Below, piece by piece: positions 1 to 64,000 of a stretch of 64,000 nucleotides of DNA. Positions within the stretch are counted from its first letter, which is position 1. Each line of letters starts with the position of its first letter. The stretch lies in assembly GCA_028753945.1 (NCBI GenBank), contig JAPNXP010000008.1:2976001-3040000 (forward strand), in the 5' to 3' direction. This stretch comes from Hexactinellida sp. DTS-2022 (Eukaryota > Porifera > Hexactinellida). The position numbers and the translations under genes are program-made. Below the pieces are notes generated by a model that searched no databases, was not told the origin of the DNA, and was given only the letters and a program-made list of their open reading frames with translations.

Positions 1-655
1 TCAAAAGATCTATCGAGGCATACTACTGGGAATTTATACACACTCGAGTAATCTCTATTATCAATACATTGGCGTAACTACACCCTCTATATTACATTCA
101 GGCATAGGCGCCGATGTTGGGGTTCTGGGGGGTCCACTGGGGGTTATTGGGGGGAATATAAACTAAATTTATTAAAATTGAATACGCACAGTATATAAAT
201 TGTGCAATTATATTCGTGCAAAAGAAAATATATTAACATCATCTGTAATTGTTATGGAATTTATAATAGATGCTACTCGATCTCACAAAGTGACATCGAA
301 TAGCTTCTATTTTCAATTTGAAAACTAAGATTGTATATAAGATTATATACTACCATACGCGGAATGTACCCATCATGGTGGGCTCTGGGGAGTCAGGATC
401 CCCCAGGTCGTTGATGTGCTAGCATCCTGTTGAGTGAAGGATTACCCATGCCATAAAGTTGTAAATTTAATGTGCTATACCACAGCCTACTTTACTCCGG
501 CCTGACAGTAAAACACCATGGATAAAATTAAGGCATAAATCATTAATTGAAAATAGAATCATATGTAGGCGCTAGTTGGCTACAATGATTTTTACATCAG
601 ACTATGGCCTACGTAGCCAATTGTTTACAATAAAGAAATAGTATTCATTTTTTGT
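1..655. other. Gene-free flank with repeat relic
   Basis: No coding region recognised. Positions about 165-345 resemble a piece of the hairpin-array repeat found at 15.6-20.4 kb: the run with 'ttatggaat', 'tactcgat' and 'acaaagtg' recurs there. The G-rich stretch near 115-155 and the 370-410 stretch resemble hAT-MITE ends, but I could not pair their termini. Confidence 0.4.
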
Positions 656-659
656 TAAA

Positions 660-1660
660 ATGAGGTTTATTAGTGTTTTCCACTATTAGTCCAGCGGCAT
701 AGACATAAAGTTTCAACAGATTGTTAATTTTTTTGATAAAAGCACCAAAATTTGTACACATGTATTTTACTGTGGTGCGAACATTTTTGGATATTGAGGC
801 AATTAAAAGAGTGTCTATATCGGCCATGACAGCTCGTCAAAGTTAACACGTCCGATAGTGTTCGCCGGACTTGTTTCCCATAAAAACTTGTTCAAATTAA
901 GTTATATCGTATTTTTATTTTTGAATTAGGTTTCCAAGTAAAATTTCCGATAATTTGATATATCACATGACCATATTTGGAAGAATTTTTCCATAGCAAC
1001 GCTGGAATGTACCAGGAATGTGTCAAAATTCCATTCTCCAATTGTGTCCTTACCCGATCGAGTGATCCCTCTTTCGACTCCAATCAGCTACCTGAGTATG
1101 ATTATACACATACCGACCCTGTAAAACGTGATTTGGTAAAATTATTGATATTTATGGTAAATCACGGTGAATCTCGAATAATTTTATCAAATAACGTTTT
1201 ACAGGGTCGGTATGTGTATAATCATACTCAGGTAGCTGATTGGAGTCGAAAGAGGGGCACTCGATCGGGTAAGGACACAATTGGAGAATGGAATTTTTGA
1301 CACATTCCTGGTACATTCCAGCGTTGCTATGGAAAAATTCTTCCAAATATGGTCATGTGATATATCAAATTATCGGAAATTTTACTTGGAAACCGAATTC
1401 AACAATAAAAAGACGATATAACTTAATTTGAACAAGTTTTTATGGGAAACAAGTCCGGCGAACACTATCGGACGTGTTAACTTTGACGAGCTGTCATGGC
1501 CGATATAGACACTCTTTCAATTGCCTCAATATCCAAAAATGTTCGCACTACATCAAAGTACATGTGTACAAATTTTGTTGCTTTTATCAAAAAAATGAAC
1601 AATTGTATGGTTGTGCCGCTGCACTATATACACTAACACTATTGTTAATTAATTATTCAT
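660..1660. mobile_element. Long inverted-repeat (foldback) element FB1
   Basis: Two arms of roughly 475 bp (about 660-1135 and 1190-1660) are inverted copies of each other around a 55-bp AT-rich centre. The block 826-905 matches 1410-1497 almost base for base on the opposite strand. Both arms include the stretch around 'ccatagcaacgctggaatgta' that also lies in FB2 (3567-4438), so the two are related. Each arm carries an ATG-started reading frame beginning MADIDTL. I take these as shadows of a shared arm rather than genes, although capture of a host 5' exon is possible. The outer edges are imperfect and no target duplication was found. Confidence 0.75.
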
Positions 1661-2330
1661 ACAACAATTAAAATGCTACAATGAAGTACTTGATTACTGA
1701 ACTCTTAGTTTCTTTAATTTACGATTATCTTCTCCTCTTGAGGATACATGTGAATTATAATTTTTAACCATGTTGGAGATAAGACAGTTTGAGGCTACAA
1801 AAAACAATTTACGTATGATCTCCCAACCATCAGTATTGCAAATTGAGCATCTGTTGCGCCAGGGTTCACTAGAGTCAAGATTGAAACCGCTCGAACCGAA
1901 TATCAGTATTCATGAATAGTTTCCCTACCGAATACTGATACTGATATTCGGTTGCTTCAACCGAATACTGATAATGATAATATTTGGTTACGTCAACCAA
2001 ATACTAATACTGATGATATTCGGTTGGTAGAACGACACGAATACCGATAATCTTTGGTTGCCCTAACCGAATACGAATACACGTAATTAGAATATTCGGA
2101 TGGGAAAACTAATATGAATACTGATCATATTCGCGGGCAACCGAATACCGAATAATGATATCAGATTGGCAACCGAATAGGGATGGGACGGATGCGAATT
2201 TTTCCACATCCGTGAATACGGATGTGCATGCGGATGCCAAATTTTAAAATCCGCGGATTCGGATGCGGATGCGGAGCTCAAACCTATTGGCTTTCATTTT
2301 TACAATATTTTATTTAGTACTATTACTATA

Positions 2331-2865
2331 CAGTGGACTCTCGTAATATGAAACAGGGATTAGGCGAACAAGGTTTAATTCTTACACAAATACATGCAAA
2401 TGAATGCACAGCAGACTATTAGGGAGTATGAACTGTGTAAGTAGTAAGCATATCTGGCCTTTCTAAGAGTCCACCTGTAGACAAATGGTCCCCATTTAGA
2501 CATTAACTGAAGTAGACTATAAGAGAAATGGAACTCGAGAATGGATTATTAGAGAAGAACAATATTACATACAAAAACTGTGCAATTAAACTAGTAATGA
2601 ATAAAAAAATTATGTTAGACAATTAAGGAAGTGGACTACAGGTAAACCTCCCAAAGCGGCACCCATCGGGAGAATGATTTTGTGCCGCTTCTCGGAGGTT
2701 GCCGCTTTGGGAGGTTGCTCGTAAGGTAAAACTCCCAAAGCGGCACTCATCGGGGGAATGGTTTTGTGCCGCTTCTCGGAGGTTGCCGCTACTCGGAGGT
2801 GCCGCTTTGGGAGGTTTACCTGTATTAGATAAGTGGAGAAGTGGACTATCAGAGAGAACAGACTG
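2331..2865. mobile_element. pogo-like MITE candidate (TA-flanked)
   Basis: It starts CAGTGGACTCTCG after TA (2329-2330) and ends GAGAACAGACTG before TA (2866-2867). The interior repeats 'gtggactat' and 'agagaa', as in short pieces near 14395-14461 and 48438-48516. The terminal match is weak beyond CAGT, so the boundaries are tentative. Confidence 0.5.
2639..2822. mobile_element. pogo-like MITE, CAGGTAAACCTCCC family, copy 1
   Basis: The terminal inverted repeat CAGGTAAACCTCCCAAAGCG is flanked by TA on each side (2637-2638, 2823-2824). The interior is a short internal tandem of 'gccgcttctcggaggttgcc'. The second copy is at 22886-23054. This is the innermost of four nested insertions here. Confidence 0.85.
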
Positions 2866-3566
2866 TATTTGGGAGGGGACGGATGTGAAATTCATAAACT
2901 CCGCGGATGCAGATGTAAGGCGGATGCGAGATTTTTAAACTCCGCGGATTCGGATGTAAAGGCGGAGTTGATAAATCATGCGGAGCTCCGCGGATACGGA
3001 TGCGGATGCGGAGCTCTGTCCCATCCCTACAACCGAATATCAACTATTCGCGAATAATATTCGGTTCAACCAAATATATCAGTATTTGGTTGCAACCTTG
3101 ACTAGAGTCATTCTCAAGGATTATAATAGACAGACCAATTAATATTTGCCGAGGTTTTTCAGTGACAAATCTTGTCCAGATATCAATATCTTGTCTTAGA
3201 GTGATTAGAATTCTCCAAACAATAATGATCGACTCTAATACAGAATTTGAAGGCCACTTCAATGAGCCTCTGTCCAAGATTTCAATGAGCTTATATATTT
3301 TAGCTTCTTCTGGATCAAACAATAAGTACTTATTAATTATTAATAAATCTTGGCAGACACGACAATGCGTTAATTTCTTGTTCTTCAAGTATTGATGCAC
3401 GCAATAACCTGCAATAAATGTCAAAGATTGAAGAGTTTCGCAACCAATGATTACAGTAGAGATATCTTGTAGCTTTGAGAGAAATGGTGCTGAATCTATG
3501 ATAGGAGAATCACAGACGTCTTCTTTCGGTGTAATCTGGTCGTTGAAATCCCAAAATGGGTCATAC

Positions 3567-4438
3567 CTAGAAAAAATTCATACAAAGCGTATTTTAGTAT
3601 CATTAGAAGCGGAATTTTTCGTAGAATAACATATCCAAAATCCGCTAAAATCCGTTATGGGGAAATTTTTTACACGGGTGGCAGTGTCGGCCATTTCATA
3701 GTAAATCGCCGACATTTTCGTAACTAACTTTCTCAAATCAATTCTAATCAACTTATAATCATCATATTTGTACTCAGCGTAAAATTTCCAGCAATTTGAT
3801 ATATCACATGACAACATTTGGAGGATTTTTTCCATAGCAACGCTGGAATGTATCAAAATATGTCAGGAATGTGCGAACATTCCATTCTCAAATTGTGTGC
3901 CTATCCAATCTAGTGACCCCTCGTTCAACTCCACTAGTATAATTATACACATATCGACCCTCTAAAATGGGATTTGACGAGATTTAGCTGAAAATCTTCA
4001 ATTTTAGGTTTATCTCGATTAATCTCATTAAATCCCATTTTAGAGGGTCGATATGTGTATAATTTTACTAGTGGAGTTGAACGAGGGGTCACTAGATTGG
4101 ATAGGCACACAATTTGAGAATGGAATGTTCGCACATTCCTGACATATTTTGATACATTCCAGCGTTGCTATGGAAAAAATCCTCCAAATGTTGTCATGTG
4201 ATATATCAAATTGCTGGAAATTTTACGCTGAGTACAAATATGATGATTATAAGTTGATTAGAATTGATTTGAGAAAGTTAGTTACGAAAATGTCGGCGAT
4301 TTACTATGAAATGGCCGACACTGCCACCCGTGTAAAAATTTTCCCCATAACGGATTTTAGCGGATTTTGGATATGTTATTCTACGAAAAATTCCGCTTCT
4401 AATGATACTAAAATACGCTTTGTATGAATTTTTTCTAG
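3567..4438. mobile_element. Foldback element FB2 (872 bp)
   Basis: The element has near-perfect inverted arms of about 420 bp (3567-3990 and 4015-4438) starting CTAGAAAAAATTCATACAAA, around a short centre with 'gatttagctgaaaatcttc'. Each arm can be read as the same 92-residue frame beginning MIHSSVAMEKIL, with an inner MADTATRV start that parallels MADIDTL in FB1. It splits the P-like transposase between the segments reading SFIKSFSLVWSLEG and YDPFWDFNDQITPKED. I see no clear target duplication. Confidence 0.85.
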
Positions 4439-5270
4439 GTTCAACCTTCCAACGACCAGACTAGTGAGAAAGATTTGATGAACGAACTCAGATTATTTTC
4501 TTTTGAAGAAGGTTCTTGGGAAAACAGTTTCAATATACTAGATATCTTGAGCCGTCGTTCAGTTTCTAGTATTTGGCCATATGAGACGTGATAGTTTGAT
4601 CCAGACATCATTCTATATAACCCGAATTGGTGTTCTAGTGGATCTGTCTGGAGGAAATAGGTGAGTACATATGAAAATCCGCATTGAGAAGTTAAGTGAT
4701 TGACTAAAATGGGCAGCGCTTCACAAATATGTTTGAAGCTTGTAAAAGTCTGGGGTGTTAATTTACCTTGTTTTCCTGGTAAGGATCACCAAGTATATAG
4801 CCAGTTAACAATGCGAGTAATCAACCCAAATCTAGGATCATCTAGTACTAGTTGTTTAGAAAATTCGTCATTCAAACGAACGTCTTTGTTCGGCCTATTG
4901 ACATTAAAAATCTTCCACACCATAACAATTATATCAATGAATTCTGCAGTCTGGTGTTTAAACCTTTCGAGTGGGGGTTCATTAGAAATCTTTAGAGCTG
5001 CACTAGTAGAGTCATCAAATATTCGGAGAGCCAATTTAACATTCTGCCGTTCTAGTTTGGAAGGCCAACATGCTTTTGCTGTAAGACGCGGTGCAAGTTT
5101 CGCGATACTGTTTTGTTCCAACTCATAAATAGTTCGAATATCATCAAAAGAAGCTGTTTGTAGGTTAAGAGGGAATCGAGTGCAGTTAGGTGAAAAATCT
5201 TCAAACTTTGGATACACAAAAGTTTGGTTTTCATTTTTTAGATTCAGCCAATTGTTACGAATCGTCTTAA

Positions 5271-5385
5271 CCCTCGTCTGGCTAGGAATGTAAATTGAAA
5301 CTGAAAGTTAATTGAATTTCAATTGAAAGTGAAAGTGAAAGTGGGGTTTTTCTATTTATACCTTTTACCCCAAGCCAGCCGAGGG
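5271..5385. mobile_element. piggyBac-type MITE (115 bp)
   Basis: TTAA lies on both sides (5267-5270, 5386-5389). The TIR is CCCTCGTCTGGCT with inverse AGCCAGCCGAGGG. The CCCT start and TTAA target are the piggyBac hallmarks. Removing the insert with one TTAA leaves the P-like VHILKTIRNNW motif in frame. Confidence 0.85.
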
Positions 5386-5420
5386 TTAAGTATATGCACA
5401 AAATCAAACATTAGTACAAG

Positions 5421-6199
5421 CATGGCCTACTTAATATACGGCCGTGTATGTCACCGAGAAGGCAAAAAAATAGAAGGCCAGTTTATAAATTTCATTATAG
5501 GCTAAACTATGCCTCCTATTGTTATTATTTGGGTTGTATATGGGGTAATCAACCATTGCGAGTCCAATGGAACCACTTTTGAGAATCTCAGATTTGTGGT
5601 TAAGCTGTTTAGGCGCCATTTCATGATGACGGTAACAATTTATGGTAAAATGAAAAAAATTCAAATATCATAATTTCATTTTCTTCCTACTTTCTAATAA
5701 TTTTATAATAGAAATACTAAATAGGGATATATTTCATACCCCAAAGGCTACTAAATCACAAAAACATTCTAAAATTTTAAAAAATTTATAAAGCAACCAC
5801 ATGCTAAATTACAAGTAGTATCCGAGTTACAACTTACTATTTTCGTCCATAAAACGTATATAATTGCTGGTTTATACATATTCATACACATTATATATTC
5901 GGAAAATGTATACTAAGTATATTAGAAAATTATCTTCTTTTTCTCGTAGTTCTTTGGACTCGAATTGTATATTTTGTATATTTGTTGTGTCATTATTAAA
6001 TGGCGCCTAAACAGCTTAACCAAAAATCTGAGATTCTAAAAAGTGGTTCCATTGGACTCGCAATGGTTGATTACCCCATATACAACCCAAATAATAACAA
6101 TAAGGGGCATAGTTTATCCTATAATTAAATTTATAAACTGGCCTTCTATTTTTTTAACCTTCTCGGTGACATACACGGCCGTATATTAAGTAGGCCATG
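5421..6199. mobile_element. Foldback element FB3
   Basis: Inverted arms of about 205 bp (5421-5625 and 5995-6199) begin CATGGCCTACTTAATATACG. They enclose a 370-bp AT-rich core. A 7-bp duplication gtacaag (5414-5420, 6200-6206) flanks it. Both arms contain a short ATGGCGCCTAAACAGC frame facing outward. It interrupts the P-like transposase just before VHILKTIRNNW, and the frame is continuous when it is skipped. Confidence 0.85.
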
Positions 6200-7084
6200 G
6201 TACAAGTGATCTGTTTGCGAATAATGGATGAGGGACGACAGGTTGTAAGGTTTTTTGATCAGAGGAAAATAACTTTAAAATACTTACATTTAGTGGATAG
6301 TTATCAGTGCACAACACCTGAACTGAAAGTCCACACCGTTCTATATCAGCAATTACCTGTATAATGACAGGATAAATAACTTGTGCACTAGTTGTAGAAT
6401 GAGGAATTAATCGAACAACAGTAGACCACTTTTGTGCAAACTTGAAACCATTATTGCGAAAACTGTCTTAATAAGGTCGTCAGAATCAACACAAGAACCA
6501 ATTATTCGCCCACCCTTATAAGAAACATCGGATGTAACGTGAATTTTGTCCATTTGAACAATTACGTTTCTTTCTTGAGAAGAAAATTTGTAGTTGCTTG
6601 ATTAAGATAACTCATATAGTCACTTTCTAACCCAATAGAGGAATAAAGTTTTTCAAGTGTATGTACATGAGGGAGAGATAGGCACTCTAGAGATTGTAGA
6701 TATTTGTAGCAGCTAGGACTGATAAGATGGGATTTCAGTGCCAAAACTTGGCTAAGGACGTTGTATCTTCTGCGGTTCTTGGGAATGGTAGAGTTCTCGA
6801 ATTGACAAATGATAAACTGAAGGCGAGCTAGTCTAGAAGAATCATCGAGAATAGTTGAGTCTCCGTCTATAGATTTTGAAATACTGACTTCAAGTTTAAC
6901 AATTGCTCTGTTAATATTTCTACAAACATTCGTGATGTGTAGCTGGATAGAATTAGAGGTAGAATTAATAATTGATTTGCTATCGATCTCAGCAATTAGA
7001 AGCTCAATTTGTCTAACATCATTTATCACAGGTAATGATAGCGATATAGGCTCTTCTCCCCGGATGCTGTTACAGTTAGACTAG

Positions 7085-8495
7085 AATAGATAGTCAGGGA
7101 AGACTGAACTGAAATGTGGTGATTTATTTTACAAAGTGATATTAGATGAAATTCACCATCGTTGGGTTGCCAAGAGGTTTCGGTAGGTTTGGTAGAGCCA
7201 TGGCTTTACTAATAATATACAGAGAATCAGTATTTTCTATTAAACATAAGCAATATTGTCCCAAAAGGTCCTACCTATGATGACTCACAACCCATAATAC
7301 CGATCTTTAACTAGAAGTTATGCCCTATGTATGACTCTGCAATAGCTGCATTACCTTATGTTAACATTTTTTATAGAAACAAGAACAATGTTAATATACC
7401 TAGGACAAGGACTAGGAGACTAAATACAAAATAATTAATTAATGATAGCTTTCCATAAGTAATTAATGTTTAATGTTTCTTGTACGCAGTTTGTAGGGTC
7501 TTTTTATACCTTTGTGGCTTTGAAACCATTTTATACAAGTACAGGGTCGCTATTACCCTATATTCGGACTGATGTATCATGCACATTCTCTTTAACTGAC
7601 GTCTTGCGAGCTAATTTTTGATGAAATGGCCCTATATATTGTTACATGCTTCCATAAACTCTTCTGAAATATATTTAACCCGTAGATACTAGTATCTGTT
7701 AAAATATTTAAGCGATATGAATTTAAATCATGATAAATAATTGTTTGCTGTAAACTAAAAGGGAAATTAGTCAATCGTGTTGAATGTTTACAATGGGAAA
7801 AAATAAAAACCAGTCCGATTTTTTTCACCTCCATATGTAAATTTACATAATTTGGTTTGGGCGCCCTTGGGCGGGTCAAAAAACAATTAAAAATCAAATA
7901 AAACATATCAAGATTGAGTCCACACTAAAAAAATTTTGTCAAATTGTGTAAACCAAAAGATGCAAGACTTATCACAACGCAAAAATTCAGAGATCCCAAA
8001 TTGGAAAAACAGACGAACATTGGTTTGAAAATTGTTGCCAAGAACAATCGAATCTAAATGTAATCCTTGGAATTTCTCAGTCTATGGTATACTATAGCAT
8101 GCAAACTACTTCAAATTTGACAAAAGAGTAAAATTAATGTAGAATATGAATTTGAATTCGCACATATTTTTGCGGTTTTCAACAATTTATTTGTTATTCA
8201 AAAATAGACCTACTTTAATTTGATGTTATTAGGCTCAGGTACAATTTAATGGATTAAAATTGCATTTTATTCATCCATTGATATTAAATATTACATTGGT
8301 TTGGTTATATACATTTAACATCCGCTATTTCGAATCCCCACTATCCTACGAATTAATTTTCTTTTTACTCGTTTTATTATTAAATTTGTATCGAACACTG
8401 TTCGCTATATCAAATGCCTTCTATCTGGATCATTCTGTATCTCGCGCACATCTCTTTTCTGCTACAAATATAACAACCCAGTTTAACAGAAGAAT
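7085..8495. other. No gene recognised
   Basis: This is AT-rich DNA upstream of the P-like exon, probably its intron and 5' flank. Short open frames at 7592-7906 (-) and 8260-8589 (+) show no family motif and are treated as chance. Confidence 0.5.
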
Positions 8496-8505
8496 GGCTA
8501 TAGTA

Positions 8506-9068
8506 CCAGAGATGGAACCGGTCGGGATTTTCATGCCCGGACCCGACCGGCCGGTAGACCGGTCAATCATAGCTAGCAATAATTTATAAATAATAGATTA
8601 AGAAACTACTGTAGTGTCATGTCATATAATTTAGGAATAAATATTATGGCCATAGACCATTTAAGGAAGCCTCCTTTAAGCAGGGTTGCCGTGGGTATGG
8701 GATGGGAATGGAAATCAGATTTTCCCCTGTGGGGATCCCCATGGGAATTCCCATGGGATATTCGAATATGGTTTCATTAGGTCATCCTTAATAAATATAG
8801 GCTTATTGATACAAATCTGCTTTAGTAATTAAATTGGTTTTTATGTATATATTATACTCTCCCACAGGATTCCTATGGGAATGGGAACGGAAATTCCATT
8901 CCCACGGCAACAGTACCTTTAAGACTACTAAGCTCTCAAGGGCTATTGGAGCCAGATTCAATCAAAACAAATTATGACATTATGATATCGAATAGATCAT
9001 ATAGAGATCTCGACCGGTACCCGACCCGACCCGACCCGACCCGACCGGTCGACCGGTTCCGTCTCTGG
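8506..9068. mobile_element. hAT-like element with GGAACCGG ends
   Basis: The inverted ends CCAGAGATGGAACCGG and the inverse of CCGGTTCCGTCTCTGG are followed inward by 'ccgacccgac' repeats. GCTATA occurs on both outer sides, consistent with a degraded 8-bp duplication. Another hAT (8681-8915) is nested inside. Confidence 0.7.
8681..8915. mobile_element. hAT MITE nested in 8506-9068
   Basis: An 8-bp duplication cctttaag (8673-8680, 8916-8923) flanks it. The inverted ends share GTTGCCGTGGG. The interior is rich in 'gggaatggga', with an AT core. Confidence 0.85.
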
Positions 9069-9250
9069 GCTATACCACTGAATAAATGCCAGTAGTCAAT
9101 TAATCACAAAACTAACTATAGAATGAATGAATTTGACTACGAATTAGCTGAACATAATAATTTTTTTAAGTTAACCAAAGTACGAAATGTATCAGTTAAT
9201 GTAGTATATATGGGGTAATATTTTAGAAAGCGGGGTCTTATTCTATAGTA

Positions 9251-9596
9251 CAGTCAACTCCCGTTATAACCAAGTCGGATATAACGAAGTACCTGCTTAT
9301 AACGAAGTCATTCATGGTCCGGAAAACCTTCCAGCTTATTACATTATTAAAACTTCGGTTAGAACGAAATGGATTTAATGAAACTCCGCTTATAACGAAG
9401 TCATTTAAATCCCATATAGTCTCTAATCTATTAATTTACTCCGGTTATAACGAACTCCGGTTATAACGAAATTTGTTCATAATGAACTCCGGTTACAACG
9501 AAATCCAAATTGTAATGAACTCTTTTAAGATCGAACTCCGCTTATAACGAAATGAAACTACGGTCCCGAGCACTTCGTTATAACGGGAGTTGACTG
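9251..9596. mobile_element. pogo-like MITE, CAGTCAACTCCCG (346 bp)
   Basis: TA flanks both sides (9249-9250, 9597-9598). The TIR CAGTCAACTCCCGTTATAAC matches the far end in inverse. The interior is a degenerate tandem of 'cttataacgaa'. Confidence 0.85.
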
Positions 9597-9599
9597 TAT

Positions 9600-10845
9600 A
9601 TTCAAAATATCTATAGGATTATATCGTGAACTGTTTATATATACTGAGTAGTATGGGCAGTTAATTGACCGGTTAACCGGGGTGATAAAGCGCATCATAA
9701 CATATCCGCAGTATGGTGAACCAATCCCACCCCTGTTCAGGGTAGTCTAGTTGATAATTAATGTTTAGCCGCCTTCAGGGGCTATTATTCGAGTTTAACT
9801 ACTATTATCTGTTTGAAGAAATACGTTACGCACCATTCAGGGCTTCATACCGGATTTTTCCTTGGCAGGGGGAGAGCGAGCGGTGCGAACAACGTTAAGG
9901 GTTGATCTGGGTGGCTTATCCTCCAGGAAAATTTTTGAATCTCAGAAGCTCTGATATCGATCTACAGCTTTTTTTGTCATTTAATTTACACAAGCTGCTC
10001 GTCCGCGCTACACTCGTTCTTATGACTTACACTCGGGCCTGCAGCCCTAGCTTGTATTTCCCTTTCCAAATTATATGCTAGTTGTACCCGAGAGTCTGGT
10101 CAAGAATTACCCTTATGTTGAGATTACACAAGTAGAATATAATTTATAACACGGGAAATCATAATGGACACTTATTTTATGTGACTGCTATGATTATTTG
10201 AGCAGGTGACAATTATTTAGGACGATCAACCTTGAGCTGTGCAAGTCGTATATGTATTTCCTGTGGATCCACCAAATTAATAATAGAAAAACTAATCCAA
10301 TGATTTCCGGTGTTGCTTAATATTTATTCAAATTAGAGCAGACAATTTTCTGAATATGGTTGCCTGGTGTCATATACAGATTCCAAATGTAGAAAGTAAA
10401 CCATCACTAAGCAATTGTACAACTCTGTGGCCCCCTGAGAACAGTTATTGTATTGATTGATAATTATTGGATGTAAAATAAACACAATGGGAAGTTAGAA
10501 ATGTATGACTAGACAAACGGAATACAGATAGCTAATTGGATGCATGATTTTACACCCGACCAATTAAATTACAGTCTCAGTTAGGTATCCTATAATACAC
10601 ACTTAACAAGTGATAGACAGCAAACTCAATTATCCTAGCTGCTAATCCATACTTGGGACAATCCTCTAATTTTATTAGTAAAAGGTTTTGTCATCTTTTG
10701 GGATGCATGATGTGAATTTTTTAGATATTTGAACTTTTTCTGGCTTCAGTATTCGCTTCCCCTTGCGAAATTTAAAATCTGTAGTTCTTACCAGTTCCTC
10801 AATAAATTCCGAACAAACAAACAGATCTAAATTACAGCTATTCAG
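9600..10845. other. No gene recognised
   Basis: A GC-richer island at 9660-10090 contains no reading frame or RNA fold I can identify. The rest is AT-rich and featureless to me. A 76-codon minus frame at 10675-10905 partly overlaps an old hairpin-repeat copy and is rejected as a gene. Confidence 0.4.
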
Positions 10846-10849
10846 ACAG

Positions 10850-11590
10850 GATTTTCTTTTGGAGGCAATATATTTTGTTGGTTGGTTGATTGATAGTGCC
10901 TCCAAATAAGTACATTACTGTCTGCACAGCTGTAATTTTAGATTATTGCGTCATATCATCATCACCATAAAGGTGTTAAACCATTTAACAAAGGTGTTTC
11001 GTAAAGTAAAATATTTCGTAGTTTTGGAAGTTTCCTTCTAACCCACTTAATTTCAAAGTTATTCTAGTTTGAGTATTAATATAATAGATGATGACTCAAC
11101 ATTTCGTATGTGTTCTTGAGGATTCTCTAAAGTCTAAACAACCATCAAATACTATTTAAAACTCGAATTCCCAGAATTGTAAACTATATCATTATTACCT
11201 CAAGCTGTTAAGACTTATTTGTGCTAATTAGTGACATAAGGATCAATTGATAAATTGGAAATTTGTTTCTATCTTGTATTATCTCTGAGATTAATAATAT
11301 TTAGCTATTTAGTATAAATAATTGTTCAAATTATTAATAATTTGACACCAATTTCAATGTACAGTTAAATATTAAGTTTAATTATTTCGTAAACTCTTAA
11401 TTCAAAATGAATTTCCCTACAATATTTGATTGAATTCAGCACACTCGATAACCCCTGTAAGCAAATTGAAAGCTTCTCTATGATAAATACAAACTGAATT
11501 AATAATTTGACTGAAATACGTCTGTATATTTTGCGTATTTTATTAATTACTTTGGTAACTGTAGGTATATTTCGCATTTATTTGTGATAT
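10850..11590. repeat. Degenerate hairpin-array unit in the kinesin intron
   Basis: The order of landmarks matches the units at 18.4-19.1 kb: a decayed hairpin ('ttggaggcaatatattttg' .. 'gatagtgcctccaaa'), 'tcatcatcaccataaaggtg', 'aaaggtgtttc', 'atcaattgataaattggaa', 'cactcgataacccc'. It is more diverged than any other copy and therefore probably older. Confidence 0.65.
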
Positions 11591-11820
11591 GGGGCGATAT
11601 TCGACTATACTGTACTTATTTTCAATTCCCTAGGGTATAGTTTATAACCGAGTCCTACTGTACGTACTAGGAAACTAAGGAATACATAGGATCTTCGGGA
11701 AATTAGTCTTAGCCTTATGTTTAACTTGTGTAGAATGTGTAGCTATAATTAACAGAATTACAGATTTAGCAAAAAGGGCAAGTAAAACAAACTTGTTATT
11801 CTATTGAAATATTATTATAT

Positions 11821-11831
11821 TTATTTTACAG
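11821..11831 (+). promoter_or_regulatory. Splice acceptor of the KIF14-like exon
   Basis: A T-rich tract ending ttattttacag precedes an open frame that runs 27 nt upstream of the first internal ATG without a stop. Confidence 0.75.
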
Positions 11832-13760
11832 GCACGTGAGGCTAATGAAAAGCGAAAGGTGATGGAGTTTCTTCCTCAACTTTCTGGATCAGAATTGGTG
11901 AGAGTATCAATGATGCTACAAGAGGCCAACGCTATTGCCTCTTTCCTTGGTACTAAGGTGTTATTTACTCGTGAGGATATTGATCAATCAGAAAGAGAAC
12001 TGGACTACACTCTGACCTCAAACATTGGTATTAGGCTCTACAACAAATTAAATAAAACTACAACGCTGTGGGAGCTGGATAAATTTGAGAATCGACTTAT
12101 GCACATGCGTGAACTCTACCAGGGTGAAATTGGTCCCTCCATACTTAGAGTCTCAGACATTTTTAACGATCCAGAAGACCAGTGGACCAAAGATCTAGGT
12201 TTATATACGCCTGCTAAAATACAAAGTAAAGTTCATAAATTAGTTTTTATTGACAGTTCAAGCAGTCCCATAACTCCTACCCAATTACCAATTCTCCCAT
12301 CTAGCCTCCCAGTCAGTCTTGTTAACATTCTCACCACTTCTACAGAAGAATTAAACTCGCCTCTTCACCAGCTAAACCAGAACTCAGGGAGCAACTTGCC
12401 TCTTGCTACTCAGGGCTCAACATCACATCTTCAACCTATTCCTGACATTGAAATAGCTCCTGAGATTATTATTCGGAAAAAGCCTCGTATCGATATTACC
12501 TCACGTAACACTAATTCCGATCAAGGTGATGAAGGCAAACAACTCCCCCCGCATAGACCTTCTGTTCCTCCTTCTGATCTTTTTAAACATATTAGATCTG
12601 TTCCAGAACTATGTCTAGAGCGAGTAGACAGACTGATAGTAGATCTCAAACAGCAGAGAACAGTTACATCACTTGAAAAGTTCCTCACTCATGCTGAGTT
12701 TCTCCTTCAATTTTCTGAAGAGTATACTGAATCACTTTGCTCTAAATTACTTTCAATTTCCGTCCCTTTGTCAGAGAGTGACAGTTTGAGACACGCTGCT
12801 TATAACATGAGCTCTTCTTTCGAGATGGTCGTTACCAATTGTGGAGCTTGCTGTAGTATCCTATTCCCCGGTGCTCAGTGCGATGATGTTTGTAAAGAGC
12901 TCCTTTCAGTGGGGTTGAGTATGAAACAATTGCTCTTCTCCACACAGCCTGGATCTCGAGTTGACGTTGAACAAAGCTTGGGACAACTAAGCTTGCATCT
13001 TGATTCGGTTGTTAAAAAGATTAGTCAGACACTCTTAGCACAACTCGTTCAAAATCAAGCAAATTCAAGGAGAAGTAGTCGAGGAAGCAAAATGGCTCAT
13101 GAATACAGATCTCATGATCTGGATCTTCAGGCACAGCAGTTCTTTTCTCATAGTGGCAAACTTTCTCATAGCATTTCAAAAGGCGCGTTCGCATACTTGA
13201 GGGAAGTATGCTTGCAATCAATGCATTCAGTTAGTTCCTCTCACCAGAGAGCTCAACTAATTATTCAAGATTTCGGAGTCAACTCTCTTGTGAACAGTGA
13301 GATACTAGCTGCAGTTTGTAAAATATCACTTTTCATTCGGCACTTTATTTCAGCAGTTACTCAATCTTCTGATTATATTGATCGAAGTCCAGAAAGGTTG
13401 GAACCTCTCGTTAGAAGATCTTGGGCCAAATTGGTATGGGTATTAAATACCTTGTTTAGCATAGATGCAGGTGTTATGCGCCTTGTGAATAACACACAAG
13501 AATCTGCAGAAAAACATGGGGAGTTTGAGAAAATTGTATCTCAAGCCAATGTTATTGCATTCCACACTATGTCCGCAACCACTTCACTCGAAGAGATTAA
13601 TCAGCTGGGGTATGATCTCGTTCCTTCCAGCATTAAGCTGGAACCACTCTCTAAAGAAGTTATCAGAGCAGCTAAAACTCTGAACCATTTGGCTAAAAAA
13701 TACAATGGTCCTCCTACTACCTCTCTCGCGACTGGCCTGAGTTATGTCGGTAGCTTATAA
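11832..13760 (+). CDS. KIF14: KIF14-like kinesin, 3' terminal exon
   Basis: This large last exon of a kinesin-3-related mitotic motor encodes the stalk/tail C-terminus and carries no motor or FHA domain itself. A polypyrimidine/AG acceptor at 11830-11831 opens the exon in phase 0 (AREANEKRKVMEFL), so the true protein continues upstream of the first ATG at 11862. The 642 codons end at TAA 13758-13760. Family signals near the exon start are LQEANAIASFL, ELDKFENRLMHMRELYQ and the acidic FNDPEDQW, which match the order seen in vertebrate KIF14 tails. A Ser/Pro-rich low-complexity stretch (about residues 130-240) follows. The rest is predicted mostly helical, with a central CGACC stretch. KIF14 works at the midbody and in cytokinesis. 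No upstream exon was found in the window. KIF16/STARD9-type tails are a less likely alternative. Confidence 0.8.
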   Translation, partial: AREANEKRKVMEFLPQLSGSELVRVSMMLQEANAIASFLGTKVLFTREDIDQSERELDYTLTSNIGIRLYNKLNKTTTLWELDKFENRLMHMRELYQGEIGPSILRVSDIFNDPEDQWTKDLGLYTPAKIQSKVHKLVFIDSSSSPITPTQLPILPSSLPVSLVNILTTSTEELNSPLHQLNQNSGSNLPLATQGSTSHLQPIPDIEIAPEIIIRKKPRIDITSRNTNSDQGDEGKQLPPHRPSVPPSDLFKHIRSVPELCLERVDRLIVDLKQQRTVTSLEKFLTHAEFLLQFSEEYTESLCSKLLSISVPLSESDSLRHAAYNMSSSFEMVVTNCGACCSILFPGAQCDDVCKELLSVGLSMKQLLFSTQPGSRVDVEQSLGQLSLHLDSVVKKISQTLLAQLVQNQANSRRSSRGSKMAHEYRSHDLDLQAQQFFSHSGKLSHSISKGAFAYLREVCLQSMHSVSSSHQRAQLIIQDFGVNSLVNSEILAAVCKISLFIRHFISAVTQSSDYIDRSPERLEPLVRRSWAKLVWVLNTLFSIDAGVMRLVNNTQESAEKHGEFEKIVSQANVIAFHTMSATTSLEEINQLGYDLVPSSIKLEPLSKEVIRAAKTLNHLAKKYNGPPTTSLATGLSYVGSL

Positions 13761-14210
13761 CTATTTACAATTCAACTCTTATACTAAATTGTGAATTATA
13801 ATTATGTTAAATAATTAATGAACTTGTATCCATAAATATGTTATTAATTACCCAATTGTCTTCCTGAATCCTTATTCCTTAATGCAATGTTATGAATTAC
13901 GAATAGTTTGTCGTTCTAGTTGAATATACAACTACCATTAAACAACGGTAAATCTAATTAAGAATTGGACTGCCGGTTAATTAATGTTATGTAATTAGTT
14001 CATACTAGACTAGTACATTCTTGATTATTAATTTGATATTTCGCTAGGACCGCCTTTTTTCTTTATGTCAGGTATTGAACAAGTTGCTCCCAGTGCCCAG
14101 GAGTACTCCAAGGCTGGCTATGCCCATTGGTGTACATCTGAATTTTCACTATGTACAACGATGCATTTGCTAAATAGACATCTAGTTGAGTGTGTCTATG
14201 TATCCTTATG
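13761..14210. other. 3' flank of the kinesin exon
   Basis: AT-rich, probably 3' UTR and intergenic DNA. I see no strong AATAAA close to the stop and no other gene. Confidence 0.4.
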
Positions 14211-14307
14211 CAGTAGACTCTCGTTAATTCGAACACCGGGGACCGCCGAAACACCTTAATTAACAGATATTTCGCCTTTATGTGTTCGTATTAACGAGGG
14301 TCTACTG
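14211..14307. mobile_element. pogo-like MITE (97 bp)
   Basis: The ends CAGTAGACTCTCGTTAATTC and the inverse of ACGAGGGTCTACTG pair. TA follows on the right; the left flank is tatg rather than a clean TA. Confidence 0.7.
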
Positions 14308-14514
14308 TAATTATCCCTTTGTACACAGATACGTTTACTTAACATCAATTTATGTATGTAGATACTCCTAGCTTTAAGGCTAAATTCTTTAATAGTCCAT
14401 ATTCTCTTAGTCCTCCTGGGGCCTTTTGCCTACTGGTGGACATCAGGGAGAACATACTGACGTATTTTAGCTTTTTTTACTCAATTTTTCAATTAATGTA
14501 AAATGATTTTATGA

Positions 14515-14612
14515 AATTGATAGTTGACATGCCCTTCGGTCTCGTACACTACTGCGCCGGATCGTTCTACGCACCTCAAGTTAACGCCCGCCATGTGGCC
14601 TTACTCCTCACT
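14515..14612 (+). repeat. Small-hairpin (GCCCTTCGG) repeat fragment
   Basis: A decayed copy of the end of the 62098-63388 family: 'gcccttcggtctcg', 'ctacgcacctcaagttaacg', 'cgccatgtggccttactcct'. Confidence 0.7.
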
Positions 14613-14730
14613 AAACCATTGTTATAAAATATTTGTTATAACATCCCTTTCTACCTTTTTCCATACTTTTAACCTATAATTTTGTTTTATTGCTTTCCTA
14701 TTTTGGATTTGAGACATTTGTGGTACCAAT

Positions 14731-15110
14731 CAGTGATGTGCTCCGTTAATCAGTAACTGAGTAACGGAAAAAGTAACGGTAACGTGCGTCGCCGAGTACG
14801 GTAACGGAAAAAAGTAACGGTAATGGACATCCGTTACTTTTAACTAGTTACCGTTATCTTTAATCAGTTACTCATACCATTACTTTACCGTTACTAGGTT
14901 AAACTTATTCCATTGCCATTATTCCATTATCTTTAATCACCGTTATCTTTAATCAGTTACCGTTACATTAAGGTAACGGTAACTGATTAAAGGTAAACGG
15001 GTAACTAAGTAACGGTAACGGGAGAAATAAAGTAGTGGAGTGACGGTAACGGGAGATATAAAGTAGCGATAACTGAGTAACGGAAGATTTAGCAACGGAG
15101 CACATCACTA
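14731..15110. mobile_element. hAT element, GTGATGTGCTCCGTT ends
   Basis: Exact 8-bp duplication gtaccaat (14723-14730, 15111-15118). The TIR is AGTGATGTGCTCCGTT. The interior is made of 'agtaacggtaac' repeats in both orientations, so it can fold on itself. Confidence 0.9.
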
Positions 15111-16380
15111 GTACCAATGACTAGTTACTTTAGACTTTCTTAAATACATTCTAGAATATCCGCTACATTTTATTGTCAGTGGATTACTCGAAATTTCAAA
15201 TTAGTAATCTATTTGGATATCCCAGACACCTTTTGAAAATAACTTTATAAATAGATTAATCATAGTTTAATTAAATGGATGTACATGATTGAAACATTGT
15301 ATAATATAATTTACTTAGTAAACAAAATGCATACCACTTGAATCTAATCAAAACTATAATTATTGATATTTGCACAATTGTATTTCCAATCACCCGGAGA
15401 ATTTACACAGCAAACTACTGAGTCTATTGCGAACTACTCGTGTTACCAGGCCCTTCCACCTTCGAGTGGCACCTATGGATATTGAAGTTGTTGTAACTTG
15501 TGCTTTTGTTTACTCGAGACCCAGTAGATTGAAATATAGCTAGAGAGTAGAGAGTGCTGTTGCTTGTTTTTTTTTTACTCGATTAAAGTTTGTTTCTATC
15601 TTATGTCATTTCTGAGATTAATGAAATTTAGCAAATTAGTATAAATAACTATTCAATTATTTATAATTTAACACCATTATTATGTACAGCAAATTAAATT
15701 AAGTTCAATTATTTGTAATAATTTTTAATTTAAATTGAATTTCACTATAATACTTGAATTCAGCGCACTCGATAACCCCAATAATCTAATTGGAACAGTC
15801 TCTATAAGTTAAAGACAGAGCGATTAATTATGTCTGTGTATCCATTGTGCAGATTATTCACGCAGGAGTAAATATAATCACATTCATCTGTTGTTGTTAT
15901 GGAATGTAAAATCTTAGTTTTCAATTATTAAATAGAAGCCTACTCGATTTTACAAGTGGAATCAATATGATTATCGCAAGTTTAAACAATAGTGTAAGAT
16001 TTAACAAGTTTAATCAATATATTTATTACAAGTTGAAACAATGGAATTAGATTTAACAGTTTTACTGAAACTGAAGTGTGAGTAAAAAGAAATTTTAACC
16101 TCGATTTGTGGCATAAAACAACACACAGTTGTATATTTGTGATTTTCCAAAAGGTGTAGAATTAAATTAGCTATTCAATATGAAAATTTTATCAAGTTCA
16201 CAAGGTATGATTTCATGTAATGAGCCATAATTAGTTTAAATAGGTGTTATAATTATTTGATCAAAAATCGTAACCCCAGGTGCAAATTAAACGGTCACTC
16301 CGAACCTACATGCCAAGTTTCAGCCCTCAATGTATACAAGTGTGGCCAGGGCACCTGCTACGGAGAAAAATATTAAAAAA

Positions 16381-16497
16381 ATCCAAAATTGCAGCCTGTG
16401 CCGACGCATGTTCCTTTGGTGGCACTATAACTTGATGGTGGTTTATTTATAGTGCCTCCAAAGGAACATGCTGTCGGCGCAGGCTGCAATTTTGGAT
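16381..16497 (+). repeat. Hairpin H1
   Basis: Arms of about 48 nt start ATCCAAAATTGCAGCCTGTG and its inverse, around a 20-nt loop region. The arms differ by a 2-nt AG insertion and a T/A change (GACGCATG .. GGTGGC against GACAGCATG .. GGAGGC). Confidence 0.9.
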
Positions 16498-17210
16498 TTT
16501 TTTTCGACAAGTCATCAACGCCCAAGGTGTGAAGAAGCATTTGTTATTTGGTCCGAGTCACAAGGAACGGTAGATAAATGTGAAGTTTGTTTCTATCATA
16601 AACCATCTCGAGTTTAAAGCCATTCATTCATTATGTATTGATAATAAATTATATTATTAGTTATTTATTTTAGCAATGTTATCCACGGTTAAGTTGAATT
16701 AAGTCAACAAATTCCTTATTTAATTTAATTTGTTTTAATTCATTAAATAGTAATACTACAATTAAATAGAAGTCAGCTGCAATTTATAAGTTAAATCAAT
16801 TTAATTATCGCAAGTTGAATCAATAGAGTAGGATTTAACAAGTTAAATCAATATAATTATTACAAGTTGAAACAATAGAATTAGATTTAACACTTTCAAT
16901 GGAACTGAAGTGTTAGTAAACTAAGGAAACTTGCAACTCTATTGTGGCACTAACGAAACCCAATTTAAAAATTCGTGCACTGTGAAAAGGTGTAGAATGT
17001 AATTCTCTATCCGTACATGTAAATTTTATCAAGCTCAATATTAATCATTTCATGTTATGAGCTATAATTAGTTTAAATAGGTGTTGAAATCATTTGATAA
17101 AAAATCGTAACCCCAGGTGCAAATTATACGGTCACTCCGCAACTACATGCCAAGTTTCAGCCCTCAATGTATACAGGTGTGGCCAGGACACCTGCTACGG
17201 AGAAAATAAA

Positions 17211-17327
17211 ATCCAAAATTGCAGCCTGTGCCGACGCATGTTCCTTTGGTGGCACTATATCTTGTTGGTGGTTTATTGATAGTGCCTCCAAAGGAACATG
17301 CTGTCGGCGCAGGCTGCAATTTTGGAT
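17211..17327 (+). repeat. Hairpin H2
   Basis: Same structure and same arm asymmetry as H1, 830 bp downstream. Confidence 0.9.
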
Positions 17328-17442
17328 TTTCTTTCGCCAAGTCATCAACGCCCAAGGTGTGAAGAAGCATTTGTTATTTGGTCGGAGTCACAAGGAACGG
17401 TAGATAAATTTGAAGTTTGTTTCTATCATAAACCATCTAGAG

Positions 17443-17765
17443 CAGTGGTTCCCAACCTGGGAGGAATTCCTCCCTGGGGAGGAATTTGGCCATCCTCGGG
17501 GAGGAATTAGACATTGGTATACTTAGATATATTAATGAAATTTTCTGGATTACTTTGTCTCACTGAATGATTTAATCACTGAGTAACAAATTTACTTAGT
17601 ATTGATAATATTTACCGTTCTCATTGACAGTATTATTTATATTTACTTATTTTTAGTTATTTCAATACCAAAATATTACATTGTAGTGCGGGGGGGAATT
17701 ATAGCAAAAATATCGGTTGGGGGGGTAATATCCTGAAATCTTTTGGAAAAGGTTGGGAACCACTG
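17443..17765. mobile_element. hAT MITE, CAGTGGTTCCCAACCT ends (323 bp)
   Basis: 8-bp duplication atctagag (17435-17442, 17766-17773). The perfect TIR CAGTGGTTCCCAACCT is a widespread animal hAT terminus. It lies inside an array unit. Confidence 0.95.
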
Positions 17766-18408
17766 ATCTAGAGTTTAATGCCATTCATTCATTATGTATT
17801 GATAATAAATTATATTATTAGTTATTTATTTTAGCAATGTTATCCACGGTTGGTTGAGTTGAGTCAACAAATTCCTTATATTATATTATTATATTTAATC
17901 CATTGTATAGTAATACTACAATTAAATAGAAGCCAGCTGGAATTTATAAGTTAAATCAATTTAATTATTGCAAGTTGAAACAATAGAGTAGGATTTAACA
18001 AGTTAAATCAATATAATTATTACAAGTTGAAACAGTGGAATTAGATTTCACAGTTTTACTGAAAATGAAGTGTGAGTAAACAAAGAAATTTCAACCCCCA
18101 TTTATTGCAGAATTTTACCCTTTATTGAAAGTTTCTTCTCCCATCAGACGCAGAATTTTATGGCGAATCCAAATGTGAAATAAAATTTGGGGTTTTAGTA
18201 AAACATCTTTTGAGTTATGGTCCAGACAAATTTTGAAAGGTGTTAAACATGTGTCCAAAATTTGTTAATCAAAAATCGTAACCCCAGGTGCACGTCTATA
18301 ACCCATGAGACACCCATCCTAAAAATTTGGGCTCTTAGTTGATAAAACTCTGTTCTGTGGAGTGGCTACGGATAAATATTAATGATAATAATAATAATAA
18401 TATAAAAA

Positions 18409-18524
18409 ATCCAAAATTGCAGCCTGTGCCGACGCATTTTCCTTTGGTGGCACTATATTTTGGTGGTGGGTTATTGATAGTGCCTCCATAGGAACATGCT
18501 GTCGGCTCAGCTGCAATTTTGGAT
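18409..18524 (+). repeat. Hairpin H3
   Basis: Hairpin of the same family with small losses in both arms (GCCGACGCATTTTCC, CGGCTCAGCTGC). The flank is of the 'ctgttctgtggagtggc' type. Confidence 0.85.
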
Positions 18525-19527
18525 TTTTTTTTTCGCCCAGTCATCATCACTATGAAGGTGTTAAATTATTTCAGAAAGATGTTTCAGTAGGCAACGACCC
18601 TTAGTGAGTTGGAAGTTTCCATTTAGCTCACCTCATTTGAGAGATATTCAAGTATCAGTAGAATATAATCTGTGATGACTCAGCATTTTTTAAGTGCGTG
18701 TTGGGTATTCACCCAACTCCACCCACCCCATGCGAATTAATTAATTAACAAAATTGAAAAAATACATTTTTTTGACGATGTCATCATCACCTCAAGGTGT
18801 CAAGACCCACTTGTATAGGTGGTACGTGGCATAAGGACAAATTGATAAATTGGAAGTTTGTTTCTATCTTCTATGATCTCTGAGATTTATGATATTTAAT
18901 TAATTAGTATAAATAATTATTAATAATATTTATAATTTAACACCAATTTCAATGTCAACTTATATTTATTAAGTTTAATTATTTTGTCATAAATAATTAA
19001 TTAATTAATTTGACTATCAAATTTCAATTCCGCACACTCGATAACCCCTAATAAACAATTTGAGAGCATCTATATAAGTCATATACTGACTGAATTAATT
19101 ATAATTAATTACGTCAGTATATTAACAGTGCAATAATATTCTCGCAGAAGTAAATATAATCACATAATCTTTCGTGTTATGAAATATATAATCTTAGTTT
19201 TCAATTGGAAAATAGAATCCTACTCGATTTCACAAGTTGAATCAATATAATTATCACAAGTTGAAACAATAGAATTAGATTTAACACTTTCAATAGAACT
19301 GAAGTGTTAGTAAACAAAGGGAATTTGCAACTCATTTGTGGGGCTAACTAAACCCAATTTAAAAATTCGTGCACTGTGAAAAGGTGTAGAATTTAATTCT
19401 CTATCGAATGTATATAAATTAAATATTCGTGCACTATTTATTGTTCTTTTCCTAACATTAAACAGGTGAAATAATGTGTCAAAAGAAATGTAATCAAAAA
19501 TCGTGACCCCTGGTGCACATCTGTAAC

Positions 19528-19695
19528 CATGGACGGATCCAGGCAAGAATTAGTGGGGGGGGGTGCAAATTTAAACCATATCGTATTATCACTCTAATTT
19601 AGCTATCTGTGAAATGTGACAGTCTCTGAGTTCGATCTCATGAAGAGTTGGGGGGGTGCGCACCCCCCCGCACCCCCCCGGTGGATCCGTGCCTG
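19528..19695. mobile_element. hAT MITE, GGATCCA ends (168 bp)
   Basis: 8-bp duplication tctgtaac (19520-19527, 19696-19703). The imperfect TIR shares ACGGATCCA. The interior is G-rich then C-rich. Confidence 0.9.
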
Positions 19696-19780
19696 TCTGT
19701 AACCCATGAGACACCTGTCTTGAAAATTTCAGTTCTTAGTTAATAAAACTCTGTTCTGTGGAGTGGCTACGGAAGAATAA

Positions 19781-19894
19781 AAAATTTGCAGCCTGTGCCG
19801 ACGCATGTTCCTTTGGTGGCACTATATTTTGTTGGTGGTTTATTGTTAGTGCCTCCAAAGGAACATGCTGTCGGCACAGGCTGCAATTTTGGAT
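19781..19894 (+). repeat. Hairpin H4
   Basis: Same hairpin. The 5' edge has lost a few bases (AAAATTTGCAG). Confidence 0.9.
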
Positions 19895-20412
19895 TTATTT
19901 CGCCATGTCATCATCACTATGAAGGTTTTAAATTGTTTCAGAAAGGTGTTTCAAAAGGCAACGACCCTTAGTGAGTTGGAAGTTTCGTTATAGCTCACTT
20001 CATTTCAAAAATATTCAAGTTTTAGTGGAATATAATAAGTGATGAGTCAGCATTTTTTATGTGAGTGTTGGGTGATTACCCAACACCAACCAACCCATTC
20101 GAATATAGAATTCACAAAATTGTAGAAACACATTTTTTTGACGATGTCATCATCACCTCAAGGTGTCAAGACCCATTTGTTGAGGTGTTAAGTGGCATAA
20201 GGATCAATTGATAAATTGGAAGTTTGTTTCTATCTTGTATCATCTCTGAGATTAATGATATTTAATTAATTAGTATAAATTATTATTAATATTATTTATT
20301 ATTTAACACCAATTTCAATTTCAACTTACATTTATTAAGTTAAATTGTTTTATCATAAATAATTAGTTAATTAATTTGGCTATCAAATTTCAATTCCGCA
20401 CACTCGATAAGT

Positions 20413-20500
20413 AACCAAGGGCGTTGCCAGGGGGGCGCCCCCACTTTGTTCCCATGCGCCCCTTGAGGCGCCCCCACTTGGAATTGGGATAGATCAATAG
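20413..20500. mobile_element. hAT-like end fragment
   Basis: 'gggcgttgccagg' followed by 'gggcgcccccact' repeats looks like the start of a GCC-rich hAT MITE. No matching far end was found. Confidence 0.4.
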
Positions 20501-20531
20501 ATTAAATTTATATGTTTCTGATAAATATATA

Positions 20532-20630
20532 TACGAGCCCTTTGGTCTCGCTCGCGTTGCGACAGATCGGTGCTACGCACCTCAAGTTAACGGCCACGTA
20601 GCGATCTTACTCATCACTAAACAAATGATT
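20532..20630 (+). repeat. Small-hairpin repeat, end fragment
   Basis: 'acgagccctttggtctcgc', 'gcgttgcgacagatcgg', 'tgctacgcacctcaagttaa' and 'cggcc' follow the order of the family described at 62098-63388. The fragment lies next to a nearly complete inverted copy. Confidence 0.8.
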
Positions 20631-20661
20631 ACATAGTTAGTAATATTTGTCATAGTTATAT

Positions 20662-22045
20662 CTGTATATTAAAAGCGGAATTGTTGTGTGTTTGTTTGTT
20701 TGTTTGTTTGTGTGTGTGTGTGTGTGTTTGTCCAGAATTAATAAGAAAGACTACGAGTCCTAGAAAGCTGAAAATTGGCATACAGGGGTAATTTTACACG
20801 CTGACAACGATCTATTGGTTTTCTAAGCGAAATAACGGGATTATGACGTCATAAACGCACATATTTGGGGATAACTCATTCAGTTTTTATTCGATTCGCC
20901 CACAATTTTCGATAATAACACAACATGCAATGAGACACACGTATACCAATTTATGGGAATGTGACGTCACGTAGGAACTAATTTGGATTCAGCTCTTACA
21001 TTTTTGGTTCAATCGACAAATAATTTTGTCAGAATGTATTGCATGTCTCTAGAATTTTTATAATTCTCGCACTTAATCTGCGCCAGGCAATAACAAAAAT
21101 GTAACCTCCTATTGCTGCATCATTGCATATATTGAGGTTTGATGATTTAATCTTCACCTACATTATTTCCGAAATTACATACTTGATTAATCCAGTTTGG
21201 CTTCCATCAGTTTATTTCTATTCGTGATGTATTTAGCTTACGTCAATGACATAAGTATGCATAATATTACAATCAATCTGATTTGTTTGTTAACAAAGGA
21301 TGCGCTAAGAGTCTCGAATGCATTATTTATTTATTACACCTATATTGGCTTCTATAATAAGACTATCAATGGAACCTAGGATTTCTACTAGAAATGAATT
21401 AAGTTAAGTAATCTAAGATTTTGGTTCTGCCTAACGATGGGATTTATTATGTTAATTATTGCTATAAATTAAATTAAATAATTCACTAACCCAGCTCCTG
21501 CAAAATGAATTGTTTATGGTGAGTTGTTTATGGTGAGGTTTACCTGTATCAAATATTTTGCAACTCCTCTTTAAACCATTATTATGGAGAGATTACACCC
21601 AGAGTTAGTAAATTACTTTGCAATACAATTTACTGAAATAATTAATTGCGTATAATTTACCAACCACATGTCTCAATTTAATTGAGCTAACAAGCTAACC
21701 TTTAAAATAGCTGAACGAGCTACCCTTAAGAACTATTGAGCTATTAATTAACTAATAATTAATAACTATTGAGCAATGAGAATAACTTACTCAACATAAT
21801 TCCCCAAACAAATTACAGTAATCACAACCCAAAATGAATTTTAGGCACGCGTTATTAAGTCACAGTGTGTAATTCACTAGCCACAGGTGAACTCATTAGT
21901 AATATTATAGCTTTTTGGGAAGGGAAAGGCCGCGAAGCGGCCGTTAATTGTATCGCGTAGTGCCTAACACGAACGAACAAAAGTCGCGAAGCGACTTTTG
22001 TGAGAGAGTGATCCGTCGCGAAGCGACCGAGACCGAAGGGCTCGT
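20662..22045 (-). mobile_element. Small-hairpin repeat element, full-length copy (1.38 kb)
   Basis: Starts TTAAAAGCGGAATTGTTGTG with a (GTTT)n run and ends in the tiny-hairpin block 21930-22045 (GGCCGC..GCGGCC, GTCGC..GCGAC, CCGAAGGG). Its body is nearly identical to 62098-63388 on the other strand, including the run around 'tggcttccatcag'. It has no coding capacity that I can see. It carries two perfect TGACGTCA octamers. The class is uncertain: it has no TIR, a simple-sequence end and inserts at TATA-like sites. Confidence 0.75.
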
Positions 22046-22574
22046 ACTTATAATACCCGTTGAAAGAAAACTTTTTCTTCTCAATGAACCATTACACATG
22101 CCTAGATAGTCGATTCTTTTACCATTGACCCATTCACTCGCATTTAAAGTTTAGCCATTTCTCAATAACCCTTAGAGATATATAACCAAGTAGTAATCCA
22201 GAACGAAAAATATGAATGCTTTGCTACCCTTGCAGTCGGTCCGTGTCGAAAATACTCTGAAAATAAAGAAAGTTAAATCCAATTAGTTGTTATTGATCTT
22301 TAAATGTTTATTTGCTAAAAATTTATATTCACTTTCATGTTTTCTTTAATATTTTGTACTATTGCAACATTCATTTACTTCAAATGTGCTTGGTATTAAA
22401 CCCAATAATATTTTACTTCTTCTGGATTACTACTTGATTATATATCTCTAACTATAACATTTATTGTAAAAAGAATCAATGGACTTAAACGACACCCATG
22501 GTGTAACGCTCACGCATTATTAGGATACCACAGTATAGTAGTATAATAGTATGTCAACTTACTATTCCGACTAT

Positions 22575-22885
22575 ACGAGTGTGAAGTTAGCAGCGAAAGT
22601 AGCCGCGAATTGTGAGCAGTGTTTAACCGTTAATATCTCGATAACCAATTGACTGTTCTGTTCCAAATTTGTTTAACAGATTATTGGCATGTGTTATATT
22701 CTATAAATGAAATTTGAAACTTCTAACTCTACACATGACCTGTTGATGACTTTGCAAAAATTCATCATTTTCCCTTGAATTTGAAACAAATCTATCAACT
22801 GAGCACACATTAACCCTTAATATCTCGATAATCAATTGACCGTTCTGTTCCAAACTTGTTGAACAGGTTAGTGGCATGTGTTATA
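22575..22885 (+). repeat. Interspersed repeat, copy 1 (imperfect tandem)
   Basis: Two diverged subunits of about 180 bp ('taatatctcgataaccaatt', 'acatgacctgttgatgactt', 'tgaatttgaaacaaatct') match 39640-40010 on the opposite strand, where they sit just upstream of a ULP1-PHD gene. Confidence 0.8.
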
Positions 22886-23054
22886 CAGTAAAACCTCCCA
22901 AAGCGGCACCTCCGAGTAGCGGCACAAAATCACTCTCCCGATGGGTCCCGCTTTGGGAGGTTTACCTATACGAGCAACCTCCGAGTAGCGGCAACCTCCG
23001 AGAAGCGGCACAAAATCATTCTCCCGATGGGTGCCGCTTTGCGAGGTTTACCTG
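22886..23054. mobile_element. pogo-like MITE, CAGGTAAACCTC family, copy 2
   Basis: TA on both sides (22884-22885, 23055-23056). The ends CAGTAAAACCTCCCAAAGCG and the inverse of GAGGTTTACCTG match the family of 2639-2822. Confidence 0.85.
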
Positions 23055-23881
23055 TATTCCCTAATGTTTAAAGCCCACCTTACACGATGCAACAAGCTAA
23101 CATGCATTTACCTAAAATGTTTGAAGCAAATCATTGCACTGGCCCTCTAAAATGATTTTTGTTTACATCTCCCATATACCTTTTAAATAATTTGACCCCT
23201 CTATTGATAATACGTATTCTAATTTAAATACTAGTAAAATTCTACTCGCTCTGGTATATGTACTAAAACTGCTATAAAATACTATTTCACTATACTCATC
23301 TGAATCTCAACATTCCTTTATGTTCTAACTTTAAGCAATTTCTTCAAGGCTTGCTTTTTCCATTTTCATGAAGGCCTTTTTTGAAGTTACTTTAAGAACA
23401 GATTGATAATGGTCCATGAATAATCGAAAATATAATCTCTTTTCTGTCAATGGATGATCATCATGCCTATTAACAAATCCATGACCCGAAATTTTTAACC
23501 ATGAAGATAGCGAATCACGATAAACAAAAATGTCGGTTTTCAATAGTTAGCTTTAGCGCATAGAAATAATTCTAGATCTGTACCCCGGCCCAGGTTCCAA
23601 CACGATCTATTTTGCTCTTCTGTATATATTGTTCGTTTGAATAGCATCCTCCGTCTAACAGTATGTCGTTATGTGCGTAGAATAATTTGTGCAATCTTCT
23701 CTATGATCGCCTTTCATATTTTCAACCAATATTTCTCGAATTTCTTTATGATAGTGATCGCTTCCAGTTATAACATCTGAAATTGACCGAAATAAACAAT
23801 TTGCAGGACAAATTATTTTTTCTTTCGAAGGCGTTAACTCACGAATTTGTAAACTTTCATATGATGATTCATCCTCATATA

Positions 23882-24281
23882 CCTTATTATAGGAAATTAA
23901 CGCGCCATGAAATTAACGCGAATTTCTCCAAATCGCGTTAATTTCCTTCGCGTTAATTTCATGGAGCGTTAATTTCCATGACCTTAATTTCCTGCTACGT
24001 ATTTAGCAAAAGTATAATGGATGACAAACTTCCGAGCTACATATTTTCAGATGTGCAACTAGTTTGAAAGGATATACCATGTCTATCAAGTAGATTGGAA
24101 GCCTATTTGGGCACAATAATAGTATTCAATCAAGAGATTAATAATCCTGAAATTTTTTTATAAAATAAATTCGCGTTAATTTCATGTATTTGAAAATGTT
24201 CAGCTCCAATTCGCGTTAATTTCATGGAGCGTTAATTTCCTTCGCGTTAATTACATGGCGCGTTAATTTCCTATAATAAGG
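23882..24281. mobile_element. TA-flanked MITE, CCTTATTATAGGAAATTAAC (400 bp)
   Basis: TA on both sides (23880-23881, 24282-24283). Perfect ends CCTTATTATAGGAAATTAAC are followed by multiple 'cgcgttaatttc' repeats in both orientations. This is likely a Tc1/mariner/pogo-class non-autonomous element. Confidence 0.85.
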
Positions 24282-25825
24282 TAGAACACCACACGCATAT
24301 GTTAGCTGTAAGAATTTACATTTTTCTCTCTGCCAAAGTTGATTTACTGGTGAGAACTTTCCGTGATTATAATAGGTAACTTCTTGCATTTTATTAGAAA
24401 GCAGAATCGATTCATCACTTGAAAGTTCATCATCTATACAACTTGGAATAGCAGGTACAGGGTTATGGATCTCCCTAAATATCGCCCTTCCTTTCCTAAG
24501 AGTTATAGATTTTTCTCCTTTCTATGAATAGTGTTTCGTTTAGTAACAGAAACTTAACTTTCTGGTTTTGGAACGTCGTGAGCTTTCTTAGTATAATTGC
24601 TAGTATTTCTTGTTTAGGAATTTTTAAATTAGTTGTCATGAAATACTTAGTTTTGCTTTCCTTCCGCCTTTTCCATTTCTCTTCTGCAAATTTATTATCC
24701 TTACTTTTGCGAGAAATTTTATTAGTCTTCAGGATTTTTGAACTCAGGCTCAAATGCAAAATCAAAATGCTCTAATTCTTCCATTCAATCCTTGAAGTAT
24801 TTTTCTCAGGAAGTCACCTGGCCTCAATTTAGTTTGGTTTTGAAGAATATTGATCTTCAGAATTCTCATCCAGTTTTCAGCAACAGCATTGCTATACCTA
24901 ACATCACTTCCATTTGGTACCATAACTGGACCTAAAATCAAACTAGTCCATAGAGGGCATATTGGCATGTAATGAGTTACTAAAAATTTGGTAATTGAGG
25001 TAGGAAAAAATTGTCATTATCCTCAAGGAAATAATCATCATCATCTTTATGCTGTATTTTTAAATCATCTATTCGTTCTTGACATTTAATTAGCACACTA
25101 TTGAAATATCTTCCAAATGGTGATTTACTCATAACTATTGCTGTCTCCCATATCATTAATGTATTCTTCATCCAATTCAGCAACATATTCGAATTCAATA
25201 TCGATATCTTCTTCTTTGGATTCAATAGCTTTCTCAATTTTATAAAAATAATCCCGAATCTCTGGATATATGATTTTTGCCAAACAAACCATTCATAAAG
25301 CATTGAAAAGATGTTCGAATTCATCGAAATTTGTACATGCTACTAATCTTGCCATTACAAACAAAAATATTCTCTTCATAGGTTTCTTAATTTTCATGGT
25401 GTGTTCTAGTTTATAACTAATGCGATGCATTACATGGGCAGAACATATACGAAGTACACTTTTATTCCATGAAATTTTGGATTGAGAGGTATGTATGTAT
25501 TGCCAACAAGTATTAAGATAATCTTCAAGGTATTGTTTGTTAAAATTTTTGCAAATACTATGTAGCATTGGCCACTATGAGACTGGTAGCTTACTTCGTT
25601 TGTAACTGTACATGTATCTAAATCATGACTATAAGAGGATTCTAGAGATGATGTTTCTGTTTCATTAACTAAAGTTACCTCAGTTGGCTGTAATTTATAA
25701 AAGCCTCCTTGTAAATTTGAAAATTCAGCCATTTGGTGTACAGTCGAAATCGGATTATTTTGTCATCGGATTAATTTGTTTTATCGGACTATTTTGTCCT
25801 ATTATTCGAGGGAAATTATGATATA

Positions 25826-27256
25826 CGAGCCCTTCGGTCTCGGTCGCGTTGCGACGGATCGGTGCTACGCACCTCAAGTTAACGGCCGCCATGCGGCCTT
25901 ACTCCTCACCCTTTCTATCATCCCTTTAGAAAATTTCCATAGTTTTAACTTGTTTTTCATATTATAAATTTATAAATGCGAAATTCGTGTTCAGCACTCA
26001 TGTTTACCTACTATACCTGTTGAAAGCTAACTTCTAGGTTGATTTTTATTTTTAATCAATTTGTTTACCTATTTTCTGTAAACAACAACAATAATTATTC
26101 ATATCAGAAATTTACAAACGCGAAATTCGTGTTCAGCACACTTGTTTACCTATAATACCCGTTGAAAGCTAACTTCTAGGTTGATTTTGAATTTTCATTA
26201 ATTTGTTTACCTATTTTTGTAAACAACAACAACAAATATTCATATTATAAATTTATAAACGCGAAATTTGTGTTCAGCATGCTTGTTAACCTATAATACC
26301 CGTTGAAAGCTAACTTCTAGGTTGATTTTGAATTTTCATTAATTTGTTTACCTATTTTGTGTAAACAACAACAAATATTCATATTATAAATTTATAAATG
26401 CGAAATTCGTGTTCTGCATACTTGTTTACCTATAATTCCCGTTGAAAGCTAACTTCTAGGTTGATTTTGAATTTTCATTAATTTGTTTACCTATTTTGTG
26501 TAAACAACAACAAATATTCATATTATAAATTTATAAATGCGAAATTCGTGTTCAGCATACTTGTTTACCTATAATATCCGTTGAAAGCTAACTTCTAGGT
26601 TGATTTTGAATTTTCATTAATTTGTTTACCTATTTTGTGTAAACAACAACAAATATTCATATTATAAATTTATAAATGCGAAATTCTTGTTCAGCATACT
26701 TACTTGTTTACCTATAATACCCGTTGAAAGCTAACTTCTAGGTTGATTTTGAATTTTCATTAATTTGTTTACCTATTTTGTGTCAACAACAACAACAAAT
26801 ATTCATATTATAAATTTATAAATGCGAAATTCTTGTTCAGCATACTTGTTTACCTATAATACCCGTTGAAAGCTAACTTCTAGGTTGATTTTGAATTTTC
26901 ATTAATTTGTTTACCTATTTTGTGTCAACAACAACAACAAATATTCATATTATAAATTTGTAAATGCGAAATTCGTGTTCGGCATACTTGTTTACCTATA
27001 ATACCCGTTGAAAGCTAACTTCTAGGTTGATTTTGAATTTTCATTAATTTGTTTACCTTTTGTGAAACAACAACAACAACAAATATTATTATGAGAAATT
27101 TATAAACGCGAAATTCGTGTTCGGCATACTTGTTTACCTATAATACCCGTTGAAAGTTAGTTTATATCCCAATATTAATTGCGGTTTCTATTCCCCCATC
27201 ACTTTAATACAATCCGGACAAACAAACAAACAAACACACAACAATCGAGATTTAAT
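25826..27256 (+). mobile_element. Small-hairpin repeat element with minisatellite body
   Basis: Begins CGAGCCCTTCGGTCTCGG, then the hairpins GTCGCGTTGCGAC, GGTGCTACGCACC and GGCCGCCATGCGGCC. It ends in (CAAA)n followed by ACAATCGAGATTTAATAATA. Its middle is the roughly 140-bp tandem repeat. A shorter relative is at 32297-32790. Confidence 0.8.
25970..27160 (+). repeat. ~140-bp minisatellite, about 8.5 copies
   Basis: The unit is marked by 'cccgttgaaagctaactt', 'ttcattaatttgtttaccta', 'aacaacaacaaatattcata' and 'gcgaaattcgtgttc'. Copies start near 26019, 26158, 26297, 26443, 26578, 26720, 26860, 27003 and 27142 (the last partial). They are nearly identical, pointing to recent amplification. 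Confidence 0.9.
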
Positions 27257-27968
27257 AATATAGATATACCATTTTGCATGGATATCCCACCGGGTTTATT
27301 TGTCTTATCGGATTATTTTTTCGAATTATCCATGAAAAGAATTGGACAAAATAATCCGATTTCGACTGTATTTGAAAAGTTTGATTTGCAACCAATTTAG
27401 ATAGATCTATACTAACAATCAATTTTAACTCTTTATCAATTGTTACATGTGAATCATGAATGGAATTATCTTGGTCTTTAATAATACCAGCAATATTATT
27501 GTACCAAAAAAGCATAACTTTTTTCCTCAGAGCTAAACGATTCCTTTTGAAAATCAATTTAGATAATGACCCCCAGAGTGAGATAGAATCACGCCAATTA
27601 CTGACATTAAGTTTTGATTTAATTTCGAGCCATGGTAAATCCAATCTTGATAACGCGTATTTAAACTTTTCATAAATATTTTTGTTTGTAGACCAAGTTC
27701 CAATAAATTCTCGAAGTAATAAATAAATAAATAAAATATCATAAAATATAGTACAGTTCGAATAATGTTTATTAAGTTACAATACAGCATGGGAGCATTG
27801 AGCGTAAAACATCATGACTTAAATTAATACGCTTGCTTGCGTTGCATGGCTTGCGAATAACATTAGACTCCCCTTGCATCCAAAATTCAAATCATTCAGA
27901 ATTTACTTTCAAACAAATATTAACTAAGGACTTTAGAATCATTAGACATTTAGAAAATTATTCTAACT

Positions 27969-28129
27969 CAGGGGTGGCGCCAGGATTTTCCCGACGGGGG
28001 AGAGCTAAATTTGCGTGAATTTCTACAATTCTTTCCCCGATAAATTGATAACTTTTCCCCGAAGAGGGGCAAATGTTCCCCGACGGGGGGGGGCTATTGT
28101 TCCCCCTGCCCCTCCTAGTTCCACCCCTG
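27969..28129. mobile_element. hAT MITE, CAGGGGTGG ends (161 bp)
   Basis: Flanks ttctaact (27961-27968) and ttccaact (28130-28137) form an 8-bp duplication with one change. The ends CAGGGGTGG and the inverse of CCACCCCTG pair. The interior has 'ccccgacggggg' runs. Confidence 0.85.
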
Positions 28130-28137
28130 TTCCAACT

Positions 28138-28640
28138 ATGAAGGTATCCAAATAATACATCGAGTGTGAAACTTTGAATTTACGAAGAGAATGGGCTAGA
28201 ATAACCTTTGGAATTATTTCACCGTCATACTAATTTATTACAATATATTCCCAATAATACTTCTCGAAAAACAAACAAAATTGTGTAATCAATTAGTTTG
28301 AATTAATACAAGTAATATAATCAAATAAAGATAAAGATAACGCACCTGAACCCAACGGGCCTGGGTTTGACTCAATATCACCACTCACGAGTATCAGAAA
28401 TAATGATATAAATAAGATATTTGAAATGATCACTGACACTAGATAAATTGAAAGATTTTCATGTGATGTGTCTTAACTGTGATTCATAGAATGAACATTT
28501 CGCTACTGCATTGCCATTTACAAAGGTCATATTAAATCAAATAAAAACAGATGATTCAGTCCAGATAAAAAAGACAATTGTTCAAGGATTTGATGAAAGA
28601 AAATACATTTGTTTGTCAATTAACATATATATATATATAT
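28138..28640. other. No gene recognised
   Basis: AT-rich, ending in a (TA)n run at 28627-28641. Confidence 0.4.
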
Positions 28641-28649
28641 ATTGACAGA

Positions 28650-28816
28650 ACTTGTCCCTATATCTCAGATATAGGGACATATTTATGAAAAATACTCCAT
28701 AAAAACACACTTTTATGGTGAATTTCCTTATAGGGAATCGAGCTTTTTTTACCTAAATTGTGTTGAAAAAAAGCCTAACTTTTAAAATATGTCCCTATAT
28801 CTGGAGATAAAGGGAC
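28650..28816. mobile_element. MITE-like inverted repeat with stem-loop ends
   Basis: Near each end lies the palindrome tgtccctatatct..agata.aggggaca type (28651-28678 and 28788-28816). The halves in between are partly inverted copies ('tttttacctaaa', 'aaaaaagcctaac'). It abuts the 5' end of the Ginger-type element. Confidence 0.55.
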
Positions 28817-28842
28817 ATGCTTTGTATATATATGTTGCAGTC

Positions 28843-28965
28843 AGAAGCCGTTTCCAGTTGAAACGCGTTTCAACTAGTCAGAAACCGTTTCAGCTACTTT
28901 AACAGTTGAAACCGGTTCTGACTAGTCCAAACCCGTTTCCAATAGAAATTATATATCATGGGTGG
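28843..28965 (+). repeat. Subterminal GAAAC..GTTTC repeats of A1
   Basis: Repeated short motifs gccgtttcc, gaaacgcgtttcaac, gaaaccgtttc, gaaaccggttc and aacccgtttcc alternate with 'agtcagaa' and 'tagtc'. They occur in every left end of this family in the window and are plausible integrase binding sites (inference). Confidence 0.6.
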
Positions 28966-29318
28966 ACAAAAATTTTAATGATAAGTTATGAATAAAAACG
29001 CTATGATAAGTTATGAATAAAAACGCTAAGATGTTAGGAATAACAATCCTACAAGGATCTTTGCTTATTCATTATCAATGCTCGTGTACAAATATTTATT
29101 TAAATTTGAAGTCTGTGATCTCCTATATTTAATAATATTATTAATATACATTTCGAATTTGTTTGAAGATCTACTTATAAACATTCTGTGATAATCTTAA
29201 TTTTGACGTATAGAAGCAATGTTTGAAGTTCCATATCACCTATAAATTATATGTATTTGTGTTTATTATATATTCCACGAATCAAGGAGCAATCGAATAA
29301 CTGTTGAATTCTTACTAA

Positions 29319-31411
29319 ATGTTGCCACACCGCACGGATTTCAATATATATCTTAATTCTGATGATTGTCCCAGTTCAGTCATGAGTTCGGAACAAGTTT
29401 CTGATGTTCTTAATATCATATCTGGGCCTTGTCCAGTGAGTAGAGGTGCTGAACGACAGAGATATTATAGGAAGCGAAAAAGATTTCGATTTACAGATTC
29501 CAACTCTTTACAAGTCTTATATGAGGCAGTTACTTATTCCGAGAAGGATTTGGAAGTGGTTTCCAAAGATAAGCTATTTGATTTGTTTGAAACTGTCCAT
29601 ACGGAAGGGGGAAAGCATCTAGGAAGAGACAGATTGTTCACTGTCCTTAAAGAGAATTATTGCGGTTTCTCAAAGGAAGTGATTCAAGTCTTCCTGAATT
29701 CCTGTTCTGAGTGTCAGTTACAGAGATGTAAGAAACAGCTTAAGAGTACTGTAACTAAACCTATCAGAACATCAGAATTTGCTTCAAGAGGTCAAGTAGA
29801 CTTGATAGACCTACAGAATACACCTGAAGTAAATAGACCATATAATTTCTTAATGGTGTATCAAGACCACCTCACCAAATTTGTAGTTCTCCGTGCCCTA
29901 CAAAGGAAGTCTGCAGATGAAGTAGTCAAGAACCTGCTGGACATCTTCTCTTTGTTTGGACCCCCTCATATCTTGCAGAGTGATAATGGCAGGGAATTTA
30001 AAAATATCAACCTTGCTACTATGATAAGAGAAAAATGGCCTGAATGCAAGATTATTCATGGCAAACCAAGACATCCGCAGTCCCAGGGCTCTGTGGAAAG
30101 GGTTAATAGGGAGATTAAGAAAGTTTTGGGTTCTCTTATGAGAAAGAATAATGATCAATGCTGGATTAAATATGTTAATACTACTCAATATTCCATCAAC
30201 ACCAGTCCACATTCAACTTTAGAAAACAAAACACCTTACCGAGTACTCTTTGGTCGAGACCCTGTAGGGGGGTTGGAAAGCTTTGGTATCCCAAAAGAAA
30301 TTGCTGTTGATGTAACTACTGAAGAAGAAGTTAATCAGTAAGTTATTTGAATGATTTAAACAATGTTGAATTAATTTACCACTATATTTTCCATAGGTTA
30401 CTCTCACATGCAGATGATATGGAAAATGATCCTGACATTTCTGTACCTGTTGTAATCGAGCCAGTTGGCTGCGAACTTGTAGAACACCTGACTGTAGAGA
30501 ACATTGACAACCTCGAGACCTCAAGTTCTCACTTAAGCTATTCTCAGGATTCCTATATGAGAGAAATTAATCAAGGAAATATCAAATCAAATCTCGAATT
30601 GAATATCCCCGAAATGCCAATTCCTTCATCAACCCATATACCAACCTGTTCCTATCACTCCAGTTACGATCCTCAACTTCCATTTGCAACCCATCATAGT
30701 CCAAATTCAAGCTTTGTACAACCAAATGTATTCTCTTATACTTCACAATTTTCCGGAGATACATATCCCCTAGTTTGTGATGAACCTGAATGTGCAGTTT
30801 GTTTGCAGAGTTGCAGTGAAGCTCACCACTGTCCTGTATGTCAGCGCGCTGTCCACACATTGTGTGGTATTCAAGTAGCCGGCTTCGAAGGTTATGGTGC
30901 ACCAGTGTGGTGCAAGAATTGTTATCTGGGTGAGAGAGAAGATGCTATACACCACAGTAGAGCCACTGCTAAACGAGGACAAGAAAGGCAAATTAATAGG
31001 ATGGTAAAACAGTCAGTTAAAAAAGCCAGAGTACTGGACATTGGAGATAACATAATCATACCTATCCCTGTTGTCGATAAGAGATCCCCATTTGATCCTC
31101 CCAACCTAGCTGGTGTTATTATCAATAGATCTGAAGAAGGCTACTACAAGATTGGTACACTAGCAGGGTCGCTTGACAGAAGTTATTTATCCACAGAAAT
31201 TGAATTGTCCCACTCAAAATTTTTGCTACCTGAAGATGTTCCTGAAAATACTGTGACACTCCGGCAAGCCATTTTAGCTTCTTCTCTCGGAAAGCACAGA
31301 TTATATTGTAGTTGCACCAGTGGATGTGGGTCTAACCGTTGCAGATGTCGACGTGCTAAGAACACTTGCAACTCTAAGTGTCATCGGAAGTTATCTTGCC
31401 ATAACAAATAA
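29319..31411 (+). CDS. Ginger/KRBA2-type integrase-transposase, two exons
   Basis: DDE integrase of the retrovirus-integrase-like DNA transposon group. Exon 1 is 29319-30337, a 59-bp GT..AG intron spans 30338-30396, and exon 2 is 30397-31411; the join gives 677 codons without a stop. Around residues 88-133 a zinc-binding H-H-C-C region (VHTEGGKHLGRD .. CSECQ) is followed by the core: D in GQVDLIDLQ, D in LQSDNGREF, E in SQGSVERVNRE. Exon 2 adds an acidic/polar linker, a Cys/His finger (CAVCLQSC .. HHCPVCQRAVHTLCG .. WCKNC) and a C-terminal CRC-like cysteine cluster (CSCTSGCGSNRCRCRRA). Homologues are often annotated 'KRAB-A domain-containing protein 2-like'. It looks intact and possibly active. 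An identical but truncated copy lies inverted at 37877-38875. Confidence 0.85.
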
Positions 31412-31589
31412 GTTTTCTTAGTTTTGCAATTGCAAAATAATCAGCCTCAATAAAAAGGTATAATTACATAAACTTACTAGTAATATAGTATAATTATACT
31501 AATCGGATACATTTGTCCAATTTATTGCGGGAATTCGGAACATGTTTCGACCCGAAACTGCTTCTGACTGCAGAATTATAATCACTCAA

Positions 31590-31655
31590 AAGCTCTGCAA
31601 CCAAGTGCGACAGAAAACTGTCTTATCATAAGATGCATAACAAATAAATATAAGA
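31590..31655 (+). pseudogene. Relic of a second integrase C-terminus
   Basis: The run 'agctctgcaaccaagtgcga' .. 'cataacaaataa' resembles the last codons of element B (35510-35570, KLCSSKCHRKRSCHNK then stop) but is frameshifted. It lies immediately outside the A1 right end, so A1 probably inserted into or beside an older relative. Confidence 0.5.
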
Positions 31656-32290
31656 TTGGGAATTAGGGAAAAGGAAAGTAACATTATTGCATAACTTCGA
31701 GTAAGATTCTTCAGCCGCCACTTGGTCTTTCAAATTGCTACTGTCAAGTTTTTGAAGATTGCAACCAAATTGATATAATTATCATCAATTTGGGTTTAAT
31801 AATTAATTAAACTTCATCAAGGTTGCAACCGAATAGTTCAGTATTCGGTCGGACCATATACTATTTGGAAAATAGTATTTGGTTTAACCGACCAAATAGT
31901 CTATCGGTACCAAATATCTTTTGGTATTCATATTTCGTGGTTTAGAGTTGTTGTTCATTACCCAATATTTATTCTAAGCTATCTTTACTTGTTCAGAAAA
32001 CTATAATTTGTGTGTATGATAGTCTAAAATGGGTACTATTTATCTAACTATTTGGTCAGCTGAATACTATTAATCTTCAGTTGACAACTATTCGGTTAAA
32101 TTGGTGTTTGGTTAACAAAAACGAGGATATATTTCTAACCATTATACTACCATACGTACACTTACCTGTGCATTAGTGTTTTGAGGATCAATTTAACTTC
32201 CAAATTTTCTGTAAAAGCAATTACAAACTTAGTAATTGACAAACAAGATTTATTAATGTACTGACAGAGCCTAGAAACTACAAATCTATA
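31656..32290. other. hAT relic and AT-rich spacer
   Basis: From about 31818, 'caaggttgcaaccgaata' reproduces the left end of the 1876-3100 hAT and is followed by degenerate 'accgaatag' and 'ttcggtc' repeats to about 32110. The right end and duplication are not visible. Confidence 0.5.
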
Positions 32291-32296
32291 TTATTA

Positions 32297-32790
32297 AATC
32301 TCGATTCTTGTGTGTGTGTTTGTTTGTGTGTTTGTTTGTCCGGATTGTAATAAAGTGATGGAGAATAGAACTGCATTAATATATGAGAGATAAACTAACT
32401 GTCAAATGTTATAATAGGTAAACAAGTATGCTGAAGACGAATTTCGCATTTATAAATTTCTAATATGAATATTTGTTGTTGTTGTTTCCACAAGATAGGT
32501 ATACAAATTAATGAAATTCAAAATCAACCTAGAAGTTAGCTTTCAACGGGTATCATAGGTAAACAAGTATGCCGAACACGAATTTCGCATTTATACATTT
32601 CTCATATTTATATTTGTTGTTGTTGTTTACACAAATAGGTAAACAAATTATTGAAAATGTAAATCATAACGTCCCTATCTACCATTTCCATGGTAGAAAA
32701 TGTGAGGAGTAAGGCCGCACAGCGGCCGTTAACTTGAGGTGCATAGCACCGATCTGTTGCAAAGCGACCGAGACCGAAGGGCTCGTATGT
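32297..32790 (-). mobile_element. Small-hairpin repeat element, short copy
   Basis: Inverse orientation relative to 25826-27256. It starts TATTAAATCTCGATTCTTGTG with (GTTT)n, holds two copies of the 140-bp unit and ends with the hairpin block and GGGCTCG. Confidence 0.8.
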
Positions 32791-32848
32791 TTATAAAATG
32801 CTCTCTTACTTAAATGGATGATGAGAATAATTTTGCTTGTGATGGAAG

Positions 32849-33378
32849 CAGTGGCGGCGCCAGGGCGCCGCTGCTGGGGGGGCACCAGATGGGCAAACCT
32901 GAACCCAGGGGGGGCACACATTTTTAGAAAAAACGCAGGAATTCATAGTTGCCGTCGAGACTCGAGAATCCACATATTTTCCCAGGAAATTATTAAAAAA
33001 CTAATCCCAATTTCCCCAAAAACACCAAGAATCGCAGGCCGTTCGCATTTCAAACTGGTGGAAAAGGGTAGCCCTGGACGCGAGCACGCTTAGCAGCAGG
33101 ACCACCAGCTTTGGCCATCTCATTTAGACTCATCAATCAGAACACTACAAATGTAATAACACTTGCATTTAACACTTAACATTGATTGGGCATACATGTT
33201 TGAAGACTCTGATTGAATCTTGTTGCTCATGTTCAATATTGTTCATATTTCGCTAACAATATCTGAGAATATTAGTTTTCCAAAGAATCTTTCAAAAGTG
33301 TGCCCCCCCTGGCGGGGGGGCACCATTTTCCCGTGGGGGGGCACATGCCCCCCCTGGCCCCCCCTGGCGCCGCCACTG
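32849..33378. mobile_element. hAT element, CAGTGGCGGCGCCAGGG ends (530 bp)
   Basis: Exact 8-bp duplication gatggaag (32841-32848, 33379-33386). TIR CAGTGGCGGCGCCAGG. The middle contains no hAT transposase motifs. Confidence 0.95.
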
Positions 33379-33386
33379 GATGGAAG

Positions 33387-33765
33387 CAAGTGATCACTAT
33401 TATTCTTTCAAATTGGTAAATAAATATTGTTGTTATGTATTTAGAAAATTTAGCTAACTAGTAGATTATTTATTTATATGGCTGTGTTCAGCAAACCTTT
33501 TTGAATCTCGAGGCTAAATATATAAACCCACAGCTGTGCTGGCCACTATAAAATGAATGAATTTCATCTAAATTCAAAGACATATATGGTATACTTCAAA
33601 TCCAAATCCAAAAGACATTCTGTATAACAATTTTCGTCTTTCAATAACTCTGGCTCTGCGGGCCGAAAATGAGGATTTCGGAACACTGATTTAACTGACA
33701 GATCATTCATTTATTTCCGTTTAACTTAATGGATTTATTGATTATTGACTTATTGAAAACTAAAT
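33387..33765. other. No gene recognised
   Basis: AT-rich spacer. 'gctctgcgggccgaaaatgag' resembles part of a known hAT-like end, but no pair was found. Confidence 0.35.
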
Positions 33766-33769
33766 ATTC

Positions 33770-34063
33770 ATAATATTATTAATTAAATATAGAAGTTCAC
33801 AGACTTCAAATTTAAGTAATATTTGTACACGAGCATTGATAATGAATAAGCAAAGATCCTTGTAGGATTGTTATTCCTAACATCTTAGCGTTTTTATTCA
33901 TAACTTATCATTAAAATTTTTGTCCACCCATGATATATAATTTCTATTGGAAACGGGTTTGGACTAGTCAGAACCGGTTTCAACTGTTAAAGTAGCTGAA
34001 ACGGTTTCTGACTAGTTGAAACGCGTTTCAACTGGAAACGGCTTCTGACTGTAACATATATAT
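33770..34063 (-). mobile_element. Isolated left end of Ginger family A
   Basis: The reverse complement of the first 280-300 bp of copies A1 and A2, ending GCTTCTGACTGTAACA. No integrase follows. It is separated by only tatata from the left end of element B, so two left ends stand back to back. Confidence 0.85.
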
Positions 34064-34067
34064 GTTG

Positions 34068-35640
34068 CAGTCCAAACGCGTTTCGACTGGTTGGAACGCG
34101 TTTCGACTGCTTTTCTAGTCGAAACGCGTTTCGACTAGTCCAAATGCGTTTCCAATATTATTTATTTATCATGGGTATTTATTAAGTCAACTGTAACTAA
34201 TTAGCTTAATGAGCAGAATATAACTTGTAATATTTATTCTAATTCTAATAAATTACCCCACACCTCCGTATAATTTGGGAATTGAGATACTTTAATATGT
34301 AAATATAATTTAACTTGACTCTGAATCCAATCGTAACTGAACACAAATCTAAGAGCAGTCAGCAGTATACTACTACAAAGCAGAAATGTTTACTTGTAAA
34401 TGACCGTTATAATTGGATACAGCTGCTATTATTCATCTTTTGATTGAAGTTAATGAAAGCATAAATCGGTTCTCAAATAAACAACACAGCCCACCTATAT
34501 AACTAGACAGTATCGGTCTTTCATAATAATACCCATTGCTTTGTTCAAGAAGAAGATTCGCTTGTTGGCATGTCACGCCGTGAAAGGTTCAATGACTATC
34601 TATCTAGTCAACGTCCCAATTCAGTTATCAGTTCAGATGAAATATCTGAAATAATTAACATTTGCTCCGCAACTTGTCCGAGCAATAAAGGTGCTGCCCG
34701 CCAGAGGTTCTACAGACTTAGAAAAAAGTACCTCGTCAAAGAGTTAAATCCTCGTAAATACCTCTATGAAATCGCAACTAACTCACATAACTTGTTGAGA
34801 GTAGCCTCCAAAGAGTCACTCTTTGATTTGTTTGAGAATAATCATGCAGAGGGAGGAAAGCACCTTGGAAGAGACAGACTATTTGCAGTCCTCAAGCAAA
34901 AGTATTGTGGATTTTCTAAAGAATTAGTCCAAGTTTTTCTGAATTCCTGTAATGAGTGCCAACTACAGAAATGTAAAAAACAATTGAAGAGCACAGTCAG
35001 TAAACCTATACATTCTTCAAACTTTGCCTCAAGAGGTCAAATCGACCTAATTGATTTCCAGAACACTCCTGAAATCAACAAACCCTACAGCTTCTTATTA
35101 GTGTATCAGGATCACCTAACCAAATTTGTTGTCATTCGTCCATTGCGAAACAAGTCTGCACAGGAAGTAGTCGAACAACTTCTGGACATATTCTGCCTGT
35201 TTGGACCGCCACACATCCTACAGAGCGATAATGGTAAGGAATTCAAGAATATCAATCTTGCAACGATGATCCGGGAGAAATAGCCAGAATGTAAACTAAT
35301 TCATGGCAAGGCTAGACATCCCCAATCTCAAGGCTCTGTTGAAAGAGTGAACAGATAGATTAAAAAGGTATTCAAATTTTCTGTCACCTGAAGAAGTTCC
35401 TGAGAATACAGTGACACTCCGGAAAGCTATCCTAGTCTCATCTCTCGGCAAGAGCAGACTAGTTTGTAATTGCACCAGTGGCTGTGGGACTAATCGCTGT
35501 AGGTGTAGACGTTATCAAAAACTCTGCAGCTCCAAGTGCCACAGAAAACGGTCTTGCCATAACAAATAAGTAGGAAAGTAACCGAATTAGAAAATACGGA
35601 AAAGTAAAATTATTCTAATAACTCGGCCCTTGCTAATCCG
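34068..35640 (+). mobile_element. Ginger-type element B, decayed
   Basis: Left end TGTTGCAGTCCAAACGCGTT with subterminal GAAACGCGTTTC palindromes. It encloses a relative of the A integrase with an internal deletion. The right end was not identified; the boundary is approximate. Confidence 0.65.
34570..35570 (+). pseudogene. KRBA2-type integrase pseudogene (element B)
   Basis: The first 237 codons are collinear with A1 (KHLGRDR, GQIDLIDFQ, LQSDNGKEF retained) at roughly 70% visible identity. Then the Trp codon of the EKWPEC block is TAG at 35281, and a second TAG replaces Glu two residues after SVERVNR (about 35358). Around 35375 the frame jumps to the last 60 codons (PEEVPENTVTLR .. CNCTSGCGTNRCRCRR .. 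CHNK), so about 350 codons, including the Cys/His finger, are deleted. It is inactive. Its codon choice and sequence divergence from A show it is a separate lineage, not a broken A copy. Confidence 0.85.
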
Positions 35641-35709
35641 AATCTCGTTAGTCCCAACGAAATATTACGTATTTTAAAATCCAATTCCATTTAAAATTAT
35701 ACTTTTTTT

Positions 35710-37041
35710 TAGGGCTGAAACGAATATACCGAATACCGTATATACTCTAATAGTAGCCCCTATTCGAATAATCGCCTACCTCCAATAATAGCCCCCCCAA
35801 ATTAGCAAATACAAATTTATCACGGGTACCCTGAGAAATCTAATAATAGTTATCAAATAATAGTCGCAATACGATTATCAACCGACTATACTAAATAAAT
35901 TGTATCAACATGTGATATTCTCGAAAAGTCACAAAAATTATTGGTCAGAAAATGGCCTAAAAAACAACAATCGCCTAGGCTTCGAATAAATACGGTATTC
36001 GAATATTTGTTCGAAATGATTGAACGAATATTCGTTCGTTTGCAAACGAATATTCGTTACGAAACGAATATTCGTTTGGACGAATATTAGATTGAAACGG
36101 ATATTCTTTTACAATTTTGGACAACAACAAGACTTTTGTATAGCTTAGAGTTATCGTAAATATAAATTCCCACTTAAACTAGCTGATTATTAGTTAACTT
36201 GTGTATAATACACTTTGTAACTGTTATTATTAGGCCACTGTTTGTTGGTATCTTGTTTCAGCTCCACCGCCCGCGTCAGATTTCACTCCCACACGAATAT
36301 TGTCATTATTTCCATTATTACACCTACATTTCAAAGTAAGGCCACTGTTCGTTACCAATTTTATTGTAGGACACACTCTAAAATAGCCATAATTAGCTAG
36401 TAACAAAATCAGAACCTATACAGTGGCGTATCCAGGGGGGGATTTGGGTGTTCAAACACCCCCCTCATAACTGGTTTCCAAAATGGATATGTTGTTATTT
36501 ATAATTTTGTACAACTGCACAATATTACTCTGCTCCTACTATGTGACAAGAATAGCTGTACATTGATGTTTGAGCGTCTAAGATTCAAAAAAAATTCTGG
36601 GGAAATGTGTCCCCCAAGAGCCCCCCTTACCATCGCTCGCTAAGCTCGCTCCAAAGCACCCCCCTCACGATAATCCTGGATACGCCACTGCTATAACAAG
36701 CATTATTACCCAACGATTGCATATTTTATCAATAAGTACTCACAAATTAGAATATTTGCTCAGATAATTGTTAACTATGTCGTCATCAAATAATGAGATA
36801 ATGACAATGAGATGCCGCCCGCCCGCATCCTCTGCTAGACTTCGTGTGGAGCTGAAACAATATTGTCATTAACAGTGGCCGTATATTATACCATTGTAAC
36901 ATTATCAAAAACCTATTTTCCAATGAATTTTGTCTCTAGAAATTGATTTAATGCTTAGTCATCCAAACGAATAATATTCGAATATTCGTTCGTTTAGAAA
37001 AAGGTTCGTTCGTTACATTTCGAATATTCGTTTCAGCCCTA
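35710..37041. mobile_element. hAT element, TAGGGCTGAAACGAATA ends (1332 bp)
   Basis: TIR TAGGGCTGAAACGAATA, with the inverse at the right end. 8-bp duplication CTTTTTTT (35702-35709, 37042-37049). 'cgaatattcgtt' repeats lie near both ends. The interior has no transposase frame; it contains a nested MITE (36421-36691) and the paired stretches 'ggccactgttt' and 'acagtggcc'. Confidence 0.85.
36421..36691. mobile_element. MITE with CAGTGGCGTATCCAGG ends (271 bp)
   Basis: Perfect TIR CAGTGGCGTATCCAGG. A short ctata repeat flanks it (36416-36420, 36692-36696). The ends are hAT-like, but only 5 bp of duplication is readable. Confidence 0.85.
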
Positions 37042-37136
37042 CTTTTTTTAAACAAAAATAATTATTGCTAGATCTCCCGTTGGAATTAGCGATGGTTAGG
37101 GTTAACGAGGTTCCAATTAGTGAGGGTATACTGTAG

Positions 37137-37350
37137 ATTGATTGCATCATGGAAAGTCATTTTACAGTAGGTCTGTTTATTGTGAGCAAGTTTTGTCTGC
37201 TTTATTAATTAAAATGACATATATATTATAAACCACGACATGATCCCAATTTAACAACTTACATAGGATTTGTGTCAAGTTGAGTTCGCTTATTACGAAA
37301 TATCTCTATGATGATCACTATTTTTGGTCGATTGGAATTTCATAATACGA
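37137..37350. mobile_element. Degraded MITE related to 48198-48394
   Basis: 'cagtaggtctgtttattgtg', 'caatttaacaacttacatag', 'gtcaagttgagttcgcttat' and 'tacgaacctgac' keep the order of the cleaner copy at 48198-48394. Confidence 0.6.
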
Positions 37351-37665
37351 ACCTGACAATATTTCCCTTTCGCTAGTTATAGTTATTATTTTACTAACTG
37401 TATCAATGGATGGATGCGGTTACTAGTGAGAGTTATTTTGGTATAACAAAAGTAAGAATATATTTCTATCCAATGTCCGTCCATTCTACTTAGTACTTAC
37501 CTGCGTCAACTTCAAAGTAATAGAGGATCATAATATTAAGATACTTGAGGCATTACAATCGAACTTGTAATGCCTCAACAGTGGCTCAATACATACCACA
37601 AATATTTTCATAAAAAGCTCTTGAGGAACGCACAACAATTCGACTAGAATGACTGATATCTCTTA
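37351..37665. other. No gene recognised
   Basis: AT-rich spacer between a degraded MITE and a Ginger-type end. Confidence 0.35.
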
Positions 37666-37669
37666 AATA

Positions 37670-37876
37670 GAATAAATATTACAAGTTATATTTCTGCTCA
37701 TTAAGCTAATTAGATATTTAATTTATTTACAGTTGACTTAATAAATACCCATGATAAATAAATAATATTGGAAACGCATTTGGACTAGTCGAAACGCGTT
37801 TCAACTAGAAAAGCAGTCGAAACGCGTTCCAACTAGTCGAAACGCGTTTCGACTGGAAACGGCTTCTGACTGCAAC
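37670..37876 (-). mobile_element. Left end of Ginger-type element B, joined to copy A2
   Basis: The reverse complement matches 34080-34240 (GAAACGCGTTTC palindromes, 'attatttatttatcatgggt', 'ttagcttaatgagcagaata'). Its outermost bases GCAGTCAGAAGCCGTTTCC abut the integrase codons of copy A2 directly. Confidence 0.85.
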
Positions 37877-38875
37877 AGTTACATCAACAGCAATTTCTTT
37901 TGGGATACCAAAGCTTTCCAACCCCCCTACAGGGTCTCGACCAAAGAGTACTCGGTAAGGTGTTTTGTTTTCTAAAGTTGAATGTGGACTGGTGTTGATG
38001 GAATATTGAGTAGTATTAACATATTTAATCCAGCATTGATCATTATTCTTTCTCATAAGAGAACCCAAAACTTTCTTAATCTCCCTATTAACCCTTTCCA
38101 CAGAGCCCTGGGACTGCGGATGTCTTGGTTTGCCATGAATAATCTTGCATTCAGGCCATTTTTCTCTTATCATAGTAGCAAGGTTGATATTTTTAAATTC
38201 CCTGCCATTATCACTCTGCAAGATATGAGGGGGTCCAAACAAAGAGAAGATGTCCAGCAGGTTCTTGACTACTTCATCTGCAGACTTCCTTTGTAGGGCA
38301 CGGAGAACTACAAATTTGGTGAGGTGGTCTTGATACACCATTAAGAAATTATATGGTCTATTTACTTCAGGTGTATTCTGTAGGTCTATCAAGTCTACTT
38401 GACCTCTTGAAGCAAATTCTGATGTTCTGATAGGTTTAGTTACAGTACTCTTAAGCTGTTTCTTACATCTCTGTAACTGACACTCAGAACAGGAATTCAG
38501 GAAGACTTGAATCACTTCCTTTGAGAAACCGCAATAATTCTCTTTAAGGACAGTGAACAATCTGTCTCTTCCTAGATGCTTTCCCCCTTCCGTATGGACA
38601 GTTTCAAACAAATCAAATAGCTTATCTTTGGAAACCACTTCCAAATCCTTCTCGGAATAAGTAACTGCCTCATATAAGACTTGTAAAGAGTTGGAATCTG
38701 TAAATCGAAATCTTTTTCGCTTCCTATAATATCTCTGTCGTTCAGCACCTCTACTCACTGGACAAGGCCCAGATATGATATTAAGAACATCAGAAACTTG
38801 TTCCGAACTCATGACTGAACTGGGACAATCATCAGAATTAAGATATATATTGAAATCCGTGCGGTGTGGCAACAT
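37805..38875 (-). pseudogene. KRBA2-type integrase, truncated and fused to an element end
   Basis: The first 334 residues are identical to the A1 integrase, with the H-H-C-C region and all three catalytic acidic residues present. The frame then reads through the left TIR of element B for 22 codons (AVRSRFQSKRVS ..) to a stop at 37805. It lacks the splice donor, exon 2, the Cys/His finger and the CRC-like tail. Whether the DDE core alone retains any activity cannot be told from sequence. Confidence 0.9.
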
Positions 38876-39361
38876 TTAGTAAGAATTCAACAGTTATTCG
38901 ATTGCTCCTTGATTCGTGGAATATATAATAAACACAAATACATATAATTTATAGGTGATATGGAACTTCAAACATTGCTTCTATACGTCAAAATTAAGAT
39001 TATCACAGAATGTTTATAAGTAGATCTTCAAACAAATTCGAAATGTATATTAATAATATTATTAAATATAGGAGATCACAGACTTCAAATTTAAATAAAT
39101 ATTTGTACACGAGCATTGATAATGAATAAGCAAAGATCCTTGTAGGATTGTTATTCCTAACATCTTAGCGTTTTTATTCATAACTTATCATAGCGTTTTT
39201 ATTCATAACTTATCATTAAAATTTTTGTCCACCCATGATATATAATTTCTATTGGAAACGGGTTTGGACTAGTCAGAACCGGTTTCAACTGTTAAAGTAG
39301 CTGAAACGGTTTCTGACTAGTTGAAACGCGTTTCAACTGGAAACGGCTTCTGACTGCAACA
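37877..39361 (-). mobile_element. Ginger-type element copy A2, 3'-truncated
   Basis: Reverse complement of A1 from its left end to codon 334 of exon 1. Where I compared bases there was no difference, including the tandem 25-bp repeat 'tgataagttatgaataaaaa' in the leader. Exon 2 and the right end are absent. Confidence 0.9.
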
Positions 39362-39364
39362 TAT

Positions 39365-39635
39365 ACAATCAAGTTAAACTTACTTGATGTGAATATTAAC
39401 AAATTGGTTAAAGGAGAAGAAATAGTAATTGGTTGTTAAATTATAACAGGAGAATATAGTCAATTCATCAAGTGAAACGTAAATAGTGTCAGAAAAAATT
39501 AACAAGTAATAGTGTTTAACAAATATACCCGCAAATTGTGAACATGATATGAAAACAAATATAAATAACTTAAATGGATTAAGGAACATCAATATACAGT
39601 TATAACAGATTTTCATAATACAAAATTAAAAATGA
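39365..39635. other. No gene recognised
   Basis: AT-rich spacer. A 78-codon minus frame at 39380-39616 has no motif. Confidence 0.4.
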
Positions 39636-39639
39636 TGAA

Positions 39640-40010
39640 TTTTTGCAAAGTCATCAACAGGTCATGTGTTGAGTTATAAGTTTCAAATTTCATTTATAGA
39701 ATATAACACATGCCACTAATGTGTTCAACAAATTTGAAACAGAACAGTCAATTGGTTATCGAGATATTAAGGGTTAATGTGTGCTCAGTTGAGAGATTTG
39801 TTTCAAATTCAAAGGAAAAATGATGAATTATTGCAAAGTCATCAACAGGTCATGTGTTGAGCTAGAAGTTTCAAATTTCATTTATAGAATATAACACATG
39901 CCAATAATCTGTTCAACAAATTTGGAACAGAACAATCATGGTTATCGAGATATTAACGGTTAAACACTGCTCACAATTCGCGGCTACTTTCGCTGCTAAC
40001 TTCACACTCG
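39640..40010 (-). repeat. Interspersed repeat, copy 2 (tandem dimer)
   Basis: Two 190-bp subunits ('gcaaagtcatcaacaggtca', 'ttatcgagatattaa') invert the 22575-22885 repeat and end at 'gcggctactttcgctgctaa' about 100 bp before the ULP1-PHD start codon. Confidence 0.8.
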
Positions 40011-40122
40011 TACATTATTTTCATTTCAGTAACATATAAACTATCGTGATTCTTAACTTTGATTAATTCTGCAAAAACGATCTTGTAAGTCACATATTTG
40101 TATTATCTACTGTATTACGATA

Positions 40123-42525
40123 ATGCCACAAATTACGAAAAGAAATGCGAGACAGATGCTGCAAAGAACATTGTCGAGATTCAAGTAGGGCATTAGTCGA
40201 TCGCCAAAAAATTGATCGCGATCTCGATCCCGATCTTCACATAAAATAGTATCGCGATCTCGATCCCGATCGCATTTTTACAAATGATCGCCGATCCGAT
40301 CCCGATCACTTTTGCGATCATTTCTTATTTTCCGTAGTAACTATTTAGGATGCTCAGGTTTCAACTTGACCAACTTTTAGAAACACTGAAGTTAGATTTT
40401 CAAAAACCTGAAAAATATTTTATTGTTACGGGCCTGTTTTATGAATAAATTGAATTGATAATCGAATTAATAATAATAGTGCTATATTATTAATAAATTT
40501 AATTGGGCAACCTTTTCTAAAAGATCGGAATGTAGGATTGAAAATTTATGCAAAAAAATGATCGCGATCTCAATTTCGATCGTTCTGTAAAATACGATCG
40601 ACGATCCTGCTTCGATCGTCAAAAAGGATCGCGATCTTTGATCGTTCGATCCTAATGCCCTAGATTCAAGCAAGTAACAGGCCAGAGAATCGGCGCCGTC
40701 TTCACTTGGGACGGAGGTATTTGTAATCTAGCAAATGGACCCTTCACTGAATTTCTCAATACAAATAAAGATGTGATTTGGAAGTGCCTTGCCAATTGCC
40801 CTAATTCTATAGATTCAATACCAGCGCACGATCTTGAAATGACTGTAAAAATAGAGAGCGATGTTACCTCATTTAATGTGAGCACATTAAGAAATATAGT
40901 ATCGTGGATCACTCAAAAATCAATAGGTACGTTTTCGTTTTGTTATATCATCAATTCCAACTTATTTTACAACTGTTTCTAGGGACGGCTCGATATTTCT
41001 GGGGCAGGGAAGATAACAAACCCATTTGGTGGCCAGAAGAGATACCGTTCAAAAACATTGCCCGGAAAACTTTTAAAAGAGCATGCCTCATTCAAATCAT
41101 AAATGCTTATAAAAAATTCAAACCAATTACTGACTCGCTACAAACTGGCCCTGTTAATAACACAGAACTACCTTTTCTTGACACAGAACTAACTTGTATT
41201 GACAACAGTCAGCATTTAGAATTCGCTTATGACAACACCAAATTACCTTGTATTGACTACACTACACAGATCTAACACAGAACTCCAACAATGTCTTGGA
41301 ACTAGTAGATAGTTTTAAATGAAACAGGTTTACAATCGGTAAATAGTACATCCAATGAATATCAGCTCCAAATCGCTTCAGAAAAAATAAATATTCCAAA
41401 CGATAGATATGACTTGTCATCAAACGATTCTTATTTCCAAGGTTTATTTACAAGTAATTATACATCTTCCAATCCACTTCTAACGACATTTTATACCAAC
41501 CTGAGAACACTCCACCACCAAGACCAGATTTCACATCCCCGTTTTCACGCACGCTGGCTGAACTGGTAAATGTGCGCCCAATTACCCCTTTAATGACAAC
41601 TGTTAATTCCGTTGACCAAAGAATTAAGGAGAATTTATTAAACAGCTTTCCAATACAAATACCTTTCTACTGGAGTTTCGCTGAACTTTTCATGGTGAGT
41701 TGTTTCTTAATCATGGCATGTATTTGTTTTTTATGAGTATGTATCAATATTTAGGATCTTCTAAAAGAATCATACCCAAATCTACTAGGGTTGCAAGATA
41801 CGATCTTATCTAAGGTAAATTCAATAAAAGTAAATTTATATTTATTTATGTAAACGATTCTACTAACTTTTTGACTAAACAAGAACACTTGCTTGCGCTG
41901 CCGCTTATGCGGACGTTTCATGTTTGCTGATCGATATTTTTTGTAGAAGCGCGAATTTATCAAAGCTCCAGAAAATAGCCTACAGATTCATCACGATGGG
42001 AATTTACATTGGGTGTGCTCCAGAAAAACTAGTAACGATATCTATCTATATGATTCAGCATATTCAGGGCGTACTAGTGAGGAATTAGATATCCAACTGG
42101 CACAATTGTATGCCGATAATGAACCCGTCCTCAAAGATAACGTCATGCCAATGCAGCAACAACGCGGCGGGGCAGACTGTGGTGTTTTTGTTGCAGCAGT
42201 CTGCCTTTCGATAGCTTCTGGAGGTAATCCTGTGAATATTAGATGGCGACAGACTAATATGCGTACACATTTGAGAAAATGCATCGAGAATGAATCTTTG
42301 TCACCTTTTCCTACAGTTAGAGTTCCTAAACCACAAGGCACCATGACAGTACCTATAGATGACTTGATAAGAATAGAGATTTGGTGCCTTTGTCGGTTAC
42401 CACAATATGCATTCGCAAACATTGTTGAATGTACTAAGTGTACTAAATGGTACCACAAACCATGTGTTGGTTTTCCAGACACCACTGAACCAATGCCATC
42501 ATTCTCATGTCCAATTTGTAACTAA
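40123..42525 (+). pseudogene. ULP1-like protease with PHD finger, unit K1
   Basis: Multi-exon gene. The exon 1 pieces are 40123-40185 and 40671-40926, split by a hAT. Exon 2 runs from 40983 (GTARYFWG), followed by 41755-41814 (GLQDTILSK) and 41947-42525. An exon ending at 41694 is also visible. The last exon has the C48/ULP1 triad order: His in GNLHWV, Asp in YLYDS, Gln in MQQQRG, Cys in GADCGVF (TGT 42178-42180). A complete C4HC3 PHD finger follows (CLC .. CTKC .. WYHKPC .. CPIC). Such proteases cut SUMO or ubiquitin-like tags, and PHD fingers read histone tails. The hAT insertion and an in-frame TAA at 41273 suggest it is dead, though the last exon is intact. It faces the KDZ-like gene 42596-45700 with 70 bp between stops. 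Confidence 0.75.
40186..40662. mobile_element. hAT MITE in exon 1 of the K1 ULP1-PHD gene (477 bp)
   Basis: Exact 8-bp duplication gattcaag (40178-40185, 40663-40670). TIR TAGGGCATTAG with inverse CTAATGCCCTA. Subterminal 'gatcgcgatctcgatcccga' repeats. Skipping it plus one duplication joins the exon in frame (SRFK then QVTG). Confidence 0.95.
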
Positions 42526-42595
42526 ATTTTATCATTTTTGTAGTAGTATATAATTAACAATATTTTATTATTCAAACATTTAGACTTATTTCCAA

Positions 42596-45500
42596 TTAAA
42601 CTATATATATTATTTGTCGGTTTAAAATAGCTAAAAAATATCTTGTAGTAAAGAAAACGTTCTCTACTCTCATATATGCTATTTGGGTAGAGATACGTCG
42701 TAACAAGGAGAAAATCTGTTCACAGGCTTGCGAGTTAATTTTCTTGATATGCGTAGTTTGAATCAACTTCATCGAGTAGGATAGGCTACATTTGTGGTTC
42801 ACAGAGTGAAATCTATCAACTAAAAATGTTGTATCACGAAATAGTAGAGGGTCACTAGAAAAAGAATTTCATCAATTGATTAAATTTGCCTAGATTAGAA
42901 ATTAAATGTTACCTCATTAAACATGTAGTATGCAAATTGCATGCATTATCGTAGATTATAATCCTTGGAGGCTTGCGAAAAATACTGGCTAGCATATTAT
43001 ATACTACCACTGTAGACTCTTGTTCTCTTAAAAGCTGAAAGCCGTAGCAAATTTTGTGTTGGCATGTGATGATCAACATCCCTGGAGAGAATCTTCTGTG
43101 TTTTGAGTAGATTTTGAACATTTATGCATTCCCTCTTCCTTTTGAATATTATAAGTTGGTAATCTATAGAATAACATATGTCCTCAATGAATTCGAATCT
43201 GAACACATTTATAAAGATAGCGAATATATCTAACGGCTTAATATTTAATTGAATTTCAAGTTAGAACGTGATTTAATTCTTTTTTAAATAAATAAATGGG
43301 AAAATAGATTACCAAGATTATAATGCAAATTATAACATATATCTTGGATATGTTAATACATATTTTAGAATTAATGTAAAAGGCACTATACTTACTTGTA
43401 GTGGATTGGGAAGCCTGGAAAATAGTTGAAGTAGTCGCTGATTTCAGACGAATACTCAATAAGCTTTCTAGTAGGATTTTTAAACATAGCATCAATTTTA
43501 CATAAGATTAATATCAAAAGTGGTTGAATAATTGGATGCAAAGACACATGTTTTTTTTTATTTACTATTGGAGGAAGCGAATTAAAGAGTTGTTGGAAGG
43601 AAATCATCTTACTAAATATTTGGAGGAGATCATTAGTGCAAAGAAACTGGCCCTTTGATAATTTGACTATAGATGCTCTCTCTGTTTTCGTTAATAGAGA
43701 GAATTGGAATATTCCAGATAATGGAGATGGACTACTTAGTAAATTTAAAACAGCAGTGACACCAGAGTAACCTTCATTAATTTGGACCCAACGCTAGACT
43801 CCACAGTGCTGTGAAGGATATAATTAACAAACTCTTCCAGCTCGATGTTAATTAGCATTTCTTTGAAGGTGCTCTCTCTTAACCCATTAGAACTAAATTC
43901 TTTCAACGCTTTCCTTGCCCTAGAGTTTGGAATAAAACTTCGTTGGAAATTCGGGATCATGGTAAATTGTTGAAGTTCACTTATTGAATGAGGGGCATCG
44001 GGGATATGTTTAACGTTCCTAGTGTAACACCGTCCATTATTATTATTATTTCGGGGTTGTCCTTGCAAATAGGACAAATGAAACTTGCTCGATAGTCGAT
44101 ATTAATCATCCTTAGATATGCATTCCATCCTTTTTGGAAAACGTGGTACCGATATCTATCTTCCTTCCCAAGCCTCTCTTGGATTCTGTTTTTCGCTCTA
44201 TAAAAAGCAAACTAAAACTAAAATCCTGATGTATTTATTTAAATATTTAATAGAACAAACCTTAGATAACCATGAAGTGTATTTCTAGATGAAGTCATAA
44301 ATTCACTATATTCATATAGTATGTCATAGTGTAGAAAGTAGCGATTATTGGTGTTGAGCAGAAGGTAGGACGCACCATCGAAAGATGCTTTACAGTTGCA
44401 TGGTCCATTGCATACAGAGCTATAGACTATAGAATGGTAACAACACACAAAAAATATGAGAAGAGTAGTATATTAAAAACCTTTATGATCAGCAAGTTCT
44501 ATTAACATTCGCAGTATAAAGGATGATTCCTTTTCTCTCCAAATGAACATTGTCTTGAATGTTAAATTGATATCCGTGTTCACACTTTTTCTGTAAATAA
44601 TTCAGTTGGTAAGTTCATATATTGACATTGTTGTTGTTGTTTATAGATGCTAGTCAATTGTTCACCAAGAGATAAGGGGATAAGTTGAGTAGATATTATT
44701 GAATAATCAATTTCTTTCAGGGAAGCTGAGGTTGAATCGAAATTACAAGTTGGTAAAAAAGCTTGCAAGGTATCTGATTTGTTACACTTTCCCAAACACG
44801 TATCACAGAACCATCTCATCCAGGGTTTCATCCAGGCGTATGCAACGCGCCTGTAGGCGCGTAAATTTGGATGAAAAAATTTCTAGGCGCGCGAAAATCG
44901 AGAGATGCTCCCATAGACTTAATACAAAATGATTAATTTAGGCGCGTGTGAGCGATCTCAAACTAAATCTAGGCGCGCGCGAAATTTAGTCTGGATGAAA
45001 GCCTGTTTGTTACACTTTCCCAAACACGTATCACAGAACCATCTCATCCAGGGTTTCATCCAGGCGTATGCAACGCGCCTGTAGGCGCGTAAATTTGGAT
45101 GAAAAAATTTCTAGGCGCGCGAAAATCGAGAGATGCTCCCATAGACTTAATACAAAATGATTAATTTAGGCGCGTGTGAGCGATCTCAAACTAAATCTAG
45201 GCGCGCGCGAAATTTAGTCTGGATGAAAGCCTGATCTCATCTCTTTATTGTAATAACAATGAAAAAGTTCATTTTCGACTAGAAAGATGGTTGATCGATT
45301 CAGAATGAAAATTTTAAAACCTTTGAAACAATTAGGTAGGCACATATTATGATACAAAGTGCAAAGGCTTCACAGTGGATGCAATTGTGATCACAACACT
45401 TCAAGCATTCTTTAGCAAGATCATCAATAACAACTTTTCTTTTAGTTAGCGTGATCTTCCCTAAATGATATTCATATAGTATCTAATCAAGAAGATACTT

Positions 45501-45700
45501 ATTATTACATGAAATAAATAAAATATACGTACCTGTTTTATTGAATTCAAAATCAGCGACTATTGCAAATTGTGAATCACACAGTTTCCAAGACTTTGAT
45601 TCGACAATCAATAGTGAAGTGTATTGATCAATTATAGAAATCGTCAACGTAGATTCCTCTTCATCGTCAAGCGAAGACAAATTGAAAATATTGTGGTCTA
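42596..45700 (-). pseudogene. KDZ-like DDE transposase, unit K1
   Basis: Minus-strand multi-exon gene collinear with 51066-53215. From the 5' side it shows an exon ending in a clear donor at 45532 (DEEESTLTISIIDQY), a Cys-rich piece LAKECLKCCDHNCIHC (about 45360-45425), RWFCDTCLGKC (about 44800), a CNGPCNCKASFDG zinc cluster with SSRNTLHGYLR (44239-44448), GWNAYLRM and a broken first-Asp region (about 44040-44150). Further pieces are ELEEFVNYIL (43745-44077), IIIYDNACNLH (42909-42990) and INSQACEQIFSLLRR (42596-42802). In the intact paralogue the order LDGxTxG, YDN, NSQxCEQ fits a D-D-E triad, as in Kyakuja-Dileera-Zisupton transposases. The assignment is by recollection of motifs. Here the first Asp region is eroded, and a duplicated hAT interrupts an exon or intron near 44.8-45.2 kb. 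Confidence 0.6.
44821..45233. mobile_element. hAT MITE in a 228-bp tandem duplication
   Basis: The MITE (44821-45005, ends CAGGGTTTCATCCAG and the inverse of CTGGATGAAAGCCTG) and 43 bp of its left flank are repeated at once (45006-45233) without visible change. The outer duplication atctcatc (44813-44820, 45234-45241) is intact. The interior is rich in 'aggcgcgcg'. Confidence 0.9.
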
Positions 45701-45714
45701 TTCCTAACGAGTAG

Positions 45715-46985
45715 ACGAATAATCAAAAATCAAAACCCCTCACAGAGTTGATGGGAGTGTGCTTCTTCTTGGTGCACGAGCCGCACCCAATGTTTGATTT
45801 AAATATAATTTCAATATTCAAATTACATTTCATCTTAATTTAATATAATTTAATTAATGTTTGAATTGTAAAGATTTCAAATATTGAATTAAATAAAGAT
45901 TAATTATTACAAATAGAAATAGGAATACGTGGAGTATTTACGTTACTATTTTGAATAATAGAATTGACATCACCATCAAATGTAAATGTTCCAAGTGTTT
46001 TAATTGCACTTGTATGAAAGACAGCTTTACTTACAAACAGACTAGCATCATAACAATAGCAGTCATTTTCAAATGCAGTAGTATGTAATATGTTCTATAC
46101 TATATGATCACTACTATAGAGTAATTACAATATGGAAATGGCTGATTTAAAAAACCGATAATAAAACGTAGAATTGGTTAGCGACCTGTTCATTTTAATT
46201 GATATATAGAAAGAACATCCTTAGGAGAATACAACCTTTATATTTTCAATTTCTAATTCGAATTATCAAAGAATCACTGGACCAGAACACAAATTTCGAT
46301 ATAACTGACGAACAAAGACAAAATGGAGAAATTGGGCTACGAGGTGATCATCTCCAGAAAAATTTCTGTCTAAATTTCAAATCTCTATCCCCAATAATTT
46401 AGTCAGGCCATCGGTACGGCCGGCCGGTGTAAGCGCGTTATGGGAACCCCAGCGTTTTAGGGACCCCGTCCCAATATCGCTAATGTTTTAAAGCCCTGGG
46501 GGCCCAAAACGCTAGAAATTTAGGGACGGGGGGCCCTAAGACCCTGGGGTTCCATCAGAACGATTTTAGTACTGTGCATTCTTATAGTATAAAACTATAA
46601 TTTACAGTACCCTATACTATAAAGTTTTTTACTAGAAGAAGCACACTAAAAGCACAAACACTCCTCGCCCTCAACAGAAAATTCGAAATTTTGATTAGGC
46701 CGCAGTAATTTAAAGTTTCTAGCAGTTGGAACAAATTTTCATTTACCAGACTAACCTCTACTCGAAAAATTTTCGGTACTTCAGTTGAGAGCTCATTTAA
46801 TGCATTATCCTTGCGTTCAATTTGTGAGCTGATGCTTAACTGAGATATTATCGTTTCTCACTTTCATTATGTTCCGTTCTTTTCCTCTTCACTTGGGGAT
46901 TGTGATAAATGTTGATTTTAGTCCTTGTGCCATAAATAACAATAATAAGTATCATAGAATGAGTCATAATTACTAATTATTTCAT
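45715..46985. other. Gene-poor spacer with an inverted repeat
   Basis: No confident gene. About 46440-46556 is an inverted repeat (TGGGAACCCCAG .. CTGGGGTTCCA, with 'agggaccccgtccc' inside) that looks like a GC-rich MITE; no duplication was resolved. A 67-codon frame at 46199-46402 has no motif. Confidence 0.45.
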
Positions 46986-47023
46986 TACTAACAGTGTTAT
47001 TTATAATCAGCTGAACAATAAAA

Positions 47024-47137
47024 ATCCAAAATTGCAGCCTGTGCCGACGCAAGTTCCTTTGGTAGCATATTTTGATGGTGGTTTATTGATAGTGCCTCCA
47101 AAGGAACATGCTGTCGGCACAGGCTGCAATTTTGGAT
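47024..47137 (+). repeat. Hairpin H5
   Basis: Same arms and the same AG-insertion asymmetry as H1-H4. Confidence 0.9.
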
Positions 47138-47862
47138 TTTTTTCGCCATGTCATCATCACTATGAAGGTGTTAAATTATTTCAGAATGGTGTTTTCAAAA
47201 GGCAACGACCCTTAGTGATTTGGAATTTTCCATTTTGCTCACCTCATTTGAGAGATATTCAAGTTTCAGTATAATATAATCCGTGATGACTCAGCATTTT
47301 TTAAGTGCGTGTTGGGTATTCACCCAACTCCAACCAACCCATGCGAATTATTTAATTCACAAAATTGTAAAATAATTTTTTTTGACGATGTCATAATCAC
47401 CTCAAGGTGTCAAGACCCAGTTGTATAGGTGGTACGTGGCATAAGGACCAATTGATAAATTGAAAGTTTGTTTCTATCTAGTATCATCTCTGAGATTAAT
47501 GAATTTTAGCTAATTAGTAAAAATATTTAATTAATTAATTAATTAATTATTTAACACCATTATTATGTACAGCAAAATAAATTAAGTTCAATTATTTGCA
47601 ATTATTATTAAATTACAATTTAATTTCACTATCATATTTGAATTCAGCGCACTCGATAACCCCAATAATCTAATTGGAACCGTCTCTAAAAGTTAAACAC
47701 AGAGCGAATTAATTAGAATTAAATATGTCATGTATCCATTGTGCAAGAATATTCTAAGCAGAAGGAAATATTATTAATAAACACATAATCTGTCGTTGTT
47801 ATGGAATGTAAAATCTTAGTTTTCAATTGGAAATAGAAGCCTACTCGATCTCACAGGTCGTA

Positions 47863-47964
47863 CAGTCAACTCCGCTTAATAGAGCCACCTCGGGACCAGG
47901 TTGTTTTGACCCGATTAAGCGGAGAAACCGATTAACCGGTGGCTCTATTAAGCGGAGTTGACTG
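47863..47964. mobile_element. pogo-like MITE, CAGTCAACTCCGC (102 bp)
   Basis: TA on both sides (47861-47862, 47965-47966). Near-perfect palindromic ends CAGTCAACTCCGCTTAATAG. Confidence 0.9.
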
Positions 47965-48128
47965 TAATAATAACGCATTGAAACAATTGATTTCGATTTA
48001 ACACTTTCAATTGAACTCAAGTGTTAGTTAACAAAGGAAACTTGCAACTCAATTGTGGCACAAACTAAGTACAATTTGAAAATTCGTGCACTGAAAAACC
48101 TTCATAGTGATGATGACATGGCGAAAAA

Positions 48129-48197
48129 ATCCCAAATGCAGCCTGTTCCGACAGCATGTTCCTTTGGAGGCACTATCAATAAACCACCATCAAAATA
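48129..48197 (-). repeat. Half hairpin H6, cut by a MITE
   Basis: The AG-containing arm and loop are present, then the 48198-48394 MITE. Beyond it only 'tagtgctc' remains of the second arm. Confidence 0.8.
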
Positions 48198-48394
48198 CAG
48201 TCAGGTCTGCTTATTTATATGAACAAGATTTCGTCTGCTTAATATAAAGATTTTTTATTATGAACAAGCCCTATGGCCCCAATTAAACAACTTACATAGG
48301 GTTTGTATTAAGTTGAGTTCGCTTATTATGAAGTCTCTCTATTATGAACACAATTTTTGGTCCCTTGAATGTTCATAATAAAAGAACCTGACTG
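48198..48394. mobile_element. pogo-like MITE, CAGTCAGGT ends (197 bp)
   Basis: TA on both sides (48196-48197, 48395-48396). Ends CAGTCAGGTCTGCTTATT and inverse of AATAAAAGAACCTGACTG. An older relative lies at 37137-37350. Confidence 0.9.
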
Positions 48395-48437
48395 TATAGT
48401 GCTCTTATTTACTTGCTCAAATCACTATTTATATATC

Positions 48438-48516
48438 TGTAATAGTCCATATTCTCTAATAGGCCCCTTTGGGCCAATTGCCCACTGGTGGACTATTAGA
48501 GAGAACAGTGTGTATG
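48438..48516. repeat. Short MITE fragment (tagtccatattctct)
   Basis: 'aatagtccatattctctaat' .. 'gtggactattagagagaaca' is an imperfect inverted repeat. A similar piece lies at 14395-14461 and related sequence in 2331-2865. Confidence 0.6.
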
Positions 48517-48568
48517 TACTAAATATTTTTGGAATAATTTTCGTTTACTTTCACGTAGATTACTCTTT

Positions 48569-49130
48569 ATGTTATGTCTCTTTCCAAATGCTCTTTGGAC
48601 ATTCCTACCCATGATAGTTAGCCTTCCATTTTGGCTCACTTTACCAACAAATCAAAGATCGTTGAAGATGCCACCAGCTCCGACGCTGTCGCATCTTACA
48701 TTCTACAATATGCTGGAGATTGAGGTTCCCTTTCTTCTAAAGCCTACCCTGTGCACCTTCCCCGATCAATTTGCGAAATCATCAACTGGTCACTCTATCC
48801 AGAAGCAGTGGTTTGAGCATTTCCCATGGCTACAACTGGCTGAAAACTGGGATACAAAAAACCGACGCCTGAATGTAAGCGACATGTACTTCCTCAAAAA
48901 TACGAAGTTTCCCTGGATAAATAACGACGAAGGTTCTCAGACATTCAAAAAGGGGGGAAAAGCATCAAGAAACACAACGAGAGTCGCATTCACTGAGATG
49001 CAGAATCCGCCCTTAGAAGTGCATGGAAATCGGACATACCTAATTTCCGGAACGGGACGGTACGGAACGCTCCATATATTAAAAAGTACACAACGCATGC
49101 GTCCTAAGTACACAGCGCATGCGCTATAGG
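48569..49130 (+). other. Open frame of unknown nature (186 codons)
   Basis: Unusually long for this region. From codon about 33 the composition looks protein-like, with PPAPTLSHLTFYNMLE and IQKQWFEHFPWLQL, then 'WDTKNRRLNVSDMYFLKNTK'. 'xQKxWFxxFxWL' recalls the start of TTF-type zinc-finger proteins of hAT transposons, but the expected cysteines do not follow. The last 25 codons lie in simple GCATGC-rich sequence. It may be a transposon-derived fragment; I would not call it a gene. Confidence 0.3.
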
Positions 49131-49175
49131 TACGCAGCGCATGATGCGCCCTAAGTGCATGCACATCGCATGCAA
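49085..49175. repeat. GCATGC-rich cluster upstream of unit K2
   Basis: Repeats of 'gcgcatgc', 'acgcatgcg' and 'tgcatgc' occur about every 15-20 bp, ending 60-70 bp before the K2 start codon. No such cluster precedes K1. Confidence 0.6.
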
Positions 49176-49236
49176 TTAGCGGCGGACTATATAAATATAC
49201 GGAAGTAGGCAATAATGTTTAACTCTTGTCTAAATT

Positions 49237-50995
49237 ATGCCTCGCGTAACAAAAGGAAATGTCAGAGAGATGCTTGCACTAACGATTGAGAGATTTCAAG
49301 CAATAACCGGAGAACCAATTGGTGTAGTCTACTGTTGGAGAGGTAGTATCTCAGTTTTAGGCAATTAAACTTTTGGAAAGTATGTTTCTAACAATAGGGA
49401 CAATATTTCCTACATTTCAAAGTAATATCGTACCTGTTACCGATCATACTTGTTACCCAATAATTAAACAAATACTAAAACAATATGAATATTACTAAGA
49501 TAATATGGCAACGAATTCTTTCTAAAATAAATTCTAACCAATCATTTGTTCGCGCTACATGAGAATGATCCGTCGCAAAGCGACCGAGACCGAAGGGCTC
49601 GTATACATAAAAATATGACTTTTCCTATTTGTAAATGTACCTTTATTATATTTTACAGGAAGAGCACGGAATTTCTGGGGGAATAATGTATTTAAGCCAA
49701 CATGGTGGCCCAAAGGAGTTCCCTATAGGAGAAAATCGAATACTTATGACAAAAAGTCCTTGATAAGTGCACTGCGTTCTTACCGTGATTTCATATCCCA
49801 GCAAGAGCAACAGAGTAATATCGTAGCCGATAGAGATAGATCTCCGATACATTCCCCTCAAAAGAAGAAGCCTATTCCTCCTAAGTCTACAGTTGAAGAT
49901 GAGGATTGTACCACTTCGAGTCATTTATCTCTCTCGTCAACTGATTTTCAGTTTCAACAACCAGAATACACTTCTCCTGAAACTAGGGAGACAATCACTC
50001 AAGCTTCACCCATAAGACAATCAGATCGACTACCCGAGTACACTTATTCTTTTGAGCCTAAAGACCCAAATCCTCCTGGTTCCCTCGCAATTCTATCTGG
50101 AGCAACTCCTTTAAAGACTATTAACAGGTCGGCATATTAGATGAATCAGTGAGATCCGATGCCTGCAAGAATTATTAAACTCAAATACATTTTTGAGTGA
50201 CATCACAATTAATAGCTTTATGGTAAGTTACTTGTAACAGTAGTCGTCGTAAGTATTAATTATAATTTTTCTTCGATTGTATCTAGGTTACCCTAAAAAA
50301 ACAGTTTTCAAACCTCACTGGGCTACAAGACTGCATTTTATCTGAGGTCGTGTATTTACTTTCGAAAATTATTGTTGGCCCTGCCAAAATAATACATTTA
50401 TTACGTATAATATTTATTTTTTATTAGAATCGGCAGTTTATTAAAGCCCCTTTGGGAAGTTTTCAAATACACCATGACGCTAATTTACATTGGGTATGTA
50501 GCAGAATTAATAACGAGGGACAAGTATTTTTGTACGATTCTCTATTTCATAACCACACAAGCGAGAAGCTTGATATCCAACTTGCTCTTCTCTATCGAAC
50601 AGAAACAGGGAATTTAAACGTAACTGTACCGCCTCTCCAGCAACAGAGAGGAGTATCAGACTGCGGTGTATTTGCCATCGCTGTATGTATTGCATTAGCA
50701 AACGGACAAGAACCGAGTAATTTGAGATGGCGTCAATCATCCATGGGGGCAACCTTCGGAAATTCATAATATCTGAATTAATATCACCCCTACCTACACT
50801 ACAGAGCAAATGTCTACGTTCAAAGATCACAGCCAACTTACCGAAGAATTATACCATAAAGTTATGGTGCATATGTCGGTTACCAGAGGTTGTGATAAAT
50901 GTAATTCATGGTTTCATAACCCATGTGTTGGATTACCAGATGTAACTCAAAATGTGGTTATATTCACATGCCGAATTTTCCAACCCCTAAAGTAG
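49237..50995 (+). pseudogene. ULP1-like protease with PHD finger, unit K2
   Basis: Paralogue of 40123-42525. Exon 1 is 49237-49342 (MPRVTKGNVREML .. VVYCWRG) and exon 2 runs from 49659 (RARNFWGNN .. TWWPKGVP), continuing into a Ser/Pro-rich stretch with a stop at 50140. Pieces ending near 50222 and 50347 follow, then the protease exon from 50428: His in ANLHWV, Asp in FLYDS, QQQRG, Cys in SDCGVF. After LRWRQSS the frame slips in a run of five G (about 50744). The next piece (LRKFIISELISPLPT .. KLWCICRLPE) slips again near 50890 before CDKCNSWFHNPCVG. The PHD finger is therefore complete only across two frames and its final CxxC is degraded. Relative to K1, about 80 residues after the exon-1 core are missing. 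It is inactive as read. It converges on 51066-53215. Confidence 0.75.
49535..49606 (-). repeat. Small-hairpin repeat fragment in the K2 intron
   Basis: 'gatccgtcgcaaagcgacc' and 'gagaccgaagggctcgta' are the terminal block of the family. It lies in the intron between exons 1 and 2. Confidence 0.85.
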
Positions 50996-51065
50996 TGAAG
51001 TACGAAGTCTCAACGTTTTTTATACTTATAGATTTTAGACATTTGGAATAAATGCATAGTACTAA

Positions 51066-53215
51066 TTATTCAATTCTTATCTTTAATTTTTTCCTCGCTT
51101 GATTATTAGAACAAAATAGGAAGTATCTCACGTTGAAAAATACGTTCTCGACTCGCATGTAAGCAACTTGCGTTGAGTTTCTTCTAAGCGTAGAAAATAA
51201 CTGCTCACATACTTGAGAGTTGATTCTCTTGAATTCTTCACTTTTAATTGACTTTAGAGAGTATGATACATTACAACAATGGTTCTTCGAATGAAAGCGA
51301 TCCACCAAGAATGTTGTGTTTTGGAAGAGTGTAGGATCTCTAAAAATAGAACAATAATTACATTATTCAGGATGGTGTAACATAAAATAAGATCTCACTA
51401 TTATATTCATACCTGATAACGCAAGTGTTATGCAAATTACAAGCATTGTCATAAATAATGATTTTTGGTGGCTCTTGAAATAATGAGAGTAACAGATTGA
51501 AAACACCTATGGTAGATTCCTTCTTTCTAAGTATTTGGAACCCATAACAAATTTTATGTTACACACTAATACTAACCACTCAGGTGATAGCCTCTGATGT
51601 TTGGGATATATCTTCGTGCAAGCTTTCGAAGTTTTTTCTTCATGTTCACTTTCGTAAATTGGTAATCTATTAATAATATTAGTTTAAACTTTAAAGTATA
51701 CAATATTTAATTGAAACAGATGTAATTTCCTTACTTGTATCGCGTTGTAATAGCAGGGAAGTATTTCAAGAGATCATTGTTTGTAAATGCCTTCACCAAT
51801 TTTCTAGTTTCGACATTACTGTTAAGATTCGCAACTTTCAACAAAACTAGCCTAAGCAGCCTAACTACAATATGATGAAGAGTGAATTCACCATGAGTTT
51901 GATTTTCTGTATTTCCAAATGAATTAAAGAGCGTTTTTAATGTAGAATTTTTTTCATTTATACCTTGTAACAAATTTCGATTGACTGATATACCATTTGA
52001 AAGGTTTTAATGGCTGCAAACTCAATGCCGTTAAGAAGGGAAAATTGAAATAGGCCCGTTATGGGCTCTGAGGGTGTTAGGAGCTCAACGATCATCTTGG
52101 CGTTTGGATAATTAGGGTTTATCAAATTAAGCCCTTCTATTATGCAGTTTGAAAATACTATATACTCAGCGAATTCTTCCAACTCAAAAGAATTGATCAT
52201 GTTGTGAAATTCCTTTGCTAACAGTCCATTAGTACAATAAAGTGTGAGGGTTTTGCGAGTTTTTAAATCAGGAATAAAAACTCGTTTAGTAAAGGGAATT
52301 AACGAGTATTTTTGATTTTCATCATATTCCTCCAACGTTTCAGGAACTTCTTTGACTGTTCCCATTGTTATTCCATCCAACACCAAAACTTTTGGATTGT
52401 CTTTGCATTCTGGGTAAGTGAAACTGGATACATAATCTACATCAAGCAATCTTAGATAGGCATTCCAGCCATGCTGTAAAATATGATAACTGAACCTAAG
52501 TTCTCTCCCCAATCTCTGAAATTTATTGTTCTTTGCTCTAAATATATACATAAATGATAGGCTATGTATAAGTCTATTTGAATTTAGAATAATAATAATA
52601 AATAAGATGAAGGTATATGTAATTACTTACCTCATATATCCATGGAGAGTATTTCTTGACATTGTCATAAATTCGCTATATTCAAATAATACCCCGTAGT
52701 GAATAAAATAACGATTGTTGATATTTAACAACAAATATTTATCTCCTTCAAACACGACTTTGCATTGACAACATCCTTCGCAAGTGGATCTGTAAACTAA
52801 ATCCAAAATAAAATATTCAATAATGAATATATAAATTTTAATCAAAACAATTAAGAGAATCTTACCTCTATGATCTTTAAATTCAAATATTTCATTTTCA
52901 GTGTAAATTATAACCCCTTTTTTAGCAAGAGTTAGATTATTCTCATTAGTTTTAAACCCATGCTGACAAAGAGTAACTTCCGGAATTAGTTGAGTTGGTA
53001 GAGAAATTCCTCGAGCAAGTTGCTCGCTATAAATATTAGCTGATGTATTACTGAGAATAAACGGAATTGGCCTTGTAGATGTCGTTGAGTAATCAATACT
53101 TTTGATTGATATTGGTGATTGATCTGTGAATTCAGATAGTATCGCTTCTACAAACTGATTTTTGCTTACAAGCTCCACTACAGTTATCACAATACCATTT
53201 TTTCACAATACCATT
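51066..53215 (-). pseudogene. KDZ-like DDE transposase, unit K2
   Basis: Collinear with the K1 copy but better preserved. From the 5' side: WYCDNCSGAC (about 53175-53205), a piece from SIDYSTTSTRPIPF to FEFKDHR with a donor near 52863, STCEGCCQCKVVFEGD .. SRNTLHGYMR with a donor at 52627, and GWNAYLRLLDVDYVSSF. VLVLDGITMGT (first Asp, about 52370-52400), ELEEFAEYIV, 'GFQILRKKES', IIIYDNACNLH (about 51440-51480), FLVDRFHSKNHCC and INSQVCEQLFSTLRR (Glu) follow, with a stop at 51066. At least six short introns fit GT..AG. One frame slip near 53150 separates the first Cys pair from the rest. The 5' end is missing: coding sequence stops where the palindromic satellite begins (53217). A KDZ transposase would mobilise the unit; the match is from motif memory, so the superfamily is provisional. 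Confidence 0.65.
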
Positions 53216-53216
53216 T

Positions 53217-55045
53217 TTACTGTGCCGACTATACTATAGTATAGTGGCCCAGTATTGGTCTTAGTGCTTTGGTTTGTTTTTTATTTTACTGTGCCGACTA
53301 TACTATAGTATAGTGGCCCAGTATTGGTCTTAGTGCTTTGGTTTGTTTTTACTGTGCCGACTATACTATAGTATAGTGGCCCAGTTCTAATCTCAGTGCC
53401 TTGGTTAGTTATTACTGTGCCGACTATACTATAGTATAGTGGCCCAGTTCTAATCTCACTGCCTTTATTTTTATTTTATTTTTACTGTGCCGACTATACT
53501 ATAGTATAGTGGCCCAGTTCAAATCTTACTGCCTTTATTGTATATTATTATTATTACTGTGCCGACTATACTATAGTATAGTGGCCCAGTTCTAATCTTA
53601 CTGCCTTTATTGTATATTATTACTGTGCCGACTATAGTATAGTATAGTGGGCCAGTTCTATTATTATTATTACTGTGCCGACTATACTATAGTATAGTGG
53701 CCCAGTTCTAATCATACTGCCTTTATTGTATATTATTATTACTGTGCCGACTATACTATAGTATAGTGGCCCAGTATTGGAATCACTGCCTTTATTACTG
53801 TGCCGACTATACTATAGTATAGTGGCCCAGTATTGGAATCACTGCCTTTATTATTACTGTGCCGACTATACTATAGTATAGTGGCCCAGTTCTAATCTTA
53901 CTGCCTTTAATAATATTATTATTTTTTTTACTGTGCCGACTATACTATAGTATAGTGGCCCAGTATTAGAATCACTGCCTTTATTATTACTGTGCCGACT
54001 ATACTATAGTATAGTGGCCCAGTTCTAATCTTACTGTCTTTAATAATATTATTTTTACTGTGCCGACTATACTATAGTATAGTGGCCCAGTTCTAATCTT
54101 ACTGCCTTTAATAATAATATTTTATTTTATTACTGTGCCGACTATACTATAGTATAGTGGCCCAGTATTGGAATCACTGCCTTTATTACTGTGCCGACTA
54201 TACTATAGTATAGTGGCCCAGTATTGGAATCACTGCCTTTATTACTGTGCCGACTATACTATAGTATAGTGGCCCAGTATTAGAATCACTGCCTTTATTA
54301 TTATTATTTTTACTGTGCCGACTATACTATAGTATAGTGGCCCAGTATTGGAATCACTGCCTTTATTACTGTGCCGACTATACTATAGTATAGTGGCCCA
54401 GTATTAGAATCACTGCCTTTATTATTATTATTTTTACTGTGCCGACTATACTATAGTATAGTGGCCCAGTATTGGAATCACTGCCTTTATTACTGTGCCG
54501 ACTATACTATAGTATAGTGGCCCAGTATTAGAATCACTGCCTTTATTATTACTGTGCCGACTATACTATAGTATAGTGGCCCAGTTCTAATCTTACTGCC
54601 TTTAATAATATTATTTTTACTGTGCCGACTATACTATAGTATAGTGGCCCAGTTCTAATCTTACTGCCTTTAATAATAATATTTTATTTTATTACTGTGC
54701 CGACTATACTATAGTATAGTGGCCCAGTATTGGAATCACTGCCTTTATTACTGTGCCGACTATACAATAGTATAGTGGCCCAGTATTGGAATCACTGCCT
54801 TTATTACTGTGCCGACTATACTATAGTATAGTGGCCCAGTATTAGAATCACTGCCTTTATTATTATTATTTTTACTGTGCCGACTATACTATAGTATAGT
54901 GGCCCAGTATTGGAATCACTGCCTTTATTACTGTGCCGACTATACTATAGTATAGTGGCCCAGTATTGGAATCACTGCCTTTATTACTGTGCCGACTATA
55001 CTATAGTATAGTGGCCCAGTATTGATCTTACTGCCTTTATTTTTT
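53217..55045. repeat. Palindromic satellite, 29 units
   Basis: Each unit has a fixed 36-nt core with the perfect palindrome ACTATACTATAGTATAGT, flanked by ACTGTGCCG on the left and GGCCCAGT on the right. Variable tails are of two kinds (attggaatcactgccttta, tctaatcttactgccttta) followed by (TTA)n. The period is 47-90 bp. Units 13-21 and 22-29 repeat at an offset of 562 bp, a higher-order repeat. Only a few cores deviate (for example near 53632 and 54767). It ends at 'tttctccgtagacggtgccc', the flank of a hairpin-array unit. Confidence 0.95.
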
Positions 55046-55716
55046 CTCCGTAGACGGTGCCCTGACCAGACCTTTATTGTTGTTAGGCTGAAATTTGGTA
55101 TGAAGAAGCGGTGTTACCGTCTAATTTGCACCTGGGGTTACGATTTTTGATCAAATAATTTTAACACCTAATTAAGCTTATTAAGGCTCATAACATTAAA
55201 TTAATAATTATGAGATTGATCAAATTTAAATGTTTGGAAAGAGAATTTAATTTTACACCTTTTGGAAGGATACGAATTTTAAATTTGTCCGTAGTTTCAG
55301 CCATAATTTTGGTGCCAATCTATTCTATTTCCTCACACTTGAGATTCAGTAAAACTGTTAAATCTAATTCTATTGTTTCAACTTGTAATAATTATATTGA
55401 TTTAACTTGTTAAATCTTACTCTATTGTTTCTACTTGAGATAATTATATTGATTTAACTAATAAATTCCAGCTGGCTTCTATTTAATTGTAGTATTATAA
55501 GGAATTTGTTGACTCAACTCAACCAACCGTGGATAACATTGCTAAAAGAAATTACTAATAATATATTTTATAATCAATACATAATGAATGAATGACATTA
55601 AACTCTTGATGGTTTATGAAAGAAACTAACTTCAAATTTATCTACCGTTCCTTGTGACTCCGACCAATTAACAAATGGTTCTTCACGCCTTGGGCGTTGA
55701 TGACTTGGCGAAAAAA

Positions 55717-55833
55717 ATCCAAAATTGCAGCCTGCGCCGACAGCATGTTCCTTTGGAGGCACTATCAATAAACCACCAACAAAATATAGTGCCACCAAAG
55801 GAACATGCGTCGGCACAGGCTGCAATTTTGGAT
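55717..55833 (-). repeat. Hairpin H7
   Basis: AG-containing arm first, as expected for the reverse orientation. Confidence 0.9.
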
Positions 55834-56580
55834 TTTTATATCATTATTATTATTATTTTTTCTCCGTAGACGGTACCCTGGCTACACCTTTATACATTGA
55901 GGGCTGAAACTTGCCATGTAGATGCGAAGTGCCCTTCTAATTTGCACCTGGGGTTACGATTTTTGATTACGAAATTTTGCACACATCTTCAACACCTTTC
56001 AAAATTTGTCTGGTCCATAACTCAAAAAATGTTTTACAAAACCCCCAAATTTTATTTCACATTTGGATTCACCATAAAATTCTGCGTCTAATGGGAGAAG
56101 AAATTTTTAATAAAGGGTTTAATTTCTGCCATAAATGGGGGTTAAAATTTCTTTGTTTACTCGCACTTCAGTTTCAATAAAACTGTGAAATCTAATTCCA
56201 TTGTTTCAACTTGTAATAATTATATTGATTTAACTTGTTAAATCTTACTCTATTGTTTCAACTTGCGATAATTAAATTGATTCAACTTATAAATTCCAGC
56301 TGGATTCTATTTAATTCTAGTATTACTATACAATGGATTAAATAAAATATAATAATATAAGGAATTTGTTGACTAAACTCAAATCACCGTGGATAACATT
56401 GCTGAAATAACTAACTAATAATATAATTTATTATCAATACATAATGAATGAATGGCATTAAACTCTTGATGGGTTATGATAGAAACTAACTTCAAATTAA
56501 TCTACCATTCCTTGTGACTCGGACCAATTAACAAATGGTTCTTGACACCTTGAGGCGTTGATGACTTGACGAAAAATAAA

Positions 56581-56697
56581 ATCCAAAATTGCAGCCTGTG
56601 CCGACAGCATGTTCCTTTGGAGGCACAATCAATAAAGCACCAACAAAATATAGTGCCACCAAAGGTACATGCGTCGGCACAGTCTGCAATTTTGGAT
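56581..56697 (-). repeat. Hairpin H8
   Basis: Same hairpin with two point changes (GGCACAATC, AAAGGTACATG). Confidence 0.9.
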
Positions 56698-58010
56698 TTT
56701 TTTTTAATTTCTCCGTAGCAGGTGCCCTGGCCACACCTGTATACATTGAGGGCTGAAAATTGGCATGTAGTTGCGGAGGGACCGTCTAATTTGCACCTAG
56801 GGCTACGAATTTTTATTAAGAAATTTTTGACACATCTTTAACACCTTTCAAAATTTGTCTGGTCCATAACTCAAAATATGTTTTAATAAACCCCAAAATT
56901 TTATTTCATATTTGGATTCATCTTAGAATTCTGCGTCTGATGGGAAAAGAAAATTTGTCAAAATTGGTTTAATTTCTGCCATAAATGGGAGTTAAAATTC
57001 CTTTGTTTACTCAACACTTCAATTTCAATAAAACAGTGAAATCTAATTTAATTGTTTCAACTTGTAATAATTATATTGATTTAACTTGTTAAATCTTTCA
57101 CTATTGTTTCAACTTGCGATAATTAAATTGATTCAACTTATAAATTCCAGCTGGCTTCTATTTAATTGTAGTATTACTATACAATGGATTAAATAAAATA
57201 TAATAATATAAGGAATTTGTTGACTAAACTCAAATCACCGTGGATAACATTGCTAAAATGAATAACTAATAATTTAATTTATTATCAATAAGTAATGAAT
57301 GAATGGCATTAAACTAAAGATGGTTTATGATAGAACCGTTAAGATTTTACATTCCACAACAACGACAGATTAAGTGATTATATTGATTTCGGCGAGAATA
57401 TTCTTTTTGCACAATTAGTGTACTGACGTAATTTATTATAATTAATTCCTTTTGTATTTAACTTATAGAATTTTCCAATTGGATTATTGGGGTTATCGAG
57501 TGCGCTGAATTCAAATATGATAGTGAAATTCGATTTAAATTAATAATAATTGCAAATAATTGAACTTAATTTATTTTGCTGTACATAATAATGTTGCTAA
57601 ATTATTAATTTATTAATAAAATATTTATACTAATTAGCTAAATTTCATTAATCTCAGAGATGATACAAGATAGAAACAAACTTTCAATTTATCAATTGGT
57701 CCTTATGCCACGTACCACCTATACAAGTGGGTCTTGACACCATGAGGTGATGATGACATCGTCAAAAAAATGTATTTTTACAATTTTGTGAATTAAATAA
57801 TTCGCATGGGTTGGTTGGAGTTGGGTGAATACCCAACACGCACTTTAAAAATGCTGAGTCATCACAGATTATATTCTACTGAAACTTGAATATCTCTCAA
57901 ATGAAGTCAGCTAAATGGAAACTTCCACCACTCTAAGGGTCGTTGCCTACTGAAACACCTTTCTGTAATAATTTAACACCTTCATAGTGATGATGACTAG
58001 GCGAAAAAAA

Positions 58011-58126
58011 ATCCAAAATTGCAGCTTGTGCCGACAGCATGTTCCTTTGGAGGCACTATCAATAAACCATCACCAAAATATAGTGCCACCTAAGGACATG
58101 CGTCGGCACAGGGTGCAATTTTGGAT
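58011..58126 (-). repeat. Hairpin H9
   Basis: Same hairpin. One arm has lost bases (ACCTAAGGACATG). Confidence 0.9.
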
Positions 58127-58848
58127 TTTTTATTTTTATTATTTCTCCGTACCTGGTGCCCTGGCCACACCTGTATACATTGAGGGCTGAAACTTGGCAT
58201 GTAATTGCGGAGTGACCGTCTAATTTGCACCTGGGGTTACGATTTTTATCAAATGATTTAAACACCTATTTAAACTAATTATAGCTCATAACATGAAATA
58301 ATTAATATTGAGCTTGATAAAATTTACATGTACGGATAGAGAACTAAATTCTACACCTTTTCACAGTGCACGAATTTTTAAATTGGGTTTCGTTAGTGCC
58401 ACAATAGAGTTGCAAGTTTCCTTTCTTTACTAACACTTCACTTCCATTGAAAGTGTTAAATCTAATTCTATTGTTTCAACTTATAATAATTATATTGATT
58501 TGACTTGTTAAATCTTATTCTATTGTTTCAACTTGCGATAAATATATTGATTTTACTTATAAATTCCAGCTGGCTTCTATTTAATTGTAGTATTACTAGA
58601 CAATGGATTAAATAAAATAATATATTATAATGAATTTGTTGACTTAATTCAACCAACCGTGGATAACATTGCTAAAATAAATAACTAATAATATAATTTA
58701 TTATCAATACATAATGAATAAATGGCATTAAACTCAAGATGGTTTATGATAGAAACGAACTTCAAATTTATCTACCTTTCCTTGTGACTCCGACCAATTA
58801 ACAAATGGTTCTTGACGCCTTGAGGCGCTGATGACTGGGAAAAAACAA

Positions 58849-58971
58849 ATCCAAAATTGCAGCCTGCACCGACAGCATGTTCCTTTGGAGGCACTATCAA
58901 TAAATAACCAACAAAATATAGTGCCACCAAAGGAACACGAACATGCGTCGGCACAGGCTGAAATTTTGGAT
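58849..58971 (-). repeat. Hairpin H10, followed directly by a satellite
   Basis: Same hairpin with a 6-nt duplication (GGAACACGAACATG). The satellite array 58974-59285 starts within three bases of its end. Confidence 0.9.
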
Positions 58972-58973
58972 TT

Positions 58974-59285
58974 TTACTGTGCCGACTATACTATAGTATA
59001 GTGGCCCAGTATTGGAATCACTGCCTTTATTATTACTGTGCCGACTATACTATAGTATAGTGGCCCAGTATTGGAATCACTGCCTTTATTATTACTGTGC
59101 CGACTATACTATAGTATAGTGGCCCAGTATTGGAATCACTGCCTTTATTATTTTTACTGTGCCGACTATACTATAGTATAGTGGCCCAGTTCTAATCTTA
59201 CTGCCTTTATTTTTATTTTTACTGTGCCGACTATACTATAGTATAGTGGCCCAGTATTGGAATCACTGCCTTTATTATTATTTTT
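58974..59285. repeat. Palindromic satellite, 5 units
   Basis: Same 36-nt core as 53217-55045 with both tail types. It lies between the hairpin end and 'tttctccgtagacggtgccc', a position occupied by a (TTA)n or (T)n run in other units. Confidence 0.95.
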
Positions 59286-60005
59286 TTTTTTTTTCTCCGT
59301 AGACGGTGCCCTGGCCAGAGCTTTATAGTTGATGGGCTGAAACTTGGCATGTAGGTGCGTATGGACCGTCTAATTTGCACCTGGGGTTACGATTTTTGAT
59401 TAACGAATTTTTGACACATCTTTAACACCTTTCAAAATTTGTCTGGTCAATAACTCAAAATATGTTTTACTAAACCCCCAAATTTTATTTCACATTTGGA
59501 TTCACCATAAAATTCTGCGTCTGATGGGAGAGGAATATTTTCAAAAATATGTTTAATTTCTGCCATAAATGGGGGTTGAAATTTCTTTGTTTACTCACAC
59601 TTCAGTTTCAGTATAACTGTTAAATCTAATTCCATTGTTTCAACTTGTAATAATTATATTGATTTAACTTGTTAAATCTTACTCTATTGATTCAACTTGC
59701 GATAATTAAATTGATTTAACTTATAAATTACAGCTGGCTTCTATTTAATTTACCATACAATGTATTAAATAAAATAATATAATATAAGGAATTTGTTGAC
59801 TTAATTCAACTCAACCGTGGATAACAATGCTAATATAAATAACTAATAATATAATTTATTATCAATACATAATGAATGAATGGCATCAAACTCAAGATGG
59901 TTTAAGAAAGAAACAAACTTCAAATTTATCTACCGTTCCTTGTGACTCGGACCAATTAACAAATGCTTCTTCACACCTTGGGCGTTGATGACTTGGCGAA
60001 AAAAA

Positions 60006-60122
60006 ATCCAAAATTGCAGCCTGCGCCGACAGCATGTTCCTTTGGAGGCACTATCAATAAACAACCAACAAAATATAGTGCCACCAAAGGAACATGCGTC
60101 GGCACAGGGTGCAATTTTGGAT
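60006..60122 (-). repeat. Hairpin H11
   Basis: Same hairpin, arm asymmetry kept. Confidence 0.9.
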
Positions 60123-61432
60123 TTTTACTATTTTTATTTCTCCGTAGCAGGTGCCCTGGCCACACCATTATACATTGAGGGCTGAAACTTGGCATGTAGA
60201 TGCGGAGTGCCCTTCTAATTTGCACCTGGGGTTACGATTTTTGATTAACAAATTTTTTACACATCTTTAACACCTTTCAAAATTTGTCTGGTCCATAACT
60301 CAAAAATTGTTTTACTAAACCCCCACATTTTATTTTATATTTGGATTCACCATAAAATTCTGCGTCTGATGGGAGAAGAAATTTTTCAATAAAGGGGTCA
60401 ATTTCTGCCATAAATGGGGGTTGAAATTTCTTTGTTTACTGACACTTCAATTTCAGTAAAGTGTTAAATCTAATTCTATTGTTTCAACTTGTAATAATTA
60501 TATTGATTTAACTTGTTAAATCCTACTCTAGTGATTCAACTTGCGATAATTATATTGATTCAACTTATAAATTCCAGCTGGCTTCTATTTAATTGTAGCA
60601 TTACTATACAATGGATTAAATTAAATTAATTTATATAAGGAATTTGTTGACTTTACTCAACTCACCGTGGATAACATTGCTAAAATAAATAACTAATAAT
60701 TTAATTTATTAACAATAAGTAATGAATGAATGGCATTAAACTAAAGATGGTTTATGATAGAACCATTAACATTTTACATTCCACAACAACGACAGATAAA
60801 GTGATTATATTTATTTTGCGAGAATATTCTTGCACAATTAATGTACTGACGTAATTTATTATAATTAATTCCTTTTGTATTTAACTTATAGACGGTTCCA
60901 ATTGGATTATTGGGGTTATCGAGTGCGCTGAATTCAAATATGATAGTGAAATTCGATTTAAATTAATAATAAGTGCAAATAATTGAACTTTATTTATTTT
61001 GCTGTACATAATAATGGTGTTAAATTATTAATTTATTAATTAAATATTTATAATAATTAGCTAAATTTCATTAATCTCAGAGATGATACAAGATAGAAAC
61101 AAACTTTCAATTTATCAATTGGTCCTTATGCCAGGTACCACCTATACAAGTGGGTCTTGACACCTTGAGGTGATGACATCGTCAAAAAAATGTATTTTTA
61201 CAATTTTGTGAATTAAATAATTCGCATGGGTTGGTTGGAGTTGGGTGAATACCCAACACGCACTTTAAAAATGCTGAGTCATCACAGATTATATTCTACT
61301 GAAACTTGAATATCTCTCAAATGAAGTGAGCTAAATGGAAACTTCCACCACTCTAAGGGTCGTTGCATACTGAAACACCTTTCTGAAATATTTTAACACC
61401 TTCATAGTGATGATGACTAGGCGAAAAAAAAA

Positions 61433-61547
61433 ATCCAAAATTGCAGCTGTGCCGACAGCATGTTCCTTTGGAGGCACTATCAATAAACAACCACCAAAAT
61501 ATAGTGCCACCAAAGGAACATGCGTCGGCACAGCTGCAATTTTGGAT
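61433..61547 (-). repeat. Hairpin H12
   Basis: Both arms lack the same CC/GG pair (TTGCAGCTGTGCCG and CGGCACAGCTGCAA), a paired change that keeps the stem. Confidence 0.9.
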
Positions 61548-62097
61548 TTTTTATTATTATCCTTCCGTATCCTCTCTACAGAAGAGAGTTAATTAACTAA
61601 AAGCCCAAATTTTCAGGATGTGTGTCTCATGGGTTACAGATGTGCACCTGACGTCACGATATTATATCACATTTTTTTGGACACAATTTTACGCCTGTTT
61701 AATGTTAGAAAAAGCACAATAAATAGTGCGCGAATATTCAAATTATATGCATTCGATAGAGAATTAAATTCTACACCTTGTCACAGTGCACGAATTTTTA
61801 AATTGGGTTTCGTTAGTGCCACAATTGAGTTACAAATTCCCTTTGTTTACTAACACTTCAATTCAATTGAAACTTTAGAAAGTGTTAAATCTAATTATAT
61901 TGTTTCAACTTGTAATAATTATATTGATTCAACTTGTGCGATCGAGTAGGCTTCTATTTTCTAATTGAAACCAAAGATTTTACATTCCACAACAACGACA
62001 GATTAAGTGATTATATTTATTTCTGCGAGAATATTCTTGCACAATTAATGTACTGACGTAATTAATTATAATTAATTCATTCTGTATTTAACTTATA

Positions 62098-63388
62098 CGA
62101 GCCCTTCGGTCTCGGTCGCTTCGCGACGGATCACTCTCTCACAAAGGTCGCTTCGCGACCTTTGGTTGTTCGTATTAGACACTACGCAAAACAATTAACG
62201 GCCGCTTCGCGGCCTTACTCTCCTCAAATATAACTCATATTAAATAAGTTAAGCCTGTGACTGGTAAATTACACGTACTCAATTCAGTATGCTGCTATTT
62301 GGGACCCCAGTATGTCAAGTAATTAATTCATTCATTCATGTTATTTACTAACCCAGGATTTTAACAGCATAGTAGTAAATTGTTTGTAAATAGTTGAATT
62401 ACTTTGATAGTAATATTATGCTTATGTGATTGACGTAAGCAAAATACACCTCGAATAGAATAAACTGATGGAAGCCAAACTGGATTAATCAAGTATGTAA
62501 TTTCGGAAATAATGTAGGTGAAGATTAAATCATCAAACCTCAATATATGCAATGATGCAGCAATAGGAGGTTACATTTTTGTTATTGCCTGGCGCAGATT
62601 AAGTGCGAGAATTATAAAAGTTTCTAGAGACATGCAATACATTCTGTTTTATAATGTGACAAAATTATTTGTCGATTGAACCAAAAATGTAAGAGCTGAA
62701 TCCAAATTAGTTCCTACGTGACGTCACATTCCCATAAATTGGTATACGTGTGTCTCATTGCATGTTGTGTTATTATCGAAAATTGTGGGCGAATCGAATA
62801 AAAACTGAATGAGTTATCCCCAAATATGTGCGTTTATGACGTCATAATCCCGTTATTTCGCTTAGAAAACCAATAGATCGTTGTCAGCGTGTAAAATTAC
62901 CCCTGTATGCCAATTTTCAGCTTTCTAGGACTCGTAGTCTTTCCTATTAATTCTGGACAAACACACACACAAACACACACTTGCACTTTGCTATACCTGT
63001 GTTGGTACGATACACTATTTATGGTTGATTAGTGCAGGGACTAATTAATTAACTGTGTCACAATCAGAAGTAAAATGGGAATTCGTGAACTGCTATCAGG
63101 TGTAGAAATTTAGTGTACGTCTAATGATTTGAATTTTCTGCAGATCGGAGCAAAATTGGAAAGCTAGTACAAAATATCTGTTTTTTGCAACCGTGACGTC
63201 ATAATCCCGTTATTTCGCTTAGAAAACCAATAGATCGTTGTCGCAGTACAAAGTTACCCCTGCATGCCAATTTTCAGCTTTCTAGGACTCGTAGTCTTTC
63301 CTATTAATTCTGGACAAATACACACACACACAAACAAACAAACAAACAAACAAACAAACAAACAAACACACAACAATTCCGCTTTTAA
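62098..63388 (+). mobile_element. Small-hairpin repeat element, full-length copy (1.29 kb)
   Basis: Begins CGAGCCCTTCGGTCTCGG, then GTCGCTTCGCGAC, AGGTCGCTTCGCGACCT and GGCCGCTTCGCGGCC. It ends in (CAAA)n and ACAATTCCGCTTTTAATATA. Compared with an empty relative at 19055-19085 (read on the other strand), it appears to sit in a TATATA target. An internal block (about 62830-62960) is partly repeated at 63190-63320. It carries three TGACGTCA octamers. It shares its body with 20662-22045. Confidence 0.8.
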
Positions 63389-63541
63389 TATACAGATGAT
63401 GCTCCCAATTTGTTTATTAGGGGTTATCGAGTGTGCGGAATTGAAATTTGATTACCAAATTAATTAATTTATTATTTATGACAAAATAATTAAACTTAAT
63501 AAATATAAGTTGACATTGAAATTGGTGTTAAATTATTAATA

Positions 63542-63715
63542 CAGTGGAAGCCGCTTAATCGGGAGACGGTTAATCGGGAAATTCGGTTATTCGGGACGAG
63601 GCTTTGGAAACCAATTCGTATCAAATAGTATAAAGTATATCGGTTAATCGGGAGAACCGGATAAACGGGACTAAATTCCTACTCCCGAGGCGTCCCGATT
63701 AAGCGGCTTCCACTG
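63542..63715. mobile_element. pogo-like MITE, CAGTGGAAGCCGC (174 bp)
   Basis: TA on both sides (63540-63541, 63716-63717). Perfect ends CAGTGGAAGCCGCTTAATCG. 'ggttaatcggga' repeats inside. Confidence 0.9.
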
Positions 63716-64000
63716 TATATTAATTAAATAATTATACTAATTAGCTAAATTTGATTAATCTCAGAGATGATACAAGAAAGAAACAAACTTTAAATAAATC
63801 AATTGGTCCTTATGGCACGTGCCACCTATACAAGTGGGTCTTGACACCTTGAGGTGATGATGACATCGTTTAAAAAATGTGTTTTTACAATTTTGTTAAT
63901 TCGATATTTAAAATGGGTTAGTTGATGTTGGGTGATGACCCAACACTCACATAAAAAATGCTGAGTCATCAGCTGTTATATTCTACTCAAACTTGAATAT

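Follow-up and report, generated by a model that had tools for sequence, protein, structure and literature searches.

The nearest described relatives of the elements reported here are the Zisupton/KDZ transposons, and for Zisupton the portion of PMC12730594 cited here gives a target duplication of 8 bp. The same portion describes fungal KDZ transposons that carry an accessory TET/JBP gene, which is thought to aid escape from silencing (PMC12730594). In plants, the VANDAL (MULE) transposons encode a protein, VANC, that binds short motifs arranged in tandem within the transposon it comes from, according to the cited section of PMC5735166. A relative of a different kind is NRF1, and in the part of PMC10810270 on which we draw, human NRF1 binds as a dimer, with R206 reading the CATG centre of its site.

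Here, we compare with these systems two loci, K1 and K2, in a 64,000-nucleotide stretch of the genome of a glass sponge, Hexactinellida sp. DTS-2022 (the window, to which the positions below refer), together with their relatives across the genome. K1 and K2 are dead copies belonging to a large KDZ (Zisupton-like) group of DNA transposons with two genes.

Two dead copies in the window

A sequence-only reading of the window had described two convergent ULP1-PHD/KDZ pairs with about 70 bp between their stops, and this layout was borne out: the gap is 70 bp both in K1, where the plus stop ends at 42525 and the minus stop starts at 42596, and in K2 (50995 and 51066). The K1 plus gene (40123..42525, plus strand) encodes NRF1-like, ULP1/C48 and PHD parts, with exons placed by eye at about 40123-40926 (insert included), 40983-41694, 41755-41814 and 41947-42525. 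It is damaged by a MITE in exon 1 (40186..40662; ends TAGGGCATTAG/CTAATGCCCTA, as read from the sequence), presumably hAT-like and flanked by the 8-bp duplication GATTCAAG at 40178-40185 and 40663-40670, as well as by a stop in exon 2 at 41273-41275 and a frame change farther on. The DNA-binding part of the NRF1-like region (FWGREDNKPIWWPEEIPF) lies at 40983..41150 on the plus strand, where the single exon gives a partial PF10491 match barely over the cut-off (E 4.6e-5, 23.7 bits vs 23.5). Downstream on the same strand, the ULP1/C48 catalytic part (41995..42231) retains its His, Asp, Gln and Cys, with a single-exon Peptidase_C48 match below the Pfam cut-off (0.0011), and the PHD finger (42385..42519) retains Cys4-His-Cys3 and scores over it (7.9e-7). 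The multi-exon KDZ transposase gene occupies 42596..45750 on the minus strand (upper limit approximate), within which 44778-45233 is an exact tandem duplication of 228 bp. Termini of K1 were looked for, also with the terminal-array scan, and none were found.

K2 has a left terminus (49073..49200, plus strand) with a CATATATT end, followed by the palindromes ACGCATGCGT at 49093-49102 and GCGCATGCGC at 49115-49124, a period of 22. Its plus gene (49237..50995, plus strand) is also damaged, with the exon 2 frame closed at 50140, the ULP1 frame closed at 50769 and the PHD part present in other frames only; the second half of exon 1 was searched for and not found. The DNA-binding part of the NRF1-like region (49659..49810, plus strand) again gives a partial, single-exon PF10491 match barely over the cut-off (E 2.8e-5, 24.4 bits vs 23.5), while the ULP1/C48 part (50428..50769, plus strand) is over its own (5.8e-6). 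The KDZ gene (51066..53202, minus strand) abuts a tandem array starting at about 53206, and the right end of K2 was not found. Single exons of K1 and K2 match the KDZ profile PF18758 below the cut-off of 26.6 bits (1.5e-4 with 22.0 bits, and 0.0012 with 19.1 bits, respectively).

A two-gene transposon and its ends

The sequence-only reading had further proposed that the pair is one transposon whose ULP1-PHD protein travels with a KDZ transposase, possibly to control silencing or target choice, and had suggested scoring how often the two genes lie convergent. In a recount on full genome listings, from which the final linkage figures are taken, a ULP1-PHD place lies within 3 kb of 84 of the 93 KDZ places, and all 84 linked pairs are convergent (ULP1-PHD downstream, on the opposite strand; median gap 145 bp). 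Therefore, the convergent pairing is not due to chance, and the pair is to be seen as one two-gene DNA transposon. An earlier count on 92 hand-picked plus matches gave 65/65 convergent, and each of the seven Pfam KDZ matches has a convergent PF10491 match 1.5-1.9 kb away, some of these PF10491 matches being weak (E up to 0.5). Against the model we count the 51 of 135 ULP1-PHD places that lack a listed KDZ place within 3 kb, among which are fragments, members of a different ULP1 class and a family of five copies that lacks a transposase.

The identity of the minus-strand gene as a KDZ transposase was confirmed in an intact relative, L050. It has two open gene models, one of 497 aa, in which PF10491, C48 and PHD all exceed their cut-offs, and one of 798 aa, which matches PF18758 at 4.2e-11 with 43.4 bits against the Pfam cut-off of 26.6. 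Three motifs seen in the transposase, ILDGIAMG, IIYDN and CEQIF, are candidates for the acidic catalytic triad.

Aligning copies, likewise suggested by that reading, located the termini of relatives along with 8-bp target duplications, and the two-gene transposon is thus supported by linkage, profile and termini together. The duplication is exact in 7 of the 11 copies with both ends read, near or ambiguous in L050, L051 and L048, and absent from a 94-bp element. L050, L051, L047 and L048 have inverted ends with arrays, although the outermost bases partly differ between the two ends. The near-identity of several copies might instead point to independent neighbour genes co-amplified by segmental duplication, with no transposon involved; however, copies on different contigs align from the terminus inwards, the subterminal arrays are inverted, and the exact 8-bp duplications refute this explanation, to which we attach next to no probability. 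Within 8 kb of 16 of the 30 exact termini, the listings contain neither a plus-gene nor a KDZ place. Three of these sixteen were read, and they include the 94-bp element, which consists of two ends only, and a copy of about 1.3 kb that has an exact 8-bp duplication. Therefore, the arrays move without the genes.

An NRF1-type region and palindromes at the ends

The feature that points most strongly to function, overlooked in the sequence-only reading, is the N-terminal NRF1-type region of the plus protein together with matching palindromes at the element ends. In an hhalign comparison, the start of the plus gene matched the NRF1-type region for dimerisation and DNA binding with a probability of 97.5 across 126 columns, whereas the reversed control gave 0.2 and 30 shuffles at most 0.6. 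The plus protein also matched the NRF1 crystal chains 8k3d (2e-5) and 8k4l (8.9e-5), and the PF10491 match of L050 is partial and, at 23.8 bits, barely over the cut-off, as in K1 and K2. The same architecture is found in the glass sponge Oopsacas, where PF10491 scores 14.8-23.0 bits in P0001-P0003, under the cut-off of 23.5; the low PF10491 scores of both sponges are set against the model. The equivalent of R206 is retained in 18/18 families, and N at 242 and R or K at 244 are found in 10/19 and 5/19 families, respectively. In all five aligned rows, the ULP1/C48 His, Asp, Gln and Cys and the PHD Cys4-His-Cys3 are invariant. A poor AlphaFold model of the Oopsacas protein (pLDDT 49) is counted against the model. 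When the NRF1-like region was used by itself as a protein query, no matches were returned; because even the known Oopsacas relatives were missed, this is uninformative on other animals.

The element ends carry tandem palindromes with a period of about 22 bp. A scan recovered such an array in 26 of 49 loci, and in all 26 it lies 20 nt from the terminus (19-21 allowed). The remaining 23 loci, K1 included, gave no terminal array and are set against the model; by eye, arrays are seen in the scan-negative loci L047, L048, L026, L032 and L069. Nineteen families were tabulated, leaving out loci with no recovered array or DNA-binding exon (e.g., L018-L021, L028-L031, L034, K1, L043-L045, L056, L057, L059, L063, L066 and L070) and assigning the palindrome by hand for K2, L065, L067 and L068, whose units differ. 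Six of the 19 have the NRF1 site GCGCATGCGC as their palindrome, and in 16 the palindrome has the centre CATG; the other centres (CTAG twice, ACAGT once), with R206 retained all the same, also weigh against the model. Genome-wide, GCGCATGCGC outnumbers the reversed pattern in single sites (379 vs 26), in close pairs (150 vs 0) and in combination with a terminus (30 vs 0).

Rows of NRF1 sites at the relatives' ends suggest that the element recognises its own ends through a regulator-type protein. The plus gene of this two-gene KDZ element combines the NRF1-type region for dimerisation and DNA binding with a ULP1 cysteine protease and a PHD finger, and we consider it probable, for the model as a whole, that the element's own NRF1-like dimer binds the palindromic arrays at both ends. 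Because the genes converge, the end arrays also sit at both promoters. The bound dimer would most likely mark the ends for the transposase, and most likely recruit the putative deSUMOylase and histone reader to the element promoters, holding off SUMO-dependent silencing.

Alternatively, the palindromes might serve host NRF1, which would drive the two promoters while the element's NRF1-like domain does something else. This would fit the exact NRF1 consensus in 6 families and the presence of a host NRF1 gene (C1:12370499, E 3e-50) with N and K at the positions of human N242 and R244, and is favoured by the activation of unmethylated mouse retrotransposons by NRF1 described in the cited part of PMC12420836. 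However, the other 13 of 19 families have different palindromes, which should be poorer sites for a normal NRF1, those diverged families found by the scan keep the 20-nt offset, and the element's own NRF1-type domain would be left unexplained; we regard this alternative as improbable. Still less likely, the plus protein might be a target selector that recognises NRF1 sites at other genomic positions and directs insertion, a role that a DNA-binding region with a PHD would presumably suit. In that case, the seven exact target duplications, themselves examined, are at odds in that none contains the NRF1 site, and of the 379 exact sites no fewer than 150 are the first of a close pair like those in the element ends.

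A recognition code linking contact residues to sites was also considered. Outer G accompanies the N242 class (9/10 vs 2/6, P 0.036) and Tyr at 244 accompanies CACATGTG (2/2 vs 0/17, P 0.006), both contrasts chosen post hoc, and a Mantel test of site against contact residues gave P 0.025. However, the partial Mantel test gave P 0.13 once relatedness was removed, and we therefore do not claim such a code; that the covariation is inseparable from relatedness is a further point against the model.

Comparison with known systems

The present elements resemble Zisupton/KDZ transposons in their KDZ transposase, multi-exon structure, 8-bp target duplication and a CxC4-like stretch in the element proteins (below the Pfam cut-off), but differ in having a second gene, convergent with the transposase gene, that contains NRF1-like, ULP1 and PHD parts, and in the subterminal arrays of NRF1-like palindromes. 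The words ULP1, PHD and NRF1 are absent from the main text of PMC12730594, and ULP1 and NRF1 from PMC9297572 on nematode Zisupton. Like the fungal TET/JBP-carrying KDZ transposons, this is a KDZ element with a chromatin-type accessory gene, although the accessory is an NRF1-protease-PHD protein rather than a dioxygenase and the host is an animal. Related ULP1 domains occur in P0008-P0012 (e.g., P0011 from Stylophora pistillata, which has YqaJ), and P0008 also has a PHD; PF10491 was absent from P0008, P0010 and P0011 by domain search and from P0009 and P0012 in precomputed domains. SWIM-like motifs were seen, by eye only, in P0010 and P0012.

With NRF1, EWG and P3A2, the plus protein shares the dimerisation and DNA-binding region over 126 aligned columns, the central R206 and, in 6/19 families, exact GCGCATGCGC sites as putative targets. 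It differs in its identity of about 20 percent, in the varying residues at N242 and R244, in its fusion to ULP1 and PHD, and in being multi-copy within a transposon. In animals, NRF1 is an important regulator that sits on DNA as a dimer in an unusual way, and the presence of an NRF1-type DNA-binding region within a transposon whose ends carry arrays of the matching site makes the origin of NRF1 testable. More tentatively, and with considerable doubt, the protein may be a self-addressed anti-silencing factor, an NRF1-type dimer that reads its own ends and strips SUMO, sharing an origin with NRF1/EWG through host-transposon exchange, either with an element of this kind as the source of NRF1 or with NRF1 captured by the element.

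As with VANC, the element here encodes a protein and carries short motifs in tandem to which that protein is predicted to bind. Binding and anti-silencing are demonstrated for VANC, whereas here they are proposed from the sequences, and co-divergence of protein and motif is argued for VANC in the section cited above. We know of no domain common to VANC and the plus protein. As an animal parallel to plant VANC and the fungal TET-carrying KDZ elements, these copies suggest that a transposon may bring a chromatin enzyme to its own ends.

Broken copies in the window and an intact relative

The sequence-only reading had placed a convergent ULP1-PHD/KDZ pair twice in the window, which spans positions 2976001-3040000 of contig C17; this was confirmed, with 70 bp separating the stops in both copies, and the protease, PHD and transposase content that it had named was matched by Pfam as C48, PHD and KDZ pieces. 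In exon 2 of the plus gene, Nrf1_DNA-bind (PF10491) is also marginally over its cut-off of 23.5 bits (24.4 in K2 and 23.7 in K1, the two copies of this KDZ, Zisupton-like, transposon). Both copies are broken. K1 has an exon 1 interrupted by a MITE with an 8-bp duplication, an exon 2 with one stop and one change of frame, and a transposase gene in which 228 bp are exactly duplicated; K2 lacks part of exon 1, its reading frames are closed at 50140 and at 50769, and its right end was not found. The anatomy of the element was therefore derived from relatives.

The intact relative L050 (contig C1:12101001-12108999) has a plus gene of four exons (497 aa), in which PF10491, C48 and PHD all exceed cut-off, and a minus gene of seven exons (798 aa) with a KDZ match (4.2e-11) and a sub-threshold CxC4-like stretch, the splice sites of these gene models being picked by eye. 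Across five aligned rows, the His, Asp, Gln and Cys of ULP1 and the Cys4-His-Cys3 of the PHD finger are invariant.

Elsewhere in the window, a unit of 50-75 bp that contains the inner palindrome ACTATACTATAGTATAGT is repeated in tandem about 30 times next to the broken right side of K2 (53206-55060, and again near 58963), and an integrase-type frame (rve and H2C2 zinc part, each below the Pfam cut-off) lies on the minus strand at 37805-38875.

Linkage of the two genes and target duplications

We searched the genome (112.4 Mb, 18 contigs) with a single ULP1-PHD exon and a single KDZ C-terminal piece, listing 150 matches for each (for KDZ, the best 150 of 178), which merged into 135 ULP1-PHD places and at least 93 KDZ places. 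Among the matches listed, a ULP1-PHD place lies within 3 kb of 84 of the 93 KDZ places, and the convergent linkage proposed from the window held in all 84; the gap, for which convergence within 200 bp had been the suggested measure, is below 200 bp in 61/84 and below 500 bp in 78/84 (median 145 bp), and 51 ULP1-PHD and nine KDZ places are unlinked. Exact 8-bp target duplications (CAATTCCT, ATATTTTT, GAAATTTG, ACTTAGTT, CGTTTTTT, GGGAAATA and AATTAATT) flank seven of the 11 copies with both ends read. In L050, L051 and L048 the duplication is near or ambiguous, in a 94-bp element none was seen, and for one further copy, on contig C12, the right end was not seen within the stretch examined. The two genes form one mobile unit.

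Five closely similar plus genes, L056 (C1:1383001-1387999) and those at C11:13619453, C11:14135548, C17:3344085 and C4:4633751, all carry ULP1-PHD (the NRF1-like part was read in L056 only) and have no KDZ place within 3 kb among the matches listed; L056 has no terminal array. This group is perhaps a transposase-less or co-opted form. A second ULP1 class, with long single frames unlinked to the KDZ places listed, occurs at C6:3826192, C1:12170648, C13:3115935, C3:829302 and other places.

The element proteins have their closest relatives in Oopsacas minuta, a glass sponge (7/12 matches in one protein search, 3/8 in another), which makes a glass-sponge host probable here too. In Oopsacas, P0001-P0003 have the full architecture and P0004-P0007 a shorter form of it; P0008-P0012 align over the ULP1 or ULP1-PHD part only. 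Judged from equal contig sizes (947081, 70665 and 1373860), with near locus tags for two, three Oopsacas plus proteins seem to be encoded on the same contig as KDZ-related proteins (LOD99_14315/14312, LOD99_10372/10374 and P0002/LOD99_12147, respectively). The last KDZ-related protein (P0019) has a weak RAG1 match, below cut-off (2.8e-4).

An NRF1-type region and palindromic ends

The N-terminal ~140 residues of the plus protein align to NRF1 across its dimerisation and DNA-binding parts (hhalign probability 97.5 over 126 columns, vs. 0.2 for a reversed NRF1 profile and no more than 0.6 in 30 shuffled ones), and phmmer against PDB returned NRF1 chains (2e-5 and 8.9e-5) with no other match below 0.1. 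The host genome has its own NRF1 gene (L016). The human NRF1 dimer recognises two TGCGC halves, approaching them from opposite sides, with R206 reading the centre and N242 and R244 the outer bases (PMC10810270); the residue equivalent to R206 is kept in 18/18 families of the element. In the titles and abstract openings surveyed, we found no report of an NRF1-type domain in a transposon; prior mention in the original Zisupton and KDZ papers is possible. NRF1 is absent from the main text of the papers that describe the Oopsacas and Aphrocallistes genomes.

One terminus starts with CATATATT and the opposite one mostly with GAGNTATT; inside them lie palindrome arrays with a period of ~21-23 bp, inverted between the two ends. 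With an offset of 19-21 nt allowed between terminus and first palindrome, we found one in 26 of 49 loci (L039 and L051 being one place), always at 20 nt, and none in 23. Family palindromes include GCGCATGCGC, CCGCATGCGG, TCGCATGCGA, GCACATGTGC, GTGCATGCAC, GAGCATGCTC, GGACATGTCC, GCGCTAGCGC and TTCGACAGTCGAA; the palindrome is the exact human NRF1 consensus in 6/19 tabulated families and has a CATG centre in 16/19, counts that are not independent since the families are mutually related. Genome-wide, the NRF1 site outnumbers the reversed word (379 vs. 26), also as close pairs (150 vs. 0) and directly behind a terminus (30 vs. 0). A cruder scan found repeated GC-bearing palindromes upstream of 12/29 plus genes (one, L045, probably unrelated) and downstream of 0/29, vs. 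1/32 window tiles as control.

Thirteen of 30 exact termini are located upstream of a ULP1-PHD exon at a distance of up to 4 kb (70 places compared); among the places listed, 14/30 are no more than 8 kb from a plus or KDZ place, and the remaining 16 have none so near. Of three of these 16 termini that were read, one belongs to a ~1.3-kb copy and two make up the 94-bp element (L071, C7:2851754-2851847), which has two palindrome-bearing termini, no sequence separating them, and no target duplication seen at its ends. At least 150 of the 379 exact consensus sites are the first member of a close pair resembling those at the transposon ends, and element-borne sites may burden or rewire host NRF1.

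A possible role for the plus protein

Judging from these sequences, it is most likely that the plus protein binds the arrays of the element encoding it. Because the genes converge, each array is at a promoter and also at an end, and bound plus protein could therefore serve end recognition, expression, or both. SUMO has a role in silencing. The ULP1 protease and PHD finger, tethered at the arrays, might remove SUMO marks that support silencing, and the architecture is consistent with such a step, which we propose from this role of SUMO and by analogy with VANC (PMC5735166) and TET-carrying KDZ elements (PMC12730594).
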